Assembly (NCBI RefSeq): GCF_000787575.1
Contig: NW_012236522.1
Location: 806,001-870,000, forward strand
Source: Acytostelium subglobosum LB1
Taxonomy: Eukaryota; Evosea; Eumycetozoa; Acytosteliales; Acytosteliaceae
DNA: 64,000 nucleotides
Direction of reading: 5' to 3'
Positions 1 to 64,000 of the stretch are shown piece after piece. Each line of letters opens with the position of its first letter. The stretch's first letter is position 1. Under the pieces are notes generated by a model that saw only the letters and a list, made by a program, of their open reading frames with translations, was not told where the DNA came from and ran no database searches. The position numbers and the translations under genes are program-made.

Positions 1-737
1 TGGCATTGCAAGGTGGATTCATTGAGCATGTTAATATGACTAGATCAGTGGCTGATGATATAGAGTGCGTTGAATTGCGTTCAACTAAACAGATTAGAGA
101 GTTCAATCCACATGGTTTGATATTACCTGGTGGTGAGTCTACTGCCATGGCCATCATCGCTGCTCAAGACCCAGAGTTATTCGCATTGATCAGAGACCTA
201 GTCCATGACAAGGGTGTCTCAATCTGGGGCACATGTGCTGGATGTATCATGCTGAGCGACAACGTCGAGAGACAGAAGCAAGGAGGGTATGTTCGCGATC
301 ACATATGTTGTCGCTCACTCATTCACTCACTCACTCTCACTCACTCTCGCTCACTCATTCATTCAATCAATCACATCATATCAAGTCAAACATTGATTGG
401 AGGCATGGACTTGAACATTAGCAGAAACTACTTTGGAAGACAGATCAACAGCTTTGAGACGACTCTGCAGTTGAAGTTGGACGGCGCAAACAATGTGGAC
501 TTTGAGGGAGTGTTCATTAGAGCACCAGCAATACTCAAGGTCAACAATCCAGATATTGAGGTGTTGGGCGAGTTTAGACATCAGAAGAAGGACAACACAT
601 CAGAGACTATCATCACTGCTGTCAAATACAAGAATATGATTGCCACAGTCTTCCATCCAGAGCTCACCAAAGACAACCGATTCCATCAATACTTTGTTGG
701 TGTCGTTAGACAGAATGCTGCCAAGTTAATAAACTAG
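1..737 (+). CDS. pdxT: Pyridoxal 5'-phosphate synthase glutaminase subunit (PdxT/SNO type), 5' partial
   Basis: Glutaminase that releases ammonia from glutamine for the PdxS synthase in vitamin B6 synthesis (family knowledge). Two exons are visible, <1..286 and 386..737, joined in phase 2 across a 99-bp intron full of CTCA/TTCA repeats. The protein opens inside the family start region (ALQGGFIEH), so only the first few codons lie left of the window. A GGESTA loop, the nucleophile Cys in GTCAGC, the GGMDL..RN.FGRQ segment and the C-terminal HPEL (catalytic His and Glu) are all present, so the enzyme looks intact. The partner pdxS is not in this window. Identification is firm. Confidence 0.93.
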   Translation, partial: ALQGGFIEHVNMTRSVADDIECVELRSTKQIREFNPHGLILPGGESTAMAIIAAQDPELFALIRDLVHDKGVSIWGTCAGCIMLSDNVERQKQGGYVRDHICCRSLIHSLTLTHSRSLIHSINHIISSQTLIGGMDLNISRNYFGRQINSFETTLQLKLDGANNVDFEGVFIRAPAILKVNNPDIEVLGEFRHQKKDNTSETIITAVKYKNMIATVFHPELTKDNRFHQYFVGVVRQNAAKLIN

Positions 738-1350
738 GATGCTCTCAAACAGATATAGGATGGCCATGCATGGAATGGATTATGTGTCACTTGGATAACA
801 AACTCGATGGATTGGAATTATTGGATTATCACAGCATTATTGATCACATGACTGATACTGATCATGTGATCGATTAACATACGTTCCATTGATGTTGGAT
901 GACATAGATGTGAGTGACCGGATGTGTTATATCAACAACCATAATGATGCGTCTACTAGATGGACTGTAATTATTTGTTGATAGATAATATTAATGAATC
1001 TGATCATGACTGACAAACATAATAAAAATGACCAATAATGATGAAGATGGTATTAGTTGAGCGAGTTGGTAATAATTGACGAAGGATCGATTATGTCCAT
1101 TGATACAAGTACATGTTGATGGAAAGTGACATGGACACATGATCAGCGTGGTCGTTGATGGAGTATGAGGATGTGTGTCGTCGATGTGTGAACGATTGAT
1201 TGAATAAATGTACAATAAATAGGGTTTAATGAATGAGTAATGATGGCGGTGTCGGCATCGGCATCGTCAGTCATTGTGGACCTTTTGAAGTTGATTGTTG
1301 ACACAAGCAACAGAGGTAGCTTGATGGCGTTCCAGCTACTGGTAATGCGT
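738..1350. other. Convergent intergenic region between pdxT and rpl12
   Basis: Some 610 bp between the 3' ends of two convergent genes. It contains GATGATG-rich and AT-rich low-complexity sequence. Open frames on the minus strand here lack family features and look like chance. I see no RNA gene. Confidence 0.5.
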
Positions 1351-2035
1351 TTATTCAGAAACAGCAAGGGTACCATCTTGGATCTGCTGCTGGATCTCTC
1401 TTGGGCTCTTTCCGTTGACCTTGCAACCGATGGAGTTGGCAGTGCCGAGGATCTCAAGGACGGTGCCCTTGAAGTCGATGGACATGGACTTTGGTCTCAT
1501 GGTCTTGGCGATCTTGACGATCTCCTCGAAGGGAACATTGCCGTGATGCTTGATGTTCTTCTCCTTCTTTCTGTCTCTGGGTGGCTCCTTGAGGGCCTTG
1601 ATGACCAGGGCAGAGGCGGTTGGGAGGACCTCAGCGACGGCAACACGGTTCTGGATGGTCAGCTTGACCTGGACCTTCATACCCTTCCATGGCAGAGTAG
1701 CCTTGGCGATATCATCACCAACCTTCTTTGGGGAGATACCGAGGGGACCCATCTTTGGGGCAAGGGTGGACATAGCACCAGTCTCACCTCCAGCAACACG
1801 GAGGAAAACTATTCATTATTTAATTGATTGATTGATTGATTGATGGATTGGATTAGTATATTGATCAATTGATGGGATTAATCAATCAAATAATCCAATA
1901 ATCACTGGAACAATAATAATAATAATATTATTATTGAACCATTCCAATGATTGATTGATTGCACTTGAATGATTGAATGGATGTAAGGATGTAATTACCT
2001 TCGACTTTCTCTGATGGATCGATCTTGGGAGGCAT
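1351..2035 (-). CDS. rpl12: 60S ribosomal protein L12 (uL11)
   Basis: Component of the large-subunit stalk base that binds the GTPase-associated region of 28S rRNA (family knowledge). Exons are 1999..2035 and 1351..1808, spliced in phase 1 across a 190-bp intron. The short first exon encodes [12 protein letters not shown] and the second opens with the conserved [11 protein letters not shown] stretch. The product is 164 residues, matching the usual 165, with the [12 protein letters not shown] and C-terminal DI.Q.IQ-type segments. The gene is divergent from the UBR1-like gene, with a 1.2 kb spacer. Long introns near the start codon are usual in ribosomal protein genes. Identification is firm. 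Confidence 0.95.
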
Positions 2036-3230
2036 TGTTGGGTATGTGTATGTACTCGAGGGATGACTTTAGTGGACAAAGGAGTAAGAAAATGAATGAG
2101 TTGTCGCCTTTTTGTTCTTCGTGCTCATCCTCCACAGCACATCCTCTCTCTCTTCACCTCGCACACTCTCTCACGTCTTCTTTTCGAAAATAAATAAATT
2201 TAAATTAAAAAAAAATGACATGAACGATCATTATTAACTGAGTACTTTATGTAAATGTTTTGTAAATCCTTTGTAAATGAATGAACGGGTGATGGACTTT
2301 GTTTTTTTTCTTTCGCTGGTCGTCCTCTCGCTCTCTCGCACAAGGATGTCGCTGGCGGAGACTGCCTGCCGTCCAAGAGGAGGAAGACACGCCAACCAAC
2401 ATAACCGAGTGTGAGGATGAAGATGAAGACCAATAATGAATGAATGGATGACTCAAGAAGATAAGAACAAAGAAGAAGACATCATCCATCACCCTCGCTG
2501 AGTTTATAAAATGATGGGAAAAGAATAACAACATGAATGAATGATCAAGTAGTGCTCAAATGGTGTGCACGCCATCAATACACTTCATCATACTATCTAT
2601 TTCTCTATCTCTCTTTTTGTTCTTCCGCTCGTGAATCGTTAGCATACTTGTTACCTCTTTCTTCGTTCAAACATTCTCTCCAAACTTGATTGTTATGTTA
2701 TGATGTTGTTGATAGTTGTATTAACAAATAGTGTTCATTCGGGTGGTAAGTTATTACACACTTCTTAGCTGATGATTACTTTAAGATCTACAGCCCACCG
2801 GTCTTCATGAACAACCATTGTTTATAATAATACAACAAACAAACAACAAACAATAACAATAACAACAATAATAAGTATTGGTGATTTGGAGATAGTGAAT
2901 GATTGATTGATTGATTTAGAGGTATGTAGAGTATGAAATGATTAATAAGACAGAAGAAGTAAGTAGAGATAAATATAATATATGCGTATGTGTGTTTGTT
3001 TGATTTGAATGAATGAGCTGGTTGTGAGTGATTCGAATGGATAGTCCAAAAAAAAAAGAGAGGATGAAAAAAATTAAATAATGCAATTGCGAACCTCCGA
3101 TAAATCCATATCACCAATTCGCAACACTCCAAGACAAGGATAGTTGATAATACATGTAGATATATATAGTTATACATAATTATATAGAAAGCAATACATT
3201 CATACATATAAATAGATAGATATATATAAG
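2036..3230. other. Divergent intergenic region between rpl12 and the UBR1-like gene
   Basis: Nearly 1.2 kb of AT-rich sequence with pyrimidine tracts (CTCTCTCTC near 2150 and 2600), an A-run near 2210 and a TATA-rich stretch just before 3231. It must hold both promoters. No convincing ORF or structured RNA is seen. Confidence 0.45.
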
Positions 3231-6200
3231 ATGGAAAGAGATAATCATGAACATGAACATGAACATGATCATGAAGATGACCATGAAGATGATGACTCAA
3301 ATCTCTCTGAATATATTGAAGTAGATGAGAACTATCTCATTGCAGATGAAGATGAGGATTTGATGTACAATGATGACGATGACGATGACGACCAGGATGA
3401 TGAAGAAGATGAAGACGATGATGAAGATGATGACCAAGGACAAAATATACCATTGGACCCAAATGATCAGGAGTTCATTAGACAGTTGGTTAACAACCCT
3501 CAACAATGGGTAGGGTCCCTTTTCGATCGTTTGGGAGAGAGCTTAAGCTCATTGGTCAGACCACCCGCAGCACCATTGGACGACGAGATGGATGACTATG
3601 TTCCAGAGACATCCGAGCAGGCCAACACAATACGTAGACTCAAGCAGATCAAGGCATTCGACCTCTTTGCCACGCCAACTACAACATTGGACGATCACAA
3701 CACAACAGAGCTATTCAATCATCTTAAAGTCATATCATTGTCCAGCTTTGACCGACCATTCACCAAGTTTGTCCAAGACACAACACTCTATCTCACATCA
3801 GGTCATGTAAGTTCAATCATATTCATTCATTCATTCAATCATTCGCTCATTCAATCATTCAATCAAACTATCAATGTAGTTGGGCAAGAACAGATATGAG
3901 GAGATCAAGAATAATCAGAAGGTACCTGTTTGTGGAAAGGTATTCATCACATCAGAATGGGCCTTCCAATGCAAGCAATGCCAGGAGGACGAGACGAGTA
4001 TACAGTGCGAGAAGTGTTTCAGGAGCAGCAACCATGAAGGCCATGATGTGTTGCGTGTGCGCGTTGGAGGCGGAGGCTGCTGTGACTGCGGTGACAAGGA
4101 CTCGTGGAAAGCCACCGGTTTCTGCACTGAGCATCGCGACATTGTACAATCGGACGAGGAGGCACTTGCCCCCTTGATACAATTTGGACCTGGACACATT
4201 GCCAAGAGCGAGCGACTACTTGGCATCCTACTCGATCTCATCCTACTCGTCCTCGACAAGAAGATCGACAACGACCTCTTTGGCAACAACAAACTCTACT
4301 TCCATTACAGCAACGGCAAGAGGGATACCTTTGATGTTGTAAGTTACCCTCGGGAGGGTCACGCGAGACCTTTGGCGACGCGAGAATCACTCACTCACTC
4401 ATTCCCAATCACATGATTAGTTGATGCCCGATGAGATGTATGGCGTGCTGATCCACAACGACTCAACTAACACATTCGAGGGAGTGTCTGGCGCATTGAA
4501 GTTTGCTTCCAACATTCCAGATATCACTGTTGCGATGTGTGGCGAGTATGCACATTACGTACATATGAATGAACAGTGCGTGGTCTTTGTCGGCACCAAA
4601 GAGCAGTGCAACGTATTCGTCAGCAAAATGGCAGAGAAGATCACATTGAAGTGCACACTATCCAAGCGCTTCAAATTGTTCCCATTCTCCAACCTGGACA
4701 TCCTGCTCAAGATGTTTGCCCATCTCTCTCAGCTCAATTGCTTCAAGCGCATCTTTTGCAACCTTCTCACTCGTCCCACTGGCTCCTTCCACCACAATGA
4801 TGGTCGCACTCTCGACCCACGCGCCAGCCGTCTAGCACGATTCTTTGTCTCCTTCCAGGTGAGTACCTTTACCTGCAGTCAGTCGCATGGCGCTGAGCTA
4901 ACATTCCAACGTTCATCAATCAAACAATGTAGACATTGCCCAGGACAAAGCAGGGCGTGCTCAAGGACTGGCTGTTCTCTTTGACATTCGACAGATCGTT
5001 CAAGGTGGACTTCTCAGTGTGCTATGGACTCATGTATCCAAACATCATTGAGAACTTTGTCAATGACATATTCGATTATGAATACTCCCTACTCTCACTG
5101 TCCATCCAGATCTTCACCATCCCATTCCTGGCCACATCCCTTGCCGAACATCATGGACAACTTGACATCTTCTTCAACTACATACGCGATGCAGTACCCA
5201 AGTATGCCGTCAAGGATAACTTGACACCCCTAACGTACGTTGTCCATTGACATTACCACCACAATCAATCACTCACTCTCTTATTCGATCAATCAGGTTC
5301 ACGAGTGTGTTGGACAGGAAGTACAACTTTGAGAGATTCAAGCTTACACTCTCTGACCTCCAATACCTCATCTCGGTCAAGCCTATCTTCAAGAACATGA
5401 TGTTGAATGATCCAAGAAAGATCACACCACTCCTGCAGTTATTGGCATTGTTCCATCTCTCCCATCCCAACGTTCGTTCGACTGAAGAGTACAAAGAGTC
5501 AAAGTAAGTCAATCATTGATGATCAATTAATCACCGCCACTAACATCCACTCTCACTCACTATAGCACATGGACAGTATTCTTTGTGGACACTATATTCT
5601 TGATCAAGATATTCACATCGATACTCAAGTCATTGATACCACATGGAGTGGTTGGTGAGGATGATGTCGTGGCGTTGACAAAGACAGTCGATATGTTGTG
5701 CTACACAGCATCACAGATGCCAAGACGATGCGATGGCATATCGATCAACCTGCCCGTGCACAGATGTCTTGCCATGGCACTCACGCTGGCCATCCAGCAT
5801 CACGATCAAAACAGATTCACACAGATTGCCAAGTCATTGTGGGAGGATGACGTACTTGCCGAGACACTACTCTACGGCCTGGCCAACATTGACAACCTGA
5901 TCGCCGAGAGCAAGTCACGCATGTGGCTGAGGAATGGCACCTCCCTAGAGTTGCAGATCGTCAACTACACTTCACAAGTCTTCCACCGTCAGTTCACCAT
6001 CGAGCATGACTTTGCCCTCAAACAGGTAAGTGTTTGGGACACGTGGCTGAGAGAGAGAGAGGCATCACATCACTCATACTCTTTCATTCATACTCAAACA
6101 GATAATATGTTGCTCATTGAGGTCTGATCGATTCTTGCGCGTGTACATGAGTCACTTTACAAAGTTGGACAACTTGTTGAAGCAGACGGATATTACTTTG

Positions 6201-8877
6201 GCACTGGACAACAATGAGATTGGTGTACTTTCAAACTTTTATCGATCGCTCATCACTTTGATATCGGACAGGTCATTGGTCGGCCAACAGACTACATTGG
6301 ATATCATAAGATACGATGTGATTCATCAGTTGTTCATCAAGAATCGCACGTTCACCAAGCTAGCCCACCTCGTCGGCATTGAGAAGGGCGTTTCGACCAA
6401 TGCCAAGGACTTGGAGAACGTCCTGAAGCAGGTGGCCACATTCATGCCGCCAACCAAGCTCAGCGAGCAGGGCAAGTTCGCACTCAAACAAGAGTACTAC
6501 AGCAAGTTCAATAAGTACTATTTTGGTTACTCGACCAAGTACCGCGAGAAGGCCGAAGAGATCGTCCAGCAGCACTACAAGACTAAGGGCGCCGCTGCCA
6601 ACGAGGAGTTGCGCAGGGTCCCCATCGAGGCGCTCGCGCCACTCAAGCCACAGTTTGCCGAGATAAGCAATATCTTTGTGTCGCCACTATTGTACCGCAT
6701 CATCTACAACTCGCTCTACCAGTGCGTCGTGCCATCGTTGACTGATGCCACGCCCTTGGACGAGTACGATACGCAGCGTCGTTCAATCGAGAGATCCGAC
6801 GTTATCGATCACATCATTCACATGATGTTCCTCGCACTCGACTCGCACCCCGATCGCATCGACTACATCAAGCAGCAGTGCTCGAACAAGACCCACAACG
6901 AAAGCAACACGTCGATTGTGGACATGCTCATAGCCATCCATGCGGACAGCGCCCGCAAGTACTTCCACCCATCGATTGTACAGCTGCTCAATCGTCTGGA
7001 GGAGTCGAAGCAATTGGAGGCCAACAGCTTGCGCGTTTCGGCGTCCGAGCAAGAGGACATTGAGAAGCACAACCGCATGCTGCAGGCCAAGCGCAAGGTG
7101 TTGGAGCAGTTCAGCACGCAACAACAGAAGTTCTCGATGCTGTTACAGGACGAGGACATCTCGGACGAGGAGGACGCCGCTGGTGAGGTGATCGCCGACA
7201 AGAAGGGCGTGTGCATCCTGTGTCGCGAGGAGAACTACTACAATGACCTCAACAACCCCATTGGATACTTCTGTCTCATGCAGTCGACGCGATTGATGAA
7301 GGTGCTGGAGGAGCGCAATAGCCTCGAGCCCGAGTATGGCATCGTGGACAAGACCGAGCAGGAGCTGTTCGCCAAGCGTGTCCGTCTACAGAAGTTTGGT
7401 AACTACAAGGGTGAGACGGTACTGCAGCTGTGCGGCCACGCCGTCCATGTGGCGTGCTATAACAAGATGGAGAAGGTCTCTGCTCCAGGCAAGCAGTACG
7501 TCGTGTGTCCTCTCTGCCAGTCGTTCTCCAACGCGATCATGCCACCCATACCCAATGGATTCTCAATCTTTGGCGAGCTTAGCCACAGCACACTGTACAA
7601 GGACCCATCGTTCAAGGACTCCAAGCTGCACCAGTGCTTCAAGACCTTTGGCGACTCGATGGCCAAGCATCTGTACGGCAACTCGCAGTCGATCATCCGT
7701 GTGTTCCAGTCAACGCTGGACAACATTGAGTTCATCTCGCGAAGCAACCAGTGGAGCTTGGAGCAGGCGACCACACAGGCAAGCCTGCAGACATTGAGAT
7801 CACTGTTGGATGTCATCTTCATCTACATATCCGTGCTCAAGGGTACGCACTACTCTGAGATTGAGTACGGTAAGGAGTCACCATTCAATCAGCTACTCAA
7901 TCAATTGTTTGTTCCATTGGCCTCGCAGGGACAAATCCAATCACAGACGCACTACATGAGCGCAACTGCAAGTCTGTTTGATCAACACTTCAATGGTGGA
8001 TCATCGGTCGATTCGACAACTACCACGACCACGACCACGACAACGAGCATGTCAACCTCCATTCCAATGTCAACATCACCAGACAAGCCTGCTGCTTTCA
8101 ATGACGTTGACACACAGTTCTACGAACAGACAGTGTTCTTGAGGAAGTTGGCCATCTTGGACAAGGTGTTGGGCGTGTCCAGACATCTTCCAGCCGCATG
8201 CTTGTTGTCCCCCTCCTATCTCACTGGATTGATCGCACACTTGAACTCAAGCGAGCACCGTCAAAAGAGTGTGCATCATCAGTTCACCTCAAAGCTCGAT
8301 CTATCAAAGCTGTCTGGCGACATTATCGAGCGCCAGCCGCCACACTTCAGCCTAGCTCGTCTGCCAGAGAACTACGACGATATATTGCGACCCACTTTCA
8401 AGTGCAAGAAGTGTGATAGCACTCCAGAGAGAGCAGACCGTGCTATCTGTCTACTCTGCAGCAGGATTGTGTGTATTGGATCTCGTTGTTGTGCTGCACA
8501 AAACAACATACCGGAGCTACTCACTCATCCCAAAGTATGTGGCGGCGATGCTTGCATCTTCCTCTTTGTGGAGCACTCCTCGATCATCGTTGTGTACAAC
8601 ACATCCTTTGGCCTTCTTGGCTCACCCTACCTAGACTCTCACGGCGAGGAGGACTCTGGCCTGAGGCGTGGAACACCTTTATTGTAAGTTAGCAGCCTCG
8701 CCATATGATGTGACATCCACTGACTAACATCATGTCTACACACACAGCCTCTCAAAGGAAAGGTACCAACTGATCAATAACATCATATTGAAGAGTGATG
8801 TATCCAAGTCCATAGAGGGAAAGTCCAGGAATCAAATGAATATGATATTCCAACAGAGAGCCAACAACAATATGTAA
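3231..8877 (+). CDS. UBR1-type E3 ubiquitin ligase (N-recognin)
   Basis: Recognises destabilising N-terminal residues and ubiquitinates the protein (N-degron pathway). Eight exons: 3231..3806, 3880..4338, 4421..4858, 4933..5234, 5297..5503, 5566..6025, 6102..8683, 8748..8877, giving 1717 residues with every phase consistent. The N-terminus is a His/Asp/Glu-rich tract. Residues about 210-280 form a UBR box (C.KCF, HEGHD, GGCCDCGD, C-terminal CTEHRD). Residues about 346-430 look like the ClpS-like domain (M..VLIHND). A Cys/His RING lies at about 1185-1290 (CILCRE, CGHAVH, CPLCQ). The Cys-rich C-terminal cap (CKKCDS..CLLCSR) is at about 1580-1700. This order matches UBR1/UBR2. Assignment to UBR1 rather than UBR2 is not meaningful outside animals. 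Confidence 0.93.
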
Positions 8878-8936
8878 TGTAATGTTGTAGCCATTCATTG
8901 TTTAATGTCACTGGTGTGGCGCAGTTGGCTCCCATC

Positions 8937-10353
8937 TTAGGCCGATGTGTTTGTAAATACAACATTGCCCTTCTTGACAACATGAGAGATGGGTGGATCG
9001 ACCATCTCATAGATAATGTGTTCCCAACGCGATGAGTTAATGATGACCATGTCGGCAAACTTTCCAACTTCCAATGATCCATGAGTCTTGGATTTGTTGA
9101 TTGATGCTAATGGTACATTGAGTGAGTGAGTGGAGGTCATTGATTAATTGAGATACATACCTGCGGCGTTGATTGTGGCGGCCGCAAGTGATTCATTCAT
9201 GTTCATCTTCATGAGGACACATGCGAGGTTCATGACGAATGGCATGGAGAGACAGTGGGCGTTGGGATTGTAGTCACTGCCAAGAGCAACAGGAACACCA
9301 AGCTCGATCATTCTACGTGCAGGTGGACATTCCAATCGCAGAACGTATGCTGTGGTTGGAAGGAGCACGCCAAATGTAGGGACAGCAGCCATGGCCTTCA
9401 TTCCCTCCTCGCTTACTAGTTCCAGATGGCTGGATGCGCGAGCCTTGAGCTCGCCAGCAAGCTCGCCAGACTTCATGTAGGAGAGCTCGTCGCCGTGGAA
9501 GTTGATCGCAAGACCCAGCTGCTGACCGGCCTGTAGGATGCGTTTGGTGTCCTCGTACTCAAAGAAGCCCTTCTCCAAGAAGACATCGATGTTGGCAGGC
9601 GAGATCTCGCCAGCGTCTCTCAATCTCTTGAGCTCTGGCAGTTGCTTGCTGACAATGTCCTCTGTGGCCTCGGCGGCAGTCGATCCCTTGGGAACGGCAT
9701 GGCCACCCAGATAGGTCGAGACGATCTCGATTGGGTGCTGGATGCCAGCCTGGTGCAGCACCTTGAGCATCTTCATCTCTGTGGCGGTCTCCAGACCGTA
9801 GCCACTCTTGGCCTCGACCAATGTCGTTCCCTGTCTTATCATGCGGTCCAGACGTGGCTTGAGCAGTTCGAGCAACTCAGCCTCGGATGCATTCCTTGTG
9901 TGATTGACTGTGAAGCCGATACCTCCGCCAGCCTTGGCCACCTCCAGATAGGTGGCGCCTGCCAGCTTCATTGCGAATTCATGTACACGATCACCTGCAA
10001 ACACTGGATGAGTGTGTCCATCCACCAGACCAGGTATAACAGCACGTCCAGTGCAGTCTATAACATTGTCAAACTGATCACCAGCATGTCTCGACACAAT
10101 CTCCTCCTCAGTTCCAACATCATCAATAACACCATTGTTATCAACAATCAATGATCCATTCTCTATTATCAATACCTAAGTATGTATCATGTTGTGTTGT
10201 GTTTGGTTAGCTTCATTCATTCATTCATTCTTTGACATCATCGCGAGTGTCGACACCTACATTGCTCATGTCCTTGCCAGTGACATATTCCTTGTCCTTT
10301 GACACGATAACAAGTTGAGCAGCATTCTTGATTCTAAGTCTATATTGTGTCAT
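8937..10353 (-). CDS. Imidazolonepropionase (AMDHD1/HutI)
   Basis: Hydrolyses 4-imidazolone-5-propionate to formiminoglutamate, the third step of histidine breakdown. Exons are 10261..10353, 9161..10175 and 8937..9106, giving 425 residues. Metal-site and substrate motifs of the amidohydrolase fold are visible: HTHPVFAGDR, the FHGDEL segment, and ALGSDYNPNA. The C-terminal THGSLEVGK.AD and SSRWEH segments match the animal enzyme closely. The first intron is assigned with donor GTAGGT straight after the 31st codon. The gene ends 60 bp from the convergent UBR1-like gene and is divergent from the RecQ gene. Identification is firm. Confidence 0.94.
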
Positions 10354-10534
10354 TGTATGTATCTATGTATTGTATGTATAGGTAATAATGTTCGGAGATT
10401 GAATGAAATGAAACAATCTCAAGGTGAAGTTGAATTTGAACTCGGGACACGATCGTTTCACAAAGATCTATTCGTCACTTCTTTGACTATTACATGAAAT
10501 AGTTAGTAATAATCATAATAGTAACAATATATAG
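10354..10534. promoter_or_regulatory. Bidirectional spacer between imidazolonepropionase and RecQ genes
   Basis: About 180-200 bp separate two head-to-head genes. The stretch is AT-rich with a CTATATAAT element at about 10553-10561, directly before the possible RecQ ATG at 10560. Both promoters must lie here. The exact RecQ start is unsettled. Confidence 0.4.
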
Positions 10535-13366
10535 ATGTTGAGATGTTGTAGACTATATAATGGAGGCAATTACTCCACTTGTCTACTCCCATCAATATCC
10601 TTCTTTCACAGATCATGTATGTGTTGACTATGATGACGAAGACAAAGACGAAGACGACACACTAACAACAAAAGATTGATTGATTGATTAGACACTAGTG
10701 ACAACAACCAGTTCACGAGTGGATATGATAGGGACTATGAATGGAAGTCATCATTCAAGCAACAACAACCAACATTGGGAGGTTTGAAGAGAAAGAAGAG
10801 GAGTGTACTCACTGGTGAAGAGCGCAGTACAGACAAGAATGCCAATATGGACATATTGAACAAGTTTGGTCTATTACATAAGGGTGTCATCAGTACCAGT
10901 ACCAGTACCAATCCAAGTTCAAACTCGACTGCTCCCTCTACAACATCCACTTCATCTGACAAACAGACAGCCGACACATCATCAGAGTACAGCGATCTTG
11001 TTGAGTATCATCCAAGCATGACACGCAAGAGAGTCACCAACAACATCAGCACCAACGAGAGCATCGACGCATCCAATGGTGAAGATATCGCAAAGATCAC
11101 CAAGCCAAAGAGGACACGCAAGACAAAGAAGACTGAGGCATCAACTGAGACGACTTTAGGTGTTGATGCCGATGTATCAACAACATCGACTACAAAGGTC
11201 AAGAGGACAAGAAGGAAGAAAAAAGATGAGGATGCTGAGAGCAAGACAAACGACAAGGATGGAGCGATCACAGTGGAGAGCTTGGAGGAACCTGTTATCA
11301 ATCCAAAGTTGCTCCAATCACAGGCAAAGAAGAAAGCGGCGGGAAAGAAGAAGTCGTTGGCACAGGTGGACGCGGACGATGTATCGAGCGAGTTTGGACA
11401 CATTGGCACTGGCATGGTGGAGCATGATATCAATTGGCTGGTGGACAATCAGATGACAGTGATCGATGCTCCCCCAACACTGGACCCATTCATTGATGAC
11501 TCTGCAAATGCCAGGCGTCCAACCTCCACGCCTAGACTGCCGCGAACAAAGCGTACCCCAGTGGTCTACGACGAGAACATGCTCAAACGATACAAGGATT
11601 GGGTATCATATCGCGCTCAACTCTTGGAGAGCGTGCCGGTGCATGTAGATCTGCCCGACCTGCCCCAAGAGTCATTCAATGTTACAACGGCCAATGCACC
11701 CCAGTCGCCACTTAATCGACCCTTCCCATGGGACAAGTTCGTTGAGGGATGCAATCGACTCGTGTTCCAAAACGACAAGCTGCGGCTCCTGCAACAGGAG
11801 GCGATCAACTCAGTGCTCTATCGTCGAGATACATTCATCAGTTTGCCAACGGGTGGTGGCAAGTCACTTTGTTTCCAACTGCCCGCCCTTATAGACTCTG
11901 GCGTCACACTTGTCGTGTCGCCACTGTTGGCTCTGATGTATGATCAAGTGTCCAAGATGCAACAGTTGGGCATCCCAGTGTGCTCACTAAACAGTTCCAT
12001 CACAGTTGGAGAGAAGAGGAAGATCATCAGTGGTATGTTTGCCCGACTCACGCTCGTTCGCTCTCTTGGCACATGACTAACGCACTCCCAACCTTCAGAC
12101 CTCCTTGACCCAAATGGGTGTCCATACAAGCTACTCTATGTCACGCCAGAGCGACTGGCAAGCCCTGATGTAAGTCGTTCAATCACTTTAGAATGATCCC
12201 ATCACTCACTCGCTCATTCAATCAATCACATTAGTTTGCCAAGATCCTGGAACATTTAAACAAGACATCACAACTTAGAAGACTGGTTGTGGACGAAGCA
12301 CATTGTATATCAGAGTGGGGACATGACTTTAGAAAGGACTACCGCAAGCTGTCAAACTTTAGAACAACATTCCCAGATATACCAATCACTGCATTGACGG
12401 CAACGGCCACTCCCAGGGTAGAGACAGACATCAAGGCACAGTTGATAATGAAGAACACGGTCAATGTCCGTGCAAGCTTTGTTCGATCCAATCTCAAGTA
12501 TGAGGTTCGACGCAAGAGTGCAGACTTCTCCGTCGTGTCCAACGACATCACATCATTCATCAAGAGACGACACGGCCAATCAGCAGGAATAATATATTGT
12601 TCGACGACAAGAGAGTGCGAGATGCTTGCCGATCACCTGAAAGACAGTGGACTCAGTGCGGACTTTTACCATGCAGGACTCAACTCTACCAAGCGAGTCA
12701 ACATCCAACAGAGATGGCTTGAAGGGGACTTCAAGATCGTCTGTACCACCATCGCCTTTGGCATGGGCATTGACAAGTCTGACACTAGATTCGTCATCCA
12801 TCACTCAGTTCCATCATCAATCGAAGCGTATTACCAACAAACTGGAAGAGCTGTAAGTACTTCAATCATTGGATCACACTCGATCACTCACTCATTCATT
12901 CAATCAAATATTACAGGGCAGAGATGGTAGACTGAGTGATTGCCTGCTGTACTACCATCGCAATGATGTCAAGAGGTTGTTGGTGATTGGTTCCAGGTCC
13001 ATCATGGCATCTACTCCAGACGAATATGAAAAGATAGCGGTGTCAAAGGCAGAGAACTTGGACACGGTATCATCATATTGTGTAAATAGCGTGTGTAGGA
13101 GGGTGTCGTTGATGGAGTACTTTGGAGAGAAGGTCAAGGCCTGCCGTACACATTGCGACAATTGTGTGGCGCCAAAGTCAAAGGAACACTTTAGAGACAA
13201 GGGTGTTGTGGACGAGGACGACGACACAGATCTCAACGCCAGCATCTACACCTCACGGCACAGCTTTGCCAGCGAGAGGAAGCGACCCAAGCGAGGATCA
13301 GCCCGATTCATATCCAACAATGAAGATGAAGACGAGGACGATGATGGCAGTGAGGAGGTCGATTGA
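10535..13366 (+). CDS. RecQ-family DNA helicase
   Basis: ATP-dependent 3'-5' helicase acting in recombination and fork repair. Certain exons are 10692..12032, 12099..12169, 12235..12852 and 12917..13366. An N-terminal exon before 10617 is needed, but its start is open. ATG 10535 gives a phase-correct join at the strong GTATGT donor. ATG 10560 gives a more protein-like peptide but needs a weaker donor at 10621. The first 330 residues are acidic, Lys-rich and disordered. Then come Walker A (TGGGKS), the DEAH box (DEAHCISEWGHDFR), the CTTIAFGMGIDK segment, the QQTGRA-GRDGR arginine finger split by the last intron, and the zinc-binding RecQ-Ct region (CRTHCDNC). WRN, BLM and RECQL5 subtypes cannot be separated by eye. 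Confidence 0.92.
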
Positions 13367-13443
13367 CCTGATCATGTCATGCTCGATCGATATGATATGA
13401 TATGTATACATTGACAGGGGAGTCAGTTATGTTTGTATTCCAT

Positions 13444-14125
13444 TTAAAGGTAGTACCTGATGATCCATTCACAGATTGCTGCTGGCTTGTTGGAGCCTTC
13501 GATCTCAAAGGTCAACTTGATGATGGCTTGGGCGCCGCCAGACACCTCGGTCAGCTCTTGAAGGTTGAACTTTCCTCTGACGTTGCTGCCAATTGGCACT
13601 GGTGACAAGAAGCGAACCTTGTTGAAGCCATAGTTCACACCGTACTTGACGCCCTCGACATTGGGCATCACCTCCTCGGCGAACATTGGTGCCAGTGACA
13701 ATGTCAAGAAGCCATGAGCGATTGGTCTATGAAATGAATGAATGAGTGAGTAAGTATGATTGGACTGTACATGTGAGCGCGAGTGCATGTTCATGTGCAT
13801 ACCCTCCGAATGGTGACTCGGCAGCAGCACGCTCAGGGTCGACGTGAATCCATTGGAAGTCACCAGTGGCCTCGGCAAAGTCGTTGACTCTGTCTTGGGT
13901 GATCTTGAGGTATTGGGTGATACCAATGTCCTTGCCAACGTAGGTCTTCAACTCCTCCAAACCCTTGAGAGAGAGTGTGCTCTTCTGGTTACGTTGAGTC
14001 TGTGCGCGAACAACCAACTCATGGAGTGACTTTGCAGCAGTGCTATTGCAATCCAATTGATCTCTATCCGATTCCTTCAAATGTGAAGAGATAACCTTTA
14101 TTCTTCTAAGCTGTTGCTTCTCCAT
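13444..14125 (-). CDS. MaoC-fold (hot-dog) enoyl-CoA hydratase-like protein
   Basis: Two exons, 13803..14125 and 13444..13726, joined in phase 2, giving 201 residues. The hot-dog hydratase signature is clear: a catalytic-type segment DFQWIHVDPERA followed by SPFGGPIAHGFLTLSLAPM, then a segment with YGVNYGFNKVRFLSPVPIGS. Members hydrate trans-2-enoyl-CoA in beta-oxidation or related pathways. The N-terminal 60 residues are basic and contain no obvious signal peptide, though a mitochondrial role is possible. Its 3' end faces that of the RecQ gene 77 bp away. Confidence 0.88.
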
Positions 14126-14650
14126 TATATTATATATATCTATATATATATATATGTATGTATGACTTGAATTGAGATGAATTGAATTGAATGAATGATT
14201 GGATATTGTTCAACAAAGTCCACCACACCCACTATCATCAAACACACACTTCACTCGATTAACGCGATACTTTACCAAACTAAGATAGTCTCATCAATAT
14301 ATCTTAAGATCTCCAACCAATATTAATGATCAATATAATGTCGTAAAAGAGATAATTATGAATAAGTAACCTAGGTTTCTTATTAAAGTCATCTAACAAG
14401 TTGTTGGAGTGCTAAAGAAAGTAACTAAGGATAAGGAGAATCCTGAATTTATGGGATTCAAGTTATGTGTTTGAATGCGACGTGTTGGAGTTGTGTGTTC
14501 ACACCACTTCGCAAATTCATTCACTTCATTCACTTCATTCACTACCAACCAATATCCATTGTTGTAATATAAATAGTATAATCATTTGAACACATACATA
14601 AATATATATAAAATTAACTTCCTCAAAGTGATAAGATATAGATTGAGAGG
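14126..14650. other. Divergent intergenic region between MaoC and AMSH-like genes
   Basis: About 525 bp of AT-rich spacer with TATATA runs at 14135-14160 and tandem TTCACTTCA repeats near 14520-14545. It should contain the two promoters. No ORF or RNA gene is recognised. Confidence 0.4.
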
Positions 14651-17113
14651 ATGTCACAACAACAGAAAGATCTGAGTTATGACTCCTTCCAGGAGTTGGT
14701 ATCACATAATCTAGCTGATGTAGATGTCGATAAGAACATGAAGATATACAGTTACTTGTCAACACTACACAGTCTGGTCAAACAATCTACAGTATATCAA
14801 TCAGAAGGTGATGATGAGAAGGCATACGTACTACTATTAAGGTTCTGTGTGTATGTATCATTGACATTATCATTCATCTTCATTCATTCATTCATTCAAT
14901 CACTGACTGACATGCCCCTTTTGGATCGATCAATCAGGTTGACATTGGAGAAACTACCTAAACATCCAGAGTATAGTGATCCAAAGTTTATAAACTCTGT
15001 GAACAAACTGAGGAATGATGCAAAGATAAAGGTTGTACAATTGGAGGGCATGAAGGAGGGCTTGACAAAGAGGTACACGAAGCGTACTGAGGCAAGACAG
15101 CTGCAGGAACAGAATAGACTGCGTAAGCAACAGCAGATGAGAGATGAGAAGAAGAGGATTGAGATGGAGAACAAGGCAAAGGCAGACCAGGAGCAGGCGC
15201 TTCGCAAGGAGCAACTGGAGAGACAGCGACTGGAGCAGCAAAAGAAGCGTCTTGAGGATCAGGACCAGGAGCAGCGCGAGTTCATCATGGCTAGGATGGA
15301 CACCGAGCGCAAGATTAGGAAGAATCGTTTGGAGCAACAGGCGCTTCAGCTGCGAGCCGAGGCAGAGCTTGAGCTCAGGCGTCAACAGGAGCAAGAGCAG
15401 ATGGAGACTGAGCAGCGTGAGCTTCTGCACCAGCAGCAGCAACAGAAGCAACAGGAGCTATTGCTACAGCAACAACAACTGCAGCAACAAGAGCAACTAC
15501 TTCAGAAGCAGCAACAGGATCTGCTAAAACAGGAACAGGAGCAACAGTTGCTTAAGTTGCAGAAAGAGCAACAGCAACAGCAACAGCAGCAACAAGAGCA
15601 GGACACTGAAGTGTCCATAACGATGCCAACGACATTGCCAAGTCCACCAGTTGCATCATTGGACACGGAAGAGCTACTCAGCTACATGGCCATCAGTGAG
15701 AAGCAGAACACGTCTGCACAACAACAGTTCACACATTCAAATGGTAGCAGTTACCTTGTCGATCCAACATTTGCCACACCTCCACCCCAGCCATCTCTGC
15801 CTTCACCTCCATCAATATCCTCTGTACAACAACAAACAACAACATCAACAATATCAACAACCAAGAGAACATCACCTGAGGTCCAGGTTGACGAGAATCA
15901 TAAGTTTGGTTACTTGTCAATGGATCAATTGCAACAACAACAGTCACAACATCAGCCACCTCCACCATCATACCATCCACAACAACCACAACAACAACAA
16001 CATCAACCACAGTACAACAATCAATCATATGCCATACCGAACCAGCCTCCTCCTCACCTACAGAGGAATCAACCACCACCAACCTATCTGACAAGACCAC
16101 CTCAGTACATCCAGCCTGGTGCAGCTTTGCCAGTTCACCAAACACAACCTGTAAATCATATCAATGGCACACCAAACAACACTCAATCATTCCTGGCAAT
16201 GGCACAGCAGCAAAAGAATCAACAGGTCTACCAACAGCAGCAACAGCCACAGTATGCACAGCATCAGCAACAACAGCCACAATACATGGCGAATCACTAT
16301 CCTGGCGGCGCACAACCTGTATCACAACAACAACAACAAGTGGCGGCAGCCCAGCAGCCACCAGCTCAGGCAGCTGCACCCAAGCCCAACATCGATTCGC
16401 CAGAGGCTTCAAAGAAGTACAATAAGCTACGAAAGGTCATCATTGGAGCCGACCTGTTCAACGACTTTATGAGGAGTGCAGAGCCCAACACAAGTCGCAA
16501 GATTGAGACCTGTGGCATCTTGTCGGGCACACTTAGCAACGACGTGTTCAAGGTGACCACTCTCATCATTCCAAAGCAAGAAGGAACTACCGACACTTGT
16601 AATACGATCGAGGAGCATGAGCTATTCGAATATCAATTGGAGAATGACTTGTTGACCCTTGGATGGATACATGTAAGTTCATTATGGCAAAGGGGGAATA
16701 GGTGGACGGACATATCATTAACATTTAACAATCAAATCGATCATTAGACTCACCCAACTCAAGACTGTTTCCTGTCTGCTGTAGATGTCCACACTCATTG
16801 TTCATATCAATACCTGTTACAAGAGGCCATTGCCATTGTGATCAGTCCAATGGCTAAACCAAAGTAAGTTTGGATCATTGAATGGCCCATGCCGTGCAGT
16901 GACTAACATGATACCTCACTCAATCATAGCTTTGGCATATTTAGGTTGACGGATCCACCTGGCATGCAGACCGTTCAGAAGTGCAAGCTAAAGTCGTTCC
17001 ATCCACATCCACCAGTGAATGGTGTGCCGATATACACACGAGTCGACCATGTTGAGATCGATTGGAAGAAGCAATACTCTTGCAAGGTTGTTGACCTGAG
17101 GAACAAGAAGTAA
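14651..17113 (+). CDS. AMSH/STAMBP-type JAMM deubiquitinase
   Basis: Zinc metalloprotease that cleaves K63-linked ubiquitin on endosomal cargo. Exons are 14651..14850, 14938..16672, 16748..16863 and 16930..17113, giving 744 residues. Residues 1-110 match the STAMBP N-terminal helical region ([11 protein letters not shown]). A long charged coiled coil and a Gln/Pro-rich stretch follow to about residue 590. The JAMM domain has the catalytic Glu in ETCGIL and the zinc ligands in the HTHPT(Q)..SAVD motif, formed across the exon 2/3 junction, plus the HTHCSYQ ubiquitin-linkage insert. The C-terminus FHPHPPVNG fits AMSH. The Gln tract makes it longer than animal AMSH (about 424 residues). Confidence 0.94.
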
Positions 17114-17212
17114 TGAATGAAACAATCTGTATCTCTCCCTTTTGAAACAAACAATAGACAGACATCATATCTGGTGTCTGGCGAGTGGAATTCATTGATT
17201 GACTGATTGGGA

Positions 17213-19977
17213 TTATGATGAAGTTGTTGTTGTTGATGAAGAGGATGTTGGTACATGCAACACATTCTTAAGGATCTCTAACTTCTTCTTCAAGGACTCC
17301 TCGTCATTAGCATTCTCCGACTTATTGATGATGAATTTGACAACATCCTGTTGGGCATCGGAGAGGGTCTTTAGAGTATCCTTGTCAGCAATCGATTCGT
17401 CTTCTGTTAGAGTTTGAACCAGGGTACCAATGGAACGAGGTGAGACATGTACTAGATTCTTCCTGTACTTGATGTAGAACAGCAATACGATGGCTTGGAA
17501 CTGATTGCCCATGTCTGGATCATTCTGTGCCTGTGCATAGAGGTCTGCTTGATGTGATTCCAACAATGCTCTATAAAGTTGAGATTGTGTTAGTGATGGA
17601 TGGAGATGAGCCAACTGATCAGGTGTACATACTTCTCTGACTTCTTATCAAGTGGCTTCAAATGTATTTGTGATTGCTCACATACAGTATCCAGAGTGTC
17701 CATGTAGTCCTTGATGCTCTATAGTGTGATGATGTGTGAATGTGTGAGTGAGATTTCGCCAGATCATTCAATCAATCAATCAATGATGAATAAGACATAC
17801 TGATTTGTTCAATGATTGGAGTAATTTGTCCATGTTCTTTCCAATGGCTGAGGGGAGTGAGGATATGATCGCGGTTCTTTGAGCTGGTGTGTCGCTGGCA
17901 GTGTTCTCGAGGAGATGGTAGGAAGCATTGAGTTCGAGGAGGATGTTGGTGAGGTTGGTGCAGACGGTCTTTAGCAGATGCTTGTGCATTGCTGAGTTGT
18001 CAGCGTCCAACTCCTCCATTCCCTTCTTGAACAACAATAGATTCTGATACATCGAGTTGAAGGCTGAGGACAACTCCTGCTGCTTGCCCTTTCTCTGCTT
18101 GATTGTCTCTGTCTCCAGCTTCTCCTTTGCCTCCTTGACCAATGTCTCCCAGATCTGATTGACACGCGGACGCAGATATTGTGCCAACGATTGGATCAGC
18201 TCCACCTCCATGTTCTCATAAGACTTTGTCAATATCTGAATGATCTCTGGCAGATGATCAACTTGCTTTGTCTGTTGCTTCTTTGATGTGGCTGTTGACT
18301 GCTTTGGTGATGGGTTATAGTCATCCTCATCATCGCTATCATCTCCCCTCCTTCCTTTCTTGTTGCCACCCTTCTTGCCACCCTTGCCGCTCTGCTTTGT
18401 TGGCTTGTCATCCTGCTCCTGTTCCTCTTGTTGCTTTGACTTCTTTCCGCCACTGCCACCGCCACCTCCCTTGCCCTTGCCACTACCAGAGGATGTGAGG
18501 TCATCCCTGGACGCCTGCTTCTTGGTGTCTGTCGAGGTGGCAGTCGTTGACTGACTGGTTACAATGCTATCCAAGAGAATGGCCTGCTTCTCAACCTTGG
18601 CCTCGATCATCTTCTCCAACAAAGTGAAACAACGATCGACAAATGCTTGACTGACGATGAAGTAATCATTCAATACGATTGCATGTGGACTCTCCTTCAC
18701 CTTCATCGTTGGACAACTCTCAATCACCATCGCAATGTCCCTGTTTGATAGTGATGATGGTACTAATGACTGTTATGTGGCAGGGGAGTGAGTCAGTAGT
18801 CCACGCCAGGCCACCTCATCAACAACAACATACCGAGATATCCATCCAACCAGTGCTGGCAATGATCTCCTCAATGGACGACTCTACATTGTTGACAATG
18901 TATTCGTTGATGAAGCATGATGACAATGGCACTCCATTGGTGTAGGTGTTCTTCAAATAGGCCATTGCATCGGGGATGTCCAACTTGGTCAATGTGCTAT
19001 AAGGTACGTATGAGTTCTGCTTGTAGAAGTTATCAATCCAGAGTGTACGCGCTTGATTAAACACAGTTGGTATATACTCTGTCTGTGTGCCCTTTCCTTG
19101 CACCTGTCCATTGATCCTCTTCTCCTGGATCAACTCTGTCAATTGCTCTGATTGATTGATTGATTGATTAGCATTCATCCATCGCTCGATCGACTAATCA
19201 CATACGTCTAAAGAGTCGCTCATTCATCTGATATTGCTTGCAAAGTGCGGCAATGTTGGTTGGTCTGGAGGGTCATTGGGAGTTAGTGATTGATCGAATG
19301 ATCACGACGAATGAACAAACAAACATACTTGGTGACAGAGCTGAACAGTCCACGCACGCGTGCCTTGTGTCGATCGACGTGAGCCTGAGTGTAGAGGATG
19401 TCATTGTCAAAGACTCCAATGATCAACTTGCCAAGTCGTGTGTTGACAGCCTCGGTCAGGATCTCGCTGTTGAGGTTGAAGCGCAATGACAGGTCGTTGA
19501 TGTCCAGACGACCCTCCTCCTGCAGTGTCTCGTGAATCTCCTCGACGACCGAGTCGAGGTAGTAGCGAGTCATGATCTCACCATAGTAGAGCTTCATGGA
19601 GCGGTCACGCGACACGATGAAGTTGACCTTCTCCTGGATGTAGCTAATGTCGACGTTGAGCAACGACTGCAGGTCGCTGACCACGACACGGCCACCCGAT
19701 CGCATGATCTCATCCCTAATCTCAAGCTCCAACTGCTTGGGAGTTATAAACTCCTTTCCACTTGTAGTATGAATGATTGTAATCATCTTCAATTCCAACA
19801 TCTTTGATATGATCTCAATACAATTACGCTCGGACAGTTTCTGAGCACTCTGTTCCTTCTGCACAGAGTACAGTCTCTGTCTCAATACTTCCTGTATATT
19901 ATATCAGTCAGTCAGTCAGTCTTTCAGTCATTCAATTGATATGGTATTGTTGTTGTTAAACATACCAGTTCATCCAT
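17213..19977 (-). CDS. ufl1: E3 UFM1-protein ligase 1 (UFL1)
   Basis: Transfers UFM1 to ribosomal and ER-associated targets. Seven exons: 19966..19977, 19329..19891, 19206..19264, 18834..19147, 17801..18769, 17633..17718, 17213..17570. The product is 786 residues (human 794). The coding start is a 12-nt exon encoding MDEL. Alignment by eye to human UFL1 is good throughout: SERNCIEII, GKEFITPKQL, RHKARVRGLFSSVTK, ARTLWIDNFYKQN.Y, and the Lys/Gly-rich disordered linker before the HLLKTVCT.LTNI segment. The acceptor of the fifth exon is set at 18770 because only that site keeps the frame and the LVPSSLS match. It shares a short spacer with the UBR3-like gene. Confidence 0.93.
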
Positions 19978-20161
19978 TTTATCTATTATCTCTATCTATC
20001 TATTATCTCAATGATTCACAATGTTGATTGAGTTGATATGAAAGTGAACATCATCAAAATGTTTGAAATTGCTTCAAAACCCAAATTTCAACTTCATTTA
20101 TAACAAGATTCAAACAAAGAGTGAATGAATGAATGAATGAACAGATAATTAGATAACAAAA
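19978..20161. promoter_or_regulatory. 184-bp bidirectional promoter between UFL1 and the UBR3-like gene
   Basis: The start codons of two head-to-head ligase genes are only 184 bp apart. The spacer holds TCTATC repeats on the UFL1 side and a (GAAT)n run with AT-rich sequence on the UBR3 side. No defined element can be named. Confidence 0.5.
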
Positions 20162-23100
20162 ATGGAGTTACATCAACAATTACAACCTAACAATAATAAC
20201 AATAACAATAACAATAACAACAACAATAATAATGTTGATAAAGTAAAGAGTTCAATCAAACAATTTGTTGATGCTTCACTCTCAACTGAGCAACGACTTC
20301 ATTGTCTTCACATTGTAATACAATTGTTGTTCAACAACAACAAAGATAACGTTGATAATGATGATTATGATGATGATGATGATGATGACCAGGACAATGA
20401 CAACAAACAAGATGCTAAAGTTGATATTATATTGGATGCACTTGCATGGGTATTGTCTGATGGAAAATGCAATACTTTGGCCGAACTTTCAAGACAGAGC
20501 AGTGGAGGTAGTAACAGTGGCAATCAAAGAACAATGTGCAGTACAGTTTGGAAGACCAATACATTCATTTATAAATGCCAGGATTGCCAAATGGACGAGT
20601 TCTGTGCAATGTGTGTCGACTGCTTTCAAGAGGAGCGACACAAAGGACATCGATATCGCCTCGTTCTCTCTGGACGCGGCTGTTGCGACTGTGGCGATGA
20701 ATCAGCTTGGAGTCCAAGTGGCATGTGTGATCGACATGGGAGACACACCACGCACGCCCAATCACCAAGGGGCGCCCTACCTTCAATTTGGACATCGGTA
20801 ATTGAGCTGTTGGTGACGGCCTTCCTTGAGGAGCCCAAGAGGTCGTACATCCTTGTTCTTACATTGATGATGGTCAAGCTGGTCGAAGCACTTGGCGAGT
20901 GTGTTGCATTGTGCATTGGACAGCGATGGCACGACTTGGGCGAGGGTCCAACTCACTCATACAAGAAGATTGCCGAGTTGCTGATGTGCACGACGAACAT
21001 TACCCCACCAGTGGAGCGCTTGGTCGTGTCCCTGTTCGTCTGCACACAGTTCCGCGAGGACTTGGCAATGTACATCGCGAACAACTATCATTCACTGCAG
21101 GTGTCGTCCAGGAGCAACAAGCACAGCAACCGCAACCTTACCAGCATATCCCTGAGTCTTCAGCTGTTCTCTGTGGACTCGATCGCGAACAAGATCGTGG
21201 CCAGCAATAGCTTGCTCAACATTATAAAATATTTAGTTGAGACGATTGGTGAGGCGGTCAAGCCCGATGGCACGGTGAACATGTCGCACCCCAACCTCAG
21301 GAGCCGGCTCTTCCTTCGTCCGCTCATGGATATTGGCTACATCATCCGCAACAAGTCTGGCTTCCAAAGTCTGTGTGAGAGACCCCAGCAACTCTTTGCC
21401 CTGTTCAAGATCCTTCAACAGACACAAGAGATGGCCGGCAACACCAAGAGAACCAAGCATCATGTGGAGTATGATGATGGTAAGATTGTGTGAATGAGTG
21501 ATTGAGCGAGCTGTCGCCTGCACAAACTCACGCTTCACGCCATCCACAGAGTCATGGGTCACAGGTTTTGTGATTGAGGTATACTTGCGCAAGTTCATCG
21601 AATCCCCTCTCTACAAGCACTTGGTCCAAGCAAAGTCATATGAGTCATCGTCATCATCATCGTCGTCACTTTCAGTCACGACATCAATCAAAGATCATCT
21701 TATACAGCTGTTGGAGACATACTCTAGCCAGAGGATACAATGGAAGACTGGCCTGCGAGGCGAGAATGTACCAGACTTTCGTGTATCAAAGCAGAGCACA
21801 TCGGTACATCTCCCCTTGCATCGCACTCTCTGTCCATTGCTCTATCATCTCACATTGCGACACAATGTTCAACCCAAGGATGTCCTCGCACTCGTCCCCG
21901 ATCCTTCCATCCTGCTCGACCCACTCCTGCGCATTAGGGCATTCAACGCACAAGTGCGCAGTGGTTCGTGGGTACGCAACGGCATGACCATCGTCTCAAT
22001 CGCCCAGAACTACATGCTCTCCTACGCCATCTCATTGAACGACCTCTATCACATGCAGTACCTCATCAGCTGTCTGGCACCAACCCAGTTCTACGCGCAG
22101 CTTCTGGACCGCTTCGAGCTCTCAACATGGTTCACACTCGATGGATCGATTCCTGATGAGAGTGGCGCGACACCTGCACGACACGATAGTGGCGACGGAG
22201 AAAAGGTCAACTTGATCATCGCCGAGGAGATGACCCACCTCATCATCTCATTGGTGTGCGATCGCACTCGTGTTGGCGACGCCACCGATGAGGAACAGGT
22301 GCGACGGCTGATCATACATGTCCTGGCCGCGGGCGGAATGATGCGCCACAGCGAGATATATGATAGACACGCGGAGATTTTCGAGCATTTTGGTGTCTCG
22401 CCACAACAGTTTGATGTGGTACTCGGGTCCGTCTCAGTGTTCCATCCCCCGACATCGACTGAGACCGGACGATATGAGTTGCGGCCAGAGTGTTGGAGTG
22501 AGTGGTCGCCTCACTACCCTCAGTACAGCAAGTCCGAGGTACAGGCATCAATCGAGCGATATCAACAAGTACGCAATCAATCATTGCGCAATGCCCAGAG
22601 TCAACAAGGTGATGCCAATGTGGACTACTCCAAGGATGTACCGGCAATGCCTCAGCTACACACATGCTTCAAGTCATTGGATGACATACTTCACTGTGAC
22701 CTCCTTCATTCGGTCATCTACTCAATCATATATAACAGTCTGTGCAAGTCCCCTCGCGCATCAGATCAGCTACTGTCCAATGCACTATTCCTAATTCGAC
22801 GTATACTACATTCAGTTGCGAGCACAACAACCACCACGACAACCTCTGACGCCTTGAAGTCAGCGGTTGTGCCCAAGCTCGAGCAGATGGACTTTGGTTA
22901 TGATGCACATGACTTCATTCACAATATGTTCATCAATGTCAAGCGAACATCATCATCAAAGAATCCACACTCACTATATGCTCTACTCAGACTGATGGCG
23001 CAGAGCAAAGACTTTGTATCACATCAACAATTGATTGAACATGCAATCATTGGACATCCATTGGTGTTGCAACAGCTATCGATTCTTGGTGATGCTGTGC

Positions 23101-24819
23101 TCCTGCATGGTGTCAAGCGAATGTATGAAGACATTGATGCCACAGCATCCCCATCGACAAAANGACATGGCCAAGAAGAGACAATCGGAGTTGATGCGCA
23201 AGTTCCAAGAGCAACAGAGGCAATTCGTTAGTACTAGTGGCGAGCTCATGTTGGAGGACTACGAGGACGAGGAGGACAACGAGGACGCCGCCGTGGGGTC
23301 TGGCAAGGAACACCAGGACACCATTGAGTATGGCGCATGTGCAATGTGCAAAGCAGACATGGTTCCAAACAAACGACCATTTGGTTACATTGCCTATGTT
23401 CAGAGCAACTCATTGCTGTCACTCATGCCAGGTGCAGCTGGGACCACACCAATCGATCATAGCGATTATGATCAGCCGACTTGTGAGATTCTACGTGATG
23501 TCCACAAAGGACAAAGCTCATTCATCACCTTCTGCTCCCATGCCATGCACATTGAATGCCACTCAATTCTCGTTCGCAACACACCTGGTGCCATCACCAC
23601 AACCACAAAGTTCACATGTCTGGTCTGCAGACGCCTGGCCAACACAATCGTTCCATTCACTCAACAATGTATACTTCCACCGCTGCAGCCAACAAATCAA
23701 TCATTTGCACAATGGATGAAGAGTGATGTGCTTGGGGGCGACACGACTACGCACCATTCCAACGTGATGCCTGGACCCCCAAATCAACGACTTTTAACAA
23801 TGTTGACGGCGACTATATCAATGATGGAGTTGAACAATCGTAACAATGACAATGTCAACATCATGGACGCAGTGTCAGGTCATAACATGATCACGCTACA
23901 GAATCAGATTAGACACACTGTTGAACAACACAACTCTGAAGAAAAGGCTGGTAGAATGGCCTTTGATTCAATCCTACACGACAGACATGTACTCAAACGC
24001 GACATGTTTGGAATGTTCGTCAACCTGTATATTACCAATCATATACTGGCCCAACCAAGAGATATTGGACACCTTGTTAAACTCTGTTTCCACGCCACAC
24101 TACTTCAATCACTTACATTGCTCAAGAGGTACACTGACCTGTCCACACTTCTCCAAAGCATTGTATCACTCAATGATCTTGATCAAGATGTCAAGTCAAT
24201 GTGCCTTCCATTCTTGAGGAGAACAGCCATCCTCATGTCTATTGTCCATGGCTCCAAAGACAAATCATTCAAGATGCAGAGCGGCCCATCCACCGATGAG
24301 TTCAACTCATTGGTAAACATCCTGCATCTCAATGACACAATGTTGCTTGATCAAGACCTGTTGGAATTAATGTATCATCGTTGGATTGAGACAGAGCCAG
24401 CGCCAATACCTGTCCCACTCCGCACACACAGACCATTCGCCTTTGCTTCACTTGGACAAGACTTTCACAAGTTCTACATGGAGACCTCAAGGAAGGCATG
24501 TGGCTGGTGCAACAAGATGCCAGTCGGACTACATGCAGCGGTATGCATGCTCTGTGGATGTCTTCTCTGTCATCGATCTGAGCATGTTCTACACAATGTC
24601 ATGTGTGGCCAAGGCATTGGAGTGATATTTGACTTCCAGAACATCACGGTATGGATACATGCCAACAACGTTCACACCAGAGTATGGGGCACTATCTATC
24701 TCGATCAACATGGCGATCAGGACTATGACAAACGAGGTAATCCAATGCATCTGTCCACATCACGTCTCAATCGATTGATGACTGAGTTGCTCAGTCTATC
24801 TCTTCAGAACATACAATAA
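20162..24819 (+). CDS. UBR3-like UBR-box E3 ubiquitin ligase, with a frame break at an N base
   Basis: Second large UBR-family ligase in the window. Exons are 20162..21479 and 21550..24819. Poly-Asn and poly-Asp tracts open the protein. The UBR box lies at about residues 127-190 (C.DCQMDEFC, GHRYRLV, GRGCCDCGD). A RING-type Cys/His set spans about 23338-23640 (CAMCKAD, CSHAMHIEC, CLVCRR). The C-terminal Cys-rich cap (CGWCNK..CMLCGCLLC) is at about 24490-24600. I see no ClpS-like domain, which fits UBR3 better than UBR1. The frame changes exactly at the single N at 23163. Both sides encode good protein, so an assembly error is likelier than a real mutation. Confidence 0.88.
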
Positions 24820-25041
24820 CAAACTGCAGTGTTTGATTCGGAATAGAGGGTTGGTTTCAATGGATATGACTAGGGATTCAATTTATACATGATAAATGAT
24901 TGTTTATATTTTTTTTAGTAAATATATTCCGAAATTATTCATCAATAATAATAATAATTTAAATAAATTAATGTGGTGAGTTGGTTTAATGAACAAAGGT
25001 GATGTATTTACAGGTTGATTGGTTGGGTAAATGTTGAATAA
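24820..25041. other. Convergent intergenic region
   Basis: AT-rich spacer between two convergent 3' ends, with a T-run near 24908 and an AATAATAATAA stretch near 24945. It probably carries the poly(A) signals of both genes. Confidence 0.4.
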
Positions 25042-25953
25042 CTACTTGGTGTACGTGGCTACTGGAAACTCGGACACAGTTCTACTTGCACGATCTATTC
25101 TGAGGGCGGCCTGTCGATTGTCAAGATAGTAAGAGTACAATGAATGGAATGGTTTCTCTTGGCTGCATTGGAGGGTGAGTGTATGAAAAGTACCATATGT
25201 GCCAAGATAGAGCCATAGTGTGTCGGAACCTGGGACATACTCCATGACCACATCACAGTCCGGTTGAATGGTTGTTGATGCCGATCCAAGTTCAAGTTCG
25301 ACAATCTTGTTGTTGGCGTCCACGTCAATGACCATACCACTGTCGAGGTGAACACTCTTGATATCGTCGATCTTCATCATTTTGATTGCACAAAGAGATA
25401 TACCGAGAATGTCAGATCTTGAGTCATAGGTATATCTTGGACTCCTGGAGCAAAAATAATTAGATCGTCTTGATACCAGGCCGTTACAAGTCCGCACTTA
25501 CCATGGAGAATGTCTTGGAGTCCTGAATGAGTCCATTCCAATTGGTTTGAGGTCAGATTCCTTCCTGCAATAAAGAGGTTAGCTGATGACGAGTTACTTC
25601 ATTGTATAGATTAGACATCTTACATGGCTGCTCGGGATCCAAGTAAACAGTGATCACTACAACAAGATCTTGCGTTGGACTGTGTCGAGCTATGAACAGT
25701 GTCTTGGATTATGATTCGGTATGACTCTAGCTCCTGGGAAAGTATACAGGTCAACAACTTGGAGGTGTGAGATATTGCGTTGATTAAGTCTGCGTAAACT
25801 TAGCAGAGTAAAGTACAATGTTCGTGTAAAATGGTATGTGCTCATATTATTAGTTATCAATAGACAGATACAAAACTAAAACACAACTACACCTTCAACT
25901 TACCTCTGGTATGTTATCTTTGTCTTATTCACAATCAATCTGAAGAATGACAT
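25042..25953 (-). CDS. DUF2283-like repeat protein; 5' exon structure uncertain
   Basis: The 3' exons 25042..25444 and 25502..25564 join well in phase. They encode two beta-rich units resembling DUF2283 (YDSRSDILGISL, then SGMVIDVDANNKIVELELGS, and a second YVPGSDTLWLYLG copy). Function of this family is unknown. A likely first exon is 25904..25953 (MSFFRLIVNKTK). The middle is unresolved. One frame reads DLYTFPGARVIPNHNP from an acceptor near 25800 and then stops. Another, ending at donor 25624, joins the downstream exons but does not join exon 1 in phase. Either an intron is misplaced or the gene is damaged. Trust only the last 155 codons. Confidence 0.55.
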
Positions 25954-26038
25954 ATTGTGGTGGAATTAGAAGTGACTTCACCCAAATAAATATAATAAAT
26001 CCAACAGATATAAGAATGCCATCAATCAAACATCACTA

Positions 26039-26377
26039 TCAATCAGACCCGGAGTTCAGGGAGCGACACAGGACTACATCAAAGAAAAGGTCAAGTGTGA
26101 GTGTGGTTTTGAAGTGGGTCGCACCAATCACCATCGACACAAGAATCGTTTGGAGATCCATGGCTTGGCTAAGGTGCTTGGTTACCTTGTCTGGATATGC
26201 CGTTTTGATGCAGTCGTAGAGGTAGTCGTTGTCTTTGCCATCACAGCCGCCTGCTCTGAGGTTAGGATGAATGATAAATAGTAGAACCCAACCTTTCAAT
26301 TTAGAGCGCAACGCCGTGGTGCCACTCAAGCTCAAGGACGGTGTTGGGAGGTGAGATGGGGAGGTGTAGCCAGCCAA
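26039..26377 (-). other. Unidentified open frame, possible remnant
   Basis: A 112-codon frame with protein-like segments (NLRAGGCDGKDNDYLYDC, then a helical stretch) but no clear start context and no recognised family. The opposite strand is also open for 90 codons at 25947-26219. It could be a fragment of a repeated or mobile sequence. It is reported because it fills an otherwise empty 530-bp gap between genes. Confidence 0.25.
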
Positions 26378-26483
26378 TCAATTGGTAATGTACTTTGACA
26401 ATTTACATTGGTAATGTATCTATATTGCAATGAGCAATAGGTTATACACCACTCATCTTGGGATGAATAACCATCTGCTCCAG

Positions 26484-28553
26484 TCAACAACACTTTTGTA
26501 GTGCCTGGTTGGCGTAGAACTTTACATCTTTGTCTTGATCATCGTTCTGGAGCTTGGTAAGCAGTGGTCGCACTTTGGACTGTACAAGTGTGCTGTCGAT
26601 GTAGGGTATGATGCACTCGAATGTCTTGGCCACATTGAATCGGATGTTGGGTACCTTGTCCGAGGCCATCTTTGATAGTAGTGGCACCATTGAGCTGGAT
26701 ATAACATCACTGCCAACCACTGGTGCCAGCACACCTATGGAGAACAACGTGGTCATGCGATACAGGTAGTTGGGATGTGAGTGTAGTGTGAGCACCTTGG
26801 GAATGACGCTGGTCTTGGCCCATTCAACGCCAAACACTTCAGTCAACTTTCGCAGATTGTTGGTGGATGCTTCTCGGATTGAGAATACAGGGTCGCCCAG
26901 CCAGGTCATGCAAAGGTTGCCAAGCTTCTCGTCAAAGAACTCCACGCCTAATTGTGAAGCCAGAAGTGGTATATAGTCAATGATCGCAAGACGCACCCTC
27001 CATTGCTGGTCCTCGGCAAGCTCGACGATGGCAGGCAACAGGGACTGTGAAAGCATCTCGATGCCAATGACCTGGTTGACCGTGTCCAGCTTGGAGATGA
27101 TATTGAGACGCACATCGGGGAAGTCGTCCTTTAGAAGCTGTAGGAATATGTTTAACAGATGATTGAGTGTGTCTTCTTTGCCCAATATCGGTGCCAGGCC
27201 CATGATCGACTGAGCCAAAGCTGCGCGCACATGTTGTGACGGGTCCGTCACCAGGTCTTTCACACAGGGCAGGATGATCTTTGCGCACATATCCTTGGAT
27301 ATGAATGTGGACACTTCGGTCACTCGCTGTGCTGCCTCTGTTCGCACCTCTGATTCAGTGTCCTTTAGCAGTTTGACAAAGCAGCCGAGCAACTCCGACC
27401 TGGTGATCTCGGGACCCATCGCCTCGCAAAGTTCCTTGAACAGACGCGCCACCATATATCTAACTCGCCAAGACTTATCATTTGCACTTGATTTAAGTAT
27501 AGGTAGAATATGATGTATATTCTCCTCAGCTGTCAATACTGATCCAATTGTCGAACAGTTCTCCACACCCAATAGTCTAACAGAGTCCTGTTCATCACCT
27601 GCCAAGAATATAAACAATGGTAACATCTCTGTCTTTACCGCTTCCTTCTCAATCAGTTTGGAGAATGTCTTTGATTTGGTCGAGGGCAAGGGCGAGGGTT
27701 AGGGCGAGGGTAAGGACGGACTTATGGTGTACTTACACCTAGGTATGTGGCCGCCGATCGTCTAACCATTGGTGTATTATCATGGCACAAAGTACTAAAT
27801 GTCCTGCATGTGTGGATGGTGAATGAGTTGAGGAATTAGGAATGTGTCCCAGACAAGTGATATAGATGCGGTAGTACTAGTACTCACTTCCTAAGATTCT
27901 TCTTCATCTCTGTTGATGACCTGGGATATGCTACATTGAGTAGTCCACATGCAGAGGTGCGTGATGTGAACCATTCCACTTTGGATAGATTGAGTAGTAG
28001 TGGCAGGAACACATTGTCAAATGCAGTCTGTGGCAGATCCTGTGCAATCTTACACAATGCCTCCACAGCCTTCTCACGAACGATCACCTCCTCGGCACCA
28101 GCCAACATCTGCAACGGTGACAATAAACATGTGGCATGATCATTGCCTCCAACCAACTCTGTCAACATGCACAACTCCTCAGCCAATGCCACCAACACCT
28201 CATCCTCATCCTCAAGCACTGAGTCTTTTGTGATTGATCGATGGTATGTTTGTTAGTTGTGATGGATGTGATTGATGGGCATCATTGATCTACCTGACAG
28301 ACATACCTTGGAGATAGGGAATCAATTCACTCCTGGATCGATCAGGACCCAATGACTTGGCGATTGATTGTAATTTACGTATAGAATTCAAACGTATTTG
28401 AATATCATCATTCTTCAACTCCTCGATCAATATCGAAATTGGATGATTGTCATCCGTTTCCATTGCAGAGGCTAGAGTGTTCCATTTGATTGATTGAGTG
28501 AGTTGATTGATCAGTGTAATTGAGCCAACCTGGAATATTCATTCCTTACCCAT
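26484..28553 (-). CDS. Protein phosphatase 2A scaffold subunit A
   Basis: HEAT-repeat scaffold that holds the PP2A catalytic and B subunits. Exons are 28550..28553 (ATGG), 28307..28471, 27888..28224, 27737..27803 and 26484..27668, giving 585 residues (human 589). The 4-nt start exon yields MASAMETDDNHPISIL, resembling the animal N-terminus. If it is wrong, the ATG at 28463 begins the same frame three residues later. About fifteen HEAT units are visible. Hallmarks are DEDEVLVALAEEL, DNTPMVRRSAA, DEQDSVRLLGVE, VTDPSQHVRAALAQ and DDFPDVRLNIISKL. The intron at 27669..27736 consists largely of a G-rich repeat on the plus strand. Identification is firm. Confidence 0.95.
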
Positions 28554-29047
28554 AATATATTATAATTAGTATCTCTCTACAAGACTATCTTGTGTTGTTG
28601 ATAATTGACTGATTGACTGATTGATTGATTGATTGATTTGATGATCAACTCAACACACCCCCACATCTTTATGAAGATGATCTTGAGCTCGTGGTCACCG
28701 ATATATCTTGAAGTTTGAAAAGAAATATTAGTGGACCTTATATCACTGGTCAATATATTAAAGTGATATATATCTTCATATTAAAGTTCATGATACGTTT
28801 ATATATTAATCACAACAAGATATACTTTATGATGTCAACTACTAAATAGAAATGTGATGAGAGACTGAGGTATTCACTTCGAAGTTCATTATAACTATTT
28901 TCATTTTATTTTTTCACTCTGCAATCACCCCACAGACGATCAGTGACTCCCAGAGTAGTTCCTACCTCCACACAAACATTATCTCTACTCTAACATACCT
29001 TTTTTTAAAGTATATCAATATATATAACATACACACAAGATTAAGAT
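28554..29047. other. Divergent intergenic region between PP2A-A and QCR9
   Basis: About 490 bp, AT-rich, with a (TTGA)n run near 28605-28640. A TATA-rich segment at about 29003-29030 lies just before the QCR9 start. Promoters of both genes are expected here. No ORF is recognised. Confidence 0.4.
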
Positions 29048-29354
29048 ATGTCTAGACTCACTGGATTCTTGTACCAAACACTCTTCAAGAGAAACTCAAC
29101 TTTCATTGCCACCGCCATCGTTGGTGCCTTTGTCTTTGAGAGCTCAATCCACGGTGTCGTCAACTGCACTTGGGACAGCGTCAACAAGGGTGTACGTACA
29201 TTCATTGATTGAATACACATGACGATGTCGACATACATTATGATCATCATCAGTATGACTGACCATTCTCAAACAATCAAACGATCAATCAAACAAACAG
29301 AAACTCTGGAAGGATGTCTTGGTTGAGCGTCAGTCAAAGGGACTCTCTCAATAA
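29048..29354 (+). CDS. Cytochrome b-c1 complex subunit 9 (QCR9/UQCR10)
   Basis: Small single-pass subunit of mitochondrial complex III. Exons are 29048..29191 and 29301..29354, phase 0, giving 65 residues. The protein has the family layout: a basic N-terminus (LYQTLFKRNSTF), one membrane helix (ATAIVGAFVFESSIHG), then a WD..N.GKLWKD segment and a charged tail. The length is typical. Although the exons are short, the conserved order makes the call good. Confidence 0.88.
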
Positions 29355-30573
29355 GCATTGTCGCGACATATACACTACACATACAACAAAGACACTGTTA
29401 CACCTTTTAGATTAGAAATGCACATAGTAGTAGAAGTTGAGGTGGAATATAATGGTGATGATGATGAACGAACAGCAGTAGCAATAGCGACAGCAGCAAG
29501 CAGACATACAGAAACATATATATATCCGAAGCATCAACTCCAACAACACATCAATAAATGATCGATCGACTACGAATGGATGATCATCATACATACCATA
29601 CCATACATACATACTTACTTAATGAGTGAGTGAGGTGAGTGAGTGTGCTCGAGCGAGCATGGAAACAGATGCGGCATCAACTGCAGAAGAGGCAACAACA
29701 ACAACATTGGGGAATGCGAGTCCTCCAATGAGGTCACACAACTATAGTTGGCAAGCTATTTTTGACTTTAACTTCTACTCTTCAAAGACAATGATCAATC
29801 ATTGATGAGGACCACGATCGTGGGAATGCATTGCATTGTGACAATGCTTAAAGTTGATGATGATGATGATTGTTGTAGTTGTTGTTGTTGTTGGATGAGC
29901 TTCATAATCAATCATATGCAATATTTAAACGGTTCTGGTGTGATTTGAAAGATGTAAAGTTTATTGGATATGAGGTCCCATGACAGGCAGGGCCATCTCC
30001 TTCCCTCAAATATAATTTGTGTGTGTGGTGATGTCCATTGATTGACACTACATCCCACTCGTGTAAGACTCTAACTAACACACAAACAATCAACCGAACC
30101 ACACACACACACACACACACACACAAACCAACATACATCAAACCACACACACTCACTAAACAAAACAACAACAATACCATCAACAAACAACACAAGGTTC
30201 AACCGTCAAGCACACCCTTCAACAATATTAATATTGTTTTTTTTTTAATAAAACTAAAGTAAAGGTGTCAGGTTGACTGACTGCTTCCTCTCTCTCTCTC
30301 TCTCTTGTCTCTATCTCTCCCTCCTGCCTCACCTGACATACACACACACACCAATCATCTTAACTTCAACATCATTCATTCAATCAATCAATCAAGTCAA
30401 TCATACTTATCAAACATATACTTGTCATTCATTCATTCATTCCAACATTTGATTGCATCATAATAACAACAACTACTGCTACTACTACTACTGCCACATA
30501 ATATACCATTACAACATCAATCAATCAATCAATCATATATATATATAGAGTGAGAAGTTAGATAGGGATAGAG
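29355..30573. other. Long intergenic region with microsatellites
   Basis: About 1.2 kb between QCR9 and the kinase gene. It holds a (CA)n run at about 30101-30124, CT repeats at about 30290-30306, several (TTCA)/(CAAT) runs at 30370-30535 and a TATATATA stretch directly before the kinase start. Short ORFs are low complexity. No RNA gene is recognised. Confidence 0.45.
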
Positions 30574-32528
<1,955 letters not shown>

Positions 32529-33122
32529 CAATAGTCCCCAAACTATTTCCATTATCCCCACGTACCAATCGATCCAACTCCAACACTCCAACTCCAACTA
32601 CAACTCCAACTCAACCTTTTGGGGGATATATAATGCCCTTCACCTCCACTATATAGTATACCCATCCACATCCACATCAACATCCACATCCTCATACGTC
32701 AGTACACAACAAAGTCAATACTACCAACAGCTCAAACAAATAATCTTTTACTCTCTTGATCATCAATCAATCAATGGATGATGGAGAGAGCGGATGGAGT
32801 GGCAAGGATTAAGCCACATCCTCCAACACAATAACAACAAACCCTGTATGAATTAATTATATTTACTACCATCAAACAATAAACAAACTCCCAACATCAC
32901 CTTCATCATCCATCATCCCATCATCATCTTTGATCGATCCAATCAATTTGAAGTTGGCAAACCCATAAATTAAAATGAACTGCCACATAGGCTCACTCCA
33001 TTCTCAACTTCATTCATTCAAACATTCATTCAACTATTCATTCATTCATTCGTGTTGGTTGTTATATAGATATATTGTATAGTGTATAAATAGTATATAT
33101 CAATCAATCAATCAATCATTCA
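32529..33122. other. Intergenic region with simple repeats
   Basis: About 590 bp with CAACTC and CCACATC repeats near 32570-32700 and (TTCA)n and (CAAT)n runs before 33120. No coding or RNA signal was found. Confidence 0.4.
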
Positions 33123-36100
33123 ATGTCAGACCAACAACAACAACAAGGGGCTCCACCTGTATCCCTTGAGAAATCATCAAGGGAGGAACTTGCAGAGTTT
33201 ATAAAGAAACAGGCTGTGCATATTAAGAAGTTGGAATCAGTGTATCAGAGATTGAAGAAGGAGAATGGTGATGCCACAGCAAAGATTGCAAATATGGAGG
33301 AGGAGGCAGTACATCAGAAACAGATAATGGGCACGATGATCAAGTCGCTCGAGGACAAGGTCAAGACCGCCGTGATGGAGAGGGAGCGCATTGAGGAGGA
33401 GCTGCACGCTCGCTTCCAAATCGAGAAGAAGATGTATGTGGAGGAGCGTGCACGTCTACAACAAGCCATCCAACAACATGGTGATATAATGCGCGCGGCT
33501 GCCGAGGAGCGTCAGCGAATGATGCAACAGGCCGACACGCAGCGTGAGTCGTTGCAGCGCGAGATCAACGAGCTTCTCAACAAGGTGCAGGACTTGGAGA
33601 TACAGAACAACACAAGCAGTGTCGACGGCAGCAATGACAACAGCAAGGAGGCCACGGACGATCAGCAACAGGACCGTGGCAGCGACCCATCACACGAACC
33701 ATCGGACGACCAGCAACAAGATCAGGGCAGTGATCCCACCACCAAGACAACCAGCTCGAACGCTGCACATGTCGAAGAGGTCCAGCAACTCAGATCATCA
33801 ATATTCCAGCTCCAACAAGAGATTGATCAACTGTGGAGCAATGTCTCAAGTGCCAACGATGAGCGTGATTCATACAAAGCAGAGGTTGAACGATTGCAGC
33901 TACAACAACAGCAACTGCAACAACATCAACAACACGAGGAGCCTAAGCAGNNCCTGAACAGAAAGAGAATGAGAGAGAGAGAGAGAATGAGGCGAANTTT
34001 GCAAGAGCAAATACACGAGGCAACAGATTCACTCAAATCAAGCAAGAGAGGAGATCAGTCGTTTGACACAGGAGTTGATAGAGAAGGGAGCAGCCTTCAA
34101 TGATGTAGGTGAACAGCTACGCACAAGAGACGATGAACTGAGGCGAACAATGGAGGCACTCACAGGCAGAGATAATGAGAAAAAGAGATTGAGTGATGAT
34201 TTGGCATCTGTACAGGAGTTGCTCAAGACAAAGGATGCACAGTTACAACAGCTACAACAGACAATGGAAGAGACAGAACGAGAAGTTGAGCGGGTGACTG
34301 GCGAGCTGGCCAAGCTGGCCCAGACGATCAAGGCTAAGGACGACCAACTGTCGGCGCTCCAGACACAGCAACGCAGCCGCGAGGAGGAGGTCAACACATT
34401 GCTGGCGACCAAGGTATCGGCAAGCGAGCACCTGGAGGAGGAAGAGAAGAAGCTGAACGAGAAGGTACTCAAGCTCAAGAACCTGCTGGTGGTCGCACAG
34501 AAGCATGTCTCAGAGCAGAAGAAACAGATCGCCGACAAGAACACCGAGACAACTGCGTTGAACGACCGGATCAAGGAGCTGGGCGACACGATCAATGAAC
34601 TAAGCGCCAAGGTCAAGGAGCTGGAGGTGTGTCGCGACGAGAGCGAGTCCGTGGCCAATGAGTTCCACGAGATGAAACGCAACTATGACTACAACCTGCA
34701 AAGGATCAAGATATTGGACAGTCAGCTGGCCAGCACCAATGCCAATCTGAAACAGGCACAGGATGAGTACAATGACTATCGCATCAAGGTTCATCACGCA
34801 CTAAAGCAGAAGCAGGAGGTGCAGCAGGATCACATGGACGAGATTGATGTCAGTGCCGCTATCGAGGAGGCACTGGCCAAGCAGCAGCAACAGTACGCAG
34901 AGGACAAACAGCAACTGGCCGCCAAGGTCGAGGAGTTAACTGGCGAGGTGGCACGATTGACCGATGAGCTGAGCGGGCTCCAGGAGCGAATGGATGGCGA
35001 ACAAGCCGCACATCAGAAACAGGTTGGCGCACTTCAGAAAGAGAGTCAGGCGCATGTAGATACGATCGAGGACCTGAACACTCAGCTGGCAACACTGCGA
35101 GCAGCACCTGCCAACAGCAACAAAGAGGACCAGATTGATTATGAGAAGGGTATGTCACGCAACTGACTTGAGAGAGTCAACCAACACACATGACTGACCC
35201 TTGCAACTATGTACATAGAGCTGAGGCAACGCGATGAGAGGATGATTGAGTTGCAGTCACAGTTGAACTTCTTCAAGAGGAATAGTAACTCATTGATGCG
35301 AGAGAAGGATAGATTGATTGAGGAGCAAAAGCATTCAATTCAAAGTCTCAAAACAGAGGTGGATAAACTAAGACCTATCAATCTCAATGAAACAGATGAT
35401 GATCATGCTCACAATGATAACAACCTTGTTGTTGGCAACAATGGAGTCCATGATGGCAATTCAGGAATAAGTGGTGGTGGCGATAGGACATTGGAATCCA
35501 ATTCATCGACGTCAACTGGTGAGACAAGACAACTTGTCAATCCAGAGGAGTTGGACTCCAAGTTCAGCATCGAACATCTCTTGCCATCATCATCCAATGT
35601 ACTCCCGCCTCGTGAGGACACATTCTCATCACTGGAACTGCCTCAATCACTACCTCTCGAAGTCGAGAGAATACTAAATGAATATGCAAGAGTATGTCAT
35701 ACAAGCTATGATGATTGGACATGGCACATATTAACTCAATCAATCATTCAGTCCCAGGCATCTCGAGACGAAGAGTTACGCAAGGCCAATGCTCAAGCAA
35801 GTCTGTTGAAACAACTGTTGGCAGAGAGTGAGAAGATGGAGCAGAAGCATTTTGAACAGGAGAAGTTACTCAAGGAGGAGATAAGGAAGCTTGAACGTTC
35901 CAGTTCCAGAGAGGGATCAAACCTTGAGTATGGACAACAACAACAAGAGCAATCAATGCATTGACACTTGACTGACACCACCTCTTACCTCAATCAATCA
36001 ATCACATCAAATAGATATGTTAAGAATATATTGGTAAAGTTCTTGGAGAAGGAGGACGAGTCATTGATACCAGTGCTGTCGACTTTGATGCAGTTTACAC

Positions 36101-36192
36101 CAGAGGAGTTGAACAAGGTGATGGATGCCAGGAAGTCCAGCTCACTCTGGAACATCACCTCGTCCTACCTAGGTGCATTCCATTCGAAATAA
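33123..36192 (+). CDS. GRIP-domain golgin, frame broken at N bases
   Basis: Long coiled-coil tether of the trans-Golgi. Exons are 33123..35149 (containing the break), 35219..35691, 35758..35927 and 36015..36192. Heptad-rich, Glu/Gln/Lys-rich sequence covers almost the whole protein. The last exon, joined in phase 2, completes a GRIP domain: NLE-YVKNILVKFL, then LIPVLSTLMQFTPEE, including the key aromatic residue that binds ARL1 in this family. The region 33951-33997 has three N bases and an (AG)n run. The frame before it differs from the frame after about 34040, so the assembly lost or gained bases there. It cannot be assigned to a specific golgin such as GCC88 or GCC185. Confidence 0.85.
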
Positions 36193-36251
36193 ACTTGTTT
36201 GTTTGATTGACATGTTGTAATGTAATGTACAGTAGTGTACAAGTGATTGGT

Positions 36252-37461
36252 TCATTGAGAGCGATGATCAAAGACTATCTTGCCATTTGATCGTCCATCC
36301 ATGTAGCATTGGTATCCATCTTTGATGTTGGCCAATGGGAAGACTTGTCCAACGTTGGTCTGCAAGAGGTTGTCCTCAAACATCTTGGTAATCCTTCGAA
36401 GTGTGCTGCTTGATGGTACGAACAATGAGTTGCTGGTCTTGATGCTGTCCGCATGCGCCTTCTGTTTTAGATTCTGATCCAGCACTCCCCTGGACAGACC
36501 GATCAGCACGCCCTCCTTGTCGCTGTCACGCACCAATGGTCCGTTGAATGAGACGTAGTGACCGCCCGGTCTTAGCCAACTAATACACTTCTCTTGCATT
36601 GCCGCACCGCCATCCACGCAGTTGAGTACAACATCAAACTTGTTGTTAACGTCTGGACGAAGAGATGATGATGTGGAGTCGGTGTAATCGATCAGGATGT
36701 CGGCGCCAGCCTTTTGTATCTTGTCAAAGTTGTGACGTTGGCAAGTGGCGCCAACGATGCATCCAAGATGTTTCTTGAGTAGGTTCACTGAGAAGAATCC
36801 GACGCCTCCATTGGCACCATTGACCAACACTCGCATACCAGAGGTGATGTTGGCAGTGTTGAATATCGCATTCCATGCTGTGAGTGCAGCGAATGGGACA
36901 CTGGCAGCCTGCGTGTCGGACAGGTTGGCGGGACTCCTAGCAATGTCGCTCTCATTCATCACTACGTACTGGGCATGTGTGCCATTGGAGAATGGCGCGT
37001 TGGCCGCCCACACACGGTCGCCAACACGATAGTCCCATACATCGTTGCCGACGTGAACAACCTCGCCTACACAGTCTCTGCCGAGGATCATGGGCATCTG
37101 TTGCTCAGGCCGCAGCGATACGATGCTCCTTGCATAGCCCTTGCGCATCTCATTGTCCAGAGGGTTCAAACTTGATGAAAGAACCTTTAACAGGACCTGT
37201 GGGCCCTCTGGCATCTGTACCTTTAGATCATTCGCCACCTGTATATTCTCTAGTGACTCGCCGTATTGAGTGAGCAGTGCAGCGCTCATCCTCAGTGTTG
37301 GATGAAATGAGCTTCCATTTGGTGCTGTTTGTTTCAAGAGAGTATCAGCATTGTGTTAACTTTACATTCATTCATTCTTTTGATTGCAATGCAATCAATG
37401 ATCTATGATGTATACCTCTTATGAAGCTCTTGATCAATCCAAATGATGTGTTCAAGTTCAT
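36252..37461 (-). CDS. RTN4IP1-like mitochondrial NAD(P)H oxidoreductase (MDR family)
   Basis: Medium-chain dehydrogenase/reductase without zinc. Human RTN4IP1 works in mitochondrial coenzyme Q and complex I biology. Exons are 37416..37461 and 36252..37324, giving 372 residues. The short first exon creates a basic, acid-free N-terminus (MNLNTSFGLIKSFIR), a plausible import signal. The GroES-like part has the SLNPLDNEMRKGY and LGRDCVGEV segments. The nucleotide-binding fold has VLVNGANGGVGFFSVNLLK, and DVVLNCVDGG follows. The C-terminal NIKDGYQCYMDGRSNGKIVF matches the family end. It is convergent with the golgin gene, 59 bp away. Confidence 0.87.
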
Positions 37462-37567
37462 TAAAGAATAGTCTATTAATTATGAGTCGCAGATATCTGT
37501 AAACAATCAATCTTGAGGTCTCATGGATGCCACTTTTGTAAATTGGTCAATCAATCACTCTTTTAAT

Positions 37568-38155
37568 TCAAAATTTATGTTTTACTATTCGATCCTTGTT
37601 TGAGTTAGTTCCTCTGTCTTGTTGTTGTTTGATATACTTTGGCGTGGGACTAGGAAGATAGACTGGTGCAAGGAAGTAGGAGTTTCCATCTCGTCCAGTG
37701 AATGGTACCAGGTAAGGTGTACCATATTTGAAGTCGCCAGGCTCATCCTTGATTTGAAACAATAAGTGGCCGTACTTCAGGTTTGGCACACCAAGGCACC
37801 AGACCACGACTTGGTAGTCCATTCGGAGTTTGAGGGAATCATTCAGCTTCTCTGTGGGCTCGATATTCGTAACTGTACCTGCTTGGCACGCAGGAAGTCC
37901 AAAACAAGGTTGGAACTGAGGGTCGTTGTCAAAGAACAAACCAGCATGGCAACTGTTGATCAACACTGTCGTGTTGACTCTAGGATTTAGGGGGATGTGC
38001 GATTGGATTAATGTACCACCTGTATTTGCGTCGGGTAAATCAAATAGGTAATCACCCTTATTGTTCATTCCATGGCCAATGTAGAAGATGTAGTTGACAT
38101 CACCATCACTTGGCTGCCATGAATTCAACACGGCAATCACATTGTCGCTGGATGG
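37568..38155 (-). CDS. Caspase-like (C14) protease domain, 5' end uncertain
   Basis: About 190 codons are open. The catalytic pair of the caspase/metacaspase fold is visible: His in FYIGHG and Cys in LINSCHAG, about 65 residues apart. No ATG precedes the His in frame, and a stop lies upstream at about 38173. So either the N-terminus comes from another exon or the gene is truncated. One splice option uses an acceptor at about 38152 and a phase-2 donor inside the neighbouring 83-residue frame. The tail is Lys/Gln-rich and ends in a basic KHKF. It resembles the degenerate caspase-like part at 44.1-44.9 kb. Function is unknown. Confidence 0.6.
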   Translation of the reverse strand, partial: PSSDNVIAVLNSWQPSDGDVNYIFYIGHGMNNKGDYLFDLPDANTGGTLIQSHIPLNPRVNTTVLINSCHAGLFFDNDPQFQPCFGLPACQAGTVTNIEPTEKLNDSLKLRMDYQVVVWCLGVPNLKYGHLLFQIKDEPGDFKYGTPYLVPFTGRDGNSYFLAPVYLPSPTPKYIKQQQDRGTNSNKDRIVKHKF

Positions 38156-38184
38156 CGACAGATTGGGAGTTGCTTACTGTTCGA

Positions 38185-38436
38185 TCAACTGAGTGACTCG
38201 TGAGGATCAAACATGATGATCGGCTCGCCTACTTTCGTGAACCTGCCTGATCGATATAGTTTGTTGCCGTAGTCGAGCACGACTTCTATCCTGGCGTTAG
38301 CGCCGTATCTTGCGAGAGTGTCGCTGTCTTGTGCTATCCTTTCGATCTGTTCTCTGGTGTAGTTGCCATTGACCTTGATCTCAGTCACACCTGTCTTCTT
38401 CAGTCTGCCGCCAATGTCTCTGGTTGATCTACTCAT
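38185..38436 (-). CDS. Hypothetical 83-residue protein
   Basis: Complete small frame with an ATG at 38436 and a TGA stop. The sequence is highly protein-like: a basic N-terminus (SRSTRDIGGRLKK), then alternating strands (IEVVLDYGNKLYRSGRF, EPIIMFDPHES). I do not recognise the family. It lies directly upstream of the caspase-like frame on the same strand. It may be a separate gene or, through a cryptic intron, its first exon. Confidence 0.45.
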   Translation of the reverse strand: MSRSTRDIGGRLKKTGVTEIKVNGNYTREQIERIAQDSDTLARYGANARIEVVLDYGNKLYRSGRFTKVGEPIIMFDPHESLS

Positions 38437-38784
38437 TCTATATACTAACTAGAGATAATTAGTTTATATCACTTTGAATCTATTTGTTGGCCATCAACTG
38501 CCTGTGGATGTATCAGGGTTCTCGTCCCAATAGTACTCTTTGACATGTTATATCTGTTAGTTAGAGATAAATTGTTTGTTTAATTTGATTAATATTTTTT
38601 GAGTTTCCAAAAAGGGACAAGCAGATCACCCTTCACCACATCAGTCTCAGCTTTGGTTCTCACTCATTCATTATTCACAACAACATCAACAACAAATAAT
38701 AATACAACAACCTCTCATATTCCCCAACTGATAGTGAAATATTCCTCATTCACATTGCTCATCAACTATACCTCTCATCGAACA
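38437..38784. other. Divergent spacer before the Crinkler-like gene
   Basis: About 350 bp. The frame upstream of the Crinkler-like ATG is open back to 38599 but contains no ATG, so ATG 38785 is the preferred start. A (CAACAA)n run near 38680 precedes it. No other feature was seen. Confidence 0.4.
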
Positions 38785-40955
38785 ATGTCCACCTCCCAAC
38801 CTTCACCACAAGCCACAATCGAAGAGGTTGCCAAGTGGATCGAATCTCTGAAGCTGTCGGATCCCAAAGTGCATGATCTCTTTAGGATTGCCAAGATCGA
38901 TGGAAGATCATTGCCCCTGCTCACACTAGCCATTCTTCAAAGTCCTCCATTATCACTTGCCCTTGGTGATGCGATGATTGTTGTAGATGCCATCAAGCCC
39001 CCAGCTCGTAAGTACAAACAACATCTTGGCAATGTCTTCATTCAATACTAACATACACACTCAAGCCCCTGCTGCCCCTATAGGATCACAAGGAGGCCAA
39101 GCTCGTAAGTACAAATGAGAGTGAGTGATGTGTTTGCTTACTATGCTAACTTGTCACTTTTATATTAGACATACCATTCGCACGACAACTCAAACCGAGT
39201 GTCCTATCAGAGCAGTCCGATGAAGGCATCACTATTGGATCACGCAATACACTCCCGAGACATAACACAGTGAAGAAGCTGTACGATTATGTTTCGAAAC
39301 ATCACTTGGTCCTCCTTCGTGCCCCACCTTTCTCTGGAAAGACATCAATCACTCAGTTGCTGGAGCAGTTCATCATTGACAATCATGGCGATACATATGT
39401 CCGCAGATATTCATTTGTTTGGAGTCAGAAATCAAATGAGGATTTCGAAACATCATGGGAACATTTCGCTGGTACCTCATGGAATGCAATCACTTCTCTT
39501 GCCTCAGAACATCCAGTGTTCCTCATCGTTGACGAAACACAACTCACATACACACAGATCAACCAACCACTCCATCAGTTTTGGACAAAGATGAAGGGAC
39601 TTGTTCAAATCTGGTCCACCCTCCCCAAGCTGTCAATTCTTCTTGTGTCAGCATACTACCAGAGATACATTGACGGACTCTGCACACCAGTCAACATAGT
39701 TCACTGTCTTGGCATTGATCACCTTAACTTCTCTGAATCGGAGCTCTCTGAGTTTCTTCAGGAAAAGAGCTTGTCTCGAAAGAGAACGAAGCTCCCATTC
39801 ACTCCCGAGCTACAATCACTCCTTTGGGAAATGACTAGTGGGCATGTTGGACTTGTCGTCATGGCACTTAAAGGATTGAACAACAGGTTCAAGGACAAGG
39901 CAAAGGAGCAGATCATCGATCCTTCCGAGATTCGTCTGTATCTTCACTCCAAACAGTTCTATGACTCTGCAAAGGGTAGCCGAGCCTACCAAAGACCAAA
40001 TCAATTCTCCAAACAAGAGAACGAGGTGTTATCGTCCATGCTCCTTTCTCTCCAGCGTTCCCAGCTTTTCTCTGCGCCGTTTGGTGTATGTATTCGCAAT
40101 CCCACAACAAAAATAGGATAAATTGGTTTACACATATGATATACATAGGCTCCTATTCAGAGTTTGGTCAAGAAAGGAGCCATTGTACCTGATATCATCA
40201 GTACTCCCATGGATGTGGACACACCAACTTCATCGTCCTCGCTACAAGTGAGCCCCCAGGACCTCATAACCGAGAATGATGAGGATGATGAGGATGAGGA
40301 TGAGGATGAGGACGATGAGGACGATGAGGATGATTTCATGCACGATGATGCACAAACTTCCACTTTCAAGTTTGTCTGCCCACTTCTTCGAACGCTCTAC
40401 TACACAGAACTGTTTGGTTCAAAAGTCTCGGAAAGCTATCAACCAACAGATTTTGGAGACTTCATCTACCATTCATTGGTGAGAATGAGATCCTCAATCC
40501 TACTTGGGTCTCAACAAGCATTGGAGCACAAATCAGTCGAAACCAAGCGCGACTCTAAACCAAACGAGCAAGTCTGGCAGAACGAGTTCTTCCATGCCGC
40601 AACCAAATTGGTTGGGACAAACATCCACATCAGTCCAAACGTTGGCCCATGTTTCAAATCAACCGGATATGTCGATTTTTATATCAACGGAGGAAAGAAG
40701 TGGGCAATCGAGCTGCTAAGAGAGGGCGAACCAGCAACATTGGACGAACACATTAACAGATTCCTTCCAGGTGGAAAGTACTACATTATGGTCGACAAAG
40801 ACATCACTCAGTGGGCGGTCCTCAACTTCACCTCAAAGGACTCACCTATCAGAGATCATTGTTGGCACATCCAGTACAACCAGGACTTCACATCCTTCAG
40901 TGTCAAGACACCAATGACAGAGGTTCAACAGTTCAACATTCCTCTCAAAAACTAG
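38785..40955 (+). CDS. Crinkler-like protein: SAM-like header, P-loop NTPase and nuclease-like C-terminus
   Basis: Exons are 38785..39007, 39066..39104, 39169..40085 and 40149..40955, all phase-consistent, giving 661 residues. Residues 10-75 resemble a SAM domain (TIEEVAKWIESLKL). Residues about 130-360 form a P-loop NTPase: APPFSGKTS (Walker A) and VFLIVDETQ (Walker B). An acidic Asp/Glu linker follows at about 410-450. The last 200 residues match the restriction-endonuclease-like domain of Crinkler (CRN) proteins: W.NEFF, ISPNVG, GYVDFYINGG.KWAIELLREG, then EHI.RF..GKYY. Known CRN proteins of oomycetes and free-living eukaryotes have this NTPase-nuclease plan. Whether it acts against self, rivals or invading DNA is not known. 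Confidence 0.8.
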
Positions 40956-41482
40956 TTTCAGCAGCACTTCAGCGATGTCTGCAGGACTGATGGTGATAGG
41001 TGACCCCCAACACACTTATGATGGCCTCAAATACTTCCTCTCTCCTGAGCTCTACAAGATGCTTCTTCGTATCTAAAAGTCTATCATGCATCATCCACAA
41101 NTGAGTACATGTATTCATTTGCACCAATGTTATTATTATTTTTTTCCTCAAAGNTATTTTAATTAAGAAGTTATGTTGTAATTTCCAAATCCCTATTAAT
41201 ATTATTTTAGTACTTTTCCATTATTTGTATTAACTTAATTAACTAAGTAACTATAAAAATATTNATATAAGTTTTTAATAAGTATTGAAACTTCTGACAG
41301 TGAGAAATGAAGTCGCGATAGCGACGCAATGTGAGCGCCAGCGACAAAGCAGCGCCAGCACGAGCCATCCACACACATTGAGGAGGAGTCATATTCTTGG
41401 GTCTATGGACCAAAGAGAACAAGACAAATTGTTCTTAATAACATATGATTGATGGATGGCAACAAAGTATGTGTTGTGGCAC
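40956..41482. other. Low-quality intergenic stretch with N bases
   Basis: N bases at 41101, 41153 and 41264 interrupt AT-rich sequence. A small palindrome (GTCGC..GCGAC, about 41313-41326) and GCGCCAGC repeats follow. This looks like joined contig ends. No gene is supported. Confidence 0.4.
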
Positions 41483-41742
41483 CTGATCGCCTAGGGTCTG
41501 GACGACGGCAGATACAGTCGCCGCCACCTCTGTTGGATATGGGTCGCCTCGCTCAACAGTTCGCATTGGCAGTGAGTGTGCGCTGAATAGGAGGACTGGC
41601 TGGGCAGCCTCACCAATTAGATTGAGTCGCTTGGCTTCATTGGCAAAGTGTGTCAAGGCCTGTTGGATCTTTGAGGCAACAGTTGAGACAAAGCCCTCGT
41701 GCAATGGCCATCTATCAATGATGGACCAATCAAACTTGGACT
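41483..41742 (-). pseudogene. Isolated ferrochelatase exon
   Basis: A 260-nt frame bounded by AG and GT sites encodes a central piece of ferrochelatase, the last heme-synthesis enzyme: SIIDRWPLHEGF, then LLFSAHSLPMRTV..GDPYPTEVAATV. The catalytic His lies in FSAHSLP. Neither the N-terminal half nor the C-terminal segment (the WQSK.GP and TSDH motifs) can be found on either side. Upstream, the 0.79 kb repeat element begins within 70 bp. It is therefore a duplicated or stranded fragment, unless the neighbouring N-containing joins have separated it from the rest of the gene. Confidence 0.75.
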
Positions 41743-41806
41743 CTAGAAAATATATAGTTGGCCTTTGAGAATACACCTTCTGACGGAACTGACGAAGCAG
41801 GCACTA

Positions 41807-41839
41807 CCAGAGTACGGAATCCGGTGGTACGGTTACGAC
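41807..41839 (+). repeat. Left terminal inverted repeat of the 0.79 kb element
   Basis: Pairs with 42567..42600; both copies carry AGAGTACGGAATCCGG, one on each strand. Confidence 0.7.
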
Positions 41840-42566
41840 CGAGACCCTTTTCGACCGAATACTATCAACCGGTGACTTTGCCAACCGCACCGGAACCGGA
41901 CCAGATCAAAAAATGGATACCGAAGACAACCGTCAGGTTCCCCCAGACTTGTGGGTGACGTCTCAGGCTCATGCGCATTTATGAGGGGTGAAACCCCCCT
42001 ACCCCCCCAATATTTCAACCCGCGTCCTTTCAATAATCGTAATTCATCTTGTATCTAGTGATGTATCCTGTATCTGTATCTTGTTGGTTGTTTCTATTAA
42101 CTCGTTTATTATTTATATAGGGATTACTGGTCTATGATCTGTACTGCACTCATTATCCTGAATCCTAAACACAGTTTGGGTACAAGATATATACAAGATA
42201 CAAGATCAGGATACTAGATACAGATAAAGGATACAGGATACATGATACAAGAGGAAGAACTTTGTGTCTGTGCAAAAAACCGGTAAGTAGTGGGTAGTGC
42301 ACCACATGTATCATTACAAATAAATAAGAATGAATGAATGAATGAGAGTGAATGAATAACAATGAATGACAATGACTAAGATTAATGAATGAAAGAATGA
42401 GTGATTACAACACCCCAGTACAGTACCCGATCAAAACAACAGATCGAAATCAATTAAAATAAAAATCTAGATATAACCAGGTCAGTGGGTAGGCTAGATA
42501 CGGAGTCTTAGTCTACCGGATTGGATAAGATCAAACCGGTATTCAATCAAAAAAATTTTCCTCAAA

Positions 42567-42600
42567 CCGTAACCGTACCGACCGGATTCCGTACTCTGGG
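42567..42600 (-). repeat. Right terminal inverted repeat of the 0.79 kb element
   Basis: Inverse of 41807..41839, differing by one inserted base and a terminal C. Confidence 0.7.
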
Positions 42601-42644
42601 TATGCCCGTCACATTCCAAGGAAATGCAGGTCTGCTGATGTGGC

Positions 42645-44872
42645 ATCAGTGATGTCGATGGCAAAGTGTACTTTGCTCGCAACTATGATGTGAGAAGTAC
42701 ATCAGTCAATAGCACCCTTCAAATGATCGCTGACATCATTTCCATCACCGCTGGTACCCTCGTTGTCATCTTCACCGGAGCACCCAGTCAAGACTTTGCC
42801 ATCTCGGACAACCTTGCCTTCGCAATGACCACATGTAGTGCCAAGGTGACTATCAACCCAATCACTTCATCATCGTCATATGCATTGATTGGACCAAAGG
42901 GATCACCATCTGGCTCAGTACCCGAGATCCTCTCATACACAGGACCAAAACTTCAAGAGACATTTCAAACCTGTCAAGCCATATGTCCACATCAAGGCTG
43001 CATCCAATGCTGTATGTATCCACACACTCATTCACTCGATCAATCAATCCATCAATCTCTAACCTAACCTCCTCAATCAATCAGGTACCAACAGTTACAC
43101 CAGAACCTTATATCCTCATCAATGGACTACCAGTCTCTGGTACTTTTGGACCTGGATTGAATGTTGTGGCCATCAATCCCACCAACAGCACGGTGATCAT
43201 GTCAAACAACTATGACACAACTAATGCTGCAACTCAACCTCGACCAAGTATCCATTTCACTTCTGATATCAAAGCCCTGCCCCAAGGCACCATAGTTGCA
43301 TTGTCAACTCTTGGAGCGGCCGGCACTTACCTGGGCACTGCCCGAGACACCATCACCAACTACCTTGGTTCCAAGTTGATGACGTCCTTCACATCCAATC
43401 AATCATACTGTATCATCTCAACTGTTGGTCTCAATCTCACAGGTGATACGAGAGTGATGAGTGAGTGTATTGCATCAGCCAGTTCATACACAGCATGTGA
43501 CCTTCGATTCCCATTGAAGTCACTCTACACCAACACTGGTCTGACCTTCTGTGTCACCTCTGGACAACAGAGTCGGATCATGGTCAACAATCAATCCGCC
43601 CTGCCCACGACCACGAATGGAATCAACCTTGTCACGGTTGATGCTGCCAGTGGAGCCGCCAGCCCATACTACTTCAACACATCTGGATCGGATGCTCAAT
43701 GCAGGTGTTGTACAACTTCATTCAAGCACTCCCAGTTGGTCAGTTTGTACTGATCTCGGTTCAGCAATCGATGGGAACACCTGCGACACCACAGTCCAAT
43801 CGTTACCAGATGATGGCTTTGACAATGATTGGTGCATGTCAGTTTGTTTGTGTGGGACCAGAGTCTACCTACTCAGTGATAGGCACTCGTGGTGCATGTC
43901 CTGGATCAGCATTCGAATCATTCAATGGCAGGAATATCCAGGTGTGCGTTGGATCATGGGAGCCAGTGACTCCGGCATCCCTGGTGAGCAGCGCACAGAA
44001 TGGATTGATCGACGATGAAGCACCACTCTTCACCGTGCCTATGTTGACCAACATGTATCAACATCAAACACCAATGGCAATCATACCAAGCAACAAGGCA
44101 GTTGGCAACATCTTCAGAGCTGAGCCAGCATACAATTCGACACTTCCCCATCCAGCTGGTAGTGTCACCAAAGCTCTCTTGGTAGGGTTGTCATACTACA
44201 ACACAGTCGAACAGCCCAATCAGAGCATCGAGTTCCAAATCCAGGAGCATTCTCGAGCATTGGTCCAAGGTGGATATGTCCTGCCACAGAACATCCGAAT
44301 CCTCACTGAGGACCTAACAGAAGTCTCCAACGATGGAACATATGTCAACGGACCATCATGGTTATGCATCAGGAATCAGATCATCAACTGGCGGAGACAG
44401 AGTCTTCTTGAGTGGTGTGCCAATGCTACAGGTCCATCAACATCAATCATCATGTGGCAATGAGTACCATTACCGTTACACTACCGACACCTGCATGTCG
44501 TACCCATGGATGACCACCCAACCACGTTGGGTCATTTGGGCATCAGACAGTGGTACTGGAGTGCCATTGTATCAGTTCACTGATCAAGAAGGTGGTGATG
44601 GACCGAGCAGATACTTTTTGTCACTGAACAAACATGAACCTGATTGGACATTGATTGGTGTGATTGGTCATGTGTCACCAGTGCAGACCAACAAGTGCAA
44701 CAATCCAATCCATCGATATAGTTGCAAGTCATTTGTCAACAATGCCAACCTATTTGCATTTGATTCAGAGGCACCTCGCACTCATGATCACGTAAATGAA
44801 GTATGGGTGGATAATGGTGTTGTATTCTATGCCATCGATCCTGTCAATCTGGAAAAGGAGCAACCGATTTAA
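42645..44872 (+). pseudogene. ILEI/FAM3-like repeat gene fused to a degenerate caspase-like domain, frame-broken
   Basis: Three ILEI-like (FAM3 family) units are visible. Unit 1 (42650-43000) has FARNYDV..GTLVVIF..YALIGPKG and lacks its start. Unit 2 (43085-43500) runs from YILINGLPVSGTFGPGLNVVAINP to ALPQGTIVALSTLG. Unit 3 (43570-43970) has NGINLVTVDAASG, then ALPVGQFVLIS and SAFESFNGRNIQVC. A caspase-like region follows (KALLVGLSYYNT, NIRILTEDLTE, RWVIWASDSGTG). There the usual GHG His and SCH Cys are not recognisable. One intron (43014..43084) is clear. Frame changes occur near 42950, 43695 and 44455. Given nearby N bases, errors in assembly cannot be excluded. The 5' end abuts the repeat element. 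Confidence 0.65.
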
Positions 44873-44896
44873 TTTCCAAGTGCCAGGATCACATCA

Positions 44897-45088
44897 ATGA
44901 TGGAGGAGTGGCATGATGATAACTCTAATGGTGCTGGTTCATTCTATACTTCTGATGATGAGACAGAGTCGATTGTAGTTGGAACCGATAATGATACAAC
45001 TTCGCAACAGGCCAAGATTGATCAACTCCAAAAAGAACTTGATGAGTTGAAGCGATCACTAATGAAGGCAAAGAATCCGATGACATAA
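44897..45088 (+). CDS. Hypothetical small acidic coiled-coil protein
   Basis: A 63-residue frame from ATG to TAA. The N-terminal half is acidic (SDDETES). The C-terminal half is a short heptad-like coiled coil (IDQLQKELDELKRSLMKAK). It follows the ILEI/caspase-like pseudogene by 24 bp and could be part of its remains or an independent small gene. No family is recognised. Confidence 0.35.
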   Translation: MMEEWHDDNSNGAGSFYTSDDETESIVVGTDNDTTSQQAKIDQLQKELDELKRSLMKAKNPMT

Positions 45089-45201
45089 TAAACCTCCATG
45101 TCCAACAAACCAATGTTTCGTTTGAATCGATCGATCAGTTTTTGGAGTCGAAGCAGATAAAGAGATAATAATAAAGACAGATACAGAGACAGAGACAGAG
45201 G

Positions 45202-45813
45202 ATGAGCGATCAGGAGAAACAAAAGACACTGTCAGAGACATCGATCACTGAGAATGAGAACATCAACTTATATCCAATCAATACAACAGAGCCAAAGACA
45301 TTCTGGGAGAAGTATAGTCCTGCTCGCATACCTTGCTTCAAGGACTCTCTCATCTATGGCATAGGTTCAGGAGTCGGTGTTACGTTCTTTACAAGCATAT
45401 TCACTTCGAGTAACTATCTGTTGATTGATTGATTGATTGGTTGATTGGTTGTTTGGTTGAGGATCACTCACTCACTCACTCACATGTAACATTCATTGAT
45501 TGAACAGAACCGCCAATGAGAGCGGCAGACTTTGGCGTACTCACATTCTTGTTGGTGTCTGGCTCATATTGGTAAGATCATTGATGTTTCCGTTGTCGTT
45601 GATTGTATGAATGAGAGAGATGATGTACTTACTGATTCAACAAACAAACTATCTAATAGGCCAATATGTAATTATAATAAACAGGTACAAGAGAGAAGAG
45701 TAAGGATGGTTATGGATGCTCAGATTGCAGAGATGAATAGAAAGACACAAGAATCATTACAGGAGAAGCAACAGAGCAGTAGTAGTAATAACAATAATGA
45801 TAATAGTAATTAA
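45202..45813 (+). CDS. COX20-like cytochrome c oxidase assembly protein
   Basis: Inner-membrane chaperone for COX2 in animals and fungi. Exons are 45202..45409, 45508..45571 and 45660..45813, giving 141 residues. The family core is visible: a short polar N-terminus, ARIPCFKDSLIYGIGSG with a first membrane helix, and a second helix formed by RAADFGVLTFLLVSGSYW. A charged tail follows (RRVRMVMDAQIAEMNRK) with a Ser/Asn repeat at the end. Order, length and the Cys in IPCF agree with COX20 (human 118 residues). Conservation in this family is low, so the call is good but not certain. Confidence 0.8.
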
Positions 45814-46282
45814 AGACAACGTAAACGAACCATAACGGCGACATTGATGTCGACGGACGACGACGAATAATGTTAAAGTGCACTTTTGTCACTTGTTAAT
45901 AGTTTATTGAAGAAGGGTTCGCTGGTGGACTGGCAGACAGACATGGACGACACAGGTGTGTGGCAATATATAGTAGTAGGTTGTATAAATGTATGTACAG
46001 TGTTGGCTGGTTGATTGGTATTGACATCTCTATGTGTACAGGAGGACATAGAGGAGATATATTCACAAGGGTTGGTTGGTTGGTTGGTTTGTTGATCGAT
46101 TGATTGGTTGTCGATGAATGGTATTGCCAAGAAGAGGCAATATGGGGAAACTGGCGTTATATGATCGGTTTGGCTTTGCTAGGAATGGTTGATATGTATG
46201 TTTGAGTGCAGTCCATATTGAAGAGTTGTCGCTTGTGAGTTGGTGTGGTGCCAGATGTAGTGGCGGATACGCGACAGAGGCG
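45814..46282. other. Convergent intergenic region
   Basis: About 470 bp between COX20 and the zinc-ribbon gene. TTGGTTGGTTGG and TTGATTG repeats lie at about 46070-46110. No gene is supported. Confidence 0.4.
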
Positions 46283-47629
46283 TTATGATGGAAGGAATCT
46301 GTTGAGGTCTGGCAGGAACTTGCTGCTGCCCATGCTCATCTTAGAATAGTCAGATATGTCTCCCATTATTTGTCCACGTCCAAGGTCTGCTAGGGTGTTG
46401 TCCACGCTGACCAACACCTGGAGACCGTCGCCATTGGGCACCTTGTCATCCTTCTTCTTGGAGCCCTGTGACTGCTTCTTGCTTGGCGATGACTGTCCCT
46501 GATTGACACCATTGGGCACATTGATGATGGATGATGGCGATGGGATTGATGGGGGTGTGCCCGACGACTGAGTGCGCATGGTGTTTGGCATGGTCAGCTC
46601 CTTCTGATTGTTCATCAGAGGTGGCAGCGATGGGAATTGCATCTGTTGGTGGAATGGCGGCAGGGTGCCTAGTGGGTTGGGCACGATCTGTGACTGTGAT
46701 GGTGAGGCCGTGGTCATCATGACCTGGGGTTGCTGTAGGGATGGCGAGGCCTTCTTGGCCTTGCTAGACTTTTTGCTGGACTTGGGCGATGTGGGCACGT
46801 CTCCTGGTGGAGTGAACGGCTTCTTGCAGTCTCTACAGTACCAGCGCTTCTTGTCGTGTTTCCAGCAGGCCATGGCGCCGCAGTTGGGGCAGTTGCAGCT
46901 GACGGGAGTCACCATGTTGGGGTTCTGTGGCACCGAGGGTGGTGTGTTCTGCGAGCTGTTGGGCTGGGTCTGTTCCCAACCACCAGCCTGAAGCTGGGGC
47001 ACCTGCGCAGATGGCGATGAGGCGTTGGTATTCTGCTGCTTGGAGATGCCTGGTGTGAAGGCCTTCTTGCACTCCTTGCACCACCATCTTCTCTTGTCGT
47101 GTCTCCACGAGGCCGTCTCATTGCAGCGTGTGCACTTGGGCACTGTGTTTGGTGACAAGGGGTCGCTGGACTTCTTGTCCGACGAAGTGGTCGAGTGCTT
47201 TCTCTTGACCGACTTGGTTGGTGTGGATGGCGAGGCCGATGTCTGTTGCATGTGTGGATGCACATGGTTCTGCTGCTGTTGCTGCTGGACGTGCTGTGCG
47301 GCCGAGTGCTGCAGATAGAGGTATGGGTATTGGATGGCGGGCGAGTAGTGGTGGGTGGCGCCGTGGCCGCCTTGGTGGTGGCCCATCTGGAATTGGTCCA
47401 CCATGTTGGGCATGTCCATGTAATTTTGCTGGATATCCTGTCCAAAGTTGTGTTGCATCATCGAAGGGTTCGAGGGCAGCAGGAACGAGGGAGTCAGAGT
47501 CGTTGGTGGGTTGAATAGAAGTGATGGATTCATAGCTCCGGCACTATTCTGGAAGATCGATGGCAGTGGCAATGTCAATGGAAAGTCCGGGTTCAAATTT
47601 GAGTTGGCAGAGCTAGAGGCAGATAACAT
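46283..47629 (-). CDS. Double zinc-ribbon protein, probable nucleic-acid binding
   Basis: Single-exon gene of 448 residues from ATG 47629; the open frame upstream has no earlier ATG. Two near-identical ribbons are visible. The first is CTRCNETASWRHDKRRWWC followed by KECKKAF. The second is CPNCGAMACWKHDKKRWYC followed by RDCKKPF. Each has two CxxC pairs separated by a W..HDK..W core. This layout resembles zinc ribbons of transposase or transcription-factor type. The rest is disordered: Pro, Ser, Gln and His rich, with a Lys-rich SPSKKQSQGSKKK block that could act as a nuclear signal. The exact function is unknown. Confidence 0.75.
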   Translation of the reverse strand: MLSASSSANSNLNPDFPLTLPLPSIFQNSAGAMNPSLLFNPPTTLTPSFLLPSNPSMMQHNFGQDIQQNYMDMPNMVDQFQMGHHQGGHGATHHYSPAIQYPYLYLQHSAAQHVQQQQQQNHVHPHMQQTSASPSTPTKSVKRKHSTTSSDKKSSDPLSPNTVPKCTRCNETASWRHDKRRWWCKECKKAFTPGISKQQNTNASSPSAQVPQLQAGGWEQTQPNSSQNTPPSVPQNPNMVTPVSCNCPNCGAMACWKHDKKRWYCRDCKKPFTPPGDVPTSPKSSKKSSKAKKASPSLQQPQVMMTTASPSQSQIVPNPLGTLPPFHQQMQFPSLPPLMNNQKELTMPNTMRTQSSGTPPSIPSPSSIINVPNGVNQGQSSPSKKQSQGSKKKDDKVPNGDGLQVLVSVDNTLADLGRGQIMGDISDYSKMSMGSSKFLPDLNRFLPS

Positions 47630-49487
47630 TGCGATGTTGCAGAAGATATACAATTAGTTTGTTTGTTTGTTTGTTGCTGGCTGGCTGTCTTGTGTTGTTA
47701 GGCAGGTGGCTTGCTTGGGGTTGGGGTATATGTCGCGAAGGTGGAAAGTGAAGACAGCTGATTATCCGTTAAGAGTTAAGAATGTACAATATTGATTGAT
47801 TGTAGGATGGGCTGTCTTTAGGGCGAGGCATTGGAAGTTAGTATGAGCACAGTGTTGGGGAGACTATGGAGTGGTCGATGGAGTGGATATTTGGGGTGGC
47901 CCCATGGGGGACCACTTTCGATCAATCAATCAAATAGTGTATGAAAGTGTGAGGGGCGAATGAACATTGGGGGTTTGGTTTGGTCGATGGACATTGTCAT
48001 CGATCATCGGGAAAGGGTTGGATTGGGTGGGGGTGTGGCAAAAGAAGACCTTACTCTGTCTCAATGTTGGCAACAAGGATACGGTATAGACAGACAGACA
48101 GGGGCAAGTAACTTAGGATAACAGTGCAAGTTAAACTTGTTGGTTGTTGTTGGTGTTGTGTGAATGGAAATAGTGATAGTGATAGAGTAGTGATAGAGTA
48201 TTATTATTCACACAAGAGGGTTGGGTGATTGTGAGAGTGATGGATAGAGTGTGCTGTGTTGATCAACACTACCTTCTCACTCACTTCACACCATACAAGA
48301 CAATAATAATTAATAATAATAACAATATTCAAACGCAACTTTACAAAGCTGGATGTATGGAAAGATGGATGTATCCGTTGGCCGGGTGAATGATTGTTAC
48401 GAGGAGTAGTAGTAGTGCTCCACAGCAAGTGGCAATATTCATTGATGAAAATGTGTAGGTGGGGTGGTGCGGTGATGTGTTGTGATGACCACTTACATTT
48501 ATATATATGTGTGTGTGATTGTGATTGTGTTGCTTGCGTGTGCTGGACTGAACTGGAATGACAGGGAATTGGACTGGGTGATTATATTTGTGTGTTGTGT
48601 TGTGTGTGTTTGTATAACACTAATGATTGATTGATTGAGTGAATGATTGAGTGAGTGATGAATGAATGGTCGTGTGTTGTGTGATTGTTTGTTTGTTTGT
48701 TGGTGGATATGAGCAACCTCAAGATTGACCGGTAGGTGAGTGATTGAATAACGCGTTTAATGTTGTGTTGATTGATCAGAGAGAGAGATGTGTGATGGTG
48801 ATGTGGTGTGGATGGGGGGTCAATTGCAAAGGTGTAGAAGGTGGTGTGGTAATTAATGGAGAGTGTGTGTGCTTGGAGTTCATCGCAACTGAGGGGTGTA
48901 GTGTGAGTGTGAGTGTGAAGGGGTATACATACATTATATGTTGTTGTATCTGTATTTGTTTGTTTGTTGGTTGTTGTATCTCTTTACAATTTAATTATAT
49001 GTGTGTGTTGTGTGTTTGTTGTGTGTATGTAGACTAATTATATTGAGTGTGTTATTGGTGGTAGTGGTGTTGAATGTAAATTAAGGCTCACCACATCAAC
49101 TTCAATTAAACAGCTTGGACTGGGTTACCCCCGAACCATCTTATTTTAATTAAAAGTTTGAACAGCTGTTCATCACGAATAGGGGTATGTGTGTGTGTGG
49201 TGTGGGTGATTATGAAAAGACCCTTCCGTTCAATTCAAACACACACATATTCACCTGACAACTGACTGAGCTAAAGGCCATGATCAAATTGCTTTGATCT
49301 CGAGGCCTATCTCACGAGAAACATAGCTCCCTACAGGTATCAAACATTCAAAAGTTGAATAAATTGCAGATGTTCGCTGCAACTCTATCGATTGATTGAT
49401 TGATTGAATGATGGCGCCTGACATGACTGACGAGGCTATTTCGGCCAGCGTCCAATCACCGAGTGTGATTGGATGTTGTAGGTTAAA
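47630..49487. other. 1.9 kb gene-poor, G/T-rich intergenic region
   Basis: Upstream of the zinc-ribbon gene. The plus strand is strongly G/T-biased (GTGTGTG, TTGTTTG and GATTGATT runs, especially 48480-49060). Small ORFs are low complexity. A hairpin at 49275-49308 is listed separately. Long promoter regions of developmental regulators would fit, but no defined element is seen. Confidence 0.45.
49275..49308. other. Hairpin, possible small structured RNA or terminator
   Basis: A 7-bp perfect stem GATCAAA/TTTGATC with a four-base loop sits inside a second 5-bp stem AGGCC/GGCCT. It is isolated in gene-poor sequence. Whether it is transcribed is unknown. Confidence 0.25.
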
Positions 49488-49697
49488 TCAGGTGATGCAG
49501 TGACTGCTGATCGACTGGAGGTCTTTATGGATAGCTTTGATCAATGCTTTCTGCCTATCAGATGATCCGATGGATACTTCATGTACATTGTAGTTGTTGT
49601 TGTAGATGATTTTGTTATTGATGTTGTTGTTGGAGGTCATCATCAGCTCAATCTCTGTATCAACAACAACAAGATCATAATCATTGGAAACTACCAA
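49488..49697 (-). other. Small open frame of doubtful status
   Basis: Sixty-nine codons with an Asn-rich centre. The start (VVSNDYDLVVVDTEIEL) looks protein-like, but there is no homology I can recognise, no defined promoter and no good exon partner. It may be noise. Confidence 0.2.
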
Positions 49698-49956
49698 TAA
49701 GAACCAATTTTGACAGGAAATAACTGATCATGTGGCCTATGATCAATATCAAAAGGAGGCGAATCCATTGTCTATCTCGGAACAAGTTAACTTAAAGTCA
49801 GCGAAGTTTGATTTGATCATCCAATGGTTCATTGCCATCGGTATTAACTTAAGGAGGTCCACATAGTCATCATACATTATTCAAACATATGATATTTAAT
49901 ACTCTAGGTTATCCAAACTTAATATTATCTATTCTGGTGATGATGTTTGAGCAACT

Positions 49957-50602
49957 CTATTTCTTTGGAGCTCCTCCAACGTTTAGTGGCTCAGCAATTC
50001 TAATGAATTGATCTAATAAGTCTGACCTTGATACAATACCAGTCAACTTGCCTTCATCATTTACAACTGGTATTCCAGTGATACCATAATTGACCATTGT
50101 CTTACAAGCTGTCAAAGTAGTATCCTTCTCATTCAATGAATGAAGGAAGTTCTCAGGAGGCAGAACTTCGTCCACTTTATAAAACAAAGGATTGATATTA
50201 ATAATTGGACATCCACAAAGGTTGAATAATATACATACCCTTCTTTCCTCTTAGGAAATCGAACCATTCTGCCATTGACTTTGTCTCTAGTGGTGACTTG
50301 GCGTAGACACGGATGTCTCGGTCGGTGATAATACCCATTAGTTTGTATTGTTCATTGACAACGGGAAGTCTCTTCAAACCATTGTTGACCATAATCTCAA
50401 GGACATGTTCTAATGAATCGGTTGGTTTACATCCAATAATATCTTTGGTCATAATATCCTTAAGTAATGGATTGTACTTGTGTTTCTTCTCCTCGGTCAT
50501 TGAAAAGACATCATCGGTCATGACATGGTCCCTCTCAGACATTTGTTCAGTCTGTTGTGGCTGGTGTTGTTGTTGATGAGATTGTTGTTGTGTTGTTGAC
50601 AT
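49957..50602 (-). CDS. Two-CBS-domain protein
   Basis: Exons are 50239..50602 and 49957..50174, joined in phase 1, giving 193 residues. After a Gln/His-rich leader come two CBS motifs forming one Bateman pair. The first is LKDIMTKDIIGCKPTDSL to LMGIITDRDI. The second is VDEVLPPENF, TACKTMVNYGITGIPVVND, GKLTGIVSRSDLL. Such pairs bind adenosyl ligands and sense energy state. No other domain is attached, so the partner protein is unknown. A same-strand upstream frame overlaps its start. Confidence 0.88.
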
Positions 50603-50840
50603 CTTTCTCTCTCTCCTCCAATCTTTCTTTCAATATTTCTTTTTGTTGTTGTTGTATCTCTGTTGTTGTACAGCCAGTTGCTACTTGATATGCTTTATCT
50701 CTTAGATTCAATCTATCAGTTTCCAAAATACTCTGGGCAAAAGTCTGGTTATTATTAATATTATTATAATCTTGTCGAGTATCTGTTATTCTATCCCTTT
50801 TGAATTTATTATCCATTGAGTGAGGGATATCCGTATTCAA
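50547..50840 (-). other. Overlapping upstream open frame (97 codons)
   Basis: Begins 238 bp upstream of the CBS-protein ATG and ends 56 bp inside that gene, in another frame. The sequence is charged and helical (RDKAYQVATGC, EILKERLEEREKD) and not purely repetitive. It could be an upstream ORF, an alternative product or chance. Confidence 0.3.
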
Positions 50841-51193
50841 TAATATAATGAATGAATGAAAGAGGGAAAGAGTGAATGAAGTTAGACATTACCCATACAC
50901 AAAGTCAAACACCCCCCTTGTGTGACCAACTAATTAGAACCCACACAAACAACAATGAGAACCAAGACTTTGTCGACTTAATGACGGTGTGGTACCCCAA
51001 CACTCTTCCAAAGGATAAACAATACCATAAAAGGCAATAGATAGAATATGAATTATCTTTCCATTGATTGAAAGGATGATTGATTAATATTAATCAATAC
51101 TATGATTTTAATTCTTAGTAATAATAATATTGTTATCTCTTCAGTGTAAGTGGGTAGATGACATGTAGTTATCAAGGCTTATTCAAAAAAAAT
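50841..51193. other. Intergenic region
   Basis: About 350 bp of AT-rich spacer. Nothing beyond short repeats was found. Confidence 0.35.
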
Positions 51194-51436
51194 AAGAATG
51201 AAGACTTTACTCTTTGTAAAGGCAGTGGAGTACTTCCTTGTGTCCGTTGCAAAGCCACAGGCTACCAGTTACCAGACGATTATTGGCCCAAGACCAAAGG
51301 TAGCATTTGTACGATTTTGTAGTGTAATATTACATGTTTATTGAATGGTCCAAAGGAAGTGAAGACTATTCTACTCTGTCCCCGGCACGATTGGCTTAAA
51401 CTGGGTCCAGTTAGCTTGAAGGACTTTGGACAATGA
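51194..51436 (+). pseudogene. Possible remnant of a DnaJ-type zinc-finger protein
   Basis: One frame reads LCKGSGVLPCVRCKATGY, resembling the CxxCxGxG zinc finger of DnaJ and small BSD2-like proteins. The first Cys of the pattern is missing. After about 51295 the frame meets a stop, and later codons (VKTILLCPRHDWLKLG) could be another exon in the same frame. No start codon or full splice solution was found. Low confidence. Confidence 0.25.
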
Positions 51437-51456
51437 TTTTCAATATGATGTCCAAA

Positions 51457-53057
51457 CTATGATTGATTGATTGGTTGGTTCACAATACTCCGCCAGAGCA
51501 AAAGAAGTGGGACCCTCTTAATAAAGCCGCAACGCAAAAGGTTGATCGAGTGCCGGAAATACAGGTCGGCAGACATGCGATACAGCCAAAGGTAGTGATC
51601 ATTGAACAAAAGAGGCAGTCTAATGTCAACCACCGAGATTGGCAGCATCTCCAAGAGATTGGGATTGTGTTTGATGAACACTCGACATGGCTTGAATTGG
51701 CGTAAAGTCAGCGGGAAAGTATCATATTGCAGCTCATGACTATAGCCAACCAATATCAGATTTTGAAGTGCACTGGGCAGCAGCCCTTTATGCAGACTGA
51801 ACTCTGACGTGCAGAAGAGCGCAAGGTTCTCGAGCTTCTCGGGCAGAGCACGGATACCGCTGCAGGTCTTAATCTCGAGCCACCTCAAGCGGGATGGTAA
51901 CGAGGTCAGGTCTGGCGACTCTGCCAGGGGGTTGTGGTTGGTGATGGGATGAGTTCTGATGTTCAGCCGCTCCAGGCATGGGAAGCTGGACGAGGAGATG
52001 ATGTCCACGTTGTGCCAGCTAAAGTTGTGGATTGTTAACTCAACTAGTGAGATGTGCTGTTCAAAGCTTGGCGGCGGATAGATGACGTCCAGCATCTTAA
52101 GGTTTGCATTGTCGATCAATGTGTTGGTGTAGTAGCCGATGGTCAGACTTGTGAGCGAGCTCGGCACGACCAATGACTTGTAGGACTCGTGAGCAGGTAT
52201 CCTGAGCTCGGTGAGTGCCGGTGGCAACACCCTGTCGAGACTTTGAGAATACTGATCACCAAGGCGAAGTGTTTCAAGTCCAGTGGGCAAGGCGTTTTGT
52301 CCTAATGGATGATTCCATGCATCAGGAAGCGAAAGGTACTTCAAGCCAGCCGGCAACATGTTGTCGAGCGTGCCGCTGAACTGGGCATATATTGAGAGCT
52401 TGGTGAGCGTGGTAGGAAAGAAGGAGGGCTGGGCAGTCCAGGGTTCGCGACAGGTGATGCGCATGGTCCTGATCGGCATGTCGCGGAGTGGGATCGGGTA
52501 GGTCATGTCGACGGTCAAGTCGGTGACACCTCGTCTGGTCAGTTCGTCAAAGAAAGTTCCCATATGAGCCCACTCCGCCTCCAGTATCGAGTCGTCGAAT
52601 CTGATTGATTCGATTAAAGGTAGCTCTAGTATCTCGTGCTTCCAAGAATGATCGCCCTCGCCACCTACAAAGTTCGCCATATTGTCGATCGGTCAGTTGT
52701 AAAGATTAGCACTTCAGCTCCACCACAACTCCATGGAGCCATACCAGTGATGAACGTGCGGTCGTAGCAGGAAGCAATGTATTCGAACTGACCCATAGGT
52801 ATGCGTGTCGACGAGAAGACACAGATTGTGAACCATTTGCTCTTGAATGACTCGTCGAACACGTGTTTGTAGGAGTTCAATCGAATGACACTCTCCCCAT
52901 AGTCGGAGGAGGTTGCCAGTGCCCGAGTCTCAAAGCTCATATACTTGTCACGATGTTCAAACCATCTCTTGCATACCAATGATAACATCAGACGATCCAT
53001 GTTACTGTCCACGAACGATACAATCAGTCGCAACACTGTAATTGGCAAAGACTCCAT
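51457..53057 (-). CDS. F-box/FNIP-repeat protein
   Basis: Exons are 52745..53057 and 51457..52664, joined in phase 1 by an 80-bp GTATGG..TTGTAG intron, giving 506 residues. Without that intron the region looks like two overlapping genes. The N-terminus fits an F-box (LPITVLRLIVSFVD...LMLSLVCKRWF). The rest contains FNIP/LRR-like repeats with the recurrent LP..L..L pattern (LPAGLKYLSLPD, LPTGLETLRLGD, LPPALTELRIP, LPSRLRWLEIK). FNIP families are greatly expanded in dictyostelids and are thought to supply targets to SCF ubiquitin ligases. Confidence 0.85.
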
Positions 53058-53314
53058 TATCGATCTTGATTGATTGATTGGTTGATTGATTCTAGCATTA
53101 TATATCTATGAATTTACTAAAGTATGAACTCATGCCGACTCAACTATTGTAGTGATCATCCATCACCTGGGGAATGAACCATAAATAGAACCCAGAATTT
53201 TCTTTGAATATGACTCATTTAATCAAATCAATTATTCAATCAAACAAAATAATGAAGCCCAAACTATTATTATACTTATTTATATATACAAATATATAAC
53301 AAACAAATAATAAG
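53058..53314. promoter_or_regulatory. Head-to-head spacer between the FNIP and ADP-ribosylglycohydrolase genes
   Basis: 257 bp, AT-rich, with a TTATATATACAAATATATAA run at about 53279-53298 just before the ARH start. It must carry both promoters. Confidence 0.4.
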
Positions 53315-54244
53315 ATGAGTAATAATAATATGGTCGATGGTTTGAGTGCACAAGTGATGAGTGAGAAGTACATTGATGCTATACTAGGTACAATCTATGG
53401 CAATGCGCTTGGTGATGCCTATGGATTAGCAACAGAGTTTATGAATCGTCAACAGATACAACAGAAGTATCCTGATCAACAACAACTCATACCCTTCCCA
53501 GACTATCTCGCCAATCGTCATAATCACAGATGGGACAAAGGTGATTGGTATGTTAACATCACTCTCTCTATTCATTCATTCCTTGATTGATCAATAACTC
53601 ACTCATTCAATCAACAAACGTTGTAGGACTGACGACACTGATCAGATGATTGTGTTGATGCAGATGTTGACTGAGAAGGAGGGAGTTGTGGATGTGGTCA
53701 ATGCTGCAAAGAGATTGCATGGTTGGATTGAGAATGGATTTCCAGAGCTTGGTGATGTCTCTGGAATGGGCTTTGGACAGACTGTGATGGCAGTGACGAC
53801 ACACCCTCAGTTCATGAAGGACCCTATCAAGACTAGTAAAGAGGTGTGGATCAGGATGAACAGATCAATGGCCGCCAATGGAGCAGTGATGCGAACATCA
53901 ATACTTGGATGCTCATCCACTCATTCAAAGGAGATAGTGCTGAGGAATACGATTAGATGTGCGCAGATCACTCATTATGATCTACGTTGTATAATATCAT
54001 GTACTACCATCACCTACATCTTGGCTGCACTGATTAGGATGTTCAAAGAAGACCCCGCAACATCAATCACTGACTCGATCATTGAGCAGCTGGTTCTGGA
54101 GGCCAAGCAACAGGCAAGGGAACTCGTCGACAGGTTGCTTGAGGGTGACTACAAGGGAGAGGTAACAAGAGAGTTGGTCGATACCCAGCTGCAAGAGTAC
54201 AACAACTACGTGGACATGAGACAGTTGGACGAGATGCAACTTGA

Positions 54245-54274
54245 TTGCTGCTAAGGTTAGCTTGGGTTCTGCAG
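54245..54274 (+). repeat. Left terminal inverted repeat of the ARH transposon
   Basis: Starts TTGCTGCTAAGGTT, then a 10-bp insert, then CTGCAGGG. It pairs with 56774..56795. Confidence 0.8.
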
Positions 54275-54406
54275 GGTTCAACGGGTGTTGTGGGTGGATT
54301 CTTCAAATATTTGTTTTGGAATCCAAGGTCCGACCCGTGATGACCCTTTGCAACCTCCAACATAGTAATAGCGACCAATTAATACATATATATAATACAA
54401 CATCTG

Positions 54407-55419
54407 ATGTCTGAGGAGCTAACCCAGTTAATAGTCACCAGAGTTAAGCAAGCAGGTGTCAAATGCTTCTTCTGCGGTACTGAGTTGGATATCTGGGTCT
54501 TGGGCAAACACCTGCCCGTGTGCGCCAAACTGTGTTACAATATCATCATTGATATGTTCCAGACTAAAGAATCACAGGAGGAGACTCACACGTTGAGGCT
54601 GCGTATAGAGGAGTTAGAGGGAATCATCAAGTCATTATCGCAACAACAACAACAACAACCACAGCCACAACAACAACAGCCACAACAACAACAGCCACAA
54701 CAACAACAGCCACAACCAACATCGTTGTCATCAACACTCACGCTTCAGCAAATGAAGACGCCAACCAAACAAGGTGCGGCAGAGAACAATAGAGAGCTGA
54801 TGAATATCACACATACCAAGAAGTTGATGGATGGAGAGACTAGCAAACAAACCAAGTGCTTCCTGCATTCCAACGTTCGAGACCCAACCAATCCCAACCG
54901 GATTATAGTAGAGGCGACTTGCAATTCACCAGAGAACAAGATCGAGAAGAAGATCATTGTCTACTATGGCGACCAAAAAATGATGATGTGCAGTGTTGGA
55001 CATATTACAAACCATACCAGGTCAATGCCCTATTTGAAGCTTGCTGTACCTGCGATTGGAGAACACGATCCAGAGAAGCCTATCATTGGAGATTCTGTCC
55101 AACATTGCCAGAACTGTTCAAAGGGTTGTTCTCGCATCTTGAAGTGTTGCCATCCAGACAGCACGTTTGGCGTCTTTGTATACTTCTGTCGATGGAACTG
55201 CCTTGTCGAGTATCTAACCAACAAACGAGAGAAATGGACTCAATGGTGCGAAGCGAACACCGGTATCTCCAGCAGGGCAACGATAGATATCGACGATAAT
55301 GCGATGTCAACAACTACATCACCACCCATCCCAGCACCCAGCCCAGCAGCACCAAGCCCAGCAATAACCAAACCAGTGTCTAAATCAAAGGCCAAGAAAG
55401 CAGCTGCAACACCAACACC

Positions 55420-55451
<32 letters not shown>

Positions 55452-55501
55452 GGAGGAACAATAAGAGGAAGAACAATACCCTTGAAGAAGGTGAAGAATA
55501 A
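54407..55501 (+). CDS. Transposon ORF1: zinc-finger, Gln-rich DNA-binding protein
   Basis: A 364-codon frame from ATG 54407. Near the N-terminus is a C2HC-type finger (CFFCGTEL, then H and C in LGKHLPVC). A helix and a long Gln/Pro tract come next. The middle has a Cys-rich block (HCQNCSKGCSRILKCCH, then FCRWNCL). The tail is Pro/Ser/Thr-rich and basic. Such accessory proteins of two-gene transposons bind the ends or recruit the transposase. I do not recognise a closer family. Its last 20 nt overlap ORF2. Confidence 0.7.
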
Positions 55502-56579
55502 ATATGCTGCCAGCAAGCTAAGTCCATTAACTGACAAATGCCATACCCTCAACTCTGCACTTACAGATCAATGGTTCAACCAAGATGAAGAGTACACAAG
55601 TTACTTCAAGCTCTCCCATAGTCAAGTGTCTCAGCTCTGTGAGAAGCACTCTTTTGAACACAAGGACATGCTCGTCTTCCTCATGAGGTGCCGCCACAAC
55701 CTTCCCTGGTACATGATGGAGCGTGTGTTCCTATATCAATTGACAATCGCTCAGCTCAGGTACTCATTCACCAAGGTGTTCGATAGATTGAAGTCGTACT
55801 GCCATGGGTACTTCCAGGATGTGGTTCACAATGGAGAGCTTCGAGACAATCATGCAGAAATATGGAAAGATGGTATTAAGCACAATGTTCATCTCATTGT
55901 GGACGGGTCAGAGCAGAGGATTCAAGTGCCGCCACACAAGACGATCAAGGATCTTGTTTATTCTGGCAAGAAATCAATGTATTCTTTGGCAGTGTTGGTC
56001 ATTTGCGATATACGTGGCAAGATCGTGTATGTAGGTAAGACAGAGGGAGGCGCCCAGCCTGACGTCTCGCTCTACAAGGATGCTGCACCTAGACTACAGG
56101 CTCTGTTCGATGAAGATATTGTCATTCTCGGTGACAAAGGATTCAAAGGAGGTCAGAAGTACTACACCAACACCATCACCCCCAAGATCAAGTCGGCTTC
56201 ATTGATCGATCATATGGAGTACACAGACAAGATGATCAGAAAACGCACGCTCGATGAGCATCGCCTGCGTCAAGGAAAGGAGGCGACCAAGGTATCTAAG
56301 AAGTTGAAGGCATTGGAAGCCAAGGTCACCAAAGAAGGATTCGATGCCGAGCGTATCCTGAGAGAGAAAGATGAGAGCAATCGAATCAAGAAGGTGAGGA
56401 TCATCATTGAGAATGTCTTTGGAGAGATGAAGAAATGGAACATATTGTCAGACACAATCAGATCACTTGGCGACCTTTCTGACAACATTCAACGACACAA
56501 CGCACTCTGGACAATTATCGCATATTTGACCAATATGTTCCACTCCTTTGGACGAGACGACGATTTCTTTAAGGTCTAA
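55482..56579 (+). CDS. Transposon ORF2: DDE_4-type transposase
   Basis: About 365 codons. A helix-turn-helix-like region (LSHSQVSQLCEKHSF, YQLTIAQLRYSFTKVFDRL) precedes the catalytic core. Core landmarks are the first Asp in LIVDGSEQRI, YSGKKSMYSLAVLVICD, the second Asp in VILGDKGFKG, and the Glu in IIENVFGEMKKW. This is the DDE superfamily nuclease seen in IS5/Harbinger-like elements. The frame has no ATG near its start (55482 is TTG). It is open upstream to about 55365 through a CAA/ACA repeat inside ORF1, so translation may use frameshifting, splicing or a non-ATG start. Confidence 0.82.
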   Translation: MKKVKNKYAASKLSPLTDKCHTLNSALTDQWFNQDEEYTSYFKLSHSQVSQLCEKHSFEHKDMLVFLMRCRHNLPWYMMERVFLYQLTIAQLRYSFTKVFDRLKSYCHGYFQDVVHNGELRDNHAEIWKDGIKHNVHLIVDGSEQRIQVPPHKTIKDLVYSGKKSMYSLAVLVICDIRGKIVYVGKTEGGAQPDVSLYKDAAPRLQALFDEDIVILGDKGFKGGQKYYTNTITPKIKSASLIDHMEYTDKMIRKRTLDEHRLRQGKEATKVSKKLKALEAKVTKEGFDAERILREKDESNRIKKVRIIIENVFGEMKKWNILSDTIRSLGDLSDNIQRHNALWTIIAYLTNMFHSFGRDDDFFKV

Positions 56580-56773
56580 TTTATCATACAACAACAACAA
56601 CAACCACAACAACAACTACAACAACAACAATAAAAATATAAATATTTAATTAACATCAGATAAGGTTTGAAAGGGTTCCCCTTGCTGTTCCAAGGGTTGT
56701 CCAGGGTCGAACCAGCTCGAACCCAAGGATTGAGACCGCTGAAAAATGAATTCTCTGCGTAACCTTGACTATC

Positions 56774-56795
56774 CCCTGCAGAACCTTAGCAGCAA
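56774..56795 (-). repeat. Right terminal inverted repeat of the ARH transposon
   Basis: Read inward on the minus strand: TTGCTGCTAAGGTT followed directly by CTGCAGGG. Confidence 0.8.
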
Positions 56796-57147
56796 CCAAC
56801 TGGACAAGTCCGATTCGATTGGCTATACGTACAAGTGCATGGCGAGTGGTGTCTGGGGCCTGCGCTCATCATTGCCATTCCGCGAGACATTGGACCAACT
56901 CATCAAACAAGGTGGCGATGCCGATACCAATGGAGCGGTGTGCGGTGCAATGATTGGATGCAAGATTGGCTATTCACAACTGCCAAAGGACATGTTGGAT
57001 GCGCTTCCCAACAAGAAGTGGCTCGATAACTTAGTCGTCCAGTTCATCAACAAGGTAGTGCTCAATCCCAATCAATCCACAGATCTCGAGCAACAGATAC
57101 TGAAGGAGGAGGACACGACAAGTCCATCATCATGTATCATTTCCTAA

Positions 57148-57266
57148 TCAGGACAACAGACTTGTCCCATAAATTATATCTTTGTCCCCCACCCCATTCC
57201 CTCATTCAAAGTATCTCATTATTTGATTGAGTATGAGTCAGAGTTAGATAGAGATAGAGATATAGA
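57148..57266. other. Short intergenic spacer
   Basis: About 120 bp with a GATAGAGATAGAGATA repeat before the next start codon. Confidence 0.35.
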
Positions 57267-58877
57267 ATGAATGACATTGATGCTGAAGTAGTAGCTGCAG
57301 CATGCTGTGGCGCAATGGACATGAAGACAGATTGTTTATGTTATGATTGCAAGTTGGTATTATGTAAATCATGTTTGGAAAGAGATCATGTTGGCCACAA
57401 GACAGACAATGTGGAGATTATTAGAGAGAGTCTGTCGAATAAGGAGACCAAAGTATTCGAACGAATGGATCTGTGGTGCATGCCAAGATTGAACCATCTG
57501 TGGCGCACTCTGAAGCAATGTGTCACGTCACATCAATCGTTGCAGCATACGCACTCGGATCTAACGCAACACTTTGAACATCTGATCAAGGTTATCATCA
57601 CACAAGAGCACAAGATCAAGACACCCATCACCGATCAGTTGTCACGCGTTCAAACAACCATCAAAGACATCTTGAACGAGATACGAGACATCAATCAAAT
57701 TGTCAACATGGAGGGTGCCTCCGTGGACGGTGGCCGTGGCGACGACCCCTACGACGACATGTCTGAACTGATCGAATCGATTGCATCATGTGACTCAATC
57801 GAGCAGTTCATCAACAGTACACATAAGATTGATGATCAATCATCAGAGAAAGAAGGACTTAGTGATAATGAACTGCTGAATATGATCGCAGCTCATATCA
57901 AACACATGCGACTTGTTCGATACGGTGCGGCATCCAGACCTCAAGAGTATCGTGTCGACACTGATGTCGCCAAGCTGGACGGCATAAGGAAACAGATTGA
58001 ATCATGCTTCAAACTAATAACAACATCATCAAGACGATCCGATGGCGAAGACGCTCAAACAAAATCAAACATTCTGTCGATAAAGGGCAGAGAGTGCTCG
58101 ATGTACTCATTGGCAACGACCAAGTGGCAATCGATTGGCAATGTGTTTGACCGAACGTTCAGTGGCGTGTACACCTCGGTCGTGCACGCTCGTGGCCATG
58201 TCTATGTGTTTGGCGGATTGGACGCACCAACCACCTATTCGCGCTACTCACTCGCAGACCAACTTTGTCAGCACACCACCATCGCCGATGTCAGTGGCGG
58301 CCAATCGATTTCTGCGTGCTACGATGGCGACAGACTCATCTACCTCGTGGGAGGCTCGATCAACAACCGATACTTGGATCGCGTGGATGTCTTTGACATT
58401 GACACGCAAAGGTTCAGACATGTTGGCCAACTACCGTACGGGCTCACATTCCCTCAGACATACTTCTACAATGACACGATCATTGTAGTATGTGGAGCCA
58501 TCACAGGTATATTGGAGCATACTGACATACTATCATTCAATATCTACACAAAGACTACTGCGGTGCTCTTCAAGGATGTTCACCGCACCAACTTTGTGAC
58601 GAGTTGCTTCGATGATGATGACAACATATACGTGTTGTCCAAGACTTCGTTCATGCGCTATACACTCTCCACCAAACAAGTTAGCAAGCTCATGATGGGT
58701 CCGACCTATTGCTACTTGTGTCGCATTGAATATGACGACCTGTTTGGAATCGTCTACGTTGGAGGTGGTGGCAACAACTATCGCTACTCTCTCCAAGATG
58801 ACAAATGGACTCGTATCAATGACAATGATCATATCCAAGATCGTTCATGGTATGGAGGTTGTCTGATCCGTCAATAA
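57267..58877 (+). CDS. B-box zinc finger and kelch-like beta-propeller protein
   Basis: Single exon, 536 residues. Residues 12-55 form a B-box finger (CCGAMDMKTDCLCYDC, then LCKSCLERDHVGHKTD). A helical, coiled-coil-like region spans about 60-250. From about residue 290 come repeated kelch-like blades (VYVFGGLDAPTTYSRY, LIYLVGGSINNRY..VDVFDIDT, IIVVCGAITG, IVYVGGGGNNYRYS). There is no RING, so it is not a full TRIM protein. Such B-box/repeat proteins are numerous in dictyostelids and mostly uncharacterised. The GATAGA-rich sequence before ATG 57267 supports this start. Confidence 0.85.
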   Translation: MNDIDAEVVAAACCGAMDMKTDCLCYDCKLVLCKSCLERDHVGHKTDNVEIIRESLSNKETKVFERMDLWCMPRLNHLWRTLKQCVTSHQSLQHTHSDLTQHFEHLIKVIITQEHKIKTPITDQLSRVQTTIKDILNEIRDINQIVNMEGASVDGGRGDDPYDDMSELIESIASCDSIEQFINSTHKIDDQSSEKEGLSDNELLNMIAAHIKHMRLVRYGAASRPQEYRVDTDVAKLDGIRKQIESCFKLITTSSRRSDGEDAQTKSNILSIKGRECSMYSLATTKWQSIGNVFDRTFSGVYTSVVHARGHVYVFGGLDAPTTYSRYSLADQLCQHTTIADVSGGQSISACYDGDRLIYLVGGSINNRYLDRVDVFDIDTQRFRHVGQLPYGLTFPQTYFYNDTIIVVCGAITGILEHTDILSFNIYTKTTAVLFKDVHRTNFVTSCFDDDDNIYVLSKTSFMRYTLSTKQVSKLMMGPTYCYLCRIEYDDLFGIVYVGGGGNNYRYSLQDDKWTRINDNDHIQDRSWYGGCLIRQ

Positions 58878-59034
58878 AGTAATGATCTTGTAGTCAACAG
58901 TAATTTGTGCGAGGGTATATCTGTGCGAGGGTATGTCTGCGGGGGAATGCTGACTTCAAAATTGGAGGGATGTTGGAGAATGAATAGTTAGTTATGTACA
59001 TGTATTAGTAGAGGATAGAGAGAGATAGGAAGAG

Positions 59035-61239
59035 ATGTCTGATGTAAAGGATATATTGGGCATGTCCCAACCAAAGGAGTCGACTTCATCAACAGTCGAC
59101 TCTATATTGAAGAAGAAGAATCAAACACCAAAGAGACCAGGTAATGAATGAATGATCGAATCAATGAATGAATGAATGGTATGATATGACTAACATGTTA
59201 TTATTACTATTAATAGATGGACCTGCTAGAGGTGGTTCAATCATTGAGATATTGCAACAATCATTCTTGAACCTTGAAGGAGAGACATTGTCATTCGCAG
59301 CACCAGTCACTACACAAGCAGGTTTGAAGGAGAAGAGAAAGATCAAGGTTGCATGGGAGCCAAGAGGCATACGCAGCAGCGCAAGAAATGACAACCTCGT
59401 ACTCTATCACTACTCAAAGACGACAGACAAGGTCGAAGGTAGGTAGTCCACTTGGACGAGACAGTAGACTACGACACTCGATCACTTACTCTCCTTTGAC
59501 AGACTACAAGTACTCTCGATTCAACAAGAAGATGGATGTGTTGGTGTATAATGAAGAAGAGTATGACTTGTATCTGCGAGATCCTAATTGGACACGTGAG
59601 GATACTGATCAGTTGCTGGACTTGTGCAAGCGATTCGACACAAGGTTCATCGTTGTATATGATCGCTTTGAGGGCAGTACACCTCGTACTATTGAGGACC
59701 TAAAGGAGCGTTACTACAAGGTACAGTCCAAGCTCGTGGAGCTCAGGACTCGACCTGAGGAAGACCCATATCACAATCCTCTAACAAACTATAGTTTCAA
59801 CAAAGGTATGTCTTTGATGCTGGATGTGTTGAGGATGTACTGCGATACTAACATGTTACTGCAACAGTATACGAGACAGAGAGGAAGGTTCAAGCGGACC
59901 GTCTGTTCCATCTGACGCGAGAGCAGGTGGATGAACAAGACAGGCTAGTAGAGAAGTATCAAGGCATTGAGAAACATTTGTTGAAGCATAGCAAGTATGT
60001 GTCAGTATGGACACCTCACGTGAGGCCAGGTACTAACCTTGGCTTGCCACTCTCTTTCACTCATACAGGACGACCAAATCCATTTACAAGATGGCCAATC
60101 TGGCAATCACCAATGGTCCAATGAAGCATTACAATCAGAATGACGTATCATCTGAATCATCGGTAAGTGCACTGATGGGGAGTGACACTGACGACACATG
60201 TTCACAATCTTACTAACTACACTACGATACGTCTGTGCAGACCAAGAAGAAGAAGAAGAAGAATCAGCCAGAGGGAGGAGAGGACAGGTCAGTGGTGTTG
60301 AGTAATAGACAGACGCAGAGAGTAGAGTCGACGCTGTATGACCTACACATTGGCATGCCATTCAATAATCAGTTGGCCAAACGACTATATAATGACTTGA
60401 AACAGGATATCATCACGCTACTGGATATTCAAAAGTACTACATCGAGAAGAGATACCATTGTGAGATACTCAGGACACAGAAGGAGCACTTGGAGAGGGA
60501 GATCGAGGAGATGAACTTGCCCGCCGAGGCTCTGGCCATTCACGTTGACGAGGAGAATGAGCCGGCAGTCGTTGGAACTGGCGGTAGCAGCGTCTCAATG
60601 GGCGACAACGAATCGGAGCCAACGCCACAGCAACAAGCAACGCCACATCAGCCACAACCACCTACACTATTCCAAATGTACAGCGGAGGAGTAGACATCT
60701 CAGAGTCGTCAGACAATATCTCGCTCTCATCCTCGACGTCCTCGCTCAGGCCCTTGGACGAATCACAATCAACGCCTGGCAGTCACCACAAGTCATCTAC
60801 AAAGAAGAGGGCACACAAGGGTGGTGAAGACCTTACATCGACAAGCTCCACAGACTTGCACGCTGGATCAATCGAATCACCATCATCCTCCACTACCACT
60901 TCCACCTCCTCCACCACCAAGAAGAGGAAGTCCACAAGTGCCAGCAGGAAGAAGCAACACAGCACTACAGACGCCGACGCATCATCGAATGACACTACAA
61001 TCAATGTGGACATTGGCAATGAAGCCGACAATCAGCCACCACTCAAGAAGTCGAGGGCCAGCGCCGGTGCCTCGCCCACCAAAGAGAAGAAAGAGAAGAA
61101 GAAGTCAACCAAGCGATCGAGTAGCAGTGGTGGTAGCAACAACACCAGCAGCGAGAAAGAGAAAGAGAAAAAGAAGAAGAGCAGTAAGGACAGGCTGGCG
61201 CAGTCTTTGCCACCTCCTCCATTCGCCATTCCCAAGTGA
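59035..61239 (+). CDS. DMAP1/SWC4-like chromatin protein
   Basis: SANT-type subunit of the NuA4/TIP60 and SWR1 complexes. Exons are 59035..59140, 59217..59438, 59503..59805, 59868..59994, 60069..60162 and 60241..61239, giving 616 residues with all phases consistent. The DMAP1 landmarks are in order: SDVKDILG at the start, WEPRGIRSSARND, DYKYSRFNKKMDVLVYNEEEY, the SANT part WTREDTDQLLDLCKRFDTRFIVVYDR, then RTIEDLKERYY and RLFHLTREQVDEQ. A C-terminal helix (KRLYNDLKQDIITLLDIQK) aligns to animal DMAP1. A long Ser/Thr/Lys-rich tail is an addition of this lineage. Confidence 0.93.
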
Positions 61240-61435
61240 GCTACTACTAGTAGTTTTATCACATCAACTAAAGTGCGACTTGCTGCTCCCTCATTCACAT
61301 ATTGTCAACTACTCAATTCCAGAGCCAGTCGAATCGATTCTCTTTATTCAATGTTGGGTAACGGGTAAACCTTCTCCAATATACTAGTAAATGAGGAAGA
61401 TCCAAATACCTCACGGCTGTCTATTTAAACTATGG
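61240..61435. other. Convergent intergenic spacer
   Basis: 196 bp between two 3' ends. Nothing notable was seen. Confidence 0.35.
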
Positions 61436-63052
61436 TCATAACTGGACCAAGTCTTGCCCCAGCATGGCCTTGGCAGTCTCGAGCTTGGCAGCGTTGAGGT
61501 CTTTGCAGTAGGCTACGAGCCATCTGGAGACGGCTGCGATATGTTGCTGGACTGTTGATGTGGCGGTGATCTCGTCAAAGAACTTGTAAGCCACTGGGAG
61601 TAACTTGTCTGATTTACAATGATTGAGTTTATCCTCTGAGACATCATTGTTGCAGTAGTCGCTCAAGAACTGGGAGAACTTGCCCCTTGTAACACCTTCC
61701 TGCTTGGCCTTGATCAATGCTTTGATCACGCCAATCGTGACCACCTCCAATCGCTCGAGGAGGACTGCTGAGAACTTCTTGATTCGCTTGAGCGCCTCCA
61801 CAGAGCGTGAGTCGCTGTCATCCTCAATCGAGCCGGCAAGCGCGGCAATTGAATCATCAATGTGCCCGCTCAGGACAAGGCCCCAAACGTCCTTCTCGCT
61901 CTTGAGGAGGGTGTTCTCCTTCTTGGATTGAAGGTGTAGACGTGCCACGCCCATATACCAATCGCACTTGATCTTGTAATGCTTGCCGCTGTCAAACTTG
62001 ATGACAAAGCCTTCAATATGTTTGAGTTCGCGAACAACATTGACCAACTGTGTCATGTTGGTGATCTGGGAGAATGATGGATGTTGCTTGATGTCAATGA
62101 TGCCAATGAATGGTATGTCGTAGTCCAATGCCGATTGCTTCAATCGCTCGTATGGAACATATTCACCAGTTTGAATGTTTCTGATTGAGATCAATCTCAA
62201 GTTGTCCTCTGGGTAGTATAGGATGATCTGTTGATTCTTTGAACTGAACTCAAACAATGGAGTGTACCCATTTGATAACCATTCCAATGCAAACTCATTG
62301 AATCTATGTTTTTGTCCTGTTGCAGCTGCATCCTCTGATGATGTTGTTGCCGTTGATGTGGCGTAGCATGATGTGACGTATGCATCGACCTTTACTGCAA
62401 GATCCGTTGTGGCGCCCTTCTTTGAGCCCCACGACACCGCTCCATTGATCAACAATGGAGTGATCATCGATCCATCAATCTTCTCCATCAATATATAGGG
62501 CTCAGACAAGTCTATCTTGTCCTAAGTATGGTTAAGTTAAGGATAGTGTTAGAGCAAGGACAAGTGGTAGGAGTCTGGGATACATACAGCCTTGGTCTCA
62601 AGCAACTCGTTGACATTGAAGAACTTGTGGAACTTTCGACTGAGGAGCTTGCCTGTGGCCGCGTCAAAGATGATGCCACGACATTCTCTTCGCACTTTGA
62701 GTAGGAATGACTTCTTGGGATCAGTCTCCTTCATTGGATCAGGGAATGAATCATTGCATAGCATGTCATAAGAGAACACTAAAGTACCATCGAATACCTC
62801 CTCCCTGAATCCACGTGCATCCCTAATAGCATCTCTACAATCTTCAACAGTCAAGTTATGAGGGAACATTGTTGAATTTCGTTGGGTGTATAACAATGAC
62901 TCTGCCTCTGCCTCTGCATCTGTTAATGACATTGACAATGTTGCTGCAGCCAATGATGATGTTGTATCCAATTCATCCACTACTACTCCTGTTGTGTTTG
63001 TTGTTGATGTTGTAGTTGATGGGACATTGGTGTCCCCAGGTATATCATCCAT
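61436..63052 (-). CDS. T4 Rnl1-type RNA ligase
   Basis: Joins RNA 5'-phosphate to 3'-OH ends through a Lys-AMP intermediate. Exons are 62588..63052 and 61436..62521, phase 0, giving 516 residues. Nucleotidyltransferase motifs appear in order: ECRGIIFDAATG..LSRKFHKFFNVNE before the active site, motif I MEKIDGSMI (nucleophile Lys), motif IIIa-like PLFEFSSKNQQII, motif IV EGFVIKFDSG and motif V KHYKIKCDWYM. This order, with the KFFN.NE block, is typical of T4 Rnl1 and the yeast tRNA-ligase N-domain. No kinase or phosphodiesterase domain is attached, unlike fungal Trl1. The N-terminal 55 residues are Thr/Asp-rich and disordered. The substrate is unknown. Confidence 0.88.
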
Positions 63053-64000
63053 ATTAATGTGTATATATATCTACAAGTAGTAATAGTAGCAATAGTTTAA
63101 ACAATAAAATGAATGAACAAACGATCTTAATATCTGTCCGATCCTCAGTCCGATCGTGCAAGACCGATAAATTTCCAACTATCCTGGAAAAACATGAGAA
63201 TTGAGTAAAGAAACAAGTTGGACAAAAGCAAACTCAAGTGTAAATGAATGATATAATGACCAATAATAATGGTTGGACAAATGAAGAACAAATATTGATT
63301 GATTGATTGATTGATGGATGTCGATTGTTCATTGAACAGACAGGGAGGATCGTGATCTTATTTAATTGACACTTATCTGTGTCATTGTTACAACAATTCA
63401 ATTGGTCCAAGTCACTCCACATCCACTATCACCACAACCAGTACACACATTCTTATAAGTGTTTGATTGATTGTTTGATTGAGTGTGTAGTAGAAGTATA
63501 AATAGACCCTATGAGGTCCACACAAGTGGTGAACAATCAATCAGTGTGTTGGAATGTGTTTGACAATGTGAATTGATTGACCACTACCACTACACACTTT
63601 CCATCATCATCGTGATGAGGAGGATGGAATATATAACATGTTATAACACCTATATCAGAAACCACCTCTTTGATCGACACCCCCCTCACTACTACTGTAC
63701 ATGGTTGTTTAAACAACATCAATCTTAAATGACAATGCCACCAAGTCGATGAGGGGTAGTGAGTGCATTCAAGGCTGGATGGAACACCCACAGAACAACA
63801 GAGTGCCAACCATTAAGGTGTTAATCAATGAGGGCATAATCCAAATAACCTTATTAACCAACCCAGCCATCTTGGCAACGGACACTTGTGTACTGTGGGC
63901 AAAGTTGATTGATTTGCCTTCCTTCCCTCCCTCCTTTATTCCTTCCATCTCCTTACTCCTCCTTTCATACCCCAATCATTATTATTATTGTTATAATTAT
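63053..64000. other. Intergenic region with short repeats, to window end
   Basis: About 950 bp with (TTGA)n near 63296-63315 and ATTATTATT at the end. One small minus-strand frame (63769..63975) is listed apart. No RNA gene was found. Confidence 0.4.
63769..63975 (-). other. Possible small hydrophobic protein or first exon
   Basis: Within a 68-codon frame, an inner ATG at about 63870 opens a 33-residue segment with one hydrophobic stretch (IWIMPSLINTLMVGTLLF). It could be a tiny membrane protein or the first exon of a gene continuing in introns. No family is recognised. Confidence 0.25.

What the first reader, a model, noticed from the sequence alone, without database searches (positions are those of the whole stretch)
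42645..44872. ILEI/FAM3-like domains fused to a caspase-like domain
Three tandem units align well by eye with the ILEI domain of animal FAM3 secreted factors (GLNVVAINP and PQGTIVAL cores). They are followed by a caspase/metacaspase-like region whose catalytic His and Cys are not recognisable. I know of no described ILEI-caspase architecture. If intact relatives exist, this could be a novel secreted-domain/protease or pseudoprotease system in amoebae.
Basis: partly seen in the sequence, partly recalled or inferred. Interest (0 to 1): 0.75.

Follow-up and report, generated by a model that had tools for sequence, protein, structure and literature searches.

The report
Broken amoeba gene, three ILEI domains
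A damaged gene, probably from a social amoeba, encodes three domains of the kind found in secreted animal FAM3 proteins, but the protease-like part claimed to follow them could not be confirmed and its end looks somewhat like a putative sugar-binding domain.

Summary
Pfam confirms three tandem ILEI (PF15711) domains: 35.2, 64.2 and 22.2 bits as open frames; 37.5 and 38.9 for the first and third when read across a frame break (cut-off 27). The copy is damaged: four frame changes, an in-frame TAA, and an abrupt 5' start beside a 793-bp inverted-repeat element.

The caspase part is not supported. Pfam and NCBIfam find nothing, PDB search finds no caspase, and profiles of Peptidase_C14 and C25 built here find no match; hhalign to C14 is marginal (probability 2.5%). 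The end of the gene resembles DUF5648 repeats: first of 198 window ORFs, 0 of 200 shuffles, yet below Pfam's threshold.

Best reading: a decayed or badly sequenced copy of a multi-domain, probably secreted binding protein. The GlcNAc-contact residues of POMGnT1 are absent from all three domains, so any ligand is unknown.

ILEI with a gingipain-type peptidase is not unprecedented: of 46 Bacteroidota ILEI ORFs examined, 43 also carry Peptidase_C25, upstream. The window's one C14-like ORF is another gene, 37571-38173, minus strand.

The parts
41807..42599 (.). 793-bp element with terminal inverted repeats of about 32 bp; TA on the left and GTA on the right, compatible with a TA target-site duplication; the ILEI reading frame begins abruptly beside it
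   Evidence: I1 arms; ends match at 31 of 32 aligned positions; flanks printed
42602..42905 (+). ILEI domain 1, frame break at about 42637 (Pfam match from about 42629; 42602-42628 by likeness to domain 2)
   Evidence: Pfam PF15711 1.8e-8 in the open frame; 3.3e-9, profile 2-90, when read across the break
43012..43084 (+). probable intron (GTATGT...CAG) between domains 1 and 2
   Evidence: read from sequence in three frames; inference, no transcript data
43154..43429 (+). ILEI domain 2, intact in one frame
   Evidence: Pfam PF15711 1.6e-17, 64.2 bits; phmmer aligns it with FAM3C of the PDB, E=0.064
43616..43896 (+). ILEI domain 3, frame break at about 43699
   Evidence: Pfam 2e-4, 22.2 bits, in the open frame; 1.3e-9, profile 1-90, read across the break
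   Evidence: no Pfam or NCBIfam family; no caspase among 8 PDB matches; C14 profile score -1.9; hhalign probability about 2.5%
44528..44839 (+). DUF5648-like repeats (weak), frame 2
   Evidence: best of 805 ORFs, E=0.028; hhalign probability 39.7%, 0 of 200 shuffles, first of 198 ORFs; weaker with a single-unit profile (E=3.4; 1 of 200 shuffles); no Pfam match
44870..44872 (+). in-frame TAA
44873..45085 (+). same frame continues: acidic stretch and coiled-coil-like tail, possibly the C terminus
   Evidence: open frame with positive codon score (5.9); only sub-threshold Pfam matches

Best explanation
It is a 5'-truncated, frame-broken copy of a gene, probably of a dictyostelid, for a multi-domain protein with three FAM3/ILEI-type domains followed by an unidentified segment and a DUF5648-like repeat region. 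The intact form most likely acts as an extracellular or endomembrane binding protein: the ILEI modules and the C-terminal region each present a binding surface, and several weak contacts add up to avid binding of a glycan or surface ligand. Shown: the three ILEI domains and the damage. Weakly supported: the DUF5648-like end. Inferred: secretion (the N terminus is missing), ligand binding, and that an intact gene exists.
For: ILEI. DUF5648-like end; four of four stretches tested, from 4 of the 79 loci behind the profile, are PF18885. ILEI-type domains bind sugars in POMGnT1, FAM3C, FAM3A and C. elegans Fam3L2 (PMC9802357, passages). DUF5648 is proposed to take part in glycan recognition (PMC12853789, one passage) and its fold is described in GH70 enzymes (PMC11299179, one passage). 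From 44387 to 44869 frame 2 is the only one of six without stops and has the best codon score of the six.
Against: The three GlcNAc-contact positions of POMGnT1 (R129, D179, R207, mapped through FAM3A by spacing) are kept in 0 of 9 cases in D1-D3, so the known sugar site is lost; Fam3L1, which lacks two of them, did not bind (PMC9802357). DUF5648 is below Pfam's reporting limit. The codon score of the C-terminal region is low (3.5; known coding windows run from 1.2, lowest tenth 10.2) and the codon-usage path does not call coding after 44332. No relative was found in the collections searched: plasmids, phages, IMG/VR. The acidic, coiled-coil-like tail could suggest a cytoplasmic end.
Confidence: 0.45

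Rival explanations
1. One reading: the ILEI domains are followed by a degenerate caspase-like domain without catalytic His and Cys, a pseudoprotease.
For: KALLVGLSYYN...RALVQGGYVLPQNIRILTED resembles the first strand, helix and LTD segment of C14 by eye; hhalign places this same stretch at the start of the profile, and 0 of 60 and 1 of 200 shuffles score as high. ILEI with Peptidase_C25 is common in Bacteroidota.
Against: Own C14 profile gives -1.9 bits, while its 22 members left out in turn score 48.1-172.6. hhalign probability 2.5-2.6%; two apparently unrelated window ORFs score as high. No Pfam match at E<=10, no C25 signal. No GHG, and no Cys motif of the caspase kind in an open frame.
Confidence: 0.12
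2. The parts do not belong to one gene: the ILEI gene ends near 44400 and 44390-45085 is the rest of a neighbouring gene, joined by decay or assembly.
For: A frame break lies between them; codon usage weakens after 44332; the 5' side also looks like a junction, at a repeat element with a ferrochelatase fragment beyond it.
Against: The two open frames overlap (43642-44463 and 44318-44872), as expected of one frame broken by an indel.
Confidence: 0.25
3. The gene is intact in the living organism and the breaks are sequencing or assembly errors (compatible with the best explanation's domain reading).
For: Other window genes also show frame changes, two of them near Ns (23163; 33951-33997); open frames are long on both sides of most breaks.
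Against: No N falls in 42600-45088; of the breaks only the one near 42950 lies by a run of four equal bases; the 5' end also stops at an element.
Confidence: 0.4

Closest known systems
FAM3A/FAM3C (ILEI), POMGnT1 stem, C. elegans FAMP-1 (PF15711)
   Same: Same ILEI domain by Pfam; tandem domains are known (two in FAMP-1, PMC9802357, passages).
   Different: Three copies; the R/D/R sugar-contact residues are absent; a different C-terminal part; host not an animal.
Bacteroidota PorU/PorU2-like proteins with Peptidase_C25 and ILEI
   Same: ILEI domain in a multi-domain protein; a KG...GSVPE-like tail found in D1, D3 and 10 of 46 bacterial domains.
   Different: C25 precedes ILEI; no C25 signal in the window; no DUF5648 in the 11 bacterial ORFs scanned with Pfam.
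DUF5648 (PF18885) repeats
   Same: PLY-R/Q ... W-x-x-x-G-V-x-x-Y/H-V periodicity over two units.
   Different: GDHFYTT core absent; below Pfam's threshold.
Caspase/metacaspase Peptidase_C14 (PF00656)
   Same: Only an ALLVGLSYYN...LTED-like stretch.
   Different: No profile match, no catalytic motifs.

Membership tests
ILEI (PF15711) | Match over the curated cut-off of 27 bits | tested here: met
   37.5, 64.2 and 38.9 bits (D1 and D3 read across one break each; D3 in its open frame alone gives 22.2)
ILEI (PF15711) | Sugar-contact residues R129/D179/R207 of POMGnT1 (feature of FAM3/POMGnT1, not of the Pfam family as such) | tested here: not met
   0 of 9 positions; mapping of positions via FAM3A by spacing is inferred
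ILEI (PF15711) | Secreted or lumenal | not testable with these tools
   N terminus missing
Peptidase_C14 (caspase/metacaspase) | Profile match | tested here: not met
   hhalign marginal
Peptidase_C14 (caspase/metacaspase) | Catalytic His (GHG) and Cys | tested here: not met
   no GHG in three plus frames of 43897-44869; one SCQSG at 44839 in frame 1, which is full of stops there
Peptidase_C25 | Profile match | tested here: not met
DUF5648 (PF18885) | Match over the curated cut-off of 25 bits | tested here: not met
   no Pfam match at E<=10
DUF5648 (PF18885) | Repeat pattern shared beyond chance | tested here: inconclusive
   hhalign 27.7 against a best shuffle of 20.1 and best other ORF of 15.9; with a single-unit profile 1 of 200 shuffles reaches it and hmmsearch gives E=3.4
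Any fold | Predicted structure of 43960-44869 | tested here: inconclusive
   AlphaFold2 without an alignment, mean pLDDT 31.5, not usable

The most novel reading that the evidence does not exclude
Amoebae encode secreted proteins in which several ILEI domains precede a catalytically dead clan CD (caspase-fold) domain, an independent echo of the Bacteroidota C25-ILEI proteins; ILEI would then be a recurrent partner of caspase-fold domains.
Probability: 0.08. Interest if true: 0.6.

Novelty: new member of a known kind. Interest (0 to 1): 0.3.

Why it matters
ILEI/FAM3 domains are studied as animal secreted factors; a multi-ILEI protein in an amoeba would help show what the domain did outside animals. 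A side result may matter more: 43 of 46 Bacteroidota ILEI ORFs examined also carry Peptidase_C25, two tested ones resemble PorU/PorU2 sortases, and many keep the sugar-contact residues (24, 34 and 32 of 46 at the three positions). PorU attaches cargo to anionic lipopolysaccharide in Porphyromonas gingivalis (PMC8545088, title and abstract), so such an ILEI domain might hold that sugar (inference).

Tried and rejected
Rejected: caspase (C14) and gingipain (C25) assignment of 44170-44869. Taken as noise: a phmmer match of D3 to ricin B chain (E=0.09) and of the claimed caspase region to designed repeat filaments (E=6.4e-4 for the whole sequence, no stretch passing on its own; E=0.015). D1 and D3 alone found no FAM3 chain. 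Kinship between this region and the caspase-like ORF at 37571-38173, which looked alike by eye: shuffles reach the observed score in 712, 247 and 116 of 1000 for the three pairs tried (BLASTP E=0.35). Relatives: plasmids (D2; C-terminal part) and phages (D2 only) gave nothing better than E=0.2; IMG/VR (three queries) none. The single genome-contig scan went to the DUF5648 pattern, so that collection was not scanned with the window's own protein; the metagenome collection was not open. Two C14 profiles had some loci on the wrong strand and were discarded; one search is the corrected one. The ILEI profile contains D1-D3 themselves and is no independent test.

Literature searches: 'ILEI domain'+Dictyostelium, FAM3+ILEI+domain+Dictyostelium, ILEI+metacaspase, 'Interleukin-like EMT inducer'+Pfam, metacaspase+paracaspase+Dictyostelium+Polysphondylium, DUF5648, 'ILEI domain', POMGnT1+'stem domain'+FAM3, PorU2+'type IX secretion', ILEI/gingipain/PorU/FAM3C (two of four terms; 15 of 152 listed). 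I saw no title or abstract start that describes either architecture; only listings were seen, except passages of PMC9802357, PMC12853789, PMC11299179, PMC8478517 and PMC8545088.

Full report
Setting. The window is 64 kb, G+C 38-52% in 2-kb steps, without tRNA or Rfam hits. Its genes look eukaryotic: two UBR-type ubiquitin ligases, HEAT repeats, kelch repeats and FNIP repeats, the last pointing to a dictyostelid (recalled knowledge, not tested). No whole genome is held for the window, so orthologues in its own genome could not be sought.

The ILEI part. Pfam finds PF15711 in three successive open frames at 1.8e-8, 1.6e-17 and 2e-4. Reading D1 and D3 across one frame break each with an X raises them to 3.3e-9 (37.5 bits) and 1.3e-9 (38.9 bits), over almost the whole profile, so all three pass the cut-off of 27 bits. 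PDB search with D2 alone returns FAM3C (E=0.064) and cell-surface hyaluronidase (0.23), and a profile of the three returns FAM3C and FAM3A (0.045, 0.047): consistent but weak. D1 and D3 alone find no FAM3 chain.

The damage. Three-frame reading places frame changes at about 42637, 42950, 43699 and 44386, with a TAA at 44870-44872. The codon-usage path saw only the changes near 42957 and 43679 and stopped calling coding at 44332; the others rest on reading and homology. The breaks at 42637 and 43699 lie inside ILEI domains, so they are indels. The window holds seven Ns in six runs, none here. Elsewhere, frame changes near 23123 and 34046 lie close to Ns. Pseudogene and sequencing error both remain possible.

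The 5' junction. A 793-bp element with inverted ends (31 of 32 aligned positions) occupies 41807-42599. To its left is a ferrochelatase fragment on the minus strand (PF00762, 9.1e-18, profile 145-227 of 317): the open frame runs to 41803 and the Pfam match ends about 60 bases from the element, so the N-terminal part of that gene is missing on this side. To its right the Pfam match of ILEI D1 begins about 30 bases from the element, with no room for a signal peptide. Both genes thus appear cut at the element; whether by rearrangement or by a misjoin through a repeat cannot be told.

The claimed caspase. No Pfam family apart from ILEI is found in the read-through at E<=10 and nothing in NCBIfam; PDB search lists 8 chains, none a caspase. 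I built a C14 profile from 22 Pfam-found loci in seven of twelve prokaryote genomes. Left out in turn, members score 48.1-172.6 bits; the window's read-through scores -1.9. hhalign gives 19.8-20.1 (probability 2.5-2.6%) over 47 columns, ALLVGLSYYN to LTED. Shuffles reach it in 0 of 60 and 1 of 200; four window ORFs reach it, of 89 and of 198: the caspase-like minus-strand ORF, this region's own ORF, and two apparently unrelated ones. A remote relation is therefore not excluded, but the evidence does not carry the name. A C25 profile gives no hit for the read-through. Motif search in the three plus frames of 43897-44869 finds no GHG; a lone SCQSG at 44839 is in a frame full of stops. AlphaFold2 without relatives failed (mean pLDDT 31.5).

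The C-terminal end. The string VPLYQF...WTLIGVIGHVSP...NPIHRY...WVDNGVVFYAIDP recalled DUF5648. A pattern scan gave 79 bacterial and archaeal loci with 99 matches; not all are DUF5648, so a script kept those of the right pattern (85 distinct units, 37 longer stretches). Four stretches tested, from 4 of the 79 loci, are PF18885. With the longer profile the window's ORF is the best of 805 (E=0.028); in hhalign it scores 27.7 against 20.1 for the best of 200 shuffles and 15.9 for the best other ORF of 198. With the single-unit profile the result is weaker (E=3.4; 1 of 200 shuffles). I call it DUF5648-like, not a member.

Function. ILEI-type domains bind GlcNAc and other sugars in POMGnT1, FAM3C and Fam3L2, through R129, D179 and R207 in POMGnT1 (PMC9802357, passages). 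DUF5648 is proposed to recognise glycans (PMC12853789, one passage). A multi-site binding protein is thus the simplest reading, but the contact residues are absent in all three domains: 0 of 9. In the same paper Fam3L1, which lacks two of them, did not bind, so sugar binding by D1-D3 is open.

ILEI elsewhere. PF15711 matches at E<=0.001 in 0 of 12 first genomes, and in 2 of 282, 2 of 291 (1 over the cut-off), 9 of 301 and 76 of 296 (65 over the cut-off) genomes of the phyla of G001, G002, G003 and G007; it rang in 0 of 14 control genomes. G001 is the genome of a Nannocystis, G002 a Microcystis MAG, G003 a Chloroflexi MAG and G007 a Mucilaginibacter MAG, so the last phylum is Bacteroidota. From the 46 best-scoring of its 76 genomes I took the ORF of the best match: 43 of 46 hold Peptidase_C25 upstream of ILEI by a profile made from five of them; the other three are a phosphatidylserine decarboxylase fusion, a 232-aa ORF and one cut by a contig end. 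Pfam itself was run on five of the 43 and confirms C25 in all five. NCBIfam places the two tested near PorU and PorU2, below the curated cut-offs. At the contact positions 24 and 32 of 46 have Arg and 34 of 46 an acidic residue (alignment-dependent). ILEI with a gingipain-type peptidase is therefore a real bacterial architecture, in the opposite order. The searches listed under Tried and rejected showed no paper on it.

Verdict. Real ILEI repeats in a damaged gene; caspase claim unsupported; modest interest.

Noticed in passing
window 37571-38173, minus strand: ORF with YIGHG and INSCHAG motifs; the only one of 806 sequences over the inclusion limit with my C14 profile (E=3.4e-4; hhalign 48.95). 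Pfam gives nothing at E<=5. Probably a caspase-like gene; the coding frame changes just upstream, between 38193 and 38169.
   Followed up: partly
L132, L133, L135, L139, L142-L154, L156-L164, L166-L182 (unnamed Bacteroidota genomes): 43 of 46 ILEI ORFs examined also carry Peptidase_C25; over the 46, the FAM3/POMGnT1 sugar-contact positions hold Arg in 24, an acidic residue in 34 and Arg in 32. ILEI may recognise the sugar that such sortases join to cargo (inference).
   Followed up: partly
L134, L138, L141, L136: ILEI together with phosphatidylserine decarboxylase, YfhO, DUF6311, and MopE-type repeats in single bacterial ORFs.
   Followed up: no
window 41435-42602: Inverted-repeat element between a ferrochelatase gene that lacks its N-terminal part and an ILEI gene that lacks its 5' end: rearrangement or misassembly.
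   Followed up: partly
window 6147-8687 and 20162-24819: Two UBR-type E3 ligase genes on the same strand about 11.5 kb apart; the second changes frame near the N at 23163.
   Followed up: no
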